DNA of 64,000 nucleotides. Source: Candidatus Peregrinibacteria bacterium (GTDB taxonomy: Bacteria; Patescibacteriota; Gracilibacteria; UBA1369; UBA12463). Positions 1-64,000 of the stretch are shown in pieces; position 1 is the first letter of the stretch; each line of letters starts with the position of its first letter. The position numbers and the translations under genes were made by a program. Below the pieces are notes generated by a model. That model was not told where the DNA came from. It made no database searches and saw nothing but the letters and a program-made list of their open reading frames with translations. The DNA is taken from contig JAPLYO010000016.1 of assembly GCA_026395555.1 (NCBI GenBank), positions 1 to 64,000 on the forward strand. Direction: 5' to 3'.

Positions 1-51
1 CCAAACACGAAGTTCAAGAATCCAAACGTCATCAAGGCGCACTCGATTTAA
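1..51 (+). CDS. 3' end of an upstream gene (partial, unidentified)
   Basis: Frame 1 is open from the window edge and ends in TAA at 49-51, one base before the next ATG. The 16 visible residues end in KAHSI. The tight spacing suggests translational coupling with the glycosyltransferase that follows. Too little is visible to name a family. Confidence 0.45.
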   Translation, partial: PNTKFKNPNVIKAHSI

Positions 52-52
52 T

Positions 53-763
53 ATGAAAATCTCCGTCGTCATTCCCGCGTACAACGAAGAAAAGTATCTT
101 CCAAATTGCATAAAATCGCTGAAGAATCAGACATTTCATGATTTTGAAATCGTCGTAGTCGACAATAACTCAACCGACAGAACAGCAGAAGTAGCAACCA
201 CCTTAGGAGCCCGCGTAGTTCACGAGGCAAAAAAGGGTGTTGGCGCAGCCAGAAAAAAAGGCTTCGCACAGGCAAAAGGAGAGATTATCGTATCCACGGA
301 CGCCGACTGTACTTTTCCAAAAAACTGGCTTGAAAAAATAGACATGGCATTCGCAAAACACAAAAACATCATCGCCCTCTACGGAATCAGCGCGCTCGAT
401 GATGATGGCAAGGTGAAGCAACTACTCTCGCACGTAGGCACACGGACGTTCTTTCAGATCAATGATTGGCTCAAGAAAAAGCAATTTACAGGCTGCAATC
501 TCGCCGTCAAAAAAACAGCATACGACAAAACCAGCGGTTTCGATGCAAACATTCGTATATGTGAAGATGCCGATCTTTGCAAAAAACTTATGACGATCGG
601 CAAGGTATTGTTCGTCCCCCGTCTGCTCGTTTACACCTCGGCGCGTCGCTTCAAGGATACCTCCATAAAAACGCTTTACGGGTACATGAAGCTCTATTAC
701 AACGTCTGGTGGAACCCAAAAAAGAATGCAGATACTATGGCAGATATGACCGATATCCGTTAA
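53..763 (+). CDS. Family 2 glycosyltransferase
   Basis: This 236-residue protein is predicted to move a sugar from a nucleotide donor to a lipid or glycan acceptor at the cytoplasmic membrane face. It opens with the GT-A signature ISVVIPAYNEEKYL, followed by VVVDNNSTDRT in the nucleotide-binding region. A DAD motif near residue 82 (STDADCTFP) would bind the metal and nucleotide sugar, and an ED pair (CEDADL, about residue 179) fits the catalytic base region. There is no convincing membrane segment. The GT4 enzyme starts 9 bp downstream, so the pair probably forms a small envelope-glycan or glycolipid operon. The acceptor cannot be told from sequence. Confidence 0.88.
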   Translation: MKISVVIPAYNEEKYLPNCIKSLKNQTFHDFEIVVVDNNSTDRTAEVATTLGARVVHEAKKGVGAARKKGFAQAKGEIIVSTDADCTFPKNWLEKIDMAFAKHKNIIALYGISALDDDGKVKQLLSHVGTRTFFQINDWLKKKQFTGCNLAVKKTAYDKTSGFDANIRICEDADLCKKLMTIGKVLFVPRLLVYTSARRFKDTSIKTLYGYMKLYYNVWWNPKKNADTMADMTDIR

Positions 764-772
764 GATACAGCC

Positions 773-1984
773 ATGCGAATCGCTATTTTTACCGACGTTT
801 TTCCACCATCAATCAACGGAGTTTCTTCTTCCATACTTCTCCTCAGTAAGGAGCTTGTTCGACGTGGTCATTTCGTCAGAGTATTTACTCCGAAGATACG
901 GAAAGGCCAGCTCACGAAAGCGCAGTTGGAGGGGGTAAACGTATCGTACTCATCGTCTATTCCCAGTCTTTTTTACCCCGATGTGAAGCTTGCCATTCCG
1001 GTATACCCCAAAACCGTGTATCAGCTCATCAAAGACAAGATTGATATTGTACATTTTCACACTCCTCTTCCTATCGGCGCAGACGGTATTTTGGCTGCAA
1101 AACTGCTCGGTTTGCCGATTGTGGGGACGTTTCATACCTACTTCATGGAACCGGAATATCTCAAGGTTATGGGCCTCGATCGAGCCGGAGAGGGTATGAC
1201 GAACCTCCTCGTAAAACTAGGATGGAAGTACTCAAACCTCTACTATAACGCCGCAAACCTCGTAACCTCACCGTCGATCTATACGCAAAAAATGCTCATA
1301 AAAAATAACATAAAAACAAAATCAATCGTCATTCCGAATGGCATATCAGTGCCAATCAGTACACTAAGAGAATTAGCGCAGCACGCTCGTGAAAAAACAT
1401 GTCTTTATGTAGGTCGCATTAGTAAGGAAAAAAATATGGGAGCGCTTATCGAGGCGTTCGACCTCGTGCATAAAAAAATTCCTGATGCAAAACTCACAAT
1501 CGTCGGCAGTGGTCCGGACCTGAAGAAAATAACAAAACTGGTCGAAAAGAAAAATCTTCAAAATGTCATTACGCTCACCGGAAAAATCCCCTACGAAAAA
1601 CTCCTTGCATCATCACTCTATCGAGAGTCCACCCTCTTCGTAACCGCATCCACGTCAGAGAATCAGCCGATGTCTCTCTTGGAGGCGATGGCTTTTGGGC
1701 TCCCGATCGTCGCCGTAGGAAAACGCGGAATCCCCGAGCTCATCAATAACAATGGACTCCTCTGTAGAAATGGAACACCAAAAGAATTGGCGGCTCACAT
1801 AATTACCATTCTCGAAAATCCAAAAAAAGCCCAAGCAATGTCGCAAGCAGCCCTACGAAACGCCAAAAAATTCACCATCTCCCACGTCGCCACCCAGTTT
1901 GAAAAAATCTATCAAGATCTCATTACGAAAAACGCAAAACAAAAAAGAAGTCCACTCGCCTCCGGACTCTCGAAGTTATTATAA
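773..1984 (+). CDS. Family 4 (GT-B) glycosyltransferase
   Basis: This 403-residue retaining glycosyltransferase resembles the glycolipid mannosyl/glucosyltransferases. The N-terminal Rossmann half starts MRIAIFTDVFPPSINGVSSS, with the glycine-rich acceptor-side loop typical of GT4. The C-terminal half has LYVGRISKEKN and the nucleotide-sugar-binding E-x7-E motif in SENQPMSLLEAMAFGLPIV. The length is normal for the family. It lies 9 bp behind the GT2 gene. Its stop overlaps the stop of the convergent minus-strand gene by a few bases. A role in glycolipid or surface polysaccharide synthesis is inferred from the family; the sugar is unknown. Confidence 0.9.
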   Translation: MRIAIFTDVFPPSINGVSSSILLLSKELVRRGHFVRVFTPKIRKGQLTKAQLEGVNVSYSSSIPSLFYPDVKLAIPVYPKTVYQLIKDKIDIVHFHTPLPIGADGILAAKLLGLPIVGTFHTYFMEPEYLKVMGLDRAGEGMTNLLVKLGWKYSNLYYNAANLVTSPSIYTQKMLIKNNIKTKSIVIPNGISVPISTLRELAQHAREKTCLYVGRISKEKNMGALIEAFDLVHKKIPDAKLTIVGSGPDLKKITKLVEKKNLQNVITLTGKIPYEKLLASSLYRESTLFVTASTSENQPMSLLEAMAFGLPIVAVGKRGIPELINNNGLLCRNGTPKELAAHIITILENPKKAQAMSQAALRNAKKFTISHVATQFEKIYQDLITKNAKQKRSPLASGLSKLL

Positions 1985-2596
1985 TGTAACGGTATACATC
2001 TTCTGAGCTCCAAGCAGGTAGAGTTTGCCCGTGCTCTTGTCGAGCGAGATGTCGCGAATATCACTCAAGCCGTCTATGACGATCTGGCTATTATAGGCGA
2101 GCCCCTGTGTCTTTGGATCCTTGGTGTATACAAAAACACGAGAACCGTCGAGGACATACACCTGATTCATCTCAGAATCAGTATAGATCTTCGTAGGCTT
2201 TGTCATAGGCGTGAATGGAGCTTTATCGATCGATAAAGACTGTTTAGCGCCACCGTAATAGCGCTCTATGAGGCCATCATTATTCAATATGTAGATATTA
2301 GAATCGATACTAAATGCCACGGCATTCGTCATGGATCCATCGGTCTTGTACCCTTCAGCGGCTCCAAAACTATCTCTGCTTTTTACGTAAGGATATCGCC
2401 ATAACTGGTTGCCAGCAGGATCCAGAATATACAATCTACTTCCCCAATCAGTGATCTGAACGCCCTTGCGGAAATCGCCCTCCTGAGTGGTCATCTGACG
2501 AATACTGCCATCTTTTATCATCCTTCTCGTCAAAATAAATACCGGAAATAATATCTTCGTTTTGTTCAAAATTGATTGGAGACTGAACCTTATCAA
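1979..2596 (-). pseudogene. C-terminal beta-propeller part of a frameshifted PP2C-like gene
   Basis: This frame carries the 3' part of the gene whose 5' part lies at 2448-3923. From about residue 26 it reads as a beta-propeller-like repeat protein, with units such as WGSRLYILDPAGNQLWRYPY, NIYILNNDGLIERYYG and QVYVLDGSRVFVYT. The residues before that are an out-of-frame read of the upstream gene. Joining the frames after DEKDDK and dropping one base of the four-base T run at 2513-2516 (plus strand) gives a continuous protein of about 650 residues. The stop overlaps the convergent glycosyltransferase stop. The break may be a sequencing error, a real mutation or, less likely, a programmed shift. 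Confidence 0.7.
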
Positions 2597-3923
2597 GCAT
2601 TACTTGGTAAAGCTTATGAGCATCAAAAACAAAATAACGGTCTCTGCCTGGAACCATACCTATAGCACTCGAAACCCCCTGAGTAGAAAGATCCGCAGCA
2701 ACTACAGCCGAAACATGCTTAATATTATCCATAGCATCACGAGCCCCCTGAATTTTGGTTAATATCTCTCGTGCCTTGTCTCGATACTGGCCTGAGTTTA
2801 AAACTTCTTTTGCCTTGTCCTCAGCCGACTGCAGAATAGACCCGGCCGCCTTCTTATCGTTCTGCGCCTGGCTCTCGGCATCGCTAATCATCTGAGACGC
2901 GGCCTGAAGTTTTTGATCATACGAAAGAAGCTCGGCATTTTTGACCTGACCGTTTCTAACAAACCAGATACCTCCTGACAAAAGCAAAATAACGACGATG
3001 AAAAGCGCAAGAATCTTTTCTTTTGTCACGCCCTGCTCGCGCGTAAGGCGATATTGAATGCTATCGGTAAAACGACCTATAGCTCCCGTTTTCTCAAAAA
3101 TCTTCGCGCCCCTTACGCGCTCCATCATAATATGATGATATTTTTTCGCCTTCTGCATAAGAGGACCAAATGAAGCCATGACGTTCGTTTTCTCTCCGCT
3201 ACCAAAATCTTGGAACGTCTCACTATCCTCATCTTGAAGGCTTTTTCGCTCCTCGAGGAGTGAAGTCCCCGCTCCGATAAACCCAATTCTTCCTAATATT
3301 TCCCCGGAAAGTTGATCTCTCAAGTCAGAAAGCGTTCGCTGTACACTACTTGGAAGAACAATGCGGGAAAGATCAGTCTTGGTAACATATCGTAATAATC
3401 GAGTTGTACAGAAAAGCACAAAATCTCCCGGCTCCAAATCACCATTAGCAATACTCATAAACAAATCTCCATCTTTCTGGGATGGGTCATATAAGCCCTC
3501 GCTGACAATACTGACAAATCTCTTTCTAATAAGATACGCCTCGCTATCCCCACACTGACTCAGATACAGTGAGTTACCCTCTATGGCAGCGACGATCGCG
3601 TGAACCGTGCCAATATGCTTATTGAGCTTCCCCTTTCGGAAGTCGGAAACAGCTCTATTGATAGCTTTTAATGAGTTCTCAAATCTCAAATATCCCTCGC
3701 TCTCCGCACCAGGCTCTGTTTCGGCAAAAAATGTTGTTTTTAAAGCTGAAAAGATTGCCTCTCCCATCGCCTCAGCTTCAGAAGGATTATTCTGAATCTC
3801 AAGACAAACAAAAACATGGCCACTATCACCTCGGTGCTCGTTTACCTCATAGGCATAGTTCTCGAGGAAGCTTCCCTCGTCCCTTCCTGCAAATAAAAAC
3901 TCGTATTGAACCTTAAGTGCCAT
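2448..3923 (-). CDS. PP2C-like domain, membrane segment and coiled coil (frameshifted 5' part)
   Basis: The first 230 or so residues resemble a PP2C-type phosphatase fold: CGDSEAYLIRK matches the GDSRAYL strand, and GDFVLFCTTRLLRYV matches the LLLCTDGL region. The metal-binding DGMGG motif is absent, replaced by HVFVCLEIQNN, so it is probably a catalytically dead scaffold. One membrane segment follows (KILALFIVVILLLSGGIWFV, about 303-322). An alanine/glutamine-rich helical stretch comes next, then the start of a propeller. The last 25 or so residues (after DEKDDK) are out of frame, and the rest of the protein is encoded at 1979-2520. The gene is divergent from rpmH. The topology suggests a cytoplasmic pseudo-phosphatase domain linked to an outside propeller. 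Function unknown. Confidence 0.6.
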   Translation of the reverse strand: MALKVQYEFLFAGRDEGSFLENYAYEVNEHRGDSGHVFVCLEIQNNPSEAEAMGEAIFSALKTTFFAETEPGAESEGYLRFENSLKAINRAVSDFRKGKLNKHIGTVHAIVAAIEGNSLYLSQCGDSEAYLIRKRFVSIVSEGLYDPSQKDGDLFMSIANGDLEPGDFVLFCTTRLLRYVTKTDLSRIVLPSSVQRTLSDLRDQLSGEILGRIGFIGAGTSLLEERKSLQDEDSETFQDFGSGEKTNVMASFGPLMQKAKKYHHIMMERVRGAKIFEKTGAIGRFTDSIQYRLTREQGVTKEKILALFIVVILLLSGGIWFVRNGQVKNAELLSYDQKLQAASQMISDAESQAQNDKKAAGSILQSAEDKAKEVLNSGQYRDKAREILTKIQGARDAMDNIKHVSAVVAADLSTQGVSSAIGMVPGRDRYFVFDAHKLYQVMLDKVQSPINFEQNEDIISGIYFDEKDDKRWQYSSDDHSGGRFPQGRSDH

Positions 3924-4009
3924 AAAGCAGGCTATTAGATATGCAAAGCAAAACTAAGCCAAACTATACACGCGCTATAGAGCAATTTCAACATAATGAT
4001 GCACTCTTA

Positions 4010-4026
4010 TTGACACTGGATATAAT
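4010..4026 (+). promoter_or_regulatory. Possible promoter region for rpmH operon
   Basis: TTGACA (4010-4015) and TATAAT (4021-4026) both occur but are only 5 bp apart, so they cannot pair with each other. TATAAT may act as a -10 with a poor -35 upstream, or TTGACA may pair with TAAGCT at 4033-4038 (17-bp spacer). The region lies 53-69 bp upstream of the rpmH start. Confidence 0.4.
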
Positions 4027-4078
4027 CCACGGTAAGCTGCGACGGCAGTAACGGAAGCAATATTTTCAACTTTTTATT

Positions 4079-4207
4079 ATGTTAGCGAAACTCAAAAAGC
4101 GAAAGCGCGCTCGAACACACGGCTTCCTCAAGCGATCAAAATCGGTTGGAGGTCGAAAAGTTCTTGCTGCACGACGAAGAAAGGGTCGAAAGAGTCTCAC
4201 TGTTTAA
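4079..4207 (+). CDS. rpmH: Ribosomal protein bL34
   Basis: This 42-residue, strongly basic ribosomal protein binds 23S rRNA in the large subunit. The signature [19 protein letters not shown] is intact and is followed by [10 protein letters not shown]. The N-terminus is [11 protein letters not shown] rather than the usual MKRTYQPS form. It begins the conserved rpmH-rnpA-yidC-jag order, with rnpA starting 2 bp after its stop. The start was chosen as the only ATG giving the full domain. Identification is secure. Confidence 0.95.
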
Positions 4208-4209
4208 AC

Positions 4210-4560
4210 ATGCTTTCAAAGCTCAATCGTCTTAGTACGAAGGAGATAGACCTATTGTTTAAAAAGGGAGCCTCCTTTCGTACACCGCTTGTTACCATTC
4301 GAAGACGCGCAACCGATAGTTCACTGGCAAGATTTGCCGTGATGTTCGCCAAAGGCAACAAACTCAACTCGGTAGAACGTAATAGACTCAAGCGGCAAGT
4401 ATACTCCCAAATAGAAAAGGAGTTACCGAACTACCAAACGGGAGCGGATTATGGGATACTACTGTCGACGCGGTTAATCGGTATGAAAGATGAAAAAAGA
4501 CGAGAGGAGCTCGCACCCGTCCTCAAGCATCTTATGAAACCTAACCAAACCAACGCATGA
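4210..4560 (+). CDS. rnpA: Ribonuclease P protein component
   Basis: This 116-residue basic protein subunit of RNase P helps the catalytic RNA mature tRNA 5' ends. It has the N-terminal LNRLSTKEIDLLFKKG helix, the central RFAVMFAKGNK strand and the RNR-type motif SVERNRLKRQVYSQIE that contacts RNase P RNA. Length is normal. It starts 2 bp after rpmH, and its TGA stop overlaps the yidC ATG (ATGA), indicating translational coupling. No RNase P RNA gene was recognised in the window. Confidence 0.93.
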   Translation: MLSKLNRLSTKEIDLLFKKGASFRTPLVTIRRRATDSSLARFAVMFAKGNKLNSVERNRLKRQVYSQIEKELPNYQTGADYGILLSTRLIGMKDEKRREELAPVLKHLMKPNQTNA

Positions 4561-5768
4561 ACAAAAAAACGCTGAACAACATACTCAAGTTCCTCGTTAT
4601 TTTTTTGATAGTTAACTATATATATGGAGTCTTCGTTCCGAAGCAGACATCGACGACTGCCGTCGAGCCGGTTCGAGTGGTAATGAGCAATAGTGAATAT
4701 GGCAAAGAAGCGCTTGTGACAGCCACGATCGAGAACAACACCGACAAAGATATTATTATCCCAAACGACTGTCCGGGTGAACCATTAGATGTCTATACCT
4801 ATAGTAGTGGTGAGTGGAAACAGATCCAGTCAAACCCAACGATCACCTGTAAGCCGGAGAAAACCATCACGGTCAAAACAAAGACATCTCTGAAGGTTCC
4901 TTATGATAATTGGAACTATGCTCTCTTCGGAAACAATGGACGCTACAAGGTCTCATTCAAGGCCGATGATGGTAAGCAGTATGAATCTCCAGAATTCACC
5001 GTAGTCGATCAAAATATCTTCAAGTGGCTCTGGACAACCTTCTTCTATCAGCCAATTTATAATGTATTAATCTTCCTCACAGCCAAACTCCCCTACCACG
5101 ATCTCGGATTCGCCATCATTCTGTTGACGATCATTATCCGTATGATTCTGCTCGTTCCGTCACAAAAGGCATTGAAGTCTCAGAAGAAGATGCAGGAACT
5201 TCAGCCAAAACTGGAAGAAATCAAAGAGAAACACAAAGGCGACCAACAGAAAATATCTATGGAGACGATGGAGCTCTGGAAAACACACAAGGTCAATCCG
5301 TTTGGCAGCTGTCTCCCGCTTCTTATTCAGTTTCCGGTATTTATCGCCCTCTTCTATGTTGTCGGATCCGGCCTGAATCCCGATCATGCACATCTTCTCT
5401 ATTCGGGATTTGTAAATGTTTCGTTCAATGAAATTAATACAAACTTCTTACGAATACTCGAACTTACCAAGCCTAACGCCTTCGTTCTTCCTCTAATCGT
5501 CGGACTCCTTCAGTTTGTTCAGATGAAGATGACGATGAAAAGAAATACCGTCAAAGTAGGTAAAAAGTCAGACATGGATATGGCAAACGGCGCAATGGTA
5601 TATGTCATGCCAGTTATGGTAGCATTCATCACGGTATCTGTTCCTGCGGCAGCCGGTCTCTACTGGGCCACATCGACACTCTTCGGTATCGCTCAGCAGT
5701 ACGTCGTGAACAAAGACTCAGAAAAGGCAGCAGGCGGACCAAAACAGATCATCGAGGTCAAGGCTTAG
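4557..5768 (+). CDS. yidC: Membrane protein insertase YidC/Oxa1
   Basis: YidC inserts and folds membrane proteins, alone or with SecYEG. This 403-residue form has an N-terminal anchor (about 8-27) and an extracytoplasmic beta domain (about 35-150) much shorter than the proteobacterial one. The conserved core follows: LPYHDLGFAIILLTIIIRM, the charged hairpin QKKMQELQPKLEEIKEKHKG, then FGSCLPLLIQFPVFIALFYV, and last helices with VPAAAGLYWATSTLFGIAQQ. The hydrophilic-groove arginine is in IIIRMILLVPSQKAL. It overlaps rnpA by 4 bp, and jag follows after 58 bp. Confidence 0.95.
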   Translation: MNKKTLNNILKFLVIFLIVNYIYGVFVPKQTSTTAVEPVRVVMSNSEYGKEALVTATIENNTDKDIIIPNDCPGEPLDVYTYSSGEWKQIQSNPTITCKPEKTITVKTKTSLKVPYDNWNYALFGNNGRYKVSFKADDGKQYESPEFTVVDQNIFKWLWTTFFYQPIYNVLIFLTAKLPYHDLGFAIILLTIIIRMILLVPSQKALKSQKKMQELQPKLEEIKEKHKGDQQKISMETMELWKTHKVNPFGSCLPLLIQFPVFIALFYVVGSGLNPDHAHLLYSGFVNVSFNEINTNFLRILELTKPNAFVLPLIVGLLQFVQMKMTMKRNTVKVGKKSDMDMANGAMVYVMPVMVAFITVSVPAAAGLYWATSTLFGIAQQYVVNKDSEKAAGGPKQIIEVKA

Positions 5769-5826
5769 CAAAGTTTCCTCTCGGAGGAGGCCTAATTTAC
5801 ACCACTATTCTCTTACCACTCTTACT

Positions 5827-6342
5827 ATGGAACTCGAACGAATGATTCTTCAAATGGTTGAAGACTTTGCAAAACGTTTGGATCTGCCCGTAACGAACAT
5901 GGAGCTCACGAAGTCTGAAGATGGCACGTATCGCGTAAATCTGGAGGTCGAAAAAGACCAGGTGAACGCTCTTATCGGTCATCATGGTGAAAATCTCATC
6001 GCCCTTCAGCACATTATGAAACTCATCCTCTGGAGAGAGATTGATAAGCAGAAGGCGGAAAAAGGAAAAGGTCCGGACAGTGAGTCATTTGGATTCGTAC
6101 TTGATATTGAAAATTATCGTAAGCGCCAGGAGGAAAGTATCATAAAAATGGCTGAGCAAAAGGCGGAATTGGCCCGAAAGACTCGCAAGAATCAGAGTCT
6201 TCCTCCAATGTCTCCGTACTTCCGAAGACTTGTTCATGTACATTTCACACAACCACAATTCAGCGATCTCGAGACCGTCAGCGTTGGCGAGGGAGAGTAT
6301 CGACAGCTCACGATTCGTTCGAAAGAACTGATTGAGGAGTAA
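5827..6342 (+). CDS. jag: KH-R3H RNA-binding protein (Jag/KhpB)
   Basis: This 171-residue RNA-binding protein sits in its usual place after yidC. A KH domain occupies the first half, with the GxxG-type loop in ALIGHHGENLIALQHI. A linker helix rich in K, R and E follows. The C-terminal R3H domain contains RRLVHVHF and SVGEGEYRQLTI. The N-terminal Jag domain of Firmicute homologues is missing. The family influences cell shape and RNA stability in other bacteria. The leader upstream is pyrimidine-rich and has no clear Shine-Dalgarno sequence. Confidence 0.9.
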   Translation: MELERMILQMVEDFAKRLDLPVTNMELTKSEDGTYRVNLEVEKDQVNALIGHHGENLIALQHIMKLILWREIDKQKAEKGKGPDSESFGFVLDIENYRKRQEESIIKMAEQKAELARKTRKNQSLPPMSPYFRRLVHVHFTQPQFSDLETVSVGEGEYRQLTIRSKELIEE

Positions 6343-6361
6343 TATCCATAAAAAACGTAGT

Positions 6362-7393
6362 ATGAAAAAGAATATCTCTGGCATGAAGCTTGGGCTGCTC
6401 ATGGTACCGTTCATAACGCTCATCACACTGAGCTCAGGAGTAAGTGTAGATGCGGAAGTGGCAACACCTGATGCACAACCGATTACGGGCGAGGCTGTGC
6501 CAAAAGTTGAGCAAAAACCGTTTGATGATATCGATATTGGTTCATCCTATTACGTTCAGCTGAAGTATCTCAAGGATCACAAACTCATAAACGGCTACGA
6601 GGACAACACCTTCCGTCCAAAAAACACCATCAATCGGGCCGAGGCGGCGATGGCTATGAGCAAAGCACTTTTAGATTTTGAGATACCGGAAAACACCACG
6701 AAAAAAATTGCAGAAGTAGATTACGCCGACCTTCCAAAAAACCATTGGGCGCACGACTCCGTCGAAAAACTCACTACCCTTGGAATTGTAAAAGGATATA
6801 CCGAAAAAAATAATACCGTTCAGATCTTCCAGCCGGAAAAAACCATCAACCTTGCCGAGGCGGTGAAAATGATTATAAGCATCGAGATGATGAAAGACAA
6901 AAATCTCAAACTCCCAACGTCAATGAAAAGCTCATTCAAAGACGTGGATGGAAGCGAGTGGTTTGCCCCTTATATCGAGTTAGCCAAAGATAAAACGCTT
7001 CTCACGTACAGTACAAAAATGCTCATCTATCCACAGGATGAGGTGACGCGCGGCGAGTTTATGGATTTGCTTTACCGGGCGCTTCGAACGCGCGAGCCAG
7101 GGCACTTCTTCGGAAGAGGAACGTTCTACAGCGACTTCTTCGAGGGGCGTGGCACATCAAATGACGAAATCTTCACGCAAAATGGTTACACCGCTGCCAA
7201 CAAGGAGCTCCCCTTCAACACGAAACTCGAGGTAACCTACTTACGAAACGGACAAAAAGTACAGGTCCGCGTAAACGATCGCGGTCCCTTCACGCCATCT
7301 CTCAGCCTCGACATGACCCGCAAAGCCTTCACCGAACTAGCCAACCCATCCGAAGGCATCATCCCGATCGAGTACAGCATTGTGACAGAGTAA
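6362..7393 (+). CDS. SLH-domain protein with RlpA-like double-psi beta-barrel
   Basis: This secreted protein of about 343 residues starts with a signal peptide (MKKNISGMKLGLLMVPFITL). Three S-layer-homology repeats follow, roughly 60-110, 120-175 and 190-240, for example NGYEDNTFRPKNTINRAEAA and KGYTEKN...INLAEAVK. The C-terminal 90 residues match the RlpA barrel: ELPFNTKLEVTYLRNGQKV, then VRVNDRGPF with the conserved Asp, then LSLDMTRKAF. RlpA proteins are septal lytic transglycosylases or peptidoglycan-binding proteins, so this looks like a wall-anchored peptidoglycan enzyme. An upstream in-frame ATG at 6332 overlaps jag; 6362 gives the cleaner signal peptide. Confidence 0.85.
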   Translation: MKKNISGMKLGLLMVPFITLITLSSGVSVDAEVATPDAQPITGEAVPKVEQKPFDDIDIGSSYYVQLKYLKDHKLINGYEDNTFRPKNTINRAEAAMAMSKALLDFEIPENTTKKIAEVDYADLPKNHWAHDSVEKLTTLGIVKGYTEKNNTVQIFQPEKTINLAEAVKMIISIEMMKDKNLKLPTSMKSSFKDVDGSEWFAPYIELAKDKTLLTYSTKMLIYPQDEVTRGEFMDLLYRALRTREPGHFFGRGTFYSDFFEGRGTSNDEIFTQNGYTAANKELPFNTKLEVTYLRNGQKVQVRVNDRGPFTPSLSLDMTRKAFTELANPSEGIIPIEYSIVTE

Positions 7394-7408
7394 CACTCAC
7401 CCTATACT
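7380..7408 (+). promoter_or_regulatory. Promoter giving a probably leaderless mRNA
   Basis: TTGTGA (7380-7385) and TATACT (7403-7408) are separated by 17 bp. Only 6 bp separate the -10 from the ATG at 7415, so transcription would start at or next to the initiation codon. The -35 lies inside the end of the SLH-RlpA gene. Confidence 0.55.
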
Positions 7409-7414
7409 TTTCCC

Positions 7415-7762
7415 ATGAACGAAGTAATCCTCCCAAGACGAAACACCAAAATTTTCAGCCGCGAGACCTTCTCCAAGCAAACGAACAAGATCATCACGAC
7501 GCTCGTTCTCCTCCTCGGAGGCATGATCATCATCTTAAGTGCCGTATTCATCTCTATGACGAGCGTCACCGCACAGAAGGGCTACGAGCTCAAAGGCCTC
7601 CAGGACCAAAACGAAATCCTCCGCGTTGAGAAGGAAAAACTCAAAACCAAGCTCAACGAGTCTCAATCCTTCAGCGGCATCGAAGATACCCCAAAATTGA
7701 AGGAAATGACCGCCCCCGAAGCCAAACAGTTCGTCACCAGCAAGAAGGACAAGCTAAAATAG
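7415..7762 (+). CDS. FtsL/DivIC-like single-pass membrane protein
   Basis: This 115-residue protein has a short basic cytoplasmic N-terminus, one membrane helix (TTLVLLLGGMIIILSAVFI, about 28-47) and an outside coiled coil with heptad leucines (YELKGLQDQNEILRVEKEKL). That is the layout of FtsL/DivIC septum proteins. It is visibly related to the partial protein at the right edge of the window: both have a TM helix, then GY-x-L-x2-LQ, then E-x-EK, then a QS pair. The last 30 residues are lysine-rich and unstructured-looking. FtsL identity is inferred from architecture, since the family has little sequence conservation. Confidence 0.6.
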   Translation: MNEVILPRRNTKIFSRETFSKQTNKIITTLVLLLGGMIIILSAVFISMTSVTAQKGYELKGLQDQNEILRVEKEKLKTKLNESQSFSGIEDTPKLKEMTAPEAKQFVTSKKDKLK

Positions 7763-7808
7763 CTTCAAATCCCCTTTTCAGCCCCATCTCCAATCGAGGC
7801 CACATCCG

Positions 7809-7836
7809 TTGACTTTCCAGCGACAATCCCTATACT
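7809..7836 (+). promoter_or_regulatory. Promoter of tRNA-Glu
   Basis: TTGACT (7809-7814) and TATACT (7831-7836) have a 16-bp spacer. Expected initiation near 7843 leaves a 28-nt 5' leader before the mature tRNA. Confidence 0.65.
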
Positions 7837-7870
7837 TGAGTCCAGTCTATTTCGGTTTACCCCGCAATGT

Positions 7871-7945
7871 GGCGCCATCGTCTAATGGTTAGGACGCTAC
7901 CCTTTCAAGGTGGAGATAGGAGTTCAATCCTCCTTGGTGCTACCA
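7871..7945 (+). tRNA. tRNA-Glu (anticodon TTC)
   Basis: A full cloverleaf folds. The acceptor arm GGCGCCA pairs with TGGTGCT with two G-U pairs. The D arm contains CTAATGGTTAG. The anticodon arm CTACC/GGTGG carries the loop CTTTCAA with anticodon TTC. The T arm AGGAG/CTCCT carries the loop TTCAATC. The discriminator A and an encoded CCA end are present. The 75-nt length and the sequence closely resemble bacterial tRNA-Glu. Confidence 0.95.
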
Positions 7946-7968
7946 ATCCAAAAATATAGTGGAGCTTT

Positions 7969-8904
7969 CTACGTATCCACCCTAGGTGCCAAAGCTTCTA
8001 GCGCAAAAGAAGTGGAAATATACGAACTTCCAAAATATCCTTCAACTCCTCCGCTTCCTCCATAACGATAGATAGCATCGCTTGGCCAAACGCCATTTTT
8101 GTCCCTCATGGCGAGCAACTTCTCTTTTTCTGATGTACTGTCGATACCTAAAATATTCGCGCTCGTTACTCGCATGGCCACATCTAATGGAAAATCCGTT
8201 GAGCCAAATCGCGACTGAATCTCCCTTCTGAGACTGGCATGAAATCGCTCCCTCATTTTTGAAAATCTCATAAGACGAGAAAGAAAGTACAAAAAAACAT
8301 CCGGCGAATGGTAATACCTCGAACCTTCGAGATATGTTTTATTTTCAAGATGTTCGGATACAAAATTTTGGGAAACCAAAGCATCCTTCTCTCTTCCCAC
8401 TAAATTAAGGAAGTAAAAAATATCCGCTAACGCCACGTGATCAATTCGATTCGCTCGCCCTTGTCTCTCGGGCTGAAAATATACTTGTATAATTCCGTTT
8501 ACATCAGTATTGCTGAGTATATCATCAATAATGGGATACAGTGATTCGATGGGAATAATACCCATCTCAACCAAAGTAGATAAACCCCACGATGATGTTT
8601 CCGCGTCTTCTGGGAGCAAATTTTTATTAAGAAAAAAGTTGATGCGATGATCGCCGTCCATATGTTTCATACATGCGCTTATCATTTCTCGGACAGTTTG
8701 TGAGACTGGATGGTGCCTTAAGCTTGTTTCTAGAACGAGAAGAGAAGACGCTATTTCAAGCGGAGTCTGATGAAGCTTACCATCCATCGACCGCGTTTTC
8801 CCAAGAAAGCACGGATATAAACCATCCTTACATCCTTGCTCAAGATAAGCCTCGCTTTCGAGCACTTCGTCTATTTCTAATGTATTTTTCTGAGAAATCC
8901 CCAT
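7969..8904 (-). CDS. Cyclase/prenyltransferase-like alpha-barrel protein (putative)
   Basis: This 311-residue soluble protein has no signal peptide or membrane helix. The C-terminus has a motif like the repeat of squalene/terpene cyclases and prenyltransferases: RDKNGVWPSDAIYRYGG followed by YFGSSYISTSFALEAL, where NGVW corresponds to the DGxW core. The remainder is helical with regularly spaced Leu/Ala helices, as in an alpha/alpha barrel. No catalytic DxDD motif is visible, so a cyclase reaction cannot be claimed. No isoprenoid genes are adjacent. Its 3' end is 23 bp from the tRNA on the opposite strand. Confidence 0.5.
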   Translation of the reverse strand: MGISQKNTLEIDEVLESEAYLEQGCKDGLYPCFLGKTRSMDGKLHQTPLEIASSLLVLETSLRHHPVSQTVREMISACMKHMDGDHRINFFLNKNLLPEDAETSSWGLSTLVEMGIIPIESLYPIIDDILSNTDVNGIIQVYFQPERQGRANRIDHVALADIFYFLNLVGREKDALVSQNFVSEHLENKTYLEGSRYYHSPDVFLYFLSRLMRFSKMRERFHASLRREIQSRFGSTDFPLDVAMRVTSANILGIDSTSEKEKLLAMRDKNGVWPSDAIYRYGGSGGVEGYFGSSYISTSFALEALAPRVDT

Positions 8905-8985
8905 ATGTTCTTAATAAAGAGTAGTCATATAAAATATCTTACTAGAAGGAAACAAATTACGCCCCTCTTCACAGTTGTCAAATCC

Positions 8986-9024
8986 CAAAGCTAAGCCACT
9001 CACTTTCACCACCATCAAAAAGTA
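8986..9024. repeat. Left copy of imperfect direct repeat flanking the toxin-antitoxin cassette
   Basis: This 39-bp segment matches 9616-9654 at 34 of 39 positions, and the last 21 bp (9004-9024) are identical. The two copies are in the same orientation, 630 bp apart, and enclose the toxin-antitoxin genes with their promoter. Confidence 0.8.
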
Positions 9025-9054
9025 AGGAGAGATCATCATGTCTCCATCACATAT

Positions 9055-9083
9055 TTGACTTTTCGCTAAGCTAGATGTATCAT
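9055..9083 (+). promoter_or_regulatory. Promoter of the toxin-antitoxin operon
   Basis: TTGACT (9055-9060) and TATCAT (9078-9083) are separated by 17 bp. Initiation would fall near 9090, inside the operator palindrome, so bound antitoxin could block it. Confidence 0.7.
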
Positions 9084-9085
9084 TC

Positions 9086-9106
9086 AAGTGTACACTTAAC
9101 AGTACT
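9086..9106 (+). promoter_or_regulatory. Candidate YefM-type operator
   Basis: The perfect palindrome AAGTGTACACTT (9086-9097) has a TGTACA core. A second short palindrome, AGTACT (9101-9106), lies exactly 12 bp further on, centre to centre. This matches the paired-palindrome layout with TGTACA cores described for YefM-YoeB operators. It overlaps the predicted transcription start. Confidence 0.6.
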
Positions 9107-9111
9107 CAATT

Positions 9112-9357
9112 ATGGCAAAAACGATTGCTATCAAAAATTTTAGGAATAACATATCAGCTATTGCGGATAAGGTAGGTAAAGGTCAGGAGTTTATTGTTAT
9201 TCGTCGATCGAAACCAGCGTTCAAAGTTGTTCCCGTAGGTATAGATGAGGATGATGACGGTTCATGGGAGACTATTGTGGACTTCACAAATAGAGGGAAG
9301 ACAAATGGAATGAATCCTAAGGATGTCCTGAAGGTTCTAAAGAAATTAAATCATTAA
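9112..9357 (+). CDS. Phd/YefM-family antitoxin
   Basis: This 81-residue protein is the DNA-binding antitoxin half of a type II module. The N-terminal 50 residues show the Phd/YefM fold (AIKNFRNNISAIADKVGKGQ, then EFIVIRRSKPAFKVVPV). The acidic DEDDDGSWE stretch and C-terminal tail would wrap the toxin. Toxin translation starts 9 bp after its stop. A palindromic operator overlaps the promoter just upstream, consistent with the autorepression usual in the family. Confidence 0.88.
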   Translation: MAKTIAIKNFRNNISAIADKVGKGQEFIVIRRSKPAFKVVPVGIDEDDDGSWETIVDFTNRGKTNGMNPKDVLKVLKKLNH

Positions 9358-9366
9358 GCATTCGTA

Positions 9367-9609
9367 ATGAATCAGATTGAGAAATTTTTCAAAAAAATTC
9401 CCAAAAAGGATCGTATAGCCATCGAAAAAATAATCGCACAGCTCTTGATATATTCCTTCGACGGCCTAGATATTAAAAAAATAGTTGGGCACAAGGACAT
9501 ATATCGTGTTCGAAGCGGCAAGTATAGGATTATCTATCATGACCTTGGAAATTGCGTACTTCTTCAGTCAATTCGCAAAAGAAATGAATCAACATATGAC
9601 GATATTTGA
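9367..9609 (+). CDS. RelE/ParE-family toxin
   Basis: This 80-residue toxin partner would inhibit growth, most likely by mRNA cleavage if RelE-like or gyrase poisoning if ParE-like. It contains the amphipathic helix EKFFKKIPKKDRIAIEKII and the strand block YRVRSGKYRIIYHD, characteristic of the superfamily. A C-terminal QSIRKRNESTYDD supplies basic residues seen in active sites of RelE members. The N-terminus is slightly shorter than usual. The subtype cannot be settled from sequence alone. Confidence 0.85.
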   Translation: MNQIEKFFKKIPKKDRIAIEKIIAQLLIYSFDGLDIKKIVGHKDIYRVRSGKYRIIYHDLGNCVLLQSIRKRNESTYDDI

Positions 9610-9615
9610 TGCGTT

Positions 9616-9654
9616 CAAAGCTTACCAACTCGTTTTCACCACCATCAAAAAGTA
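9616..9654. repeat. Right copy of imperfect direct repeat flanking the toxin-antitoxin cassette
   Basis: This copy matches 8986-9024 at 34 of 39 positions. It includes the stop codon and last two codons of the minus-strand protease gene (stop at 9645-9647). The left copy may therefore be a displaced piece of the protease 3' end. Confidence 0.8.
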
Positions 9655-10574
9655 GGCAAAAATCCGAAATTCGAAAGTATTTTTTTTAGATACATTATTT
9701 GCTGCAAAATATGATCAGTAAATGGAGCAATAATAGAAACACCGAAATTATCAGCAGCCGAAACTAAACCGACAACTCGTCCTTGTCTATCTATGACAGG
9801 AGATCCAGACTCACCGGATTGGACTTGATTATAGTTAAGCCAATACTCACGAGGCACCTTAAGATCTTCTGATTTTATGGACTCTGCTGGGGCAAACATC
9901 CCATAATAAAAAGTATGAACCGAGCCCGGAGAATATGTATCGGCAGCCAAAAAAGCATCACCTTTCCTGGGTATGGTATGGGAAATTTGAAGGATGCGAT
10001 CAGGAGTAAACACAGGCTGCTTCCAGCGAATAACCGCTATATCATATTTGCTACTGAAAGAAAGATTTTCATAGTGCGGGAGAGGAATACCCGTGTAATC
10101 AGTAAGTGCGCAGGCCTGAATATCAGAATCGCGATTAAGCCTTTCACCAGTTTCTCTATCAACAAAGCAATGCGCAGCAGTAATCATAGTTCGGTCATCA
10201 ATAGGAAAACCTGAACACATATCTCCGGAATCAAATGCGATAGTATACGTTGAAGCTATGGCTTTATGTTTCAAATCTTCATCCAGCCAAAGAGTATAGC
10301 GCGCAAAATCCGCTCGAGCATGCAATTCACGTTCTTCGCTATGCATCCTGTCCAGATACTGCTTGGTCGTCTCGTCATTCCCATGCTTATTTTCTTGGGA
10401 GTGACCATGCAAAAGCGATAAACCAGCCACCGCTACAATGAATGGTAATGATTTTCGAATATATTTTGTTACTTTAGAAACAGCGTGATTATCAGAAGGA
10501 GCTGCGTCTGATTCTACTTTATGATCACCTTCTTTGGGTAACTTCGGAGGTGAGGCTTGTCTTGGGATATTCAT
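9645..10574 (-). CDS. Membrane-anchored trypsin-like serine protease
   Basis: This 309-residue S1-type (chymotrypsin-fold) protease has the complete triad: His135 in MITAAHCFVD, Asp178 in YDIAVIRW and Ser256 in SGESGSPVID. A 40-residue hydrophilic cytoplasmic N-terminus precedes one membrane helix (SLPFIVAVAGLSLLHG, about 42-57), so the protease domain faces outside. No PDZ domain is present, unlike DegP/HtrA. Its promoter lies in the end of the upstream SET gene, and the -10 is only 8 bp from the ATG. Its 3' end carries one copy of the toxin-antitoxin flanking repeat. Confidence 0.88.
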   Translation of the reverse strand: MNIPRQASPPKLPKEGDHKVESDAAPSDNHAVSKVTKYIRKSLPFIVAVAGLSLLHGHSQENKHGNDETTKQYLDRMHSEERELHARADFARYTLWLDEDLKHKAIASTYTIAFDSGDMCSGFPIDDRTMITAAHCFVDRETGERLNRDSDIQACALTDYTGIPLPHYENLSFSSKYDIAVIRWKQPVFTPDRILQISHTIPRKGDAFLAADTYSPGSVHTFYYGMFAPAESIKSEDLKVPREYWLNYNQVQSGESGSPVIDRQGRVVGLVSAADNFGVSIIAPFTDHILQQIMYLKKILSNFGFLPTF

Positions 10575-10596
10575 ATATGTATATTATAACATATAT
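10573..10596. repeat. Inverted repeat at the protease start
   Basis: ATATATGT (10573-10580) and ACATATAT (10589-10596) form an 8-bp inverted repeat with an 8-bp spacer. It covers the -10 element and abuts the start codon, so it could be an operator. The region is AT-rich, which lowers its significance. Confidence 0.4.
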
Positions 10597-10611
10597 ATTG
10601 TATCATGACAA
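10583..10611 (-). promoter_or_regulatory. Promoter of the serine protease (probably leaderless)
   Basis: On the minus strand, TTGTCA (10611-10606) and TATAAT (10588-10583) have a 17-bp spacer. Only 8 bp separate the -10 from the ATG at 10574, which would give an mRNA starting at or next to the start codon. The -35 element overlaps the SET gene's last codons. Confidence 0.7.
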
Positions 10612-11004
10612 TATGCCAAACTCCCCCTCTTTAAAGTCCATCTCGAACGACGCATAATCATCCGTAAGCTCATCTCCAGGATGAATATCCATTATCGCCT
10701 TCGTAACTACCTCATCTTCATCATCATAATAAGCACTGAGTGTATTGGGTGCAGAGGAGTGATTGAAATATTTTGCGTCATCAGAGGCCATGCAGTACTT
10801 GCCACTTTTTTTACTCAACCACATATATTTTTTCATATATAGCTGAACGCGATCGGGGAATTTCTGTATATCCTCTGCGGTAAATTTCAAATCAAACCCC
10901 GGAGTAAATCGCCATATAATTGTACCTACTGGGATAAACTCATCGGCAAATAAACCAATGCCCTCTATCGCACTCGGACCGATTTTAGTTTTGATGCAAA
11001 GCAT
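10603..11004 (-). CDS. SET-domain protein (putative protein-lysine methyltransferase)
   Basis: This 133-residue protein is almost entirely a SET domain, which in known members transfers methyl groups from S-adenosylmethionine to lysine. Visible elements are the N-terminal IEGIGLFADEFIPVGTIIW, the signature NHSSAPNT in KYFNHSSAPNT (cofactor and knot region), and the C-terminal DELTDDYASF with the catalytic-site Tyr. The post-SET cysteine cluster is absent. Stand-alone bacterial SET proteins of this size are known, but their targets are mostly undefined. It lies between an SLH/lectin protein and a serine protease on the same strand, with 27-28 bp gaps. Confidence 0.85.
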   Translation of the reverse strand: MLCIKTKIGPSAIEGIGLFADEFIPVGTIIWRFTPGFDLKFTAEDIQKFPDRVQLYMKKYMWLSKKSGKYCMASDDAKYFNHSSAPNTLSAYYDDEDEVVTKAIMDIHPGDELTDDYASFEMDFKEGEFGILS

Positions 11005-11031
11005 GTGCGAAAGAGGACAAAGGAATAAGTC

Positions 11032-12336
11032 TCAATAACTCACGCTCACATCGTCCACATGCACATGGGCGTCCTCGGTATAGAGGCCGATTTTTCCTGA
11101 TGTGTATGGTCTTTCCGCGTCAGTGAATGAGGTAATTTTCGCACCATCCACCCAGACGGTGATGAGGTTTTGGGCGTCTTGGGTAATTTTGACGGTGTAA
11201 AACTGGCCAATGGGAAAGAGTTTGTCAGAGCCGGTAGCCAGGAAGCGCTGACCGCCCGGATACGAAGGATCACGCTTGCCGAGCTCCCAACCATTAGTCT
11301 TCGGAATGAAGTAATAGAAATGAGCGTTATCGGTATAATTCCACACCACCCATCCAACCTCCCAAGGATTCTGTATTGGCCCGTTATAAGCAGGACCGGT
11401 CACGAGACTCGACTCGGTCTTGTCCGATGAGGTAACAGCCCGAGGAGATAAATGAAGTACGTTATTACCGGCATCCGACTCAATGCCTACCGTTCCATAA
11501 CCGGCAAACTGTGTGAACCATGAACCAAAACTTTCGCCGTCAGTATAGTAGTGAGACGGATAAGAGGTGAAATTATCGGTGAATGAAGACGGAATCGGCG
11601 CCGGAGGAGTAACAATCACAACGGGAGTTGGATCTGGAGTAGGAGTCGGAACAGGTGTTGGCGTGGGAGTAGGGGTCGGCAAAGGAGTTGGGACAATTTT
11701 TCGAGGAGCTAAATTAATGGCATGCGCGATCATCTTCGACATTTCTGCGCGATTCACAAGACCGTTTGGGTCAAAAAATCCAGCATCATAACCATCGACA
11801 ATTGACCAGTAGTAAGCGGTTTCAACAGCATTGTAAAACCAATCAGTTGATCTTACGTCAGAAAAATGAGGTGCACCCTCTACATGCTGCTCAAGATGAA
11901 AAGCCTTCCCGATCATCATGACAAACTCAGCGCGCGTAATAGCACGATCAGGCGCAAAGGTGTGATCACTATAGCCCGAGATGACTCCTCTCGACTTAGC
12001 CGTTTCAATAAAAGTATAAGCCCATGAAGACTTCTCGACATCGGTGAATGATGGCGTGACGGGAGTGATGAGATTGGAATCAGCAATACTTGGCGCCTTG
12101 ACGACAATCTTGGCGGCCATAGCACGAGTAAGATATGCAGAAGGATCAAAGGTCGCTCTCGAGCCGTCAATAATACCAAAAGTTGCAAGATTATTGACAT
12201 AAGTAGCATACCAATCACTAGGACTGACGTCAGAAAAAGCATCGGCAAAAGTAAGTGAGTTCATCAAAAGCGCGACAAGAGCAAACGATCCGATGAAAAA
12301 TCTGTACGGACGGTAATGAAAATTATGTTGATTCAT
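11032..12336 (-). CDS. SLH-domain surface protein with lectin-like C-terminal domain
   Basis: This secreted protein has about 434 residues. The signal peptide (FIGSFALVALLMNSLTFADA) is followed by three SLH repeats at about 35-90, 95-155 and 160-215, with motifs such as GIIDGSRATFDPSAYLTRAM and GVISGYSDHTFAPDRAITRA. A Pro-Thr linker (about 220-250) leads to a C-terminal beta-sandwich of about 180 residues resembling LamG/glucanase-type carbohydrate-binding domains (YTVKITQDAQNLITVWVDG, HVHVDDVSVSY). It is probably anchored to the cell surface by SLH repeats and displays a glycan-binding domain. ATG 12336 was preferred over 12363 because it starts directly before the signal peptide. Confidence 0.82.
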   Translation of the reverse strand: MNQHNFHYRPYRFFIGSFALVALLMNSLTFADAFSDVSPSDWYATYVNNLATFGIIDGSRATFDPSAYLTRAMAAKIVVKAPSIADSNLITPVTPSFTDVEKSSWAYTFIETAKSRGVISGYSDHTFAPDRAITRAEFVMMIGKAFHLEQHVEGAPHFSDVRSTDWFYNAVETAYYWSIVDGYDAGFFDPNGLVNRAEMSKMIAHAINLAPRKIVPTPLPTPTPTPTPVPTPTPDPTPVVIVTPPAPIPSSFTDNFTSYPSHYYTDGESFGSWFTQFAGYGTVGIESDAGNNVLHLSPRAVTSSDKTESSLVTGPAYNGPIQNPWEVGWVVWNYTDNAHFYYFIPKTNGWELGKRDPSYPGGQRFLATGSDKLFPIGQFYTVKITQDAQNLITVWVDGAKITSFTDAERPYTSGKIGLYTEDAHVHVDDVSVSY

Positions 12337-12421
12337 AAGAACGAATTTATGGCATAGGTACAAAGAAATTAAACGCTATTCATATGAGAATATCAATACA
12401 AAAAATGAGTATAAACAATGT

Positions 12422-12467
12422 TTGACAAGGCTGCAAAAATTAGATAAGATACTTACCTATTAAGGTA
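12422..12467 (+). promoter_or_regulatory. Promoter and operator of the MarR-ABC exporter operon
   Basis: TTGACA (12422-12427) and TAAGAT (12445-12450) are separated by 17 bp. Just downstream, TACCT-ATTA-AGGTA (12454-12467) is an inverted repeat over the expected transcription start. MarR proteins bind such palindromes, so autorepression by the encoded regulator is likely. Confidence 0.72.
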
Positions 12468-12477
12468 CTTACATGCT

Positions 12478-12936
12478 ATGACAACCAGAAAACAGCAAAT
12501 AGAAAATATCGTGGAAGGAATGAGAGCCATAAAGCAAAAAATGGTCGTCTGTCATGTTAAAAAATCCTCATCCAGGAAGGAAAAGAATACCCCAATTACT
12601 CCATCTCAATGGGCGGTAATGACAATCGTCATGGAGAAAAAAGGGCTCGGCATAAAAGAAATAGCAGAAAAATTAGAAATGACGAGTAGTGCGGCAACTC
12701 AGCTCGTAGATGGACTGGTAGAAAATGGCTATTTGAAGAGAAAAAACAACACCACGGATCGTCGAGCTATTCTCCTCGAAATATCACCAAAACACGCAAA
12801 GAAAATGAATGAAATAAAAGAAAAAGCGATTGAACGGTTTACTACTCTCTTTGGCGCCCTGAACGACAAAGAGCTCGCAACCTATATCAAATTACAAAAG
12901 AAGATTATCAATACTCCCCTATCCCGCAATGAGTAA
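12478..12936 (+). CDS. MarR-family transcriptional regulator
   Basis: This 152-residue winged-helix repressor has the recognition-helix region GIKEIAEKLEMTSSAATQLV and the wing NGYLKRKNNTTDRRAILLEI with the conserved DRR motif. Flanking helices would form the dimer interface. It precedes two ABC exporter subunits, and its stop overlaps the first subunit's start by 8 bp. The palindrome at its own promoter fits autoregulation relieved by a small ligand, the usual arrangement for efflux control in this family. The ligand is unknown. Confidence 0.9.
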   Translation: MTTRKQQIENIVEGMRAIKQKMVVCHVKKSSSRKEKNTPITPSQWAVMTIVMEKKGLGIKEIAEKLEMTSSAATQLVDGLVENGYLKRKNNTTDRRAILLEISPKHAKKMNEIKEKAIERFTTLFGALNDKELATYIKLQKKIINTPLSRNE

Positions 12937-14542
12937 ACCTCTTTTCAATCTACAAAAAGCTAAAAAACCTGGAATATTCGGTTTACTACGACCGTATATT
13001 AAACCTATAGGCGTGCTCGTAATGCTCGCTGTCGCCAGCAGTAGCGCCGGCTTGATACTACCAAAAATCATTTCCCATGCGATCGACTCGTACATACACA
13101 AAACATACGATGCATCATTACTTTTATGGGAATTTGGAGGAACAATTGCCGCCATATTTGTGATCACCTACGTACAAAATATCGTGCAAACATACACGTC
13201 GGAAATGTTCGTAGCGCAGGCCATAGCCTCTCTCGCCTCTTCTGTCATTATCATTATCGGTGCCGCCATATTACTTTTCAGTATCAACTGGAAGCTCGCC
13301 ATCGCAGTTATTACCATTATACCCATTCTAGGCACCCTCTTCTTTTTCGTATTCAGTAAGGTAAAAGTCCTCATGAAAAGAAGTCGTGAGGTCGTAGACT
13401 GGCTCAACAAAGTCATAAACGAAAGTATCTTAGGATCGGCCCTGATACGAGTATTGAACTCGCAGCAGTCGGAATATGAAAAATTCGTTACTGCCAATAC
13501 CGATGCGAAAGATAACGGGATACGCATTCTCAAAACGTTCGCAAGCATGATACCAATCATCACCTTCGTAGCAAATATTGCCATGCTTGTTATTCTCGTT
13601 ATGGGCGGACACTTCATCATCGGAGGAACGATGACGCTTGGCGATTTCACGGCATTTAATAGTTATGTTGCATTACTCATATTCCCTATTCTCCTCATAG
13701 GAATGATGAGCAATGTCATGGCACAGGCAACAGCCTCATATCAACGCATCGCAGAAGTGCTCCATACCAAAGAAGAAGAAAAAGTTGGCACCCTAAAAAA
13801 ATCATTGAAGGGCAACGTCGAGCTCAAGGACATTACGCTTACCTTTGGAGAAAAACCGGCACTAAAAAATGTATCATTAAAGATATCAGGGAAGAGCAAA
13901 ACGGCGATTATCGGTCCGACGGCAGCCGGAAAAACACAGCTCCTCTACCTCCTCATAGGGCTTACTCATGCCACGGCGGGGACGGTGAAATATGACGGTG
14001 AGGACATCGGTTCATACGATAAAGAAACACTGCATAGTCAGGTCGGATTCGTTTTTCAGGATAGTATTATTTTTAATTTGACCTTACGTGAAAACATAGC
14101 CTTCAGCGACACAGTGAAGGATATCGATTTGCAAAAAGCCATCGAGACAGCTGAGCTTGAAGACTTCATTGGGACACTTCCGAATGGGCTCGACACGATC
14201 GTATCGGAACGTGGATCAAGCCTTTCTGGAGGCCAAAAACAGCGCATCATGCTTGCACGAGCGCTAGCACTCAATCCAAAAATTCTACTACTCGATGACT
14301 TCACCGCGCGAGTGGATAATAAAACAGAACGCAAAATTCTAGACAATATTGAGAAAAATTATCCGGACATTACGCTGATCTCGGTAACGCAAAAAATAAC
14401 ATCGATCGAAAAATACGACCAAATAATTCTCTTGATGGAGGGCGAGATTATCGCATCTGGAAAGCACGATGAGCTCATCCACACCTGCCCGGAATATGCA
14501 CAGATATACAACTCTCAAAAAAGCACCAGCCACTATGAATAA
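12929..14542 (+). CDS. ABC exporter half-transporter, degenerate-site subunit, with an internal gap in the membrane domain
   Basis: This 537-residue fused membrane/ATPase subunit has Walker A GPTAAGKT (329-336) and signature SLSGGQKQR (431-439). Two catalytic positions are altered: the Walker B Glu is Asp457 (LLLDDFTARVD), and the switch His is Gln488 (SVTQKI). These changes are typical of the degenerate subunit in heterodimeric exporters such as TM287/288, LmrCD and BmrCD. In the membrane domain, TYTSEM runs straight into FVAQAIASL at residues 93/94 (13207/13208). The roughly 40 residues that normally lie here (end of TM2, first coupling helix, start of TM3) are absent. This is either an assembly deletion or a real loss. 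Confidence 0.85.
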   Translation: MSKPLFNLQKAKKPGIFGLLRPYIKPIGVLVMLAVASSSAGLILPKIISHAIDSYIHKTYDASLLLWEFGGTIAAIFVITYVQNIVQTYTSEMFVAQAIASLASSVIIIIGAAILLFSINWKLAIAVITIIPILGTLFFFVFSKVKVLMKRSREVVDWLNKVINESILGSALIRVLNSQQSEYEKFVTANTDAKDNGIRILKTFASMIPIITFVANIAMLVILVMGGHFIIGGTMTLGDFTAFNSYVALLIFPILLIGMMSNVMAQATASYQRIAEVLHTKEEEKVGTLKKSLKGNVELKDITLTFGEKPALKNVSLKISGKSKTAIIGPTAAGKTQLLYLLIGLTHATAGTVKYDGEDIGSYDKETLHSQVGFVFQDSIIFNLTLRENIAFSDTVKDIDLQKAIETAELEDFIGTLPNGLDTIVSERGSSLSGGQKQRIMLARALALNPKILLLDDFTARVDNKTERKILDNIEKNYPDITLISVTQKITSIEKYDQIILLMEGEIIASGKHDELIHTCPEYAQIYNSQKSTSHYE

Positions 14543-16382
14543 TTATGCGTTGAATAAATCGGCAAAGGGAAAGGAGAAAATAAAAGTCTGGGCAACTCTC
14601 AGGAAACTTTTACCTCTTATGAAGGATGAAAAAAAGGATATATTCCTTGCGGGGTTTACCATGCTCATTAACTCAGGATTAACGCTTGTAGCTCCTGTTC
14701 TCATTGGTCATACCGTTGATACCTACATTCAGGAAAAAGACTTCCATGGTGTCTTGGTATACGCCTCCATCTTGCTCGGAATGTACATCCTCGCCATGAT
14801 TGCAAACTACTTCCAAACCCTCCTCATGGGCACGGTAGGCCAGCACGTATTATTCAATTTACGAAACAGCATTTTTGACAAAATCCAGTCTCTTCCGGTA
14901 GCATTTTTCAATCAGAATAAAACGGGTGATCTGATCTCTCGCATCAATAACGATACAGACAAAATTAATGAGTTCTTTTCTCGAAGTTTAATTCAGTTCG
15001 TCTCAAGTATCATCATGATTGTCGGTGCAGGAATCTTCATCATAAGTATTAATTGGGAACTCGGAATCGCCGCATTAATTCCAGCTTTTACCCTCCTCAT
15101 CTTCACTCGAATGATCTCGGCATGGATGAAGCGTACGAACGCAAAAAACCTCAAAAGCATCGGTGGAATGAGTGGAGAAATTGCGGAGAGCCTGGATCAT
15201 TTCAAGGTAATTGTCGCGTTCAATCGTCGCGATTATTTCCGCAAGAAATTCAGCATCGTTAATGAAGCGAATTATAGCAATGCGGTCAGCGCAGGTATCG
15301 CCAACAACACACTCACGCCAATGTACGGACTTGCTTCCGGTGCAGCGCAACTCATCGTTGTCGCCTATGGTATCTACTTAATATCGATCGGAAGTTTCAC
15401 GCTAGGGCTCTTGATTAGCTTCCTAACATACATCAGCAGACTCTACGATCCTCTCAGACAAATGGCTATGGTATGGTCGAACTTCCAGATGGCACTCGCT
15501 GCATGGGACCGTATTCATGATATTTTGATGCTAAAATCCAATCTCGTTGTCATGCCGTCTTCAGCACCGATTTTCAAGTTTTCCACAAAAACATCAAAAC
15601 TATTCGAGTTCAGCCCGACGCTTCTAGAGTTCAAAAACGTTCATTTCGGATATCCTGACGGGAAGAAAGTATTGCACGATATCAACTTCCGACTTGCTCG
15701 TGGAAAAACATACGCTCTCGTCGGACCGACGGGAGGAGGAAAAACCACGACAGCATCACTGATGGCACGTCTCTACGATCCCACGGAAGGAAAAGTACTC
15801 CTCAACGGAAAAGATATGAGAAGCTACGAAGCGAGTGAGCGCGCAAAGAGTATTGGATTTATTTTACAGGAACCATTCCTCTTTACCGGCATGGTGCGCG
15901 ATAATATTCTCTATGGAAACAAATCATACGATCGATATACCAACAAAGAATTAGAAAAGGCTATCGAAGATGCGGGATTGGGTGGACTTCTCAAGCGATT
16001 CAACGAAGGTCTTGAGACAAAAATATCAGCAAACGGCAATACGCTCAGTCTCGGCCAAAAACAGCTCATCGCCTTCATGCGAGCCGTACTGCGAGATCCT
16101 GAATTATTAATCCTCGACGAAGCAACGGCGAACATCGACACGATTACCGAGCAGCTTCTCGAAGATATCCTAAAAAAATTACCGGCAAAAACAACAAAGG
16201 TCATCATCGCTCATCGACTCAACACTATCGAAAATGCCGATGAGATATTCTTCATCAATGACGGAGAGGTCACGCTTGCCATAAAAGCCCTACCAAACAT
16301 CTCACCCTGCGTATCGGCATCACTACACATAACTCGATCATTTCTGACAACAGTGACCGCGAGCGATAACTTCACGACATAA
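14535..16382 (+). CDS. ABC exporter half-transporter, catalytic subunit (altered C-terminus)
   Basis: This subunit of about 615 residues pairs with the preceding one. The membrane domain is complete, including the coupling-helix region LPVAFFNQNKTGDLISRINN missing from its partner. Walker A GPTGGGKTT, Walker B LLILDEATANID with the catalytic Glu, and the switch His in IAHRLNTIE are intact. The signature is LSLGQKQ instead of LSGGQ, as expected if it completes the partner's degenerate site. After FFINDGEVTL the last 34 or so residues (KALPNISPCVSASL onward) do not look like an ABC tail and are antisense to the minus-strand gene at 16211-16642. The start at 14535 overlaps the upstream stop by 8 bp. 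Confidence 0.85.
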   Translation: MNNYALNKSAKGKEKIKVWATLRKLLPLMKDEKKDIFLAGFTMLINSGLTLVAPVLIGHTVDTYIQEKDFHGVLVYASILLGMYILAMIANYFQTLLMGTVGQHVLFNLRNSIFDKIQSLPVAFFNQNKTGDLISRINNDTDKINEFFSRSLIQFVSSIIMIVGAGIFIISINWELGIAALIPAFTLLIFTRMISAWMKRTNAKNLKSIGGMSGEIAESLDHFKVIVAFNRRDYFRKKFSIVNEANYSNAVSAGIANNTLTPMYGLASGAAQLIVVAYGIYLISIGSFTLGLLISFLTYISRLYDPLRQMAMVWSNFQMALAAWDRIHDILMLKSNLVVMPSSAPIFKFSTKTSKLFEFSPTLLEFKNVHFGYPDGKKVLHDINFRLARGKTYALVGPTGGGKTTTASLMARLYDPTEGKVLLNGKDMRSYEASERAKSIGFILQEPFLFTGMVRDNILYGNKSYDRYTNKELEKAIEDAGLGGLLKRFNEGLETKISANGNTLSLGQKQLIAFMRAVLRDPELLILDEATANIDTITEQLLEDILKKLPAKTTKVIIAHRLNTIENADEIFFINDGEVTLAIKALPNISPCVSASLHITRSFLTTVTASDNFTT

Positions 16383-16642
16383 AGTTCTTTTCGTTTTTCG
16401 CATAAAAATCTCGTCTCTCTTTCATGTCCAAGTATTCTGAACTCAGCTCCATCGGGAATCGACATGAGAAATTTTTCCATATCGTCTTCGTTGAAAGATG
16501 GAATTAGCTCGCGCACATATGAGTCGACGTTAAGCATCGTGATCATATCGGCCAAGGTATATTTTTCGCCGCCTCGGGGAAAGAGGTCTCGTCGGTGATA
16601 GTCGTCCTTATTAAAGGATGATGGACTTCCTAAGGAATTCAT
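16211..16642 (-). CDS. Hypothetical protein, 3' end overlapping the ABC exporter gene
   Basis: This 143-residue soluble protein was not recognised. The first 115 or so residues read as a normal protein (KYTLADMITMLNVDSYVREL, EDDMEKFLMSIPDGAEFRI). The last 25 (MASVTSPSLMKNISS onward) are simply the antisense of the ABC subunit's conserved HRLNTIENADEIFFI region. Both genes therefore seem to lack their natural 3' ends, as if a deletion had joined two convergent genes. Confidence 0.5.
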   Translation of the reverse strand: MNSLGSPSSFNKDDYHRRDLFPRGGEKYTLADMITMLNVDSYVRELIPSFNEDDMEKFLMSIPDGAEFRILGHERETRFLCEKRKELYVVKLSLAVTVVRNDRVMCSDADTQGEMFGRAFMASVTSPSLMKNISSAFSIVLSR

Positions 16643-16733
16643 AAGACATATTGATTATCAAGAATACACATTCTATGTAATTCTGAAGAAAAAGTCAATA
16701 CTGGTTCACGCAAAAATCAGCTTTGGAAATGCA

Positions 16734-19700
16734 TTACTTACCTGCTCGATACGATGGAACTTTCTTCAGAAGGGCAGACGGAAGCTCGGTAGCTCTAGCC
16801 GACTTGAAGTACTTCTTACGATACGTCGCATAAGGAAGAGGCCGCTTCTTGCCATTCTCGATGATGTAATAGAGGCCACGCCCCTCGAGCTTCAATATCA
16901 ACCCATTCACGAGATTAACCGTTGAGGCACCCAAAACGATACCATTCTGCGGTGGTGGAGCGGGGACAACGGGGGTTAGTACCGGCGCGACCACAGGAAC
17001 AACAGGAGCTACAACGGGTGGTGGAGGCGAGGCGACAGGAACTGAGACGGGAGTCGGAGCAGGTGCGGGAGCTGGAACAGGAGGCGGTGGAGGAGGCGCG
17101 GCAATAGTCCACGTAGCAGCAAGCGCGCTCGTGAGTGGAGTATAGTTTCCGAATGCATCACTGGCGATAACCTTGATGATATGTGAGCCAACTGCAAGCG
17201 AGCTCAGGGAGATAGGAGTGCCGGCAACTATTTCGGAACTGAACACGTCGGAGTCTTTTGCAAATTTATAGGCGGCTACATCACTGCCGACAACCGTAAT
17301 GGTAGCCGAAGTCGAGGTCGTCCCGTCGGCAGGCGTTCCGCTCAAGCTAAACGCCGGAGGAGTAGCGTCTACCGTCCACGAGTAGCTCGTCGCCGTCTCG
17401 ATAGGTTGAAAATTTCCAACATCGTCCTTCGCGATGAATTCAATTTTATGGGATCCATTACTCAGCGCGCTCGTCCCACTCAATACAAGTGGCGCACTCA
17501 CCGGAGTCTCAGGAGAAAAATCCTCCGTTCCTATTATCGCATCTAGTCGGATTTTCGCAACGATGGGGCTCGTAAACACCGTAAATGTATCGGTTTTCAC
17601 CGGTACACCGGTATTCCCCAGCGAGTCCTGGAATTGAGCAAAGACGTTCCTATCACCATCGGTAGAGCCACAGGCATTACTACCTGACTGAACATCGAAG
17701 GTCGTGATCGTGTCAGCAAAATCTATCGGATCAGAAAAATGAACTCCATCGCAAGAAAGTTGCACCTTCACCCCCGTCACGCCCACGCCGGCATCACTCA
17801 CCGTAAGGGCTAGAGATGGCGCCTTGGTCTTCATCGGACTCGATGTCGTCACGGCGATCGTCCCAACAGGCGCCGTAGCATCCACACTCCACGTCACTAC
17901 GGTTGGATGCAGCTGAACATTCCCGTGAATATCTTTTCCATACACCAAAAGTGTGTGCGCTCCATCTGACAGATCAGAGAGTGAGAGAGGCTTACTAACA
18001 TCAGAAAAATCCGTCAATACCGCACTATCAATCTTATAAGCATAACTAACCACTCCATCGCCCGCCACGGTTATCGTAGCTACTTTATCCTTCGTAAAAA
18101 CGCCAGATGCAGGCGTTCCGCTCAAGGTAGCAACAGAAGGTATAACATCATTTGAGGTAACAACCTCACTGTCAGCGATACCATTATTCACCATAAATCG
18201 TATACGAACATCAGACTGAATAGGTTTTGTTAATGCCTCCAAATCCGCATGATTCAAATCAACATAGAAGGCAAAAGAAGAAGGCGCAGGAGAAACTACC
18301 GACGAGGTCATATTCACACTCACACTCAGTGCGGCGGAAGCATCTCCATTGGTCGGAGCCACGAATGTCACTCCACCATCAACACTATACTCAAATTTCT
18401 TGAGGGTAACGGGTAAACCACCAATGGCATCCGTCAGGGTAAACGCAACTGCCAACTTGCCATTACCACTCACTCCGTCATCCTGCAGCATCGTACTGGT
18501 TATACCCGGAACGGTCGTTAAACCCTTCAGGGCATTATAGGCATTTATACGCTTACCGGTAGCAACCTTCCCTGACAGATGAGAATCAACATCCCCTGTC
18601 GCCAAAATATCATCGCGAACCTGCGCCATGGTTAAGTTCGCATCATATCCCCAAAGAAGCGCTGCCAATCCGGCTACATGCGGGCTGGCCATGGAGGTGC
18701 CACTAAAATACGCATAAGAACCTCCTGCAAAAAGCGAAGGAGGAACCGCTCCAAGAACGTGGACACCGGGCGCCCCAACATCTACGTTCGCCGCTCCATA
18801 ATTAGAAAAATCGGCGATATTATCCGTGGAGTCCGTCGCAGAAACCGCAATAATATTGTTCAAGGCGTAATTGGAGGGATAATTCGGAGTAGCAAGATCG
18901 TCGTTATTAGAGCCATTATTTCCGGCCGCCGCTACGAATAATCCGGGAAAATCATGAATCGCGTCGTACTCTGCCTGAGAAAAATTCAAACCTCCAAAAC
19001 TTGCATTCACTATCTTGGCACCATTTTGTTTGGCAAAGTTCAGTCCCTTGATCCAATCACTCGAACTCAAAAATCCATCTTTATCAGCAACCTTTATCGG
19101 CATCAGGGAAACACTCATGGCTACGCCGGTAACTCCGAGGTTATCATCCCCTTTTGCTCCGATGATACTAGCGACGTGCGTGCCGTGACCATGATCGTCA
19201 GTTGGATCGTTATCGTTCGCAGGGTCGCTGTCAGGACAACCGGTCTCAATAACGACACCATTATCATCCTTGCATCCACCGGCCTCACTGGAACCATTCC
19301 ACAAATTAGGAACAAGATCTGGATGCGTCAAATCCGCACCGGTATCTAAAACTCCCACTATCACGTTCGATCCCTTGGATATACTCCAAGCTTCTGGGGC
19401 ATCGATATCGACATCAGAAGCACTATGCAAGCTCCACTGATCCGCAAAAAAAGAATCATTAGGAATATACTGAGATGGCGTGGTGTCAAAAACTTTTCTC
19501 AAGTAATTCGGCACCACATACTCAACTCTCGAATCATCCTGAAGTCGATCGATTAACTGCTCGGTAGACTCGTTGGATTTCGAGGTAAGCAGCGTTACGT
19601 TTTGAGGAGTGATCGTATCTTCTTTCTTCAATCCCTCAGCAAAAACAAAAGAGCTCAGCGAAGCCTTACCACTCACCTGATCAATATCAATTTTCTTCTC

Positions 19701-19868
19701 TTTGAATTTAACCAAAACTTCTCCATCAACATGTGGCTCATCAATAATTACACTTGGAGATGCTACGACGCTTTGCAAATCCTGAGCCGCGACAGGTGCC
19801 ACCATCAATCCGATCAGAAACAAACCAGTCAGAGCGCGTTGTGCCGAAAACCTGTTCCTTATTTTCAT
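16734..19868 (-). CDS. Secreted subtilisin-like serine protease with Ig-like repeats
   Basis: This protein of about 1044 residues is an S8 protease. A signal peptide (RALTGLFLIGLMVAPVAA) is followed by an I9-like propeptide (EVLVKFKEKKIDI ... SRVEYVVPNYL). The catalytic domain has Asp175 in GVLDTGADLTHPDL, His228 in DDHGHGTHVASI, an oxyanion Asn in AAAGNNGSN and Ser392 in SGTSMASPHVAGLAALLW. About 500 residues of Ig-like beta repeats follow (several with SGTPA.G and WTVDATPP). A Pro/Val/Ala linker then leads to a short C-terminal domain (RGLYYIIENGKKRPLPYATY) that may serve surface attachment. ATG 19868 was chosen because it begins the signal peptide. Likely a large extracellular protease for nutrient acquisition or host-cell interaction. 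Confidence 0.92.
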   Translation of the reverse strand: MKIRNRFSAQRALTGLFLIGLMVAPVAAQDLQSVVASPSVIIDEPHVDGEVLVKFKEKKIDIDQVSGKASLSSFVFAEGLKKEDTITPQNVTLLTSKSNESTEQLIDRLQDDSRVEYVVPNYLRKVFDTTPSQYIPNDSFFADQWSLHSASDVDIDAPEAWSISKGSNVIVGVLDTGADLTHPDLVPNLWNGSSEAGGCKDDNGVVIETGCPDSDPANDNDPTDDHGHGTHVASIIGAKGDDNLGVTGVAMSVSLMPIKVADKDGFLSSSDWIKGLNFAKQNGAKIVNASFGGLNFSQAEYDAIHDFPGLFVAAAGNNGSNNDDLATPNYPSNYALNNIIAVSATDSTDNIADFSNYGAANVDVGAPGVHVLGAVPPSLFAGGSYAYFSGTSMASPHVAGLAALLWGYDANLTMAQVRDDILATGDVDSHLSGKVATGKRINAYNALKGLTTVPGITSTMLQDDGVSGNGKLAVAFTLTDAIGGLPVTLKKFEYSVDGGVTFVAPTNGDASAALSVSVNMTSSVVSPAPSSFAFYVDLNHADLEALTKPIQSDVRIRFMVNNGIADSEVVTSNDVIPSVATLSGTPASGVFTKDKVATITVAGDGVVSYAYKIDSAVLTDFSDVSKPLSLSDLSDGAHTLLVYGKDIHGNVQLHPTVVTWSVDATAPVGTIAVTTSSPMKTKAPSLALTVSDAGVGVTGVKVQLSCDGVHFSDPIDFADTITTFDVQSGSNACGSTDGDRNVFAQFQDSLGNTGVPVKTDTFTVFTSPIVAKIRLDAIIGTEDFSPETPVSAPLVLSGTSALSNGSHKIEFIAKDDVGNFQPIETATSYSWTVDATPPAFSLSGTPADGTTSTSATITVVGSDVAAYKFAKDSDVFSSEIVAGTPISLSSLAVGSHIIKVIASDAFGNYTPLTSALAATWTIAAPPPPPPVPAPAPAPTPVSVPVASPPPPVVAPVVPVVAPVLTPVVPAPPPQNGIVLGASTVNLVNGLILKLEGRGLYYIIENGKKRPLPYATYRKKYFKSARATELPSALLKKVPSYRAGK

Positions 19869-19897
19869 GGGGAAAATTAGAAAAACATTAGGGCATG

Positions 19898-19926
19898 ATA
19901 ATCCCATGATGCTGCCAAAAAGTCAA
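19898..19926 (-). promoter_or_regulatory. Promoter of the subtilase gene
   Basis: On the minus strand, TTGACT (19926-19921) and GATTAT (19903-19898) are 17 bp apart. Initiation near 19891 leaves a leader of about 23 nt. Confidence 0.6.
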
Positions 19927-19971
19927 CGAAACATCTCTCAGTAATTTCATATCATTACATAGAAATATTAG

Positions 19972-20001
19972 TTGACTTATGCAAGCAATAGGTCGTAGAA
20001 T
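19972..20001 (+). promoter_or_regulatory. Promoter of the aminotransferase-like gene
   Basis: TTGACT (19972-19977) and TAGAAT (19996-20001) have an 18-bp spacer. Initiation near 20008 gives a leader of about 36 nt, AT-rich and without a clear Shine-Dalgarno sequence. Confidence 0.55.
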
Positions 20002-20043
20002 CACGACTCGACATACGAAATCACGATAAATAAATTTAACTTT

Positions 20044-21786
20044 ATGGCAGAAGTATCACAAAAAAATGGACTCATGATAGAAAATGCAGAGATAAACGCG
20101 CCGACACAGCCAAATACGCGACTATTTGCTAAAAATGGCATAAGTCAAAGCGAACGAGGGTGGATATCCAAGGAAACAATTGCCCCAGAATTCAGAGACC
20201 GTCTAGTGCATCCAAACAGGAGAGAAAATGATGATGCGGTTTACTGTTACAAAAGCATAAATGGAGAATGGATACCGGAATTACGCACTGAAAATACTAA
20301 CGCAGCTATGCACCAACGAATTGAAGATGATCTCAACAACTCAGCTAATCAGGTAGCAGGCGTTCTTGCACGAGGTACGGATGGGAATGAACTTATGCGG
20401 AGATTTCGACCAAAACCAGCTCGAGGCCGTTCAGCATTCTCAACAATTGTCACGATGCATAGTGATATGAATGATCATTTTGGAAGAGCTCATCTTGGCA
20501 CTACAGATTCATTGCCTATACCAAATTCAACAAATTATACTCGTATCTCAGTTTTTAATGCTCTCAACGATAGAACCACTACTAGTGAAATTGTTCTCGA
20601 AACACTCAAGCCGGGAACTCGTGAAGATGATGAAAAATTTTCTATAGACTCAGTTATATTAAACCAACAAGAAATAGATTTTGAGGGTATCTCATCAGAT
20701 AATCAAACATTGGCATTCTATGATCCAATTCGGAAGAAATGGACCGTTCAAACAATTCCATTTGGAATAGTTGGTATGCATCCATACGATGCCAGAAATC
20801 ATTACATTAATGGATTTTTTACGGGAATTATCGCGTATGAAATTAATGGCAATGTATATGCATTTCGACTTGATGAACACATAAAGCGTGCTGTCAGGGA
20901 TGCAAAAAAAACGCAATTTCCATACGTAAGTGAAGACATGCTCTATGCCATGGCAAAAACGCAACTAACCGCTGACAAGCGATGGGTTCCAAATGCCTGT
21001 CTCAATATTGACGATCCCGACACCGGCAAGAAGGGTATCGGCAATCGCCATTACTTTAGAATTTTCGCCGCGCCAACTCACCTCGGTCCAAAAATCGCGA
21101 AACCTGGAAAATCACGGAACAAGATGATGGGAGCCATCGGTACCGCCGCAGGCCCATACAAGGACAAGGATATGCTCAATATCGTATTACGAGGTTCACG
21201 TCCCGTGAATCCCGTATTTGCTGCAAATAAATACTCAGGAAGTTATCAGGGTCCAATGGATGACCTTCAGCCATATTTGATGAATGGATACGATGAAGGC
21301 CTCTTCAGCGTCGACACAAATCAAACCGTAGAGGGTCGCCGACTCCAAGAAGGTTCAGGTTGTAATTATATCATAGTGAAGTGTGGAAAAGACGGACAAC
21401 AGCCAACAATGCTCATTCCGGATCCGAAGAATCATAGCGATCTTTTGCCTGGGATCACCTGCAAGTCCGTAGCAGAACTTGCCGAGTCATATGGATACAA
21501 CGTGCAATGGAAAGATGTTCAAGTTGAAGATATGGAAAATGCCGATGAGATTCTCGCAACCGGAACAGCCATGAGTGTTCGCGGTGTCAATAAAGTCGAT
21601 TGGGACACAGGAGAAAAAGACGAAAATGGTAATTCAAAAATGATAATGCAAACAATATTTGATCGTGGTAATCAAAAGACAATGGGAACAGTAGGTCAGC
21701 GTCTTTCGGACGACATGAAAAGAATTATGAGAGGTCAGCATCCAGATCCTAAATTTAATGCCTGGATGCAGAAAATAGAAAACTAG
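20044..21786 (+). CDS. Extended fold-type IV PLP aminotransferase-like protein (BCAT-like)
   Basis: The C-terminal 340 or so residues of this 580-residue protein match branched-chain aminotransferases. NGFFTGIIAYEINGNVYAFR corresponds to EGIRAY...FRLDEH, and LDEHIKRAVRDAKKTQFPY follows. Lys396 (AANKYSGSY) is the predicted PLP lysine. Glu436 lies in the hallmark QEGSGCNYIIVK. LLPGITCKSVAELAESYGY and ADEILATGTAMSVRGVNKV complete the PLP phosphate-binding region. IlvE enzymes have about 300 residues, whereas this protein has an extra N-terminal region of about 240 residues without a recognised domain, plus insertions near 350 and 525. The substrate is unknown. The gene stands alone behind its own promoter and shares a CTAG stop overlap with the next gene. 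Lys and EGSG retention suggests activity. Confidence 0.72.
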   Translation: MAEVSQKNGLMIENAEINAPTQPNTRLFAKNGISQSERGWISKETIAPEFRDRLVHPNRRENDDAVYCYKSINGEWIPELRTENTNAAMHQRIEDDLNNSANQVAGVLARGTDGNELMRRFRPKPARGRSAFSTIVTMHSDMNDHFGRAHLGTTDSLPIPNSTNYTRISVFNALNDRTTTSEIVLETLKPGTREDDEKFSIDSVILNQQEIDFEGISSDNQTLAFYDPIRKKWTVQTIPFGIVGMHPYDARNHYINGFFTGIIAYEINGNVYAFRLDEHIKRAVRDAKKTQFPYVSEDMLYAMAKTQLTADKRWVPNACLNIDDPDTGKKGIGNRHYFRIFAAPTHLGPKIAKPGKSRNKMMGAIGTAAGPYKDKDMLNIVLRGSRPVNPVFAANKYSGSYQGPMDDLQPYLMNGYDEGLFSVDTNQTVEGRRLQEGSGCNYIIVKCGKDGQQPTMLIPDPKNHSDLLPGITCKSVAELAESYGYNVQWKDVQVEDMENADEILATGTAMSVRGVNKVDWDTGEKDENGNSKMIMQTIFDRGNQKTMGTVGQRLSDDMKRIMRGQHPDPKFNAWMQKIEN

Positions 21787-22595
21787 AAGAGAGTGATAGT
21801 CGAGACTAAAATGATAAAGGTCCCAATAGTATAAAACGTGAGGCGTCGGTCACGATAATGTTGTAGCCAGAAGTATCGAAAGGTAATGTGTGCGAGAAGG
21901 AAAAGTATAGCGTAGAAATATATATGAGCCACGAGCTCAAGTCCACTCATAGGTGATGCGCTATTAGAGGCGACACCATAGTCATCCGTATATCCTCCGT
22001 CCGAGTCGGAAATAGCTGCCGCGCGACCCTGCTTAGCAAGTGACATTCCTCGAACAGGACTTGCAAATGGTCGTCCAAACATCTGAACCACAATCGTGGT
22101 CTGGGCTCCTTGATATATACCATGAGACGTGCCGACACCAATTTCTGTAAATCGCTTACTCAAGAGGTTATCTCGATGTGCCGTACTCTGCATCCAACTC
22201 TCCACTACGCGCTCGGCCGAGTCATACTGCATCGCTAAATTTTCACCGGCATAGAGAAAATAATACTTCTGCGTATTCATAAAGTTCCATGGAGTTTTTC
22301 CATCGGGAGTCGTATGGGAAAAATACTGATTCCTCAACATATCATCTGCCTTTTCTTGCGCAGCCGCCTGTAATTTGAAAGAAACGGTTAAAGGGTTCAC
22401 CTTATCAATCTCCCGTGCATGATTCGTCAACTCAACAATTTTTTCACTGGAAATAACACTCGTAAATACATCGCTCAGCTGAAAGGTAGAGGCCAAAAAA
22501 CCTCCCGCAGGAAGCATCGAAACAATGAGCGTTAATTTAAGGGTGAGAAGTCCGAGCGCAACAGCGGTATATTTTTTAGAAAAAGCCTTCATCAT
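21783..22595 (-). CDS. CAP/SCP-domain secreted membrane protein
   Basis: This 270-residue protein belongs to the CAP (PR-1/SCP) superfamily. A hydrophobic N-terminus (LGLLTLKLTLIVSMLPAGG) acts as signal or anchor. The CAP core includes LQAAAQEKADDML, YFSHTTPDGKTPWNF with the conserved His, AGENLAM and VVESWMQSTAHRDNLL with the second His. Two hydrophobic segments end the protein (HIYFYAILFLLAHITFRYF and TIGTFIILVSTITLF). Bacterial CAP proteins are extracellular and of largely unknown activity. Its stop overlaps the convergent aminotransferase-like stop (CTAG). Confidence 0.88.
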   Translation of the reverse strand: MMKAFSKKYTAVALGLLTLKLTLIVSMLPAGGFLASTFQLSDVFTSVISSEKIVELTNHAREIDKVNPLTVSFKLQAAAQEKADDMLRNQYFSHTTPDGKTPWNFMNTQKYYFLYAGENLAMQYDSAERVVESWMQSTAHRDNLLSKRFTEIGVGTSHGIYQGAQTTIVVQMFGRPFASPVRGMSLAKQGRAAAISDSDGGYTDDYGVASNSASPMSGLELVAHIYFYAILFLLAHITFRYFWLQHYRDRRLTFYTIGTFIILVSTITLF

Positions 22596-22662
22596 GCAGT
22601 GTTTGTGTTTGTTGGATTCTATCGCTTCAATAGAACATTATAACACATACAAAGCTAAATGT

Positions 22663-23631
22663 CTATAGCCCAGCTTGATGCATCTCAATGATGAACTTTG
22701 CACCACGCTGACCTGGATTAGCCTTACTAGGCAAGCCTCCATGCGGCTCGCACTCGATGGTCGCCTCGCTCGGAGCCAGTCGCTCTCTCGCCGCCCCCAA
22801 ACCAATCCCCGTACTTCCGGACCCGGAAACACCAAGCTCAAAAATCCTAGGAGCAATATCATCCGCCACACCCTTACCGTCATCAGAAATAGTTAATCGC
22901 ACCCGACCACCCTCGATCTGCTCAGAATCCACATCTACCTCGCCCGCCCCACCTCGACCCAAAGCATTCTTAAAAATATTCACAAGTAGTACACCAAAAA
23001 TACCCTCATGCATTTGAACAGAAAAATCATGGGGCAAATGAACAATAGGCATCCTACCGCTGCGACCAACCGCATAAAAAATAGCATGCTGAATAAATGG
23101 CTCCAAGGAAACAGCCGACGGAGCAACCAAAGAAGGGTCAACCCAAAACTCCATACTCTTCACGAAACATCCAATAAACCACTCAGCATCCTGAACGGTA
23201 GAATACAAATTAGCCACAGAAGGATAAAGACCTGGATCATCAGGGCACTCATTCAAAAGCCTAAAATAGCTTAAAAGAGTACTCAATGGACCCATAAAGT
23301 CATGGCGAAGAAATTGAGCTAAGAAAGGATTTTTCGATTGCAGCCGACTTGACTGAAGAAATGAATAAACCTCAAGAACCTCAGCCAAAGATGAATCAAT
23401 AATATCAGCTGATGCTACATCAGCCTGCGACAAAGCCACGCCCGAAGCACGCGTATGAAACATACCCCTCAGGCGGGTCAGTTCACTCGTATGAAGAAGG
23501 GCAAGGACAGAGGTAATATGAGTTTCAATCTCGGAGTACTCATCGGGAGAAATATGTGGGAGAGAATTTTTGGATGATGCTACATCTGCCGAAGTTGTAG
23601 GACCCGTGGAAGCATTAAGCATAGGGATCAT
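22663..23631 (-). CDS. Soluble sensor histidine kinase (orphan)
   Basis: This protein of about 322 residues has no membrane helix or recognised sensor domain. A phospho-acceptor region contains FLRHDFMGPLSTLLSYFRLL, with the His of the H-box. The C-terminal HATPase domain shows the N box VNIFKNAL, G1 box ISDDGKGVADD and G2 box GSGSTGIGLGAARERL. No response regulator is adjacent. The gene is divergent from the Rrf2/Suf operon, so both promoters share a short region. A purine-rich stretch precedes ATG 23631; an in-frame TTG at 23640 is an alternative. Confidence 0.82.
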   Translation of the reverse strand: MIPMLNASTGPTTSADVASSKNSLPHISPDEYSEIETHITSVLALLHTSELTRLRGMFHTRASGVALSQADVASADIIDSSLAEVLEVYSFLQSSRLQSKNPFLAQFLRHDFMGPLSTLLSYFRLLNECPDDPGLYPSVANLYSTVQDAEWFIGCFVKSMEFWVDPSLVAPSAVSLEPFIQHAIFYAVGRSGRMPIVHLPHDFSVQMHEGIFGVLLVNIFKNALGRGGAGEVDVDSEQIEGGRVRLTISDDGKGVADDIAPRIFELGVSGSGSTGIGLGAARERLAPSEATIECEPHGGLPSKANPGQRGAKFIIEMHQAGL

Positions 23632-23648
23632 TATAACCAAATCCTCTC

Positions 23649-23677
23649 TTGACTACAAGAAGCCATTTTGGGATACT
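23649..23677 (+). promoter_or_regulatory. Promoter of the Suf operon
   Basis: TTGACT (23649-23654) and GATACT (23672-23677) are separated by 17 bp. Initiation is expected near 23684, just before the palindromic operator. Confidence 0.65.
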
Positions 23678-23690
23678 ACACACGCCGAGC

Positions 23691-23715
23691 AATTCATACT
23701 CACCAGGTATGAATT
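23691..23715 (+). promoter_or_regulatory. Candidate Rrf2 operator (perfect inverted repeat)
   Basis: AATTCATAC (23691-23699) and GTATGAATT (23707-23715) are perfect 9-bp arms around a 7-bp spacer. The site lies just downstream of the predicted start of transcription and 25 bp before the regulator's ATG, an ideal position for autorepression of the Suf operon. Confidence 0.75.
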
Positions 23716-23740
23716 AAAATATATCACTTTTAGCTTTAAA

Positions 23741-24220
23741 ATGTTTCACCTGACGAGAAAAATTGATTACGGACTCGTTCTACTGCTCGAATTGGCAGAG
23801 GGGAGCGAAGACGCCATCAAAGCTGAGGCAAAACCCCTCTCGCTTCGCACGCTCGCAAAAAAACGATATCTCTCATTCCTTTTCTTGCAGAAAGTAGCGA
23901 TGGATCTACGAAAACATGGCTTAATAGAAGCAAAAAGAGGAAAAGTAGGCGGATATTACCTCACCAAAAAACCTACGGAAATCACGCTCAAAGAGATATT
24001 CGAGGCACTAGAAGGACCCATCTCCGTCATGCACTGCTTGGGAATGACCGTCAAAGAAAATCTCGTTCACGAGGTTGGCTGTCACTCCCGCAAAGCACTT
24101 AATATGCTCAATGATGATATGAAACAGTCACTTAATAGAATTACGCTCGCAGATTTTCTCAACAACCAGTCCCCTACTCCCATTCTAACCCCTATACGAC
24201 ATGTCACAGCTCGTCATTAA
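23741..24220 (+). CDS. Rrf2-family Fe-S-responsive regulator of the Suf operon
   Basis: This protein of about 159 residues has the Rrf2 winged helix (FHLTRKIDYGLVLLLELAEG, then SFLFLQKVAMDLRKHGLI and the wing KRGKVGGYYLTKKP). Cys99, Cys114 and His115 (MHCLG ... VGCHS) lie where IscR/SufR-type proteins bind a Fe-S cluster, although only two cysteines are present instead of the usual three. An in-frame upstream start was rejected because residues before MFHLTRKI do not match the family and would cover the promoter. sufC begins 20 bp before its stop. It probably represses the operon when Fe-S supply is adequate. Confidence 0.85.
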   Translation: MFHLTRKIDYGLVLLLELAEGSEDAIKAEAKPLSLRTLAKKRYLSFLFLQKVAMDLRKHGLIEAKRGKVGGYYLTKKPTEITLKEIFEALEGPISVMHCLGMTVKENLVHEVGCHSRKALNMLNDDMKQSLNRITLADFLNNQSPTPILTPIRHVTARH

Positions 24221-24959
24221 AGATCTTCACGCCAACGTGGAAGACAAAGAAATCTTAAAAGGAATTTCGCTCACGATCAATGCCGGAGAAATCCACACGA
24301 TCATGGGACCAAACGGTTCCGGAAAATCAACACTCTGTCACGTACTGATGGGGCACCCAAAATACACGATAACTAGCGGTATCATCACACTTGATGGAGA
24401 GGATATTACCGAATTAAAGCCGGATAAACGTGCGCAACTTGGAATATTCTTGAGCTTCCAATACCCACAAGAAGTTCCGGGAGTAAAGTACCCAAACTTT
24501 TTACGACAGGCAAAAAATGCGCTTCTCGCAGCCAAGAAACTACCGCCAGTCAAGATTCCTGAGTTCGTAAAAGTGGTAAAAGAAAAAATGAAACTCCTGA
24601 AATTTCCGGAAAACTTCATGGAACGTGCGGTGAACGAAGGCTTCTCCGGTGGAGAAAAGAAACGCGCAGAAATTCTGCAAATGGCCGTGTTTGAGCCAAA
24701 ATTCGCCATTCTCGATGAAACGGATTCCGGTCTCGATGTCGATGCATTGAAGATCGTCGCCAAAGGCGCTATGGCCATCGCAAAAGAAACACAGTGCGGA
24801 GTATTGCTCATTACGCACTACCAAAGAATTTTAAATTATATCGCTCCAAATTTCGTCCACATCATGGTCGATGGAAAAATCGCCAAGACAGGCGGAGGCG
24901 AATTAGTAGAAGAAGTAGAGACAAAAGGATACGAGGCTTTCTTAACCACACAAGAATAA
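24201..24959 (+). CDS. sufC: Fe-S assembly ATPase SufC
   Basis: This 252-residue ABC-type ATPase drives the SufBCD scaffold. Walker A is GPNGSGKST, the signature region is GFSGGEKKRAEILQM, and Walker B is FAILDETDSGLD with the catalytic Glu. The switch His is in LLITHYQRIL. The GFSGGE signature and the ETDSGLD stretch are characteristic of SufC. It overlaps the regulator gene by 20 bp, and sufB starts on the next base after its stop, so the proteins are almost certainly co-translated. Confidence 0.97.
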   Translation: MSQLVIKDLHANVEDKEILKGISLTINAGEIHTIMGPNGSGKSTLCHVLMGHPKYTITSGIITLDGEDITELKPDKRAQLGIFLSFQYPQEVPGVKYPNFLRQAKNALLAAKKLPPVKIPEFVKVVKEKMKLLKFPENFMERAVNEGFSGGEKKRAEILQMAVFEPKFAILDETDSGLDVDALKIVAKGAMAIAKETQCGVLLITHYQRILNYIAPNFVHIMVDGKIAKTGGGELVEEVETKGYEAFLTTQE

Positions 24960-26378
24960 ATGGCCACCAAACAACAATCACAAATCACAGAAGAACTTAC
25001 CGATTACAAGTATGGATTTCATGATTCTGAAAAAGATTATGAATATAAATCCGGAAAAGGCTTAACGGAAGAAACAGTGCGCATGATTTCCGCCTACAAA
25101 AAAGAACCACAGTGGATGCTCGATTTTCGGCTTAAGGCCTACAAAATCTATCGAGAAAAGCCAATGCCCACGTGGGGCAGTCCATTCTTGCAAGAAATTG
25201 ATTTCGAAAATATTCATTACTACATCAAGCCGACCGATCGCAAATCTCGCAGCTGGGAAGATGTTCCAGCGGACATCAAAAATACGTTTGATCGATTGGG
25301 AATTCCAGAGGCAGAAAAGAAATTTCTCGCAGGCGTAGGCGCACAGTACGAATCAGAGACGGTGTACCACTCATTACAAAAACATCTTGAAGAGAAAGGA
25401 GTCATCTTCGTCGATACTGATACGGCCGTACAAAAGTATCCCGACATCGTACGGAAGTATTTTGCAACCGTTGTACCAATTCGAGATAATAAGTTAGCGG
25501 CACTCAACTCCGCCGTATGGAGCGGTGGATCATTTGTCTATATTCCAAAAGGGGTACATGTGGAACTTCCACTACAAGCGTACTTCCGTATCAATGCGGA
25601 AAATGCAGGACAGTTCGAGAGAACATTAATTATCGCAGAAGAAGGCTCATCGGTTCACTACACGGAGGGCTGCACAGCGCCAATCTATGCCACAGACTCA
25701 CTGCACTCAGCCGTTGTAGAAATCATCGTGCACAAAGACGCGCGCGTCCAATACACTACCGTTCAGAACTGGTCGAAGAACGTATTTAATCTCGTGACCA
25801 AACGTGCCGTCGCCGAAGAAAATGCAACGATGATGTGGCTCGACTGCAACATCGGATCAAAATTAACCATGAAGTATCCAAGTATTTATTTAAAAGGAAA
25901 AGGAGCACGAGGAGAAATTCTCTCACTCGCTCTTGCCAACAAAGACCAGCATCAGGATGCCGGTGGAAAAATTTATCATCTCGCACCAGATACATCATCC
26001 GTGATCAATGCAAAATCCGTAAGTCTTCATGGTGGACGTACCTCATATCGAGGCATGCTTAATGTCGCCCCAGGCGCAGAGAGAAGCCGTTCGCGCGTCA
26101 CATGTGACGCGCTCCTCCTCGACGAGCAGTCCTCTACCGACACCTACCCAACGATGCAGATCGACGAGAACAACGTCGCCATCGCCCACGAAGCAACGGT
26201 TACGAAAATCTCTCAGGAGCAGTTATTTTATCTCATGTCCCGCGGTCTTTCCGAGCAAGAGGCGTCAAATATGATTGTAAATGGATTTCTCGCACCGCTT
26301 ATCAAGGAATTTCCCATGGAGTACGCCTTAGAACTTAACCGCCTCATCGCCATGGAGATGGAGGGAAGTGTTGGGTGA
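24960..26378 (+). CDS. sufB: Fe-S scaffold protein SufB
   Basis: This 472-residue scaffold subunit builds Fe-S clusters within SufBC2D. Conserved blocks include [53 protein letters not shown] (Cys implicated in sulfur transfer), [11 protein letters not shown] and the C-terminal [20 protein letters not shown] with the following [12 protein letters not shown]. Length is normal for the family. It starts directly at the sufC stop. A stable hairpin lies just after its stop, before sufD. Confidence 0.97.
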
Positions 26379-26397
26379 TTTTTGCAAAGCAAAAATT
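26379..26397 (+). other. Hairpin between sufB and sufD
   Basis: ATTTTTGC and GCAAAAAT form a perfect 8-bp stem with an AAA loop immediately after the sufB stop. Only a short T stretch follows, so it may be a weak attenuator or an mRNA-stability element that lowers expression of the downstream suf genes. Confidence 0.5.
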
Positions 26398-26430
26398 TGA
26401 TCCCGCTCCCGTTTTTCTCACTAAATTATT

Positions 26431-27069
26431 ATGACTCAACTACTCACCATACCGAAATCAGCCAAGCAAATCATCCTCCAAGATGTGCCCGGATCACATA
26501 CGATTACACTGGAAGAAAGCGCAGAACTTCAATATGTACTCTCCTTCAAAAATACTAATCCTGAGGAAAAAAGCGTTATTACGTTCAAACTCAACGGCGA
26601 CCATGCACGTGTACATATCATCGGACTTTTTGCAGGGAAAAATTCAGACACGGTGAAATTCGAGACGCAAACGATCCACAACGCCAACAATACATATGGT
26701 CATGCGCAGATCAAAACCATGCTCAAAGACAAGGCAACCTCTGATTATTTTGGGCTCATTCGCATTGAAAAAAATACCCACGAATCCGATGGCCATCTTT
26801 CTCACGACACGATGCTTCTCTCGAAACAAGCAAAGTCAAAGTCTGTTCCAGCGCTTGAGATAGAGGCAAACGACGTCAAGGCAGGACACAGCGCATCCGT
26901 AGGTCAGGTCGATGAAGAGACTATTTTTTATCTCTGCTCACGTGGGCTTAGCGAAGACCAAGCACGAGAATTAATGATAGAAGGATTCTTCGAAAGTCTT
27001 CTCGGACAAATAAACGATGACAAGATAGCCACACAAGTGAGAGAATCATTACAGAGCACTCTACTATAA
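26431..27069 (+). CDS. sufD: Reduced SufD-like Fe-S assembly protein
   Basis: This 212-residue protein keeps only the C-terminal beta-helix and helical tail of SufD. The tail motif VGQVDEETIFYLCSRGLSED followed by ARELMIEGF matches SufB/SufD, and AGHSASVGQ holds the conserved His. Typical SufD has about 400 residues, so the N-terminal helical domain and half the beta-helix are missing. Its place between sufB and sufS supports the SufD assignment rather than a SufB fragment. Confidence 0.85.
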   Translation: MTQLLTIPKSAKQIILQDVPGSHTITLEESAELQYVLSFKNTNPEEKSVITFKLNGDHARVHIIGLFAGKNSDTVKFETQTIHNANNTYGHAQIKTMLKDKATSDYFGLIRIEKNTHESDGHLSHDTMLLSKQAKSKSVPALEIEANDVKAGHSASVGQVDEETIFYLCSRGLSEDQARELMIEGFFESLLGQINDDKIATQVRESLQSTLL

Positions 27070-27096
27070 AAGATATTTTCGTTTAACCCACATCAT

Positions 27097-27420
27097 ATGT
27101 TCATGCCAACCGTCTCGATAGAGAATCTCAAATCAGGTGAAAAAACAAAGTTCGAAATCAATGGAATAAAATTGATGATTGCGAACATCAATGATGCGGC
27201 TTATGCGGTACAGCGATACTGCTCACACGCGGAGTCCGACCTCACCGAGGGAAATCTTGAGGGATGCGTAATCGAATGTGCGCTTCATGGCGCCATGTTT
27301 GATGTTCGAGATGGAAAAGTTCTAAGCCTTCCCGCCACACAGCCTCTCAAAACATATCCGACAAAAATTGAAAACGGGATGATACTCGTTGATATTCCAG
27401 AAGTAGCTGAATCGGCATAA
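27097..27420 (+). CDS. Rieske-type [2Fe-2S] ferredoxin
   Basis: This 107-residue electron-transfer protein has the Rieske cluster ligands Cys42-x-His44 (RYCSHAESDL) and Cys61-x2-His64 (ECALHGAMFDV). The rest of the fold fits the NirD/biphenyl-dioxygenase ferredoxin type (SLPATQPLKTYPTKIENGMI). No membrane segment is present. Rieske ferredoxins embedded in suf operons are known and may supply electrons or act as an early cluster acceptor. sufS starts 10 bp later. A second ATG at 27103 is possible. Confidence 0.92.
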   Translation: MFMPTVSIENLKSGEKTKFEINGIKLMIANINDAAYAVQRYCSHAESDLTEGNLEGCVIECALHGAMFDVRDGKVLSLPATQPLKTYPTKIENGMILVDIPEVAESA

Positions 27421-27430
27421 TACATTCAAA

Positions 27431-28684
27431 ATGATTGATCCACATCTCATCAAGAAAGACTTCCCCATCCTCTCGCGGATGATCGAAAACAAGCCGCTTG
27501 TATACTTGGATAGCGCATCTACATCACAAAAACCACAGTCTGTCATTGATGCGATTACGCGATATTACTCAAACAGTAATGCCAATATCCATCGTGCCAT
27601 ATACACCATCGCGCAGGAAGCAGATGACGCCTACGAAGCGACCCGCGAGTCGGTAAGGGCATTTATCAATGCGTCCTCGACAGAAGAAATTATATTCACA
27701 CGCAATACGACAGAAGGAATTAATCTTGTAGCCTACACATGGGCGGAACAAAATATTCACGAAGGAGATATTGTCATAGTAAGTGCACTCGAACATCACT
27801 CAAACCTTATCCCATGGCAGCAAGTAGCCATCAAGAAGAATGCGAGACTTGCGGTAATTCCCCTCTCTCGTGACCCTGAGACTCCATACCTCCTCGACAT
27901 GGAGTGGTTCAAAAAATATCTCATAGAGAATAGCACCTCGATCAAATTAATCGCCATCACGCATGCCAGTAACGTCACAGGAACGATTAATCCTATCAAG
28001 GAAATAGCATCACTCGTACATGCACACAGCTCCGCGAAAATTCTCATCGATGGCGCACAGTCCACCGCACATCTTCCAATAGATGTCCAAGATTTGGATT
28101 GTGATTTCTTCGCATTCTCTAGCCATAAAATGCTGGGACCAACGGGCGTGGGCGTCCTCTATGCCAAAAAACAATTACTGGAAGCGATGCCTCCATTTCT
28201 CTTCGGTGGCGATATGATTCGCGAGGTACACCAGCGCGATGCGACATGGAACGATCTCCCGTGGAAGTTCGAGGCTGGCACCCAAAATATCGCCGATGTA
28301 ATCGCCTTTAAGGAAGCCATCACCTACCTCACCAATCTAGGAATGGAAAACGTTCGGCAACACGACCAGAAACTCATCGCCTATGCACGTGCAAAATTAG
28401 AGAGTATCAAAAACCTCAAACTCCATATTCCAAAAAATAACATGGACATGACCGGTGTAATTTCTTTCGCCATGAATGGAATACATCCCCATGATATCGC
28501 CGAAATATTCAACAGTGAAAATGTCTGCATTCGTGGCGGAAACCACTGTGCCAAGCCACTTATGGAGAGCATCTCTGTTCCAGCAACCGCACGTATCAGC
28601 TTCTCGGTTTACAATACCGAAGAAGACATCGACATCGCGATCGAGGCCATTATCAAGGCGAAAAAAATATTCAACATCTCATAA
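27431..28684 (+). CDS. sufS: Cysteine desulfurase SufS
   Basis: This 417-residue PLP enzyme converts cysteine to alanine and a protein-bound persulfide for Fe-S assembly. It shows the PLP Lys in FSSHKMLGPTGVGVL, the substrate region TRNTTEGINLVAY and SALEHHSNLIPWQ, and the active-site Cys in RGGNHCAKPLM. The short loop around that Cys fits group II (SufS) desulfurases. sufU follows 25 bp downstream, its expected persulfide acceptor. Confidence 0.96.
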   Translation: MIDPHLIKKDFPILSRMIENKPLVYLDSASTSQKPQSVIDAITRYYSNSNANIHRAIYTIAQEADDAYEATRESVRAFINASSTEEIIFTRNTTEGINLVAYTWAEQNIHEGDIVIVSALEHHSNLIPWQQVAIKKNARLAVIPLSRDPETPYLLDMEWFKKYLIENSTSIKLIAITHASNVTGTINPIKEIASLVHAHSSAKILIDGAQSTAHLPIDVQDLDCDFFAFSSHKMLGPTGVGVLYAKKQLLEAMPPFLFGGDMIREVHQRDATWNDLPWKFEAGTQNIADVIAFKEAITYLTNLGMENVRQHDQKLIAYARAKLESIKNLKLHIPKNNMDMTGVISFAMNGIHPHDIAEIFNSENVCIRGGNHCAKPLMESISVPATARISFSVYNTEEDIDIAIEAIIKAKKIFNIS

Positions 28685-28709
28685 TACAGCAACAACTCAC
28701 CGATACATC

Positions 28710-29087
28710 ATGGATCTCTACGCCGAAAATATTCTCGACCACTTCCAAAATCCGCGCAATCACGGACGTCTCGCTGCGCCATCAATCACGGTCGACGATG
28801 CCAATCCCCTCTGCGGTGACAAACTCATTCTCGATCTTATGATAGAGAATTCTCACATCAAAGAAATCGGTTTTGACGGCTCAGGATGCGCCATATCACA
28901 GGCTGCCATGTCTATCCTTACCGAGGAAATTCTTCATAAATCTCTCGCAGATGCAGAAAATTTCTCCAAAGATGAACTCTACAAACTTCTCGGCGTCGCG
29001 ATCTCCCCCGCCCGCGTCAAATGTGCCCTCCTCGGATACACTCTTCTCAAAAAAGCTATTATTCTCCTTAAACATCAGGAATCATGA
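28710..29087 (+). CDS. sufU: Sulfur-transfer protein SufU
   Basis: This 125-residue IscU-fold protein accepts sulfur from SufS. The Zn/active-site ligands Cys35 and Asp37 (NPLCGDKLIL), Cys60 (GSGCAISQA) and Cys105 (ARVKCALLGY) are all present, and the spacing between the second and third cysteines fits SufU better than IscU. ATG 28710 was chosen because MDLYAENILDHFQNPRNHG is the conserved start. The stop overlaps the sufT start (ATGA). Confidence 0.95.
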   Translation: MDLYAENILDHFQNPRNHGRLAAPSITVDDANPLCGDKLILDLMIENSHIKEIGFDGSGCAISQAAMSILTEEILHKSLADAENFSKDELYKLLGVAISPARVKCALLGYTLLKKAIILLKHQES

Positions 29088-29671
29088 GCACCAGTAAAAA
29101 AATCTCCGCAAAGAAAACTCCAACGAAGAAACCAACGATAAAAAAATCAGTTGTAAAAAAACCAACCACGAAAAAACTCATCGTGAGGAAAATGGTTATC
29201 AAAAATCTTCCGGTAAAAAAAATTACTCCAAGTAAATCTTCTTCCAAAAAGCCATCGCCATCTGTTTTCGGCCCGGACCTGCAGAAGCGCATAGACTACG
29301 CCAAAGGCAACGGACCAAAAATGGCAAAATCATTCGACGAACTACGAAAAGAAAATCCGATGATGGAAAAAATCGGCGCGGCGCTCAATGAAATTCTCGA
29401 CCCAGAAATAGGCATCGGTATTGTCGACCTCGGTCTCATCTATGGCGCCAACCTCGAGAAGCTTCCCGATGGTACCTACGACGCCGTGGTAATAATGACA
29501 CTCACCTCCATGGGCTGCCCCGTCGGTCCCATGATCATGGAGCAGGTCCAGACCGTTCTTCCGCAACTCGTCCCAGAGATCACCTCCGCCTCCGTCCAAA
29601 TCGTCTGGGATCCGCCCTGGGGCCCCGACAAGGTTAAGCCGGAGATTAGAGATATGCTGTTTGGATTTTAA
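29084..29671 (+). CDS. sufT: MIP18-family (SufT-like) protein with Lys-rich N-terminal tail
   Basis: The C-terminal 105 or so residues form a MIP18/PaaD-type domain involved in Fe-S maturation. They carry the DPE motif (NEILDPEIGIGIVDLGLIY) and the Cys in LTSMGCPVGPMIMEQ, and end with QIVWDPPWGPDKV. Before it lies a 65-residue tail rich in Lys, Thr, Val and Pro with repeats such as KKPTIKKSVVKKPTTKK, reminiscent of histone-H1-like tails and unusual for this family. It overlaps sufU by 4 bp and closes the Suf gene run. Confidence 0.88.
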   Translation: MSTSKKISAKKTPTKKPTIKKSVVKKPTTKKLIVRKMVIKNLPVKKITPSKSSSKKPSPSVFGPDLQKRIDYAKGNGPKMAKSFDELRKENPMMEKIGAALNEILDPEIGIGIVDLGLIYGANLEKLPDGTYDAVVIMTLTSMGCPVGPMIMEQVQTVLPQLVPEITSASVQIVWDPPWGPDKVKPEIRDMLFGF

Positions 29672-29719
29672 CACGCTACCCAAACTACCCTACAACGGAC
29701 TCTCAATCCCCCCAATCTC

Positions 29720-30178
29720 ATGAACTACAAACACACTCAAATAGGTTATCTGATGCTGGTCGTTACGCTGGCTGTGCTGGTATTTTTCACACGGATTCAA
29801 ATGATGGCCCGCGCTGAGCCACCTTCGGTTGATTCAGGCTCAAATTTTCTCGTTACTGCCGTGATGGTACTCATTCTCCTTATTCTTGCTTCCTTTTATT
29901 CACTTCAAGTACGTATTGATGAAAAATATATACGAATCAAATTTGGCTACGGAATATTTCAGAAAAAGTTTTCGCTCAATGACATAGTATCCGCTAAAAC
30001 CGTAAAAAATCGTTGGTATTACGGATGGGGAATACGAGGATGGCTATGGTCCAAGATGTGGATATACAATGTTTCGGGTTTTGATGCGGTCGAAATAAAA
30101 CTGAAAAATGGTAAAACATATAGAATAGGCACCGATGAACCTAAAAAATTAGAACAAGCAATCCTGCATTCTAAGTAA
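29720..30178 (+). CDS. Small membrane protein with PH-like domain
   Basis: This 152-residue protein has two N-terminal membrane helices (GYLMLVVTLAVLVFFT and VTAVMVLILLILASFYSLQ). A cytoplasmic-type beta domain follows (VRIDEKYIRIKFGYGIFQKK, FSLNDIVSAKTV, VEIKLKNGKTYRIG, then a C-terminal helix PKKLEQAIL). The pattern fits bacterial PH (bPH) domains. No function can be assigned. It lies 48 bp behind sufT on the same strand. Confidence 0.6.
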   Translation: MNYKHTQIGYLMLVVTLAVLVFFTRIQMMARAEPPSVDSGSNFLVTAVMVLILLILASFYSLQVRIDEKYIRIKFGYGIFQKKFSLNDIVSAKTVKNRWYYGWGIRGWLWSKMWIYNVSGFDAVEIKLKNGKTYRIGTDEPKKLEQAILHSK

Positions 30179-30246
30179 GTCACGTAATCCCTAGACTCTC
30201 CCCTCTTCCCACGCTACTATACCTGCGCACGTAACCCAACCATCCT

Positions 30247-30525
30247 ATGGCCGTCGTACCCGTACAATTAGGAGACCTCTCGGAAGGCTCAACATCAGCA
30301 ACACCGGCAATGAAAATCGTAGTAGATCGCAAGCTCTGCATCGGCGCTGCGCCGTGTGTGGCGGTCGCACCGGGAGTATTCCAGCTCGACGATGAAGAAG
30401 GAAAGGCATATATCATCGATCCCGATTCAACAGACGAAGAAACGATCAAAATGGCAGCCGAGTCCTGCCCCGTTCTCGCCATAAAATTATATAAAGAAGG
30501 CAAACAAATATACCCACAGGAATAA
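30247..30525 (+). CDS. Ferredoxin with three cysteine ligands (3Fe-4S type)
   Basis: This 92-residue ferredoxin has Cys31, Cys37 (LCIGAAPCVAVAPGVFQLDD) and Cys74 (AAESCPVLAIK). The middle ligand of the usual C-x2-C-x2-C motif is replaced by Ala, the pattern of [3Fe-4S] ferredoxins such as those serving actinobacterial P450s. A 20-residue N-terminal extension precedes the fold. Lying behind the Suf genes, it may be an electron donor or a client, but its partner enzyme is not obvious here. Confidence 0.85.
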   Translation: MAVVPVQLGDLSEGSTSATPAMKIVVDRKLCIGAAPCVAVAPGVFQLDDEEGKAYIIDPDSTDEETIKMAAESCPVLAIKLYKEGKQIYPQE

Positions 30526-30946
30526 TTCAAAATCATAAGGGGAAAAACTTGACGCGCGGCGGAAAACAAATTCCACCGCATACACCCACTCGAAAAAAAC
30601 GAGGAAAGAAGTAATAAAAATAAACCATATTCAAAGTCAACGGATTGTCGTAATGAGACCTTTTCATTCCTGAAAAATCAGGTATGCTTTTATGAACGTA
30701 AATACTACATGTAGTGGTACGAAAAATTAAGTCCCACTACATATCCAAATGCCCGCAAGAAAAACGTAGCACAATCCATCGACAACACTCCTCCACTTTT
30801 CTAAGATAGGCCTTACAAGAAGATGAATCATTTCTGACACGCCATGAATAGGTATGCATGGAAACGTTCAGAATGTGAAACTCTCTTCTCCTGTTCTTCT
30901 GTAGAACTTCTACTCCATTTTTATCTCTCTCTTACCCCCTTCCGCT
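30526..30946. other. 420-bp intergenic leader upstream of nrdJ
   Basis: No convincing coding frame is present. It contains a small CCTGA/TCAGG hairpin (30669-30682) and the paired CCACTACAT elements annotated separately. The last 60 bases before nrdJ are pyrimidine-rich. No cobalamin-riboswitch B12 box was recognised despite the B12-dependent enzyme downstream. Confidence 0.5.
30704..30742 (+). promoter_or_regulatory. Candidate NrdR boxes (or 9-bp inverted repeat) upstream of nrdJ
   Basis: ACTACATGTAGT (30704-30715) is a perfect palindrome. ATGTAGTGG (30709-30717) and CCACTACAT (30734-30742) form a perfect 9-bp inverted repeat. Read as two tandem boxes, their centres are about 33 bp apart, near three helical turns, like the paired NrdR boxes found before ribonucleotide reductase genes. 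Confidence 0.45.
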
Positions 30947-33289
30947 ATGGCTCAAACAAAAAACATCAGAAAACGCGATGGTCGCATCGTTGATTTCGAC
31001 CAGACAAAAGTAGCGGAAGCTATCTGGAAGGCCGCCGAATCCGTAGGAGGAGACGACCGAACCATTGCCGACAAGATCGCTAATCAGGTTGCGGCGGTCA
31101 TTGAGGTGTTTTTCAAAGGTCCAGAGGCGATCCCAACCGTCGAGCAGATTCAGGATCTCGTAGAAAAGATCCTCATCGAGGGTGGACACGCCAAGACCGC
31201 AAAAGCCTATATCTTATATAGAGCCGAGCAGTCACGGAAGCGTGAGCAGACAGAGACGATCCTCGGCAAGGGTAATGCCGACGAGAGACTCAACTTCTCC
31301 AACAACGCGCTCGAGGTTCTCAAGCGACGATATCTCTTGAAGGACGAAAATGGTAATATTATTGAAACTCCTAAACAGCTCGTCGAACGTATTTCTAACA
31401 ATATCGCTCTCGCCGACAAGAACTACGGAGCAACGGAAGAAGAGTACCAGGCTACCGCCAAGAAATTCTACGACGTCATGGCTAATTTGGACTACATGCC
31501 GAACACTCCAACCATCATGAATGCGGGAACAGAAATTCAACAGCTCTCTGCCTGTTTCGTTCTTCCAATCCCAGACTCGATTGAGGGCATTTTCGACTCA
31601 CTCAAATATCAGGCCATTATTCACAAGTCAGGTGGCGGAACAGGCTTCTCCTTCTCGCGACTACGACCATCGAACGACATGGTGAAATCAACAGCTGGCG
31701 TTTCTTCCGGCCCGGTTTCTTTCATGAAAATCTTCGATGCTGCTACGCAGGAGATCAAGCAAGGTGGCAAGCGACGAGGTGCCAATATGGGCATTCTCCG
31801 AGTTGATCACCCGGATGTTCTCGACTTCATCGTTTGCAAGGCTGATATGAAAACACTTACGAACTTCAACATCTCTGTCGGTATTACCGCGAAGTTCATG
31901 GAGGCGCTCAAGAAAGATACAACATACGATCTCATCAATCCACGCACCAAGACGGCCTGCAAACAGCTCCGTGCACGTGAGGTCTTCAACTTGATTATCT
32001 CTAACGCATGGCTCAATGGAGACCCAGGTCTCGTATTCATCGACAACATGAACGCCACCAACCCCGTTCCTCATTTGGGCGAGATTGAGGCGACCAATCC
32101 ATGTGGCGAGCAGGATCTTCTTCCTTTTGACTCATGCAACCTCGGATCTATTGCCGTTAACAGATTCATCAACGCTGCTCGAACAGACTTCGACTGGAAG
32201 CGTCTCGAAGAGGTCGTCTTCACAACAACGCACTTCCTCGACAACGTGATCGACATGAACAGCTACCCGATTCCGCAGATCGCCGAGATGTCCAAAAACA
32301 CACGACGTATCGGTCTCGGTATCATGGGCTTCGCAGACGCTCTCTATCAGATCATGATTCCTTACGACTCCGCAGAAGGCCTCAAGAAGGGCGAAGAGCT
32401 CATGAAGTTCATTCGCGACAAGGCTATCGAGAAGTCCGTAGAGCTCGCAAAAGTTCGTGGAACATTCGGAGCATACAAGGGCTCAACATGGGAGAAGAAG
32501 GGCATTAAAATTCGTAACTCCTACGTCACAACCGTCGCTCCAACAGGAACCATCGGTATGATCGCCGAGGCCAGCGGTGGACTCGAACCAAACTTCGCTA
32601 TCTCATTCATCAAGAATGTTATGGACGGCACGGAACTTATCTATACGAACGCATACTTCGAACAGATAGCCAAGGAACGTGGATTCTTCTCAAAGGACCT
32701 CATGCTTGAAATCGCAAAGGTAGGATCCATTCAGGGCTTCGTAAATGAAATTCCAGCAGACATCCGACGTGTATTCGTTACGGCACAGGATATTTCTCCG
32801 GAAAATCATATCCGTATGCAGGCCGCCTTCCAGAAACACGTTTGCGCTTCAGTCTCAAAGACGATCAACTTCCCATACGCCGCTTCGATGCAGGATGTTG
32901 AGACCGCCTACATCCTCGCCTACGATCTCAACTGCAAGGGAGTCACGATCTATAGAGATGGTTCACGAGACTCTCAGGTCTTGAACATTGGAAAGGTAAA
33001 CAAGAAAGAAGAACCAAAAGTAGAGAAACGTGTCGCCGAGTTCGTTCCGCCACCAGCTGCTCCGGTAGCTGCCACTCAGCCAACACTTCCAACCTACGCC
33101 ACCGTCGGAGCAGGAGCAGTATCAACTTCATCATCGGAAGACGGCACCGCTACTCGATCCCACAAAGCTATCAAGACGAAGCACGAGCTTATGGCTGAGA
33201 AAGAATGCCCAGAGTGCCAAGGCCAGGTTCAGATCGCCGAGGGCTGCATGCTCTGCTTAAGCTGCGGATTTTCTGCCTGCAGCGTCTAA
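30947..33289 (+). CDS. nrdJ: Adenosylcobalamin-dependent (class II) ribonucleotide reductase
   Basis: This 780-residue enzyme reduces ribonucleotides to deoxyribonucleotides using a B12-generated thiyl radical. The N-terminal ATP-cone (about 1-95, KNIRKRDGRIVDFDQTKVA) would allow dATP feedback. The catalytic barrel has QLSACFVLPIPDS with the first redox Cys, NPCGEQDLLPFDSCNLGSI with the radical-site Cys and Glu, and the loop TVAPTGTIGMIAEASGG. The C-terminus has a CPEC...CLSCG cysteine cluster that in this family relays electrons or binds zinc. No radical-generating NrdB is present, as expected for class II. Confidence 0.96.
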   Translation: MAQTKNIRKRDGRIVDFDQTKVAEAIWKAAESVGGDDRTIADKIANQVAAVIEVFFKGPEAIPTVEQIQDLVEKILIEGGHAKTAKAYILYRAEQSRKREQTETILGKGNADERLNFSNNALEVLKRRYLLKDENGNIIETPKQLVERISNNIALADKNYGATEEEYQATAKKFYDVMANLDYMPNTPTIMNAGTEIQQLSACFVLPIPDSIEGIFDSLKYQAIIHKSGGGTGFSFSRLRPSNDMVKSTAGVSSGPVSFMKIFDAATQEIKQGGKRRGANMGILRVDHPDVLDFIVCKADMKTLTNFNISVGITAKFMEALKKDTTYDLINPRTKTACKQLRAREVFNLIISNAWLNGDPGLVFIDNMNATNPVPHLGEIEATNPCGEQDLLPFDSCNLGSIAVNRFINAARTDFDWKRLEEVVFTTTHFLDNVIDMNSYPIPQIAEMSKNTRRIGLGIMGFADALYQIMIPYDSAEGLKKGEELMKFIRDKAIEKSVELAKVRGTFGAYKGSTWEKKGIKIRNSYVTTVAPTGTIGMIAEASGGLEPNFAISFIKNVMDGTELIYTNAYFEQIAKERGFFSKDLMLEIAKVGSIQGFVNEIPADIRRVFVTAQDISPENHIRMQAAFQKHVCASVSKTINFPYAASMQDVETAYILAYDLNCKGVTIYRDGSRDSQVLNIGKVNKKEEPKVEKRVAEFVPPPAAPVAATQPTLPTYATVGAGAVSTSSSEDGTATRSHKAIKTKHELMAEKECPECQGQVQIAEGCMLCLSCGFSACSV

Positions 33290-33354
33290 GCTTCAAAGCC
33301 ACATCTCAAAGCTGAGTCATAGCAAGGACTTGCATAAGATAAAAAAAGTGATAC

Positions 33355-33396
33355 AATAACAAACCTCGGGCTCAAGTTGGCACCGGGGTTTTGTTT
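33355..33396 (+). terminator. Rho-independent terminator after nrdJ
   Basis: AACCTCGG pairs with CCGGGGTT around a 13-nt loop, extended outward by A-T pairs and followed by TTTTGTTT. It lies 70 bp after the nrdJ stop and just before the next gene. Confidence 0.75.
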
Positions 33397-33419
33397 CTCT
33401 CCTACTATACACAATCTCT

Positions 33420-35993
33420 ATGGCAAAATACGGACCTGAAAGCTCATCTCGGTACGAAGACGGACCAAAAAGAAAAGATGGTACCGATAGAAAAAGTGGC
33501 ATTACCGACGAACAGTTCGATAAATTTAAAAAAGGAGAAAAAGATGCCGAAACCATAAAGGCCGAGGCGAGAGACGTGAGTCTCATCCACACGAACATAC
33601 GCAACCTCCTCGCCAAGGATCAAGTTTTGGGAAAGGAAGAAAAGGTTGCCTATGAAAAGGCTCTCGAGAAAGCAAGAATGGACAGCGATCCAAACAGACT
33701 CGCGGACATCAAGAAAGACATTGATCAAAACATCGACGCATCCCACAAGCTCCTTCAGAGTTACGTCGGACAGCTCGACAAGAACGCCGATCTCTTCGGA
33801 AAAGACAAAGCGCGCAACATCGACACGCTTGCAGACAAGAAAAAGGAGTTCAAGGAGGCAAATCTTGATGGAAAAAAAGAAGGTGCGAAAAAACTCGATG
33901 GTGAGATCAAAAATCTACGATCGATCCGGGACAACCTCATCAAAGTAATCGGCGATGGCAAGGGCGCCAAGGTCTACATGGACCGCTTCGGCAAGATGAC
34001 CGAGAAGGAAAAAATCGATTATGTCGACGGACTCAAAGACAACATGGCCGCCTTCAAGAAGCTCTTCGAACAATTAAAGAAGACCGATATCTCCGACGAT
34101 GATGAGCTGGAGAGCCTTTCAATTCGCTTCGGCGAAGCCACACCGGAGGGCCAGAAAAAAATGCTGGCCGAGATGGAGCAGGAGCTCAAGGATGGTGATG
34201 TAAAATCCGTAAAAGACGAGTTCAAGAAGTTCGCCGAACCACGTCAGAAGAAGTATGAAGCCAAGTTAAAAAAGGCCAGAGGTCTCAAGGCAAAAAAAGA
34301 AGTAGTAGAAGAAATGAAGGGCGAGATACGCGAGGAGGCCATCGCAAAATGGACCGCATCCCCTCTTCAAAGCCCCTTCGAAAAAAACATCAACGCCAAG
34401 TATATGGGCGAGGAAAAAGACGCAGCCAAGCTGGAGGCAAGTCTCGCATATATCCCAACAGCAGAAAAAACACTTCAGGGCTTCGAGGCAAAATTCAAAG
34501 CCGCTCCAGCAAAAGTTCAGGCTCAGTACGACTTTTATAATGTGAATTACTCGGGAAACGAGAGTCAGAAGGGCAAGAAAGAAATCGCGGCAGAATGCGA
34601 AAAACACATGGAACTTATTGGAAAATGGGACGCAAAACTCAAAGACGCCGTAGGAAACAAGCTCGTAAGTGAGATCAGTGCCGGAAAGTATAAAGACAAG
34701 TTCGCCGGAGCTACAATCAAGGAGAAAGAGGCCGCTCTCCAGAGCTCAACCCTCGACGACCCACGACGAAAAGAATCTCTTACGCGCTTCAACAAGCTCC
34801 CTGCAGGCGATCAGCAAAAGCACAAAGAGTTCTATAGTTTGCGACTACGTGACCGAATAGCCTTAGTGGACAATATCGAAAACGACAACCGTGATCGAAA
34901 AGAATTATGCGAAAAGTACAACGACAAAGTTCAGGAAATGGCCGATGGACGGCTTCTTTCTCCAAAAAGCGTCAAGGCCTACCAGCAGTGGTTCGCCTCG
35001 CTTGAGACGACGGACGAGATGAAAGAGATGCTTGAAAATTCCGATCTCGACGACCCACGTCGCGACAAAGTTCTCGAAACCTTTGAGACTCTTCCGGAAT
35101 CCGAGCGAAAGAAGCATGAGTCTATTTTTATGAACCAAGATCTCTCCGAACGCATCCAAACGCTTTGCACGATTTTACCGGATGGCGGCGCCACATTAAA
35201 AAACTCCCTCAACGGTATGCAAGAAGCCAAGAGCCAGATCGACGAGATGCAGAAAAAGACAGAGCTAAAGGTAAAACTTGAAGACGCCATGAAGTTCGAG
35301 GGACAGAAAAACTTCCAAGCCGAGTTCGAGGTCCGCAAAGATATCGCCAAGCTCGATCCGGAAGATGAGATTAATAATGGTCGCCTGAAAGAGCTTCAGA
35401 TAATGGTAAGTCCAAACGCCGAGTCAATTGGCAAAGCCATCGATGCATCGAAGGGAAATAGCGCCATGAGAGATCAGCTCGAAGCAAACGCCGTTTACCT
35501 CCGTATGGCACATGACATCAAACAGCATGAACTACTCACTCAGGAGCGCACATTCGATCAACGAAGCGCACTCCATAGTTCCACAGAAGACAAGGACTTC
35601 TCAGAGGACTTCGCAGACTATACCGATGGCGAAAGTGTCGTAGACGCACGTACCGGACGTGCTCAGGATGCCGTCGTCTTCAAGATGACCGACTTCCAGA
35701 ACCTCAACCGAGATCAGATACATCAGAAGAAAAAAGCTCTCAAGCAAGACCGACTTATTACGGATGAGACTCAACGTGGAAAGAGATACAACATGATCGA
35801 CAAAGACGGTCAGCAACTCGACAGTACCAAACTCGAGAATCGAGCAAAGGCGCAGTCCGCTCAGATCACCGCCGCTATCGTGAGCCGCATCACCGGTGGC
35901 AGCCTCTCGGAGCAGGCCAAGATGGAGGCGCAGAAAGCCGTCGAGGAGATTCTTCTCGATAACAACAAGTTCAGCCTGGATGTTGCAGCGTAA
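33420..35993 (+). CDS. Large charged repeat protein of unknown function
   Basis: This 857-residue, highly charged, helix-rich protein lacks a signal peptide, membrane helix or recognised domain. The central part is built from diverged repeats with a period near 98 residues. Leu445 starts LDDPRRKESLTRFNKLPAGD and Leu543 starts LDDPRRDKVLETFETLPESE, each followed by a KKH or QKH and an aromatic-rich segment. Weaker copies appear around 180 and 345. The C-terminus (about 710-857) is less charged. A helical-repeat scaffold is the best structural guess. It lies after the nrdJ terminator and may have its own promoter (TACTAT at 33403-33408). Confidence 0.7.
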   Translation: MAKYGPESSSRYEDGPKRKDGTDRKSGITDEQFDKFKKGEKDAETIKAEARDVSLIHTNIRNLLAKDQVLGKEEKVAYEKALEKARMDSDPNRLADIKKDIDQNIDASHKLLQSYVGQLDKNADLFGKDKARNIDTLADKKKEFKEANLDGKKEGAKKLDGEIKNLRSIRDNLIKVIGDGKGAKVYMDRFGKMTEKEKIDYVDGLKDNMAAFKKLFEQLKKTDISDDDELESLSIRFGEATPEGQKKMLAEMEQELKDGDVKSVKDEFKKFAEPRQKKYEAKLKKARGLKAKKEVVEEMKGEIREEAIAKWTASPLQSPFEKNINAKYMGEEKDAAKLEASLAYIPTAEKTLQGFEAKFKAAPAKVQAQYDFYNVNYSGNESQKGKKEIAAECEKHMELIGKWDAKLKDAVGNKLVSEISAGKYKDKFAGATIKEKEAALQSSTLDDPRRKESLTRFNKLPAGDQQKHKEFYSLRLRDRIALVDNIENDNRDRKELCEKYNDKVQEMADGRLLSPKSVKAYQQWFASLETTDEMKEMLENSDLDDPRRDKVLETFETLPESERKKHESIFMNQDLSERIQTLCTILPDGGATLKNSLNGMQEAKSQIDEMQKKTELKVKLEDAMKFEGQKNFQAEFEVRKDIAKLDPEDEINNGRLKELQIMVSPNAESIGKAIDASKGNSAMRDQLEANAVYLRMAHDIKQHELLTQERTFDQRSALHSSTEDKDFSEDFADYTDGESVVDARTGRAQDAVVFKMTDFQNLNRDQIHQKKKALKQDRLITDETQRGKRYNMIDKDGQQLDSTKLENRAKAQSAQITAAIVSRITGGSLSEQAKMEAQKAVEEILLDNNKFSLDVAA

Positions 35994-36000
35994 GCGAATA

Positions 36001-37344
36001 TCATCCAGCTCTACACACCCACCACGCCAGCAAAACGTAATACCCAACGACGACATATTTTGTCATGGGTGGCACATCGAACACGCTAAAAGGAAGCCAC
36101 GAAAAAAAATGAATGGCAAAGAAGTACCACGATACAAATAAACTCACGCCGCGAGCCAATACAAACGCCAACGGATAGAGTAAGAAGCTCAAAACAAACA
36201 CTCCGGCCCCAATCGTCATCGCGATTGGAATAAACCACACGAATAACAAATTAGTAACCAATCCAATCAAAGGCAACTTTCCAAATGACATCGTAACAGG
36301 CAACAAGGCGATATATACCGCAAGCGTTCCGGCAAAAGACTCTATCAATCCCGACTCGCGCTCCGGAAACCATTTCGCAACTACCGGCGAGACGTATATC
36401 ACCCCCACGGTAGCGAAAAAAGATAATTGGAAACCTTTATCAAACAGCAGCATAGAAGGATCGTACAAAACCATGGCAAATCCGCTCCATAAGAGAATAA
36501 GGGTCATATCCTTCACTCGGCCCAGTCCGGCCGCCCACACACCCAAAAAACCCATAATCGCCGCCCTCACCGCCGACGCCTGAAATCCAACAAGTCCGAT
36601 AAAGACTAAGAGCAAAAATCCAAATACGGCAAATCTCCATTTTCGCCGTACCGGAATCACCGCCACCCCCAACTGCAACAAGAGCGAAACATTATATCCG
36701 GAAACGGCAAGAATATGCGATAAACCAGTCCTTCGGAAATCCCCCTTCACCTCATCGCTTAGCCCTCTCTCCCCTCCTGCCAGAATCCCCACCATAAAAG
36801 CGCCGACACTTTCAGGGAATAACCCCTGCATTCGAACAACGAAATATCGGCGCACACTCGCCAGTATTCCGAAAAACCCTGTCGGCTCATGTACCGAAAG
36901 AATCTTCCCGGGCTGCATTTTCACATATGACGTCTCGTACCGAATATCCTCAATAATTTTTCCTCGAATACGTACACTATCCCCTCTCCATAATTCCATA
37001 CTCACTGGGACAGAAATTTCAACATCACCCAAGCCATCAATATTCACCGTAATCCTCTGCCCAGAACCCGCCACCTTCGGATCACTCGTCAACTTTCCCT
37101 CAAGCTCTACCTCACCTAGACGAATCACCCTCTGAACCGCATCCTGATGCCTCATCGTCACCCAACCACTTCGCGCGTAGCCACAAAAAAATCCAAAAAG
37201 AATGAGAAGAAAAAGATAAACAATTCCCTTTCTCGACCAATCAAACCATCTATAGCAAATCGAGAAAAACATCACGCACAGCACGACCATCATGCCAAAA
37301 TACATTCCTTCATACCATCCTATTACTCCGCAGAAAAAAGCCAT
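36001..37344 (-). CDS. comEC: ComEC/Rec2-type DNA uptake channel (lacking the C-terminal domain)
   Basis: This polytopic membrane protein of about 447 residues belongs to the channel for single-stranded DNA import during transformation. An OB-like segment (GEVELEGKLTSDPKV ... RITVNIDGLGDVEI) precedes the hallmark ComEC region RRTGLSHILAVSGYNVSLLL and several membrane helices. The metallo-beta-lactamase-like nuclease domain found at the end of long ComEC proteins is missing. ATG 37344 is preferred because an earlier ATG (37359) lies inside the terminator hairpin of the upstream gene. Confidence 0.88.
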   Translation of the reverse strand: MAFFCGVIGWYEGMYFGMMVVLCVMFFSICYRWFDWSRKGIVYLFLLILFGFFCGYARSGWVTMRHQDAVQRVIRLGEVELEGKLTSDPKVAGSGQRITVNIDGLGDVEISVPVSMELWRGDSVRIRGKIIEDIRYETSYVKMQPGKILSVHEPTGFFGILASVRRYFVVRMQGLFPESVGAFMVGILAGGERGLSDEVKGDFRRTGLSHILAVSGYNVSLLLQLGVAVIPVRRKWRFAVFGFLLLVFIGLVGFQASAVRAAIMGFLGVWAAGLGRVKDMTLILLWSGFAMVLYDPSMLLFDKGFQLSFFATVGVIYVSPVVAKWFPERESGLIESFAGTLAVYIALLPVTMSFGKLPLIGLVTNLLFVWFIPIAMTIGAGVFVLSFLLYPLAFVLARGVSLFVSWYFFAIHFFSWLPFSVFDVPPMTKYVVVGYYVLLAWWVCRAG

Positions 37345-37381
37345 AAAAAAAGTCCCCATGGAAAGAAATTACCATGGGGAC
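37345..37381 (-). terminator. Terminator of the lipoprotein gene
   Basis: A perfect 10-bp stem, GTCCCCATGG (37352-37361) with CCATGGGGAC (37372-37381), has a 10-nt loop. On the minus strand it is followed by seven T residues (37351-37345). It separates the lipoprotein gene from comEC and includes the earliest possible comEC ATG. Confidence 0.85.
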
Positions 37382-37427
37382 ATAACATTTTTCTGACACC
37401 AACATACTCCAAAGAGCTTTAGAAAAA

Positions 37428-38600
37428 TTACTTCTTTGCAGCAGGAGTTACTTTTTTCACTGCAGGGGCAACATCCTTCACCTCAGGAGCAGGAGCGCTA
37501 TCGGCCCCAAGCGTTTGTTGTCCGGAGAGTCCACCAAGCATCCCAAAGAGGTCAAACTCGGTTGAATCAGCAGGAGCAACGGCCGTAACCGCCTTCCCAA
37601 AATTCATATAAGACATATCAAGATTAATATTACCCTTTCCGCTTGATTTGCCATCATCGCTCAAGACCTTATCCATCTTGAGAGAGAGAGAAACTCTATT
37701 CAAAATTTCCCCATCTACAGAAACCCAGTAGGTCAAATGACCGCTGAAATTAGCCAAGAAGTCATCGAGTTTCACGAGATCATCTGCTGTTGGTTCGCTT
37801 CCCTTATCCTTGTTAAATTGAATCATGAACTCTCGAAGTTTCGCATTATCTAGATCAGCAACATAGCGATAGCTATTCAAGCCTCCGATCGTATCGGATC
37901 CATCATAGGTAATATTTTTTACATAGCCACTAAGGTTCTTAAAAATATTTTCTGCATCCTTGAGGCGCTGAGCTGTAGCATCACCACTATCAGCTACGAC
38001 AGGAGTCACAGGAGCTGCGACCACTGGAGTCGGAGTGGTGCCTTTTGCTGATTTTGTTGACGCTGCTGCTGGCGCTGGCGCCGCAGTCGTTGGAGTAGGG
38101 GCAGCCCCACCGAGATACGTATTTATGAGAGACTGCGGAAGAGGAACCTTCCACCACTTACCCAAAGCCTGTGCAACGTACTCTTTTGGAATTTCGGCAG
38201 CAGGGCCTGTTAAACCATTAAGAATGGCGAATACAGACTGCTTATTGGCACGCAACTCCGTATCGAGAGAGTACTTATCCTGATTAACCGTCATCGTACC
38301 CTTAATCTTTGAATTAAGAACAGGTGCAGCAGGATCGCTTGTCACATCGCCGTTAGCAGAAAGATCAACCGTCATATTCTGAGCCTTTCCCTCGGTATCT
38401 TTACCCAAAAGCGTGGCATCAAACTTCAACTGATACTCAGCCGACATCTTCGAGGCGAAATTCGTAATACCCGCCTGCAACATGGCTATTGGTTCTTTCG
38501 TAGGCTTCGGAGAAAACCAGGTACAACCAGACAATCCAAGTGCCAATGCCGCCACCGTACCAATCGCTAATACTTTTCTTGCGTTATCTGTTCGTGACAT
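37428..38600 (-). CDS. Lipoprotein of unknown function
   Basis: This 390-residue exported protein has a signal peptide with lipobox LGLSGC (Cys26), so it should be lipid-anchored on the outer face of the membrane. The mature part has two halves of similar character (YQLKFDATLLGKDTEGKAQN ... GTMTVNQDKYSLDTEL, and GHLTYWVSVDGEILNRVSL ... GNINLDMSYMNFGK), split by an Ala/Thr/Pro-rich linker at about 168-205. This recalls lipid-binding lipoproteins of the LppX/LolA-like fold, but similarity is too weak to claim. The tail is Lys/Ala/Pro-rich. Confidence 0.7.
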   Translation of the reverse strand: MSRTDNARKVLAIGTVAALALGLSGCTWFSPKPTKEPIAMLQAGITNFASKMSAEYQLKFDATLLGKDTEGKAQNMTVDLSANGDVTSDPAAPVLNSKIKGTMTVNQDKYSLDTELRANKQSVFAILNGLTGPAAEIPKEYVAQALGKWWKVPLPQSLINTYLGGAAPTPTTAAPAPAAASTKSAKGTTPTPVVAAPVTPVVADSGDATAQRLKDAENIFKNLSGYVKNITYDGSDTIGGLNSYRYVADLDNAKLREFMIQFNKDKGSEPTADDLVKLDDFLANFSGHLTYWVSVDGEILNRVSLSLKMDKVLSDDGKSSGKGNINLDMSYMNFGKAVTAVAPADSTEFDLFGMLGGLSGQQTLGADSAPAPEVKDVAPAVKKVTPAAKK

Positions 38601-38639
38601 AAGAAAAAATAAGAATATAAAAAGGAAATAAGCCTTCCG

Positions 38640-38667
38640 ATCTTACCACAATGCGAGAAATTCTCAA
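38640..38667 (-). promoter_or_regulatory. Promoter of the lipoprotein gene
   Basis: On the minus strand, TTGAGA (38667-38662) and TAAGAT (38645-38640) have a 16-bp spacer. The leader to the ATG at 38600 is about 33 nt. Confidence 0.55.
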
Positions 38668-38693
38668 CAAATGTACAAAAAAGATTATTCAAG

Positions 38694-38699
38694 TATAAT
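38694..38699 (+). promoter_or_regulatory. -10 element upstream of the YqeY-like gene
   Basis: A perfect TATAAT lies 31 bp before the chosen ATG at 38731. The -35 region is poor (ATGTAC), so activity is uncertain. It argues against the earlier in-frame ATG at 38671, which would precede the transcript start. Confidence 0.4.
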
Positions 38700-38730
38700 G
38701 CAAGCTGTAACATTCATAACAATCACTTTC

Positions 38731-39177
38731 ATGACACTCAAGGAACAACTTCAGCAAGATCTTATCGCGTCGATGAAGGCAAAAGATGAGGTAACTACCG
38801 GCGCCATTCGCTTGATAAAAGCGGCTATCCTCCGCCTCGAAACCGCAGGTGAGAAAAAAATCGCTACCGACGAAGACGTTATTCAAATCATTGGAAAAGA
38901 AATCAAACAGAGAAAAGATTCCATCGAACAGTTTGAAAAAGGCAATCGTCCGGAACTCGCTGAAAAAGAAAAACTCGAGATGGCCGTATTGGAAAAATAC
39001 CTTCCTGCTCAACTTTCCGAAGAAGAAATTCGCACCATCGTCAAAGAAGTAATCACCTCAACCGGCGCCACCGGCAAGTCAGATCTCGGCAAAGTTATGG
39101 GCGCTCTCATGCCACGCACCAAAGGCAAGGCCGACGGAGGAATGGTAAACAAGATCGTACAGGAGCTCTTGAGCTAA
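38731..39177 (+). CDS. GatB/YqeY-domain protein
   Basis: This 148-residue YqeY-family protein resembles the tail domain of the amidotransferase subunit GatB that contacts tRNA. Recognisable segments are LKEQLQQDLIASMKAKDEVT, AAILRLETAGEKK, RKDSIEQFEKGNRPELAEKE, LEKYLPAQLSEEEI and DLGKVMGALMPRTKGKADGG. The length matches family members. The start at 38731 follows the family N-terminus. The cellular role of stand-alone YqeY is poorly defined; a link to tRNA aminoacylation is inferred from GatB. Confidence 0.92.
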   Translation: MTLKEQLQQDLIASMKAKDEVTTGAIRLIKAAILRLETAGEKKIATDEDVIQIIGKEIKQRKDSIEQFEKGNRPELAEKEKLEMAVLEKYLPAQLSEEEIRTIVKEVITSTGATGKSDLGKVMGALMPRTKGKADGGMVNKIVQELLS

Positions 39178-39207
39178 AATTACGTAAGAAGAAACGGAAC
39201 AAAAAAA

Positions 39208-39233
39208 GAGGTGAAATATTCACCTCATTTTTT
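39208..39233. terminator. Bidirectional terminator between the YqeY-like gene and groEL
   Basis: GAGGTGAA and TTCACCTC form a perfect 8-bp stem with an ATA loop. It is flanked by an A run upstream and a T run downstream, so it can end both the plus-strand yqeY-like gene and the minus-strand groEL transcript. Confidence 0.88.
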
Positions 39234-39259
39234 GATTGTTCGTATAAAAATCTTTAAAC

Positions 39260-40933
<1,674 letters not shown>

Positions 40934-40987
40934 TTAATGATGAATAAAAAACGGAAACAAATACAAAATTTTTCTTCGAAAAATTCT

Positions 40988-41284
40988 TTAGCCTACAATC
41001 GCCAAAACATCGCCCTGATTCAAAATCAAAAGCTCTTCACCCTCAATCTTGACCTCGCTTGGGCCATATTTAGAAAAGAGAATCTTATCTCCAACCTTTA
41101 CCTCCATGGCCAATCGCTTGCCCTCATCCGTCATCTTGCCCGGACCCACAGCTACCACCTCGCCCATCTGCGGACGTTCCTTGGAAGCCGTCGCCGGAAT
41201 AAAAATTCCTGATTTCGTCTTCTCCTCACCGACATCAGCCTTCACGATAATATGATCTTCCGTAGGTTTAAGTTGCGTAGCCAT
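40988..41284 (-). CDS. groS: Co-chaperonin GroES
   Basis: This 98-residue lid protein of the GroEL chamber has the N-terminal LKPTEDHIIVKADVGEEKTK, the mobile loop with the GroEL-binding SGIFIPATA, and the C-terminal strand block VGDKILFSKYGPSEVKIEGE. Length is typical. It begins the groES-groEL operon, and its promoter lies about 40 bp upstream. Confidence 0.98.
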   Translation of the reverse strand: MATQLKPTEDHIIVKADVGEEKTKSGIFIPATASKERPQMGEVVAVGPGKMTDEGKRLAMEVKVGDKILFSKYGPSEVKIEGEELLILNQGDVLAIVG

Positions 41285-41319
41285 GTGATGAAATTGTTAA
41301 TAAATGCATCTGGATGCCA

Positions 41320-41347
41320 ATTGTACAGTAAAAAATCCTCCAGTCAA
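41320..41347 (-). promoter_or_regulatory. Promoter of groES-groEL
   Basis: On the minus strand, TTGACT (41347-41342) and TACAAT (41325-41320) are separated by 16 bp, with a TG just before the -10. No inverted repeat of the CIRCE type lies nearby. Confidence 0.7.
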
Positions 41348-41435
41348 TAAGGGTAATCAGAGGACCAGTGGCAAGAACTTGAGGAATCCTGCCTAAAGCT
41401 ATCCATCATCTAACGCATAGCATCACAAAAAGGCG

Positions 41436-41459
41436 AAGAGAATGATTCCTCTTTTTTTT
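41436..41459. terminator. Weak terminator-like hairpin
   Basis: AAGAG (41436-41440) and CTCTT (41449-41453) form a 5-bp stem, followed by a T8 run on the plus strand and a shorter T run on the minus strand. It may end the minus-strand operon that stops at 41471. Confidence 0.35.
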
Positions 41460-41470
41460 CTTTTGCTAAA

Positions 41471-42787
41471 TTAAAGCTTTACCCCAAATTGTGCCTCCAT
41501 ATACATCCTAAGCGTCTTAACATCAAAAGTATCATTGAGCGCTTTAGGCGAAAAAGTAATCACCCCCCTGTAGCCATAATGACCTGCCCTATTAGCTAAA
41601 TCTTTAGCGTGGGCAGACCCGCAAACTAAAAATGTCATGTTACTTGGAGAGGAAAATTTTCCACTCTCGCCCAGATATGCATCCTGCAATCGGCCTAGCC
41701 ATAATTGATCTCTAAGATGAACCAACATATCTTTCATAGCCTCATCCATAGAAGCATCCATAAGTCTAATTAAATCTCTCTTTGTAATTTTTCTAGATGA
41801 TAACTGCCTAAGCTCAGCCTGCATCTGTTCTCTCTTCTCAGGATTTTGCATCATCTCTTGAAACATGAGTGCCAATTTCTTTCCGACATATTGAAGCGTA
41901 TGAGTATTCTCAAGTCCCAGCGTGTACACCTCTTCACCTAAGGCACCCTCAAGTGCCTGACTACTCGACAAAATCTTCCCCTGCTTAATGTCTTCTCTAT
42001 AATCACTAGCAGATTTTTTTGGCATATCAGCACCCTGTCGAACTTCACCTTCAGCGCCCTCAAAACCCACAAGAGAAATCATTTTTTTCAACTCCATCAA
42101 GGCATCAAAATTATTTCGAAGTATCCCAGCGTCATAATGCATCTCAGGCAATAGAACGAGAACTGGCCCTTTTTTGGCAAGACTTTGATATGTAACACTA
42201 CCATGCTTTTTTAATACACTAACAGCTTCCAAAATATCCTTTTCCGAAACATCATGTTGCTCCATCTCCCTAATTCTAATAGTCTCTTCCATGACTCCGT
42301 ATACACCCATCTTACTTGCAGCCATCTTCTCTCCTTCATAGTTTAAAAAACCTTCCGTTTTTTTATTTTCCACAGTCGAATATCTCCTTCGTAAGCCAAA
42401 TTGATCAATAGACCGTTCGTCAATTTGCAATGCAAATCCAACAATATCTGAAAGCTTAGAACAAGCTACTCTAATCGACGCGCTATTTAATCCATCAAGA
42501 GATTTAACCGTAATATCGATGAGATCCTGAGATTCCTTCAAAATTTTCTTTCCCGTTGGGGATAATTCCCCATTCGTACCAGAGAAATATACCTTAGCTT
42601 TTTCTGCGAGAATATTTTTTGCCTCGGCCTGCTGCTCTGTTATAAATGCAAAAAGGTCGGCCCGTGTATTAATTCCTTGATCGTTAACACGATCAATGGT
42701 CTCATTCCTGAGGTCACTCGCCTCCTGAGAATCAATAACATTTTTACGGTTCACGGCAATGATCTGAGATTCCTGACTATCTGGCAT
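41471..42787 (-). CDS. TraB/Tiki-superfamily-like protein (putative)
   Basis: This 438-residue protein has no signal peptide. The C-terminal half shows features of the TraB/Tiki/EreA-ChaN superfamily: PVLVLLPEMHYDAGIL (Glu-x-His), LVGFEGAEGEV, a LGLEN block, and near the end MTFLVCGSAHAKDLANRAGH with the second conserved His, followed by YGYRGVITFSP. The N-terminal 190 residues are helical and unrecognised. Members are metal-dependent hydrolases or haem-related proteins; the exact activity here is unknown. It overlaps the upstream 99-residue gene by 1 bp. Confidence 0.5.
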   Translation of the reverse strand: MPDSQESQIIAVNRKNVIDSQEASDLRNETIDRVNDQGINTRADLFAFITEQQAEAKNILAEKAKVYFSGTNGELSPTGKKILKESQDLIDITVKSLDGLNSASIRVACSKLSDIVGFALQIDERSIDQFGLRRRYSTVENKKTEGFLNYEGEKMAASKMGVYGVMEETIRIREMEQHDVSEKDILEAVSVLKKHGSVTYQSLAKKGPVLVLLPEMHYDAGILRNNFDALMELKKMISLVGFEGAEGEVRQGADMPKKSASDYREDIKQGKILSSSQALEGALGEEVYTLGLENTHTLQYVGKKLALMFQEMMQNPEKREQMQAELRQLSSRKITKRDLIRLMDASMDEAMKDMLVHLRDQLWLGRLQDAYLGESGKFSSPSNMTFLVCGSAHAKDLANRAGHYGYRGVITFSPKALNDTFDVKTLRMYMEAQFGVKL

Positions 42788-43086
42788 TATGAAATTTTGT
42801 CTAATAAAATAGCAAGATTCGTATCTTCATCGATCCTATTTGCCTTTTCTAATTTCATACGAAGCAACTTCTCTGCGTTTTTTTTGGCGATAGAAATGAT
42901 TGGCTTCGTTTCATCCATGATAAAGTCAATAATAACCTGTTCTAACCCAACGAGACGCAAAATTTCAATAAACTGATCATTGCTAAACGATGCCCATTTC
43001 TCTTGCAATTTCTCCTGAGAATTCCGAGCAAGACTCTGGAAAAATGCAGTTTGTATAAGGAAATCCCAAATAATTTCTTTATTCAT
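42787..43086 (-). CDS. Small helical protein of unknown function
   Basis: This 99-residue protein is predicted all-helical, with repeated acidic and basic stretches (NSQEKLQEKWASFSNDQF, KNAEKLLRMKLEKANRIDED). No family was recognised. Its stop shares one base with the start of the TraB-like gene, which implies translational coupling and possibly a joint function. It follows the exonuclease gene after 19 bp in the RNase Y operon. Confidence 0.65.
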   Translation of the reverse strand: MNKEIIWDFLIQTAFFQSLARNSQEKLQEKWASFSNDQFIEILRLVGLEQVIIDFIMDETKPIISIAKKNAEKLLRMKLEKANRIDEDTNLAILLDKIS

Positions 43087-43105
43087 AAGCTTTTGTAATA
43101 TTTCA

Positions 43106-43846
43106 CTACAACAACGTCGGCGTCCCCAACTTATTATTCATACACAAATCCAACGTATACATAAGATCCTCATTTTGCTCGCCTACAGGTTTCTGCTTTT
43201 CACTCGTATGGAGCCAGGTGATATATCCTCGATCCATTGCTCGAACCTCATCGAAGGTCTTCCCCTTATATTTCCCAAAGGCAAATGTCGTCATCGGAAC
43301 CGGAGCATAGGTTAGCTCTAACATCTTGCTAATAACATCATCATCGGTAGTGCATGAAAATTTTTCCTTCACGACATTCGTCAAATGGTTAAACAATGCC
43401 TCGAGCACGAGCACATCCCCCATCGCATCATGCGCCGTTACCTGAACCGTATTAAGATGCAATGAATAACGAAGGTACTGCAAATTATACTGATCGCTCT
43501 GAATCAGATGCTTCGACACGCGTAACGTATCAATATAGGTACTTATTTCCACTCCTTCATTTTTTAAAATTCCCACATCAAACGGAGCGTTATGCGCCAC
43601 GCAAATGGTCTCACTCAGAAGTTGCACGAGCTGAGTGTATTGCGCACTGTCGGCAAAGGCCGGCTTGTCCGCAACCATCTCATTTGTAATGTGATGAACC
43701 GCCATTGATCCATAAGAAATGGCGACAGGTGGCTTGAAATAAGCATTCACCTCCTCGCCCGTTAGTCCATTTTTGTAGGCTAACTGCACCAATCGCGACT
43801 GTGGTTCTATGCCGGTAGTTTCGGTATCAAGAAAAAGTGTTCGCAT
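43106..43846 (-). CDS. DnaQ-like 3'-5' exonuclease with ExoX-type C-terminal domain
   Basis: This 246-residue DEDDh exonuclease shows Exo I LFLDTETTGIEP (Asp and Glu), Exo II VAHNAPFDVGIL (Asp) and Exo III AHDAMGDVLVLEAL (His and Asp). A C-terminal module, FAFGKYKGKTFDEVRAMDRG plus YITWL, resembles the extra domain found in ExoX-like proteins. It probably trims DNA or RNA 3' ends in repair or turnover. It lies 27 bp behind rny. Confidence 0.88.
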   Translation of the reverse strand: MRTLFLDTETTGIEPQSRLVQLAYKNGLTGEEVNAYFKPPVAISYGSMAVHHITNEMVADKPAFADSAQYTQLVQLLSETICVAHNAPFDVGILKNEGVEISTYIDTLRVSKHLIQSDQYNLQYLRYSLHLNTVQVTAHDAMGDVLVLEALFNHLTNVVKEKFSCTTDDDVISKMLELTYAPVPMTTFAFGKYKGKTFDEVRAMDRGYITWLHTSEKQKPVGEQNEDLMYTLDLCMNNKLGTPTLL

Positions 43847-43873
43847 GAGGAGAGTTTAAAAACTAAAACGACT

Positions 43874-45400
43874 TTAATCCGCCGTAGCTTCTCTTCTCAC
43901 CTCTCGGATCACGTTAACCTTGATAGGATTTGGGTGTTGGAAATCACGTTCGATCTTGCGAGCCACATCATGGGATAATCTCTTGGAGCCAAGATCGTCC
44001 AAGTCGTCAGCGTTTACAAAGATTCGAACTTCATTTCCGGCCTGCAATGCATATGCCTTCTTTACACCCGTGAAGGACATGCAAAGGTTTTCGAGCTCCT
44101 GCATACGACGAATGAAGGTATCTAGATTTTCTTTACCGGCACCTGGACGACCATTCGCGATTAAGTTCGCAGCCTCAACAAGCATAGCTTCAACAGATTT
44201 TGCCTCAATATTTCCATCATGCGCTTCGATCGCATGAACGATATCAGCCGTGAGACCAAACTTTTTGGCGATCTCGGCACCAATCTTCACATGGTTTCCC
44301 TGAATCTCATGGTCAACCGCCTTTCCAATATCATGGAGCAAGCCGGCCTTCTTGCAGACATTCACGTCAGCACCAAGTTCAGCAGCCAAAGCACCAGCGA
44401 TGAATGCAACCTCCATAGAGTGTTTCAAAACGTTCTGACCATAGCTCAAACGGAACTTCAAGCGACCAAGCAACTTGACCAAGTTAGGGTGAAGTCCGGT
44501 AACGCCGGCATCAAACACCGCCTTCTCACCAATCTCCTTAATAAGATTATTAACGTCTTCCTTTACCTTCTCATAAGTCTCCTCAATTCTGGCCGGGTGA
44601 ATACGACCATCAACGATCAAACGCTCCAAAGTCATCTTCGCAATATAACGTCGAATCATATCAAAACCACTAATGACGATCGAACCCGGAGTATCATCAA
44701 CGATGACATCGATACCAGTAATCTGCTCAAAAGTATTAATATTCCTACCCTCACGTCCGATAATTCTTCCCTTCAGATCATCGCTTGGCAGGTTAACGAT
44801 CGTAACCGTAGACTCAGAAGTCACATCGGCCGCAACACGCTGAATAGCGTCAGCGATCAAATATCGAGCTTTTTCCTGAGCTTTTTCCTTAAGTTCTTTC
44901 TCGGACTTTTCAATTTGAGCCAAAAGATCTTCTTTTGACTCCTCCTCAACCTGCTTCAAAAGCATCTCCTTCGCCTGCTCCGGTGTAAGGGCGGCAATCT
45001 TCTGAAGTTGCTGAGCCTGTGCGTTGTATACTTTTTCCACCTCCTCGCGAATCGTCTTCACGGAAGCAATTTTTTGCTCGAGTTCAGTCTTGGCCTTCTC
45101 GGTCTCATCCATCTTCTTATCAAGAGACTCCTCCTTCTTCGTAAGTCTCTCCTCCATTTTCTGAAGCTGCTCATGTTTCGCTCTCTCCTCTCGCTTCACC
45201 TCTTCCTGCATCTTGATGGACTCAGTTTTTGCCTCCATCACCATCTCCTTGGCCTTCATATTGGCCTCGTTAAGCATTCGCTCGGTCGCATCAGCGACCT
45301 CGCGATCCTTCTTCGTCAAAAAAACTTTGCGTATAGCAAAACCGCTAGCGCCTCCTATAATCAGCCCGACAAGGGCTAGTAACAATGTTAATGCGTCCAT
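43874..45400 (-). CDS. rny: Ribonuclease Y
   Basis: This 508-residue membrane-anchored endoribonuclease starts mRNA decay. One N-terminal helix (ALTLLLALVGLIIGGASGFA) is followed by a long coiled coil (about 30-190). A KH domain contains LKGRIIGREGRNINTFEQIT. The HD phosphohydrolase domain has the HD pair in AGLLHDIGKAVDHEIQGNHV. The end, VNVIREVRREA, is also typical. Size and order match the family. It heads a four-gene minus-strand operon. Confidence 0.96.
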   Translation of the reverse strand: MDALTLLLALVGLIIGGASGFAIRKVFLTKKDREVADATERMLNEANMKAKEMVMEAKTESIKMQEEVKREERAKHEQLQKMEERLTKKEESLDKKMDETEKAKTELEQKIASVKTIREEVEKVYNAQAQQLQKIAALTPEQAKEMLLKQVEEESKEDLLAQIEKSEKELKEKAQEKARYLIADAIQRVAADVTSESTVTIVNLPSDDLKGRIIGREGRNINTFEQITGIDVIVDDTPGSIVISGFDMIRRYIAKMTLERLIVDGRIHPARIEETYEKVKEDVNNLIKEIGEKAVFDAGVTGLHPNLVKLLGRLKFRLSYGQNVLKHSMEVAFIAGALAAELGADVNVCKKAGLLHDIGKAVDHEIQGNHVKIGAEIAKKFGLTADIVHAIEAHDGNIEAKSVEAMLVEAANLIANGRPGAGKENLDTFIRRMQELENLCMSFTGVKKAYALQAGNEVRIFVNADDLDDLGSKRLSHDVARKIERDFQHPNPIKVNVIREVRREATAD

Positions 45401-45775
45401 AAAAAAGTAAACGTTAGATCATATAGAATCTTGCGTTCACATTTATATACCTACATCAAAGACTACACGCTCCGGCCGAGAATTTTGGTAAAATCTCGTA
45501 AATCTAGCCTGGCTCGAAATGCGTCGCCTTGCAGTGAAACATCGATATTTGAAGCTAAACGGATGTGAATAATGGTCATTTGATTGAGAAATGATAAACG
45601 TGAAACAGTCGTAGGGTACCAAATTTTCCCTCCCCCGTCAACGCTGGCACCCCTCAAAGCTGAAAGATACAAAGTCTGTCAGAAAAATAGCAAGAATTAT
45701 TCAACCAAAAGTCAGGGAATTGTTAATTTCAGGGTGTAGCCTTGAGATACTTTTTTATATTTTAAAGCTAAAAAC
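45401..45775. other. 375-bp intergenic region with an unexplained fold
   Basis: No convincing gene is seen. A minus-strand open frame (45463-45672, TTG start, 69 codons) exists but matches nothing known. GGGTACC (45614-45620) pairs imperfectly with GGCACCC (45649-45655) around a long loop. No RNase P, SRP or tmRNA signature was found. Promoters for rny and for the LTD gene should lie here. Confidence 0.35.
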
Positions 45776-47758
45776 ATGAAAAAAATAATTTCACCCGTAG
45801 TTCTCACTCTTCTTATAAGCCTTCTCCTTCCCTCCTTTTCGCCTGAAGTCAAAGCTGAAACAAGCTGCGGAACAACAACTCCACAAGTTACTCTCAGCGA
45901 ATTCAGCTTCAACAACACAGTGAATGACTTTGTGGAACTGACCGTAATAGACGATGGAAATCATGGATTAGGACAAATTTTGGACAATTATGCGATAACT
46001 TCTATAGACGCAAATGTAAAAAAGATTCCTACCATGACTGTCAAGACGGGTGACAGATTGAAGTTCGACGATATTCCCAACCTTACCGCTACTACCGACC
46101 AGCTCGTCCTCACTCATAATAACGAATATATCGATGCTGTTTGCTGGGCCAGCGCTACTCCGACTGATCAAGAAAAGAGCGACTTTGCAAAGCTAACTGA
46201 ATCAAAAAACTGGAATGGAACCATCGAGACCTGCCTCTCAAGCATCAACCTCGAGAAGAATACCAGCTTCAAAAGAAAACCAAACGCCGATACGAACTCA
46301 GCGACCGATTGGGAAATACTATCTCCTACTTCAGCTACGCCAATCACCACGAATCCAGTCCAACCAACAACAGAATCAACCGTATCATCCAACTCACCCG
46401 TCGCGACAAATGAAATTATGATCAACGAATTTCTCCCTGACCCCGAGGGAAGCGATGATGGCAATGAGTGGATCGAGCTGAAAAATACGAGCGATCATGC
46501 CGTCTCTCTCCTTGGTTGGCAAATCGACGATGAAGATGGAGGAAGCAAGCCATACGCACTTGGAGACATTACCGTTGGAGCCGAGAGCTTTCTTCTTCTG
46601 AAAAATGATAAAACAAACATCACGCTCAACAATTCGATTGATGCTGTCAGACTTCTCGATCCATCCGGCTCAGAATACGAAAAAATCCCTTATACAAAAA
46701 TTGCATCCAATCAGAGCTGGGCCCGCACAACATCCAATCAATGGAAGCTTACTAAAACACTCACCCCGGGAGAGGAAAATATTCAATCAGATGAGATTAC
46801 AGACCCTTCGCAACTCGCGCCCATCGAGCAAGGAACGCAAAATACCACCATTGAAACCGTCGATCCCACAGTTATCATCTCAGAGATCCTACCAAATCCC
46901 ACAGGAACCGATAATGGAAATGAGTGGATAGAGATTAATAATAAAACAGTAAATCCCGTGTCGCTGGGAGGATGGCGAATTACCAATGGCACAGGGAAAA
47001 CATTTGTCTTCTCCTCGAGCACGATTATCCCGGCAAATGGATACATCATTCTTACGGACCAGGAGACAAAAATAACGCTCAAAAATTCCGCCGATCAGAT
47101 CGAGATACTGGATCCAATGGGGCAGATACAAAACTCAATCAGCTACGAGGATGCACCGGAAAACACCTCATTTGCCGAGATTGCCACTATTCCCTTGCCG
47201 GAGGAGACCAAACCACAGATATCATTTATGAACTGGCTCATCCCCACGGCACATGCCCAATCCTCAAATAGCGCAGAACAAATAATCGATGATGACCGAG
47301 AGACATCATGGGAGTGGACACAGATGATCACCAAGGGCGAACCAAACCCAACGTTTCTAAAAATAAATGGAGTGGTAACCCATGAACCAGACAGTACAAA
47401 TACGTTCACCATCAAGACATCCAAGGAGGAGCTCTTAATCTCGTTCGACCCAAAGAAAACAGATAGGGAAATACTTACATCGGCGCTGAAGCTTGGCGCG
47501 ACATTGCAGATAAAAGCCATAAAAAGAAGCGACGGAACGTTCGTACTCGAAAATTACACCATGCAAAACAAGCAACCATTACAGGATGGAACCTCAAACA
47601 CCTTGAATTACAAAGCACTCGTAATCGCGGGACTACTATTGCTAGGAGCAGCTACGATCACAGCAAAAACGTATCTGAAAAAAACAGAATCTATAGATCA
47701 TCATGATCTAACTGCTTCAGAAGGGGTCGATATTCAGCCTCATATATCTCTGACATAG
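45776..47758 (+). CDS. Surface protein with lamin-tail domains
   Basis: This 660-residue exported protein has a signal peptide (VVLTLLISLLLPSFSPEVKA) and a C-terminal membrane helix (LVIAGLLLLGAATITAKTYL). Between them are two clear lamin-tail (LTD) domains: one at about 217-325 (INEFLPDPEGSDDGNEWIEL, GWQIDDEDGG) and one at about 363-465 (ISEILPNPTGTDNGNEWIEI, GGWRITNGTG). A diverged third copy lies near the N-terminus (VTLSEFSFNNTVNDFVEL). Bacterial LTDs occur in extracellular proteins, often with nucleases, but no nuclease domain is present here. Its last 68 bp overlap the convergent transporter gene. Confidence 0.85.
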   Translation: MKKIISPVVLTLLISLLLPSFSPEVKAETSCGTTTPQVTLSEFSFNNTVNDFVELTVIDDGNHGLGQILDNYAITSIDANVKKIPTMTVKTGDRLKFDDIPNLTATTDQLVLTHNNEYIDAVCWASATPTDQEKSDFAKLTESKNWNGTIETCLSSINLEKNTSFKRKPNADTNSATDWEILSPTSATPITTNPVQPTTESTVSSNSPVATNEIMINEFLPDPEGSDDGNEWIELKNTSDHAVSLLGWQIDDEDGGSKPYALGDITVGAESFLLLKNDKTNITLNNSIDAVRLLDPSGSEYEKIPYTKIASNQSWARTTSNQWKLTKTLTPGEENIQSDEITDPSQLAPIEQGTQNTTIETVDPTVIISEILPNPTGTDNGNEWIEINNKTVNPVSLGGWRITNGTGKTFVFSSSTIIPANGYIILTDQETKITLKNSADQIEILDPMGQIQNSISYEDAPENTSFAEIATIPLPEETKPQISFMNWLIPTAHAQSSNSAEQIIDDDRETSWEWTQMITKGEPNPTFLKINGVVTHEPDSTNTFTIKTSKEELLISFDPKKTDREILTSALKLGATLQIKAIKRSDGTFVLENYTMQNKQPLQDGTSNTLNYKALVIAGLLLLGAATITAKTYLKKTESIDHHDLTASEGVDIQPHISLT

Positions 47759-48815
47759 CGATAAGGAGTGTAAGCACCAACGGGCCAAGAACAAGACCAG
47801 GGAATCCCCAAACATAGATACCGCCGATAACACAGAGGAATGTAAGCAGTGAGTATGTCTTCGCAGATGAACCGATAAGATAGGGCAAAAGAAAGTTATC
47901 AATAGTACTAACCAGGAGAATACTCCATGCAAAAAGGAAAACCGCCTGACCGACACTGCCGGTAAAAAGAAGGATGAGAACGGCTGGAACCCATACAAAA
48001 GCCGTACCAATATAAGGCGCTAGAGCAAAAAACGCCATGACCGTACCCCACAGAACCGGCTGACTGATGCCGACGAGCGCAAAACCAATTCCACCCAAAA
48101 AGCCCTGGACGATAGCCGTAAAGAAGGTGCCATAGAGCGTAGCATTCGTCATGGTTCTGAGGCGGCTAAATAACTTCTTCTCATAAGGCTCAGGAAGCGG
48201 ACTCAGCGCCATAATTTTTTTCACAATAATTCCTCCATCTTTAATGAAGTAAAACATAGCAAAAAGCATAATCAAGAAGTTCACAAAGAACCCAAGAATG
48301 CCGGTAACAAATCCCTGAACCTGAGAAATAAGAAGACTACTAATATCTTTTACGAAGGAGGTGATCTGTCCGGAAATATCCCAACTCGTAGGATCAAAAC
48401 CGGGAAAGACGCGAGTATACCAGTCAAAAACCGGACCGCTATGTTGCCACTGAAAAAGTGGGTCTAGAAAGCCCTGACTAAGCTTATGTTGAAGTAAGAT
48501 ATACATATTCACCGCCTCACCAGCGAGGAGAAATACGAGGACGATAAAAGGAACAACGATCAAGAGTGTAATTAAGATACAGGTGATAAAAGACGCGAGC
48601 GCATCATGTTTTACATGCTTACGCAAAGCCCTATACACCGGATGAAAAGCCGTCGCCAAAACGGCGGCAAAAATTAAGACGGTTGAAAACGGTGCAAGCA
48701 AAATCAGGAGATAATAAAGCGCAATAAGAAGACAAGCGAGAAGGAAATAAGCAGGAACCGCGCTAATCTTTAACGTGCTGTCATGAAATTTTTTGCGAAG
48801 AGAACGTTTTTCCAT
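47691..48815 (-). CDS. AI-2E family transporter (PerM/YdiK type)
   Basis: This 374-residue polytopic membrane protein of the AI-2E exporter family has about seven or eight helices. Segments typical of the family are SFVKDISSLLISQVQGFVTG, FYFIKDGGIIVKKIMALSPL, TNATLYGTFFTAIVQGFLGG and FLCVIGGIYVWGFPGLVLGP. Members export small molecules or Na+/Li+; the substrate here is unknown. It lies 18 bp behind the TspO-like gene. Its 3' end overlaps the LTD gene. Confidence 0.92.
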   Translation of the reverse strand: MEKRSLRKKFHDSTLKISAVPAYFLLACLLIALYYLLILLAPFSTVLIFAAVLATAFHPVYRALRKHVKHDALASFITCILITLLIVVPFIVLVFLLAGEAVNMYILLQHKLSQGFLDPLFQWQHSGPVFDWYTRVFPGFDPTSWDISGQITSFVKDISSLLISQVQGFVTGILGFFVNFLIMLFAMFYFIKDGGIIVKKIMALSPLPEPYEKKLFSRLRTMTNATLYGTFFTAIVQGFLGGIGFALVGISQPVLWGTVMAFFALAPYIGTAFVWVPAVLILLFTGSVGQAVFLFAWSILLVSTIDNFLLPYLIGSSAKTYSLLTFLCVIGGIYVWGFPGLVLGPLVLTLLIAMSEIYEAEYRPLLKQLDHDDL

Positions 48816-48833
48816 AAGAGAAAATAATACAAA

Positions 48834-49466
48834 TTAAGAGGCAAAAGTGATCCAACCACAAAATACCGTTACGACACTAAGCCAAACAAGATATGGAGAG
48901 AGGAAGAGAACGGCATACCTCGAACGTCTCCAGGATATCAGGGCAATGGCGATCATCAAGACGAGAAGCGCCAAGGCAATAACAAAAGAAACGTTCACGA
49001 TATAGAGTCCGAAGAAAAACATACTCCACATGACATGAAGAATTCCCGCAAGAACAAAAAGCCACATAAGAAACATTCGTGGTCGATATGACGCGTTCCA
49101 AAGGACAACAATAGACAAAGCCACAAATCCAAAAACGCCAGTAAGAATATATTCAAACGTTAAACTGGAGAGTTGATAGGTTGTAGCGGGAAGAGAGAAG
49201 TACCAGAGCTGAAGATCGATAAAGAACGAACTCAGTATCGAGACGAGAACAACGCAGAGGCCAACGAGAAGAATCGAAAGTGGAGATACTGCGTCGAGCC
49301 AAGCGAGAAATCCTCCTGATCGACGAAGCGGTAAAACTTTCTTTCGTAAACTAGACGTCTTTTTCGCAACAGACGTTTTAATTTTTGTAATACTTCGCTT
49401 CGCAGAAGCACCCAAAGGACGCTTTCGCAGAAGTGCTGCTTTCGCAGACTTCATTTTTTTCGACAT
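48834..49466 (-). CDS. TspO/MBR-like membrane protein with Lys-rich N-terminal tail
   Basis: In this 210-residue protein the C-terminal 150 residues contain five hydrophobic helices matching TspO/MBR. Key segments are SSFFIDLQLWYFSLPATTYQ, GILHVMWSMFFFGLYIVNV, ISWRRSRYAVLFLSPYLVWL and SVVTVFCGWITFAS. TspO proteins bind porphyrins and other hydrophobic ligands. The first 48 residues form a strongly basic tail (KSAKAALLRKRPLGASAKRS) that TspO proteins lack, similar in character to the SufT tail. It lies in a minus-strand run between an aminotransferase and an AI-2E transporter. Confidence 0.78.
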   Translation of the reverse strand: MSKKMKSAKAALLRKRPLGASAKRSITKIKTSVAKKTSSLRKKVLPLRRSGGFLAWLDAVSPLSILLVGLCVVLVSILSSFFIDLQLWYFSLPATTYQLSSLTFEYILTGVFGFVALSIVVLWNASYRPRMFLMWLFVLAGILHVMWSMFFFGLYIVNVSFVIALALLVLMIAIALISWRRSRYAVLFLSPYLVWLSVVTVFCGWITFAS

Positions 49467-49519
49467 AATAAAATAGAGTGAGAGGGGTGTCTCAAATATA
49501 GCACACTCGCATATTCACA

Positions 49520-50674
49520 TCAAACATCCAAAAAAGACCAATCGGAAACGCTCTCTTTTTGCAAAAATGAAAAGACCACAGAGGGCTCATCAAGTCCAAA
49601 AAAGTATCCAGGATGGAGTAGAATTCCATGTTCCCGTAGCGCCTCGAGTACGAACTCATGCTCATCTTTCTCTCCAATAGTTCTCACTCCATAGAAACCT
49701 CCTTGGGGAACAATAGAGTACAAACTACGCGCCGACTGAAGTCGGCGCCCAATCTCTTTCCTATAATAATCCAAAAAATCTTTCCCCTTCTCAAAAATAT
49801 ACGGTACGGCAAACTGCATCGGCTCGCTTGTAGCGAGAAAGGTATCGGCGATCGTCTCAAGCGCAGCAACAGCCCTACGAACCAAGCCACTATCGCCCGT
49901 AACAACCATCCAGCCAATCTTCATTCCAGGCAGAGCAAACATTTTAGAAAAACCATTCAAGGTAAAAACAAGTGGGCACGTAGCGAGCTCATTTCGCTGA
50001 GGCAGCGTTCTTGCATCCCGCAAATCACCATTATCTTCATAGACAAACTCACAAAAAACTTCATCAACAATAAGTGGAATTTTTTTAACGGTCGCTAAAC
50101 TGGCGATCACCCTCACCTCATCCGTAGAAAGTACGTGACCGGTCGGATTATGAGGAGAAATCAACGTGATAGCGCGAGTTCGAGGAGTAATGCCACTGAT
50201 CAGCGAGTCCATATCTACAATCCAACGCCCATTATCAATTTTGAGATTATAATAGGTAAGCGTAACTTCTGCGAGACGAGCGATATACTCGAAAAGCGGA
50301 TATGCAGGCCTCGGAACAAGAATTTCATCACCAGGATTTGCAAGAAGCTTAAAGAGGTAAAGATACGACTGGCTCGTCCCCGGAGTAATAACAACACGAT
50401 CAGGAGAAGTATTATCATCATAGTAATCAGCCACCGCCTGTCGGGCGACCAGTTGGCCTTTTGAATCAGGCTCATACTTCTTCGCCTGGGCCAGTCCACT
50501 CATGACCGCATCATGCAAAACATCTTCCGGGAAATAAATCCCCGCATCATTGACGTTCGCGCTCGCCAAGTCATAGAGAGGTAACCCATTTTTTTCGCGC
50601 ATACTTCGCAGTCGAGCAATATCATTAGGCTCTCCAGCAAAATCATCCATCGATCTGGCAAACGAAAAATCCAT
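49520..50674 (-). CDS. Class I/II PLP-dependent aminotransferase
   Basis: This fold-type I aminotransferase has about 384 residues. It shows VITPGTSQSYLYLFKLLANP, the PAYPLFEYIARLAEV aromatic segment, SPHNPTGHVLS (Asn/Pro/Gly of the substrate pocket), PLIVDEVFCEFVY (Asp pairing with the PLP ring N) and NGFSKMFALPGMKIGWMVV with the Schiff-base Lys. It resembles aspartate/alanine aminotransferase relatives, but substrate choice cannot be read from sequence. ATG 50674 was chosen because MDFSFARSMDDF matches the usual family start. Confidence 0.9.
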   Translation of the reverse strand: MDFSFARSMDDFAGEPNDIARLRSMREKNGLPLYDLASANVNDAGIYFPEDVLHDAVMSGLAQAKKYEPDSKGQLVARQAVADYYDDNTSPDRVVITPGTSQSYLYLFKLLANPGDEILVPRPAYPLFEYIARLAEVTLTYYNLKIDNGRWIVDMDSLISGITPRTRAITLISPHNPTGHVLSTDEVRVIASLATVKKIPLIVDEVFCEFVYEDNGDLRDARTLPQRNELATCPLVFTLNGFSKMFALPGMKIGWMVVTGDSGLVRRAVAALETIADTFLATSEPMQFAVPYIFEKGKDFLDYYRKEIGRRLQSARSLYSIVPQGGFYGVRTIGEKDEHEFVLEALREHGILLHPGYFFGLDEPSVVFSFLQKESVSDWSFLDV

Positions 50675-50730
50675 ACAGTAAAGGGAGAAAAACATACACA
50701 ACCATAGTGTGAATATGATAGACTTTCAAC

Positions 50731-52869
50731 ATGATTATGAAAAAAAACCACCAAATTCGCATCTCCAAAAACATTACGGCACTTATTATTTCAGGCATCA
50801 TAGGGCTCACTCCTCTCATGTCACTATCAGTCGAAGCAGCAACGACAAGCGGCGATATACCGACGACCGGAGCGATATCTGCTCCTCAAAAAACAACGTC
50901 TCTCAGGGAACAACTCAAAATAAAACGTGCGCTCAGAAAAGCGGAACTTGAGAAAAGACGCGCAGCAAGACTCGCAAAATCCCGGGTATCATTCGTACCT
51001 CAAACAGGTTTTGACGAGTATCAGCTAGCAAGTCTCACGCAGGACACCTATGAAAACTCTCCCAAACCAACGAAAAAAACAGGACCGACCTCATCTTCTA
51101 TTGATACATCATTCTTCGCAAACATAGAGCTCAGCGAGTCGGCGCCGACGAAGTTTTTTCAAGATGAAATATATATCTTGAGTGGGAAAATCACCTCGCC
51201 CGCAAAAGTAAGCACCATGTTCGCCTTCCTCAATTATCAGGACGAGGCACAGAAAGAACAGTTCAAGAACTTTGAGACCGAAGCAAAAAACAATACTTTT
51301 TCTATTCCCCTTTATCTTAGCGACGAAGGCAGCTACTCGCTTGGCGTCGTGCCGGGGACAAATGGAAAAAGTAGAATACAGGAAATTAACGTTGCGGCTA
51401 TAGGAACGACCGGCAGTGATGTCACCTCCACAAGCAACAGCGCAGCACCTCACGTCTCGTACGATGCCGCCACCGACAAGAGCTCAATCGGCTGGACAAG
51501 AAGCGAGGATGGCATATATCGAGTCACATTCGAGCAAGGATCAGAAAAAGTAACATATATCACAAGACAAAGTGTCTCATCTCTCCCTATTCGTTACGCA
51601 GATTTCAAAAAATTCAAACCGGGAAATATAAATATCAAGATAGATGTACTACCAAAATCACTTTCAGGATCATGGAAAACCGTAGGGTCGACGACAACAC
51701 CTATCGCCTATCATGGCTTCAGGGCAATCGAAAAAAGCGCCGTAGATGTTAGCGGAAGTTTACCGGCAATCATGAACAATCTCTCTGCAATTACTATTCA
51801 GGGAACCGCTCTCGTGAATATAGAAAACGAGGGTTACATCACTAATACACAAGGACTAACGGAAAAAGTAACACTGCAAACAGATCATCCACTCGTAAAT
51901 TCGCCATCGCTCTCGATCGCAAAGGGATCAACATTCTCTTTCTCTTACATGCCAAAAGTACCAGGACGCTATATCGTCGAGATAAATGACGCCGAAGGAT
52001 CCGCTGCTATCAACATCCCGGTATATGTCTCCACTGGTACCCCTCTCATTCCTGACTACATCGATTTAAATGCGACGATGAAGGTAGTAAAAAAACCTAC
52101 AGATATAATCAAGGACCGAGAGTATATCTTGGGACTTATCAATGACATCCGCACGGGAATGGGAAAGCAAAAAGTTACACTGAGCGCACCACTAAACTCA
52201 CTGGCACAAAAACATGCAGACGACATGGAGGCTCGAAACTTTTTCGGACACGTCAATCCCGACGGAGCCTCGCCGGATGATCGTCGAAAGCAGGCAGGAA
52301 TATCAACAGAGGTAGGAGAAAATCTCGCCTACTCACCATCACTCCTCTCTTCAATGCAGGGATTACTACGTAGCCCCATTCATCGTGCAAACATCCTTGC
52401 CGATACGTGGACCTCGGTAGGAATTGGGATTTCTCAGGATACGAGCAAAGGCGAGCTGAGAGTCGTTCAGGAATTCGCTCCAGCACCTCTCACCAACGAA
52501 GGACTTGCAAGTCTCGAATCAAACATTCTTTCAACGATAAATAGCACACGAAACTCATCTACGATTTCCAGTCTAACGGAAGACGAGACACTAAAAAATC
52601 TCGCTCAAAAATGGAGCGATCACCTCGCGAAAACTGATGAGTTTGGACTAACAACAAAAGACGGCCAATCACTCTCTCAGCTTGTGGAAAACGCAAATCT
52701 CCAATCTACCGTTCAGATCTTCGTATTTAGCACCAATAGCACGAACAATTTAGCCTCTCGCATTCTCGAGCCTTCTTCCAGCACAGAATCAAAATGGAAT
52801 AAAATCGGACTGGGCGTAAGTGTCACACCGCTTGGAGAAATTAAAATCACAACCCTCCTATCAAAGTAA
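50731..52869 (+). CDS. Exported CAP-domain protein with two CAP-like units
   Basis: This 712-residue exported protein has an N-terminal hydrophobic signal (ITALIISGIIGLTPLMSLSV) and a basic helical stretch. A long beta-rich region (about 130-440) contains several Ig-like segments. A clear CAP/SCP domain at about 465-590 carries SLAQKHADDMEARNFFGHVN, VGENLAYSPSL and LRSPIHRANILADTW with both conserved His. A second, diverged CAP unit at about 595-712 (TLKNLAQKWSDHL) lacks these His residues. It opens a cell-envelope gene run and probably acts outside the membrane. Activity unknown. Confidence 0.85.
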   Translation: MIMKKNHQIRISKNITALIISGIIGLTPLMSLSVEAATTSGDIPTTGAISAPQKTTSLREQLKIKRALRKAELEKRRAARLAKSRVSFVPQTGFDEYQLASLTQDTYENSPKPTKKTGPTSSSIDTSFFANIELSESAPTKFFQDEIYILSGKITSPAKVSTMFAFLNYQDEAQKEQFKNFETEAKNNTFSIPLYLSDEGSYSLGVVPGTNGKSRIQEINVAAIGTTGSDVTSTSNSAAPHVSYDAATDKSSIGWTRSEDGIYRVTFEQGSEKVTYITRQSVSSLPIRYADFKKFKPGNINIKIDVLPKSLSGSWKTVGSTTTPIAYHGFRAIEKSAVDVSGSLPAIMNNLSAITIQGTALVNIENEGYITNTQGLTEKVTLQTDHPLVNSPSLSIAKGSTFSFSYMPKVPGRYIVEINDAEGSAAINIPVYVSTGTPLIPDYIDLNATMKVVKKPTDIIKDREYILGLINDIRTGMGKQKVTLSAPLNSLAQKHADDMEARNFFGHVNPDGASPDDRRKQAGISTEVGENLAYSPSLLSSMQGLLRSPIHRANILADTWTSVGIGISQDTSKGELRVVQEFAPAPLTNEGLASLESNILSTINSTRNSSTISSLTEDETLKNLAQKWSDHLAKTDEFGLTTKDGQSLSQLVENANLQSTVQIFVFSTNSTNNLASRILEPSSSTESKWNKIGLGVSVTPLGEIKITTLLSK

Positions 52870-52920
52870 ACAAGCTAAAAAACTTCCAAAAAAAGTAAAA
52901 GTAACTACAATACATCCACG

Positions 52921-54531
52921 ATGGACTTCAAGCGCCGTACATATCGAAGCGACCGATTAAATACCTTCGCCGTCAGGCACATACGAGATCGCCAAAAGGA
53001 TTCGAGCAAAATCCTTGAGATCCTCAAAAAAATATTCTCCTATAAGCTTCTCACGCCGAGAAATGCAATTATAGGAAGTATCATAGTTGCGTGCGTACTG
53101 CTTTTTATGGCTTACAACCTTATCCAGGGAGTGAAGTTACGAAATGTCGTATTCTCATTTGGCAAAGATCTCGCAGAGGATCAGTACGGGCACACCAATA
53201 TCCTTCTCCTTGGAACAGGCGGCGGAAATCATGAAGGTGCAGACCTTACAGACACGATTATATTGGCAAGTATCGATCAAAAAACAAACCAAGCAACGCT
53301 CCTTTCCATCCCAAGAGATCTTTACATTGAAGACCTTCCAAACAAAAAATTCTCAGGAACCCGAATAAATAACCTCTATCACATCGGAAAAAACGAACTT
53401 GGAGATGAGGAACTTGGTTTGAAGATGCTACGAGATCAGATCAAGATCATCACCAATATGGACGTCCACTACTTCGTGAAGGTAGAGTTTGCGGGTTTCA
53501 AGGAAATGGTAGACGCTCTTGGTGGAGTTGATATCAACGTTCCAAATACCATTATTGATACAGAGTACCCTATTGGAGAAAGCCAAGGATATGAGACATT
53601 TGCACTGCAGGCGGGAATGCAGCATCTAGACGGAGAAACGGCATTGAAGTATTCACGCAGCAGACACAGCACAAACGACTTCGATCGATCGAAGCGCCAA
53701 CAGCTGGTGATCTATGCCATGAAGGAAAAAGCGGAAAAAATGGGGATACTAAGTGATAGCGGAAAGGTCAAATCACTCTATGACTCACTCGGTAAATACA
53801 TGGAGACTGATCTTTCAGTCAGAGAAATAATCACACTCGCTAAAATCGGTACGCAAATCAAGCAAGACCAGATAGCCACATACACCATACATGACGACCC
53901 AACAAAATGCGGCGGACTTCTCTACACTCCACTGCGAGAGCTCTATGGTGGCGCCTCTGTGCTCATTCCGGCAGCTCCGAAATATGAGGATATTCATCGT
54001 TTAACCGATATCGTTTTGAATCATCCTGAATTCAAAAACAGCAATATCAAGTTACAGATTCTCAACGGAACAAAAGGGCTCGGAATCGCCGCAGAAACAA
54101 AAATAATTCTCAACAGGATCTGCCTCAACGTTGCGCGATTCGGCAATGGTCAGAGTAAAAATGTCACCAAGACCACCTACTATCTCAAATCTGAAATTCC
54201 GCAAAGCGCTCTCGATGCTCTTCAGGAATTAATTCCCGGAGAAATATCACATACACCACCTCAGAAATATCTCGATATTCCCTACGCAAGTGAGGCCCAA
54301 ATTATAGTGGAAATAGGCCAAGACTACCTTGCTCACAAGCTGAAAGATCCCTATGATGGCATCGTCGATTTGATACCAAAAGCAACGAGTGCGCCTATTA
54401 CAGGAGAAGCCACAGGAAAAACCGCCACTACAACGACGAAAACAGCTTCAGGATCCAAAACCACCCCGGTAAAAACTACCTCACCTACAGCCACCAGCAA
54501 AGCCAGCACCACAACCACCAAAAAACCATGA
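52921..54531 (+). CDS. LytR-CpsA-Psr family cell-wall glycopolymer ligase
   Basis: This 536-residue protein has one N-terminal membrane helix (AIIGSIIVACVLLFMAYNLI). The LCP domain shows ILLLGTGGGNHEGADLTDTI, TLLSIPRDLYIEDL with the conserved Arg, GFKEMVDALGGVDINVP and LKYSRSRHSTNDFDRSKRQQ. A LytR_C domain follows at about 375-450 (KLQILNGTKGLGIAAETKI), then a Thr/Lys-rich tail. LCP enzymes attach polymers from polyprenyl carriers to peptidoglycan. A TACAAT at 52906-52911 sits 9 bp before the ATG, suggesting a leaderless transcript. The stop is overlapped by an in-frame ATG of the next gene. Confidence 0.93.
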   Translation: MDFKRRTYRSDRLNTFAVRHIRDRQKDSSKILEILKKIFSYKLLTPRNAIIGSIIVACVLLFMAYNLIQGVKLRNVVFSFGKDLAEDQYGHTNILLLGTGGGNHEGADLTDTIILASIDQKTNQATLLSIPRDLYIEDLPNKKFSGTRINNLYHIGKNELGDEELGLKMLRDQIKIITNMDVHYFVKVEFAGFKEMVDALGGVDINVPNTIIDTEYPIGESQGYETFALQAGMQHLDGETALKYSRSRHSTNDFDRSKRQQLVIYAMKEKAEKMGILSDSGKVKSLYDSLGKYMETDLSVREIITLAKIGTQIKQDQIATYTIHDDPTKCGGLLYTPLRELYGGASVLIPAAPKYEDIHRLTDIVLNHPEFKNSNIKLQILNGTKGLGIAAETKIILNRICLNVARFGNGQSKNVTKTTYYLKSEIPQSALDALQELIPGEISHTPPQKYLDIPYASEAQIIVEIGQDYLAHKLKDPYDGIVDLIPKATSAPITGEATGKTATTTTKTASGSKTTPVKTTSPTATSKASTTTTKKP

Positions 54532-54557
54532 TACCCAAAAAAGAAGGCGGCGAAACC

Positions 54558-55286
54558 ATGATTCGACTCCAAAAATACCTCTCGGACTGCGGAATCTGTT
54601 CTCGCAGAAAGGCGGAATATTACATCGCCAATAACTATATTACCGTGAATGGCGAAAAAGTCACCGTCCTCGGAACGAAGATAAATCCCGCAAAGGACGT
54701 GGTACTCTTCCAGCAGAAAAGGGTAAATCCCCGCTCCAAGCACTACTACATGATTCTCAATAAGCCGGAGGGTTACACCTGCACCATGGCAGAACACAAG
54801 TCAGAGAAAAATCTCTCCTCACTCCTTCCAAAAGTTCATCATCTCTATCCCGTAGGTCGACTTGACCGAGATAGCGAGGGCTTACTCATACTCACAACCG
54901 ATGGTGATTTCGCACAAAAAATCATGCATCCAAAAAATAAGTGCGAAAAAGAATACTTCGTCATCGTTATTGGAAATGTTCTCGATGGAGATTTAGTAAA
55001 AATGCAAAAAGGTATGTTAGTTCCACTTGAAGAAAAGGGCGATATCAAGAAAAAAATGGCACGAGTAAAATCAGCAAGTATTATCAAACGAGAAACCGGA
55101 CGTTCATATATTTCCATAGTCTTAGAGGAGGGACAGAAGCGACAAATTCGACGTATGTTCCAACATCTCGGATTCCCGGTACAATACCTCAAGCGAGTTC
55201 GTATTGGCCAGATCTCACTCGATAAGTTACCATTAGGAAAATCACGCGATCTGACACCAAGAGAAATAAATTCGTTAATCGCATAA
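54558..55286 (+). CDS. RsuA/RluB-type pseudouridine synthase
   Basis: This protein of about 242 residues converts specific rRNA uridines to pseudouridine. An S4 RNA-binding domain (IRLQKYLSDCGICSRRKAEY) precedes the catalytic domain with LYPVGRLDRDSEGLLILTTD, which contains the catalytic Asp, and EGQKRQIRRMFQHLGFPVQ near the end. It fits the RluB/RluE branch; the target base is not certain. ATG 54558 begins the conserved S4 domain and has an AGAAGG stretch upstream. The in-frame ATG 54528 overlapping the LCP stop is an alternative. Confidence 0.92.
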   Translation: MIRLQKYLSDCGICSRRKAEYYIANNYITVNGEKVTVLGTKINPAKDVVLFQQKRVNPRSKHYYMILNKPEGYTCTMAEHKSEKNLSSLLPKVHHLYPVGRLDRDSEGLLILTTDGDFAQKIMHPKNKCEKEYFVIVIGNVLDGDLVKMQKGMLVPLEEKGDIKKKMARVKSASIIKRETGRSYISIVLEEGQKRQIRRMFQHLGFPVQYLKRVRIGQISLDKLPLGKSRDLTPREINSLIA

Positions 55287-55329
55287 GACGTACTACGTCG
55301 AAGCCTCAAACACTCTTACTATAAAACGT

Positions 55330-56220
55330 ATGTTCGCATCGCTCATTTCCTTCTACCTCGCGACACTCATACAAAACCTCCCGCAGCTCACCACAAATGA
55401 GATAAAACCATCTCAGTTTCAAGATATTCTCACAGCAAGTCCGGTTCCTCAAGCGATCTCTCCATCGGGTCCAAACACGAACGATCTCAACATCCAGGCA
55501 AGTGCCTATATTGCCGTAGACCTCAAAAGTGGAAAAACACTCATTCAAAAAAACATGAAGGAGCAGCGCTCCATTGGTAGCATCACGAAACTTATTACGG
55601 CGCTCATCATCCTCGACGAAAATAATATTAATGACGTAGTGAAGGTTCCACTCGCAGCAACCACGATCGAAGGATCAAGAATTTGGCTTGCTGAAGGGGA
55701 AAAAATAACAGTACGAGATCTGCTGAGCGGTATGCTGATTCACTCGGGCAATGACGCGGCCTACGCGCTCGCCATATACAACGCCGGAAGTGTCGAAAAC
55801 TTCTTGGGGAAAATGAATGACAAGGCCAAGAGGCTCGGACTTACGCAGACTCACTTTGCTAATCCGGCCGGACTCGATCGCGACGGCAACTACTCCACGG
55901 CCGAAGATATCGCCACGCTCGGAACATTCGCCTATCGTAACGCCTTTATCCGAAGCATCGTAAGCATTCCATCGATGACCGTCTCTTCCGTAAACGGACA
56001 GTTTAAACACGAGCTCAAGAGTACCAATGAACTTCTCGTAAAAGACCCTCGCGTAAAAGGTCTCAAAACGGGATACACGCTAGAGGCCGGCAAGTCTTTT
56101 GTAAGCGTGGCAGTAGTGGGACACGGATCCCCTATTCTAACCGTCGTACTCAACAGCCCTGACCGGTTCAAGGAGACAGAAAGTCTCATCGACTGGTCGG
56201 TAGCAAATTTTATTTGGTAA
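55330..56220 (+). CDS. D-alanyl-D-alanine carboxypeptidase (S11 family)
   Basis: This 296-residue penicillin-binding enzyme trims the terminal D-Ala of peptidoglycan stem peptides. All three motifs are visible: SITK (84-87, nucleophile Ser), SGN (139-141) in IHSGNDAAYALA, and KTG in VKGLKTGYTLEAGKSF. The N-terminus is hydrophobic (SLISFYLATLIQNL). The C-terminal beta domain and amphipathic anchor of DacA/PBP5 are missing, so the protein is short. mraY begins 13 bp later. Confidence 0.92.
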   Translation: MFASLISFYLATLIQNLPQLTTNEIKPSQFQDILTASPVPQAISPSGPNTNDLNIQASAYIAVDLKSGKTLIQKNMKEQRSIGSITKLITALIILDENNINDVVKVPLAATTIEGSRIWLAEGEKITVRDLLSGMLIHSGNDAAYALAIYNAGSVENFLGKMNDKAKRLGLTQTHFANPAGLDRDGNYSTAEDIATLGTFAYRNAFIRSIVSIPSMTVSSVNGQFKHELKSTNELLVKDPRVKGLKTGYTLEAGKSFVSVAVVGHGSPILTVVLNSPDRFKETESLIDWSVANFIW

Positions 56221-56233
56221 TTTATTGTATCCT

Positions 56234-57313
56234 ATGGGAAATCCACTCAATATCATTCAGCCACTTTCCATCTTCACCGGCCCACTTCGTCAGTTAACAC
56301 TTATCATTGGATCAGAGATTTTTACCTTCATCCTCGCCCTTCTTCTGGCTCCGCCCTTTATTCGATTCCTTCACTCTCACAAACTCGGAAAACAGTTGCG
56401 CATCAACGCTACATCCGGAGAGAAGGCAACGATTTTTAACGAGTTACACGCCAAAAAAGCAGGTACACCAACGATGGGAGGTGTACTGATTTGGGGATCA
56501 GTATTAGTAACGCTCGGATTCACACAGCTCCTCCAGTGGTTTGGCGTGATTGACCACTCCCTCATTAATCGCAATGAAACCTGGCTCCCGGTCTTCACGC
56601 TTGTCACTACGGCACTCCTCGGACTCATCGACGATTACATCAACGTCAAAGGCGAGTCCAAAGGCCTAAAGGTAAAACCAAAAATGTTCTGGCTTCTCCT
56701 ATTCGCCGCCATGGGCGCTTGGTGGTTCTACTCCAAACTCGGAGTGAACTCGATTCACATACCATTATTAGGAAATATCAATATTGGACTCTGGTATATT
56801 CCCCTCTTTATCTTCGTCATCTCGGGCACAGCGAACGCCGTGAACTTCACCGACGGCCTCGATGGTCTCGCGGGCGGCCTCCTCATTATCGCCTTTGGTG
56901 GATTTGGCGTTATCGCATTCGTACAGGGACTCTTCATCCTTTCAGCCTTCTGCGCCGTCATCGTCGGCGCCCTGCTCGCCTTCCTCTGGTACAACGTTCC
57001 TCCCGCCAAATTCTACATGGGTGACACCGGTGCTCTCTCGCTCGGCGCCACGCTCGGCGTGATCGCCATGATGACCAACTCCGCCATTGCCCTCATTCTC
57101 ATCGGCGCCGTCTTCGTCATCGAAACCCTTTCCGTCATCATTCAGCTCACCTCCAAAAAATTCCTCGGCCGCAAAGTCTTCCTCATCGCCCCCATCCACC
57201 ACCACTTCGAAAAACTCGGCTGGCCCGAGGCCACGGTCGTCATGCGCTTCTGGATCGTTGGCGGCATGCTCGCCGTCTTAGGCGTCATCCTGAGATTAAC
57301 AGGAGGGTTTTAA
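56234..57313 (+). CDS. mraY: Phospho-N-acetylmuramoyl-pentapeptide transferase MraY
   Basis: This polytopic enzyme of about 359 residues makes lipid I from UDP-MurNAc-pentapeptide and undecaprenyl phosphate. Conserved blocks are KKAGTPTMGGVLIWGSVL, the Asp pair in GLIDDYINVKGESKGL, NFTDGLDGLAGGLL with the catalytic Asp, FYMGDTGALSLGATLG and PIHHHFEKLGWPE. It is separated from the rest of a division/cell-wall cluster and coupled to a carboxypeptidase gene. ATG 56234 was preferred to an in-frame TTG at 56225. Confidence 0.97.
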   Translation: MGNPLNIIQPLSIFTGPLRQLTLIIGSEIFTFILALLLAPPFIRFLHSHKLGKQLRINATSGEKATIFNELHAKKAGTPTMGGVLIWGSVLVTLGFTQLLQWFGVIDHSLINRNETWLPVFTLVTTALLGLIDDYINVKGESKGLKVKPKMFWLLLFAAMGAWWFYSKLGVNSIHIPLLGNINIGLWYIPLFIFVISGTANAVNFTDGLDGLAGGLLIIAFGGFGVIAFVQGLFILSAFCAVIVGALLAFLWYNVPPAKFYMGDTGALSLGATLGVIAMMTNSAIALILIGAVFVIETLSVIIQLTSKKFLGRKVFLIAPIHHHFEKLGWPEATVVMRFWIVGGMLAVLGVILRLTGGF

Positions 57314-57322
57314 ATAGAGAGA

Positions 57323-57634
57323 ATGAAAAATAAGTCTCCCAAAAAAGATTACATCGACGAGTACAAAGACTGGCAGGACAACCAATACAATCCCGGCCAC
57401 TTTACCGGTGGCCGCACTCCCATCTGGCTATCTCAGCCAGGAAAGCCAAAATTGCTAGGCACCGTCTTCGTTATTCTCGGTCTTTGCTATGGAATCTGGA
57501 CAACCTATACGATAATGCAACTATTTCAAGTAGGAGTAACAATGGAAGAAACCTTCTCAGCTACTTTTTCAAGCATCCTTTCTATCTCCCTTTTTGCAGC
57601 AGGAATAATGATGATAAAAAAGGCGAACAAGTAA
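57323..57634 (+). CDS. Small membrane protein of unknown function
   Basis: This 103-residue protein has a hydrophilic N-terminus (about 1-43) followed by two membrane helices (LLGTVFVILGLCYGIWTTYT and SSILSISLFAAGIMMI). It starts 9 bp after mraY behind an AGAGAG stretch and is probably co-transcribed. No family was recognised. Confidence 0.7.
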   Translation: MKNKSPKKDYIDEYKDWQDNQYNPGHFTGGRTPIWLSQPGKPKLLGTVFVILGLCYGIWTTYTIMQLFQVGVTMEETFSATFSSILSISLFAAGIMMIKKANK

Positions 57635-57668
57635 TTCCAGAAAATCGGAGTTCTTTTACTATAAAAAT

Positions 57669-57696
57669 TTGACATAAAAACAAAAATAGATAAAAT
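57669..57696 (+). promoter_or_regulatory. Promoter giving a probably leaderless mRNA
   Basis: TTGACA (57669-57674) and TAAAAT (57691-57696) have a 16-bp spacer. Eight bases separate the -10 from the ATG at 57705, so the transcript should start at or just before the initiation codon. Confidence 0.65.
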
Positions 57697-57704
57697 ACGC
57701 ATTC

Positions 57705-58310
57705 ATGAATACACTCAAAAACACTCTTGCTGCTATTGCCATAGTAACTATGCCAGCCGCAATAAGTTGTGCAAAATCAGCAACAAATTCTACGGCAGCG
57801 GAATCGACACGGGCAGAGTCAATGCCCGGCACACCGGGAAAAATTATAAATGCCAGCGCCTCTGTCACGATTATCCCCACGGAAGACAATCCATCCCAAA
57901 AAGTTCTCACGGCCGAAGAGAAACAAATGGCAACAGAGTTCGCACATGAAGTAACGAATCTCGAAGCCACGATACTACAGCAAATTGGGGCGATATTAAA
58001 AGAACAGTGCAATAAGGATATATGGCATCTCTTCGCGGAATCGCATGCCGAAGAGGATCCAGAAGGTCACGTAACCCTAAAGGCTAAGGCTATGATCGAG
58101 CTTAAAGCCAAGCCCTCGGAGGAGGTAGAAAAATGTATGGCAGAAGTACTTCGACAACTAAAGAGAGAAGTTCGCAATAAAGATAATATGAAAAATCTCG
58201 AATGTATTTTATCTGATGATTCCATACAAAAAGGAAACAGCGAAGAAGATCCTCGCCTCAAGTCGAACCTATATTACAAACCGGTTGGACTAGACTGCAC
58301 GGTAAACTAA
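57705..58310 (+). CDS. Putative lipoprotein of unknown function
   Basis: This 201-residue exported protein has a short signal peptide ending in AAISC (Cys22), a loose lipobox. The mature part is charged and helical (KQMATEFAHEVTNLEATILQ and VEKCMAEVLRQLKREVRNK) with four cysteines that might form disulfides. No domain was recognised. Its last 4 bp overlap the convergent FecR gene. Confidence 0.65.
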   Translation: MNTLKNTLAAIAIVTMPAAISCAKSATNSTAAESTRAESMPGTPGKIINASASVTIIPTEDNPSQKVLTAEEKQMATEFAHEVTNLEATILQQIGAILKEQCNKDIWHLFAESHAEEDPEGHVTLKAKAMIELKAKPSEEVEKCMAEVLRQLKREVRNKDNMKNLECILSDDSIQKGNSEEDPRLKSNLYYKPVGLDCTVN

Positions 58311-60124
58311 TCCCTACTCAACTGTAACTTCGGAGGTAGCTGCGTATCGTCAAGGACATCACTCTGATCTGTCGGGACTTTAACAACCTCAGGTGCCTTG
58401 TTCGTAGTATCAGAAGAAGTTGGTTTAATTACAGCCACAACAGGAGTTTCTCCCACTTCCTCAGATTTCGGAACAACACTCACTGGATTTTTGAGCGCAA
58501 CATACTGAACCTCCAAGCTCGACCTTCGAGCGGAAACATCGGCATCGAGCGCCAACTTTTTCGATATCTTCGCAGCGACCAACACATCTACATCTTTAAT
58601 GCGTTGTCGGTATTTATTGAGTGCCTTCATATAGGCATCCTTCAAACCCTTGTCCTGAAGAACCTGTGCCTCAGCCAAAAACTGGGACGCCTGATCGAGG
58701 GCTACACTTAATTTCTGCTCTTCCGGAGCATCAGCAAAATCTCTCTCCTCAAGGGCAACCTTCACGTCATACAGACTTGAATCAGGTTTTGCGGACAACA
58801 GTTTCGATCTCGCAGACTGGAGAACAGCCGCCGCTAATTTCTTCACGTCGTCATTTTGGATACCATCAGCCTTGCGAGCAGTTGTCTCTAACTGGTTAAA
58901 CGATGTTCGCACCTCATCGGCTTTTACATCAGCTCTTCCAAATACTTCATAAAATGACTTCTCGGCAATATTCAGCTCCAATTTGAATCGTTCGTTATCA
59001 TCAAAAGCAAGAAGCAAGGAGGCGTTCTCCTGAAGAGCTCCAAGAGGCCCGGCCACTACGCCCTGATTCTGATTCTGAGCATCATCGATAAGTTGAGCGT
59101 CCTTCTTCAAATTCACACTTACCCATTCTTTTTCCGTATCCTTCAGCTGGATCGGTTCGACACGACTCTTTGCGACACTAGAGCCCACAGCAGCATCCGC
59201 CACCAACTGAAATCCTTTCACGACCGTCTTTGCCTCTACTACTTTTTCTTCAGGCTTCTGCGGAAGTGAGACGTTCACCGCATTCTGAAATACCTGCACC
59301 TGAGAGGTACCATTTTCAGAAGAAACACTAAAGGTTGCTCGCTTAGAGGCAGAAGTAACGAGATCATTCGCTCTTACCTTGAAATCAGAATTTTTCACAA
59401 AATCAAACACGCTCGACCAGAGCGTACCGCGCTCCAAATCAAGTTCTACCAAGTGATCAATACCAAAGTTCTCCGAACGAAGGGACTGGAAAGCCACATC
59501 AGTATTCGCAAACAATCGAGTAAAACTCTTATCAAAATACTTTACCTCCACGCGTCCGTCATCACCCGTGCGTAACTCATCACCTTCCTTTAACTCAAAC
59601 CCTTGCTGAGCCGGTGAGGTCTGTCCATCACGAACCACCTGAACATTTCCAGAAACTTCATGCACCACCGTAAACTCCCTCGCATACGTCACCGGAACAC
59701 GGAGCACATAGGCGAACAAACTCAGGGCCAAAACACCCCCTAATGAAAAACTTGCGGTGAGCTTCTTGACCAATCCTCCACTGAACCAAGGGGCAAAAGG
59801 TGAGTGGGCTGGCAAGGCATATAACTTTTCTCGAATAATCGCGCGTCGAACAGGACTTAAAACAACCTTCTGGGATGAGGTTCGTATCCAAGAAATCAAT
59901 CGATCGAGTAAATACGACTCATTTTCTACATCTGCCTCTCCAGGAATAGCATCCTGAATTCGCTCGAACATATGCGCACGAATTCGGCTTTTCGCATCAC
60001 GACTCATAGGAGAAAAATGCGTAGATTGTAACGCGCGCAAGCTTTCGCCGAGCTCCAGGAGGGTCGCCTCCATCTCGATATCAAGTCCACTATCATCCGT
60101 ATTGTTGTATCCAAAATTGTTCAT
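58307..60124 (-). CDS. FecR-type anti-sigma/membrane regulator
   Basis: This 605-residue protein lies 35 bp downstream of an ECF sigma gene. The cytoplasmic N-terminal 120 residues resemble an anti-sigma binding region. One membrane helix follows (LTASFSLGGVLALSLFAYVL, about 128-147). The extracytoplasmic FecR domain (about 150-330) contains EVSGNVQVVRDGQTSPAQQG, EGDELRTGDDGRVEVKYF and LERGTLWSSVFDF. A long helical C-terminal region (about 340-540) is unlike FecR and may be a coiled-coil sensor. It probably controls the sigma factor in response to an envelope signal. Confidence 0.82.
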   Translation of the reverse strand: MNNFGYNNTDDSGLDIEMEATLLELGESLRALQSTHFSPMSRDAKSRIRAHMFERIQDAIPGEADVENESYLLDRLISWIRTSSQKVVLSPVRRAIIREKLYALPAHSPFAPWFSGGLVKKLTASFSLGGVLALSLFAYVLRVPVTYAREFTVVHEVSGNVQVVRDGQTSPAQQGFELKEGDELRTGDDGRVEVKYFDKSFTRLFANTDVAFQSLRSENFGIDHLVELDLERGTLWSSVFDFVKNSDFKVRANDLVTSASKRATFSVSSENGTSQVQVFQNAVNVSLPQKPEEKVVEAKTVVKGFQLVADAAVGSSVAKSRVEPIQLKDTEKEWVSVNLKKDAQLIDDAQNQNQGVVAGPLGALQENASLLLAFDDNERFKLELNIAEKSFYEVFGRADVKADEVRTSFNQLETTARKADGIQNDDVKKLAAAVLQSARSKLLSAKPDSSLYDVKVALEERDFADAPEEQKLSVALDQASQFLAEAQVLQDKGLKDAYMKALNKYRQRIKDVDVLVAAKISKKLALDADVSARRSSLEVQYVALKNPVSVVPKSEEVGETPVVAVIKPTSSDTTNKAPEVVKVPTDQSDVLDDTQLPPKLQLSRD

Positions 60125-60159
60125 AACTCAAAACTTATAACGGAGGAAAGCCAAAAACG

Positions 60160-60642
60160 TTACCAGATCTGCCCCGGAGGGGTAGATCCTGTTCCTGTAC
60201 CCGATTCCATCTTTAATCCCATATCTTCCAAGGTTATCTTTAGAGCCTTCAAAGCCCGAAACTGTAATATCCTCAAAGCCCCCTCGCTCTTGTCGAGCAG
60301 CTTTGCGATCTCCTTATTGGAGAGCTCATTAATATATTTCAACACCAAAACCTGCTGATAGTCATCTTTTAACCCCTTCAGAGCTTTTTGAAGCATAGTA
60401 CTCTCCAGTCCCCGCTCAGTAACGATCTTAGGATGATATTCTGCACGATACTCTTGATACTCCTCGGTGATCGCCTCGATCGTCTTGTTCGAGCGATAGT
60501 GATCCACGACCAAGTTGTGAGCGATACGGAATAACCACGAAGAAAAATTATCGACATACTGTTCGTACAAAGATGCAAAAGCGTCCTTGTCGCCCTGCTT
60601 GGTCTGTTCAACAAGCTCCTGAATCTGAGTCTCGGTCATCAT
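60160..60642 (-). CDS. ECF-type sigma-70 factor with an internal gap in region 2
   Basis: This 160-residue sigma factor has a normal start (VEQTKQGDKDAFASLYEQYVD) and a normal later part: FSSWLFRIAHNLVVDHYRSN (region 2.4) and region 4 LPNKEI-like ELSNKEIAKLLDKSEGALRI. Between Asp31 and Asn32/Phe33 (near 60549) about 40 residues are missing. They normally hold region 2.1-2.3, including the core-RNAP contact motif around DLTQEVF. The reading frame is kept. If real, the protein could hardly function as a sigma factor; an assembly deletion is just as likely. The partner FecR protein follows. Confidence 0.85.
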   Translation of the reverse strand: MMTETQIQELVEQTKQGDKDAFASLYEQYVDNFSSWLFRIAHNLVVDHYRSNKTIEAITEEYQEYRAEYHPKIVTERGLESTMLQKALKGLKDDYQQVLVLKYINELSNKEIAKLLDKSEGALRILQFRALKALKITLEDMGLKMESGTGTGSTPPGQIW

Positions 60643-60687
60643 AAAAGAGGTGTAGGAATTGAAACGGAGTGGCAGACCTAGGGATTT

Positions 60688-61599
60688 TTATCCCATTATA
60701 AAGAACTCCAACGCCTTTTCAACCTCTTTCTTGGATCCTACAAAAATAGGTGAGCGCTGATCTAAATGTTCCAGTGGCTTATCCAAAAGCGACATCGCTC
60801 CATCGCTCGCAGCACCTCCGGCCTCGATCATAAGAAAACTCATCGTTCCACACTCGTAGAGGAGTCGCAATTTTCCATTAGGTTCATCGCTGTATCCGGG
60901 ATAGGTGAATACGCCTCTTCCTTTCACGAGAATATGATTCATATCCGGAACCATGCCGCCCGAGTAACGTAACGTATACTGATTCGCGAGCCAGTAATCG
61001 ACCAACGCCTTGTACTGGGGATTTTTGGCGCAAGCTCGTAAATTACCCGGAGCAAAATATCTTCCCTCATCGTCAACCTTCATTTTTTCCTTCTGTAACT
61101 CAAAACCGCCGCTTGTAAGTAAATATTGATGCGTTCCCTTGCCGGCAACCGCCACGAATAGTGTCGTGCGTGGACCATAAACCGCCACGACCGCAGCGCG
61201 CATCTCACTCGCCTTTTTTCCGATGAATGAGCCCTTCGGGTAGATCGCGATAATTGTCCCAACAGCAAAATTCACATCAACCAAAGATGAACCATCCAGT
61301 GGATCAAATGCGACAGAAAAATCACCATCTGCATGCAACTCCTGCTCATCATCCAGCTCCTCAGAGGCGATCATGTGAATACTTGGAAGCTTTTTTAACT
61401 CAGCAATAAGAAGATCATTAGAGACGACATCCAACTTGAGCTGGCTCTCTCCGAAAACATTTTGCGTGCCGGCATATCCAAGTATCTCACCCGTATGCAC
61501 CACATTAGCGATATCAAAAACACCCTGAGCGCAGCTCATAACAACGGCATGAAGCGCATCATTGACGCCCAGTATCTTCAAATGTTCATCAAGCTGCAT
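60688..61599 (-). CDS. fbp: Fructose-1,6-bisphosphatase class I
   Basis: This 303-residue gluconeogenic enzyme removes the 1-phosphate from fructose 1,6-bisphosphate. It has the metal-site motifs IASEELDDEQEL and FDPLDGSSLVDVNFAVGTI, then LRYSGGMVPDMNHILVKGRG for substrate binding and LLYECGTMSFLMIEAGG near the C-terminus. The order and residues match type I FBPase. The gene begins 19 bp after the aldolase gene, so the two consecutive gluconeogenic steps are co-transcribed. Confidence 0.95.
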   Translation of the reverse strand: MQLDEHLKILGVNDALHAVVMSCAQGVFDIANVVHTGEILGYAGTQNVFGESQLKLDVVSNDLLIAELKKLPSIHMIASEELDDEQELHADGDFSVAFDPLDGSSLVDVNFAVGTIIAIYPKGSFIGKKASEMRAAVVAVYGPRTTLFVAVAGKGTHQYLLTSGGFELQKEKMKVDDEGRYFAPGNLRACAKNPQYKALVDYWLANQYTLRYSGGMVPDMNHILVKGRGVFTYPGYSDEPNGKLRLLYECGTMSFLMIEAGGAASDGAMSLLDKPLEHLDQRSPIFVGSKKEVEKALEFFIMG

Positions 61600-61618
61600 A
61601 GTGGTGGTTTTTTAGAAA

Positions 61619-62509
61619 TTAATCCTGAGTGACGGTTGCGCCTGCCTCCTGTGCAACATTCTGTTCCATATCTGAAATATATTCGCCCTTTGATGCGAGA
61701 CTATTCATCTTTGCACGATGTAAAAATACCTTCTGAGCAGCCGCTAAGTTCTCGGGCTTGCCCAACCACGTCTTCGTAGCGGCGTCTTGGAGCGCTCGAG
61801 CAAAAGAAAAGGTAAGCGGCCAAGGAAGATTTTTCTCCTGATTCATCGCATTTAAATTTTGAGTAGCCTCCACGTCACCCTGCCCACCTGAGAGGAACGC
61901 CTCTCCCGCAAGTTCGCTCGGAAGTATTTTTTTAAATACCCGTAGAGTAGCAGCAGCAACCTGTTCCGGAGCGGCCTTCGCATCCGAATCCTTGCCCGGC
62001 AACACCATACTCGTCTTCAAGATAACTCCTTCTAATGCCACTCCAGCACTCTTCAATTCTTCGAAAAGCGCTGTCAAAACTCTTTCACTCGCCGCCTCCG
62101 CCTGTTCAATGGTGTGGTCCCCATCGAGAAGAACCTCGGGCTCAACCATAGGAACCAAGCCGTTCTGCTGACATGTAAGTGCATAAGCAGCCAAATCTTT
62201 CGCATTCTGACGAATATTCTCTTCCGTAGGCGTTCCCTCTCCGATCGTAATGACCGACCTCCATTTGCAGAATTTCGCGCCCAAAGCGACATACTCCTTC
62301 AAGCGAGCATCAAGCCCCTCCAATCCCGTAGTCAATTTTTCAGCTCCTGACTCAACCAAGCCAAGATCAACTTTGATTCCCGGCAATATTCCGGCAGCCT
62401 GCAGCACCTCTACAAACGTTTTTCCGGTTGATGTCGTCTGACGGATCGTCTCATCATGCAAAATAACACCGCTAATATACTCACTCTCTCCGGGAACCGT
62501 GAGAAGCAT
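61619..62509 (-). CDS. Class I fructose-bisphosphate aldolase (frameshifted, main part)
   Basis: This frame holds about 85% of a class I aldolase, which joins or splits triose phosphates via a Schiff base. From MLLTVPGESEYISGVILHDE the match is continuous: GILPGIKVDLGLVESG, CKWRSVITIGEGTP, MVEPEVLLDGDHTIEQ, the Schiff-base Lys in VILKTSMVLPG, and FLSGGQGDVEATQNLNAMN. The first 45 or so residues are in another frame (62410-62664). Comparison with the family consensus SIG.ENTE.NRRA suggests a loss of about 10 bp near 62535-62545. Confidence 0.85.
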   Translation of the reverse strand: MLLTVPGESEYISGVILHDETIRQTTSTGKTFVEVLQAAGILPGIKVDLGLVESGAEKLTTGLEGLDARLKEYVALGAKFCKWRSVITIGEGTPTEENIRQNAKDLAAYALTCQQNGLVPMVEPEVLLDGDHTIEQAEAASERVLTALFEELKSAGVALEGVILKTSMVLPGKDSDAKAAPEQVAAATLRVFKKILPSELAGEAFLSGGQGDVEATQNLNAMNQEKNLPWPLTFSFARALQDAATKTWLGKPENLAAAQKVFLHRAKMNSLASKGEYISDMEQNVAQEAGATVTQD

Positions 62510-62664
62510 CTCGCGGAACGCCCGTCGATTATCTTCCGTTCAATAGAAGCAAAACGCTTTCCTACCGTTTTCATACTTTCATCCGCCGCTAAAATACCCT
62601 TTCCGGAAGCCACCATCCGCTTCGCAATCTTAGCAAGTTCCGCAACTATCAATGAGTCGATCAT
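62410..62664 (-). pseudogene. 5' part of the frameshifted class I aldolase
   Basis: The first 43 or so residues are the true aldolase N-terminus: LAKIAKRMVASGKGILAADE followed by SMKTVGKRFASIE. After that the frame is wrong, reading RKIIDGRSARC where the family has ENTEDNRRAFRE; that second string can be read from the same DNA in the frame of 61619-62509. The gene is therefore a single aldolase broken by a short deletion or by a sequence error. Confidence 0.8.
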
Positions 62665-62728
62665 AAAGCTGAATAATTAACATTTACATTGGCATCAGCT
62701 TATCGGATAGGAGAAGAAAGTCAACGAA

Positions 62729-62757
62729 TTGACAATATATACATATAATTGTATAAT
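62729..62757 (+). promoter_or_regulatory. Consensus promoter of the Tat lipoprotein gene
   Basis: TTGACA (62729-62734) and TATAAT (62752-62757) are both perfect and 17 bp apart, the strongest promoter-like sequence in the window. The leader to ATG 62783 is about 19 nt, without a Shine-Dalgarno sequence. Confidence 0.85.
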
Positions 62758-62782
62758 GTAAACAATTATTAAACCACAAACA

Positions 62783-63673
62783 ATGAATAAGAATAACGCA
62801 CCTCAGGATCACGAAAACAAAACCAATACGAGTAAACCAATGACTCGGAGAAATTTCCTGGGAGGAGCGGCAGCGCTGACGGCAGGATTAATTACTGCTG
62901 CATGCGGAAAAAATGTACAGGGAGTGCTCAATGCAGAAGAAACACATGAGGTACAAGACGGAACAATCAACCCGGAAAAATTAGACGCACTGACCAAAAA
63001 AATCGTTCCACCATTCACGCCAATACTGGAAGAGCTAGAGATTACATCAGATGGAAAATTAACTCCTCAGTCGGAACAGACCCTCAAGGAAAAATTGGCA
63101 AGACATTTTGGCATAGATATCAATGAATTAACACGTAAAGAGGTTACTCCTGAAAAGGCCATGCCCCATACATCATATGATACCGAGAGCGGTAGCACTA
63201 CACGCACCTCAAGGACATATGAAGGCTTTGAATACCACTACAAAGGGCTTACCGTGTTTTCTATGGAGCTAACACGCACGACGATAGAGAAAAACGGTAA
63301 AGTAATTACCGATGCCTACAAAAGCTATACCTCAAATACAACGGGGGAAAAACCTGAATCAATTGCTGTAAGTTATTTTGGGGATAGTTATGGTGATAAT
63401 GTAGTCCAAATATCACATAGAGTTGGAGACAAAAAAGGTAATAACAGTTGGCTACAGACAATGATTAAGGGCACACCGAAAAAGAAACAATGCGAAGCGG
63501 TAACAAAATATAGAGCGGAATTCCTTGGAAATTCAAAAATAGTAATTGATAATGAATCAGGTCAAGTCTATGCCGGATCAGACGGTGGCGAAAATTACTA
63601 TCGTGATGAAGTCTCCCGAAAGAGAACAGACACAGACCTAAAGGCGGAGAAAGCTCTATTGGGTGAGTACTAA
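62783..63673 (+). CDS. Tat-type lipoprotein of unknown function
   Basis: This 296-residue protein has a twin-arginine signal (MTRRNFLGGAAALTAGLITA) ending in a lipobox AAC (Cys41), which predicts folded export and lipid anchoring. The mature part has a helical segment (LTPQSEQTLKEKLARHFGID) and then a beta-rich half (SRTYEGFEYHYKGLTVFSME, PESIAVSYFGDSYGDNVVQI). No domain was recognised. It stands alone behind a consensus promoter. No Tat translocase genes are in the window. Confidence 0.75.
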   Translation: MNKNNAPQDHENKTNTSKPMTRRNFLGGAAALTAGLITAACGKNVQGVLNAEETHEVQDGTINPEKLDALTKKIVPPFTPILEELEITSDGKLTPQSEQTLKEKLARHFGIDINELTRKEVTPEKAMPHTSYDTESGSTTRTSRTYEGFEYHYKGLTVFSMELTRTTIEKNGKVITDAYKSYTSNTTGEKPESIAVSYFGDSYGDNVVQISHRVGDKKGNNSWLQTMIKGTPKKKQCEAVTKYRAEFLGNSKIVIDNESGQVYAGSDGGENYYRDEVSRKRTDTDLKAEKALLGEY

Positions 63674-63720
63674 ATCGCTAAACACAATCGAGAAAAGAGT
63701 TCGGATGACAGAGAATCAAC

Positions 63721-64000
63721 TTACTTCATTGCTACCTCAGCATTGGCATGCAAATACGTGATTTTCGTAGCTGGATGCATATAGCGAATCACATCGTTTG
63801 TAACTACAGCTTGAAGCGACTGAGCGCTAGCGATGGACATCGTGACCTTTTCGTTTTCGATGACGAGAGCCTGACGTTTCGCCTGTAAATCACGGAGAAC
63901 GTATCCTTGCGTCACGCCACTCGTAGAAAACATAAGAGTCATCACGGTACTAAATCCAACCACGAGAACGAGCGTTACGAGGAAGTAGACCGGCTTGATA
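63721..64000 (-). CDS. FtsL-like membrane protein (5' end beyond window)
   Basis: The frame is open to the right edge, so the start lies outside the window. Visible residues begin IKPVYFLVTLVLVVGFSTVM (membrane helix). A coiled coil with YVLRDLQAKRQALVIENEKV and a QSLQAVVTNDVIRYMHP tail follow. The layout is that of FtsL, and it resembles the protein at 7415-7762 over helix and coiled coil. The next genes beyond the edge may include division or cell-wall genes such as a MraW or FtsI homologue. Confidence 0.65.
   Translation of the reverse strand, partial: IKPVYFLVTLVLVVGFSTVMTLMFSTSGVTQGYVLRDLQAKRQALVIENEKVTMSIASAQSLQAVVTNDVIRYMHPATKITYLHANAEVAMK

Follow-up and report, generated by a model that had tools for sequence, protein, structure and literature searches.

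A BCAT-like fold-type IV aminotransferase with an N-terminal extension and an altered substrate pocket in Candidatus Peregrinibacteria

The window, a stretch of 64,000 nucleotides from a Candidatus Peregrinibacteria bacterium (contig JAPLYO010000016.1), encodes a long aminotransferase of the BCAT type on its forward strand (Table 1). The genome measures 1.2 Mb in 32 contigs, is 90% complete, and holds a single copy of the gene. Minus-strand genes flank it on both sides, a subtilase gene (16734-19907) and a gene for a CAP protein (21783-22595), the latter sharing 4 bases with the stop end of the aminotransferase gene. Since both neighbours lie on the minus strand, the aminotransferase gene is most likely transcribed alone. 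An earlier note on this DNA had described the gene as standing alone behind its own promoter, with no amino-acid biosynthesis neighbours. Our analysis agrees with the isolation of the gene and with the lack of such neighbours at the locus. The proposed promoter is present as a consensus match, but the frequency of sigma-70-like matches in the upstream region is not above chance (8 found, 5.6 expected). No gene neighbourhood is conserved across the carriers of the nearest relatives (clade A, below), and the neighbours differ from genome to genome. The flanking subtilase, probably secreted, has 1057 residues with a prodomain of the fervidolysin type; its Ig-like match is weak. Elsewhere in the window, a MarR regulator gene precedes two ABC exporter genes that overlap each other and encode 537 and 637 residues (12478-16382). 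At 24201-29671, SUF iron-sulfur cluster genes follow an Rrf2 regulator in this CPR genome; the cluster contains SufC and SufB, and by eye also SufD-like, Rieske-type ferredoxin, SufS, SufU and SufT-like genes.

Table 1. Features of the extended aminotransferase locus, with related loci in other genomes
Feature	Position or loci	Strand	Remarks
Sigma-70-like promoter match, TTGACT-18-TAGAAT	19972..20001	+	10 of 12; divergent intergenic region; consensus match only
Extended BCAT-like fold-type IV aminotransferase CDS (clade A)	20044..21786	+	580 aa; ATG start; five full-length orthologues
N-terminal extension, residues 1-204	20044..20655	+	Without a relative in Pfam, NCBIfam, PHROGs, the PDB or phages
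BCAT-type core, residues 205-580	20656..21783	+	PRK13357 alignment, PDB type II BCAT alignment, tree (type II side)
Ile263 codon	20830..20832	+	Type I enzymes have Arg40 here and type II enzymes Lys, the basic residue ordering the alpha-carboxylate pocket (role as for the equivalent TaTT Arg43, PMC8320979)
Lys396 codon	21229..21231	+	Corresponds to the catalytic Lys159 in E. coli IlvE; invariant in six orthologues
Glu436 codon	21349..21351	+	Corresponds to Glu193, which binds the PLP ring nitrogen; invariant in six orthologues
Met510 codon	21571..21573	+	At Ala259 of the GTAA turn; Met in 6/6 clade-A proteins and in 0 others compared
2-hydroxyacid dehydrogenase gene and clade-A gene of genome G045, locus L034	8061-9059 and 9149-10834	both -	
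Clade B members	L007, L011, L016, L026, L043, L072, L074, L075, L078		
Clade C members	L022, L025, L058, L076, L077, L079, L083		448-519 aa; very divergent

The BCAT fold-type IV homology claimed in the earlier note is borne out by profile searches. Pfam Aminotran_4 matches residues 257-518 of the protein (E 8e-14) with 52.5 bits against a curated cut-off of 28.5, and the match spans model positions 1-223, placing the protein in the fold-type IV family over the full model. The NCBIfam model of type II BCATs, PRK13357, aligns with residues 205-578 (E 1.6e-22). A profile built from the six clade-A orthologues matches Mycobacterium type II BCATs in the PDB (E 7e-25), with alignments that start at profile positions 203-215. 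From these two alignment starts it follows that the core begins at about residue 205 and that the extension comprises about 200 residues. The extra region was thus correctly recognized, but its length had been put at about 240 residues. The description of the protein as nearly twice the normal length fits a comparison with type I BCATs (~305 aa) and less so one with type II (~360 aa). The residues and motifs named at that time (Lys396, EGSGCN with Glu436, LLPGIT and ATGTAMSV) are all found at their positions.

The protein falls short of every BCAT equivalog cut-off, scoring 79.8 bits against 307 for PRK13357, 65.7 against 245.6 for TIGR01122 and 63.1 against 250.1 for TIGR01123. An identity as aminodeoxychorismate lyase or D-amino acid aminotransferase was considered and rejected: these models reach 24.2 and 28.1 bits compared with 79.8 for BCAT, the YxR motif is kept, and the aminodeoxychorismate lyase-type proteins of the class branch elsewhere. 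Two PabB-PabC type fusions occur elsewhere in the class, at L080 (1249-3405, 719 aa) and L081 (2705-3991, at least 429 aa). Their front half is similar to anthranilate/aminodeoxychorismate synthase component I and their back half to aminodeoxychorismate lyase. AlphaFold2 models computed from a two-sequence alignment, the window protein with L031, have a mean pLDDT of 31.9 at full length and 35.6 for the core alone, values at which the models are unusable; an alignment of this depth is too shallow.

Full-length orthologues of 546-583 residues are present in five others among 99 related genomes. They are 30-68% identical to the window protein; L002 is the closest (68%), and L003, L004, L005 and L006 fall between 30 and 38%. 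L031 lies on the same contig as L002, which comes from a species of the window's genus. A class-wide profile search of 353 genomes, together with additional loci, uncovered further long aminotransferases, and those of the class, ranging from 448 to 688 residues, form three clades, A, B and C. In a tree of the core, all three group with the type II references (100/99), opposite the short IlvE proteins of the class (100/99). Clade A, which includes the window protein, is a single supported clade (100/100); L008, initially grouped with it, was placed in clade B by the core tree. The tree does not establish a single long ancestor of A, B and C (support 86/21). A short BCAT was not found by profile search in the four carriers that belong to the window's genus; genomes G045 and G061 have one in addition to the long form. 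We found no paper describing this protein.

The extension has the properties of a real protein segment. Among the six orthologues its residues R53, Y69, G74, P78-E79, R81, R92, R110, G147, R167 and P190-G191 are invariant, and in comparison with the nearest orthologue pN is 0.34 and pS 0.73, the synonymous sites being saturated. These invariant residues and a pN well below pS indicate that the extension is translated and constrained. They also speak against the possibility that the gene is not one protein but a BCAT to which misassembly or a missed start has joined a chance upstream ORF. Such a reading could draw on the lack of a known relative of the extension and on the absence of a visible Shine-Dalgarno sequence before the ATG at 20044. 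However, the same continuous, stop-free architecture is found in five other genomes, so that the orthologues already contradict it, and we regard it as very improbable.

The earlier note had stated that the N-terminal region matches no known domain, and searches of Pfam, NCBIfam, PHROGs, the PDB and phages returned no relative of the extension; Pfam is blank over residues 1-240. Viral contigs contain no relative of the extended aminotransferase, and plasmids carry only ordinary BCATs of about 25% identity, none of which covers the extension. In 380 genomes of the phylum, a profile of the extension found clade-A proteins and one marginal match (E 0.0016). The marginal match, in genome G402, covers 64 residues of a 1205-residue frame and was dismissed as chance because 380 genomes had been searched. 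A profile of the clade B1 extension behaved similarly, finding B1 proteins and one marginal match. The extension is best read as a lineage-specific accessory domain carried only by clade-A enzymes. The notion that it is an internal copy of the core is unsupported (profile comparison, P 0.14). Some 60 residues ahead of the core, a TxxHxxxxDxFG motif is weakly common to clades A, B and C; its profile score of 20.7 was reached in none of 200 column shuffles, whose maximum was 12.6. Sharing of the motif points to one ancestral extension for the three clades without proving it.

The active site was mapped position by position on E. coli IlvE, whose sequence was confirmed to be identical to 1i1k. 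In the order IlvE=window, the residues that are kept are Y31=Y254, R59=R282, Y95=Y337, R97=R339, Y129=Y372, K159=K396, Y164=Y401, E193=E436, L217=L468, I220=I471, T221=T472 and G256-A258=G507-A509. The comparison of Lys396 and the EGSG positions in homologues of the same length, which the earlier note had called for, found Lys396 and Glu436 conserved in the five orthologues. Across the six clade-A proteins Gly437 and Asn441 are likewise invariant, and the Ser of EGSG varies. Arg282 and Leu468 are present in 6/6 clade-A proteins, and Ile471 and Thr472 are kept with a few changes. Conservation of this kind bears on a further interpretation, that the protein binds PLP but serves a regulatory or structural role and has no transaminase activity, the extension being its working part. 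Purifying selection on the extension and its restriction to these proteins are compatible with such a role, but the catalytic set is kept down to 30% identity among the orthologues and the core diverges less than the extension, which makes this interpretation improbable.

The alpha-carboxylate pocket is changed. Of the two alpha-carboxylate sites in BCATs, one consists of the position-40 Arg together with the GTAA turn (PMC8320979). In the window protein the other site, Tyr337/Arg339, is kept, and in the first Arg40 is replaced by Ile263 and GTAA by GTAM, so that one of the two sites remains. Position 40 is basic in the references, being Arg in E. coli IlvE and in 21/21 of the short type I proteins that the class contributed to the comparison, and Lys in 4/4 type II enzymes. 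The basic residue is gone in 21 of the 22 long forms (6 of clade A, 9 of clade B and 6/7 of clade C), which are kin, and the counts are therefore not independent. It is replaced by Ile, Val or Pro in clade A, by Gly, Ser or Thr in clade B, and by Val, Ala or Cys in six clade C proteins. The seventh, L025, retains the position-40 Arg, but Arg97 is replaced by Ala and Tyr129 by Ile. As this protein has the extension as well as the Arg, the extension and the loss of Arg are not perfectly linked.

Comparison with characterized families places the window protein nearest to the type II BCATs (PRK13357/TIGR01123 ilvE_II; Mycobacterium IlvE, 3dtf and 3ht5; human BCAT1/2). Its core aligns with them from end to end, has the same PLP and catalytic residues, and lies on their side of the tree. 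It differs in its extra N-terminal residues, in missing the curated cut-offs, and in belonging to a genome without IlvC or IlvD. In clade A, moreover, Ile, Val or Pro replaces the Lys at the Arg40 position, Met replaces Ala259 and Thr replaces Glu37. E. coli IlvE and the other type I enzymes share the fold family and the catalytic residues, but they are short and have Arg40, and the type I proteins of the window's order group as a clade of their own (100/99). The proteins of clades B and C other than L025 resemble the window protein in their type II-side core, in an N-terminal extension (~105-240 residues) and in the position-40 loss. In contrast to clade A, they have a residue other than Met at Ala259 and keep Glu37, and beyond TxxHxxxxDxFG the extensions are not detectably similar. 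Thermobaculum terrenum TaTT (6GKR) is also a BCAT-derived fold-type IV enzyme with an altered pocket, and its specificity is expanded (PMC8320979). TaTT keeps Arg43 and has Met103 for Arg97; in the window protein this pattern is reversed, and the extension is present in addition. The R43S substitution in TaTT, equivalent to a change at position 40, sharply lowers BCAT-like activity (PMC8320979). From this effect and the position-40 loss, we infer by analogy that the long forms may have a changed specificity. Loss of the Arg40-position residue alone does not prove a substrate change, as the other alpha-carboxylate site, Tyr337/Arg339, is intact. The suggestion in the earlier note that the enzyme may act on an unusual amine or keto acid gains indirect support from the loss of Arg40/Lys in this pocket.

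The metabolic setting must also be considered. CPR bacteria, with genomes of about 1 Mb, have shed most of their amino-acid metabolism. IlvC and IlvD are absent from 6/6 clade-A genomes and from the whole family of the window genome, carriers up to 100% complete included; order-wide, IlvC is found in 20/89 genomes and IlvD in 15/89. The window genome has three fold-type I aminotransferase matches, a weak partial match of 21.7 bits as its closest approach to a glutamate dehydrogenase, and no visible 2-hydroxyacid dehydrogenase. In G045, the next gene downstream of the clade-A gene, in the same orientation, encodes a 2-hydroxyacid dehydrogenase (PF02826, E 2e-59), an arrangement not seen at the other carriers. 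In the related Peribacteria, amino acids were inferred to be taken from external protein (PMC4736985).

An ordinary BCAT could have a place in such a metabolism, transferring nitrogen from imported Leu, Ile and Val to 2-oxoglutarate in an auxotroph, for catabolism or interconversion, with the extension and pocket changes as tolerated drift. The full set of PLP and catalytic residues is retained, as is the Tyr337/Arg339 pair, the top matches are BCATs, the biosynthesis genes for branched-chain amino acids are absent, and the dehydrogenase of G045 could reduce the keto acid. Against this, the invariant Met510 and the nearly universal loss of the P-pocket basic residue among the long forms suggest selection on specificity, no real glutamate dehydrogenase or 2-hydroxyacid dehydrogenase is seen in the window genome, and the score is far under the curated BCAT cut-off (79.8 versus 307 bits). 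We consider the ordinary BCAT a tentative and rather unlikely explanation.

The explanation that we favour, by a little over even odds, is a PLP-dependent transaminase of fold-type IV, catalytically competent, that descended from a type II BCAT, changed its substrate preference and left branched-chain amino acid biosynthesis. Because these bacteria do not synthesize branched-chain amino acids, the enzyme has probably moved to another substrate; an auxotroph could, on the other hand, use an unmodified BCAT for catabolism too. Judged from the alignment, the PLP and catalytic residues (Lys396, Glu436, Arg282, Tyr401, Leu468-Ile471-Thr472 and Gly507-Thr508-Ala509) and the side-chain/gamma-carboxylate pocket (Tyr254, Tyr337, Arg339 and Tyr372) are kept, and the alpha-carboxylate pocket has exchanged its basic residue for Ile and Ala259 for Met. 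PLP would be bound as in BCATs, with Lys396 carrying the aldimine and transferring the proton. Glutamate/2-oxoglutarate would stay one partner, because the residues that hold the gamma-carboxylate are kept. The other partner would be an amino acid, a keto acid or an amine compatible with the remodelled pocket, and not a biosynthetic branched-chain keto acid. The extension most likely packs on the core as a lid, a dimer partner or a specificity element, and would have no activity of its own.

A bolder and doubtful proposal is that the extension is a new domain that helps to recognize the substrate and makes up for the missing P-pocket Arg/Lys. The long aminotransferases of these CPR bacteria would then be a new enzyme family. 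The change in the pocket residue provides a definite, testable prediction of specificity; for the domain formed by the extension, no relatives are known. The retention of a remodelled and expanded transaminase family in reduced CPR genomes suggests a specific need, one that is yet to be described.
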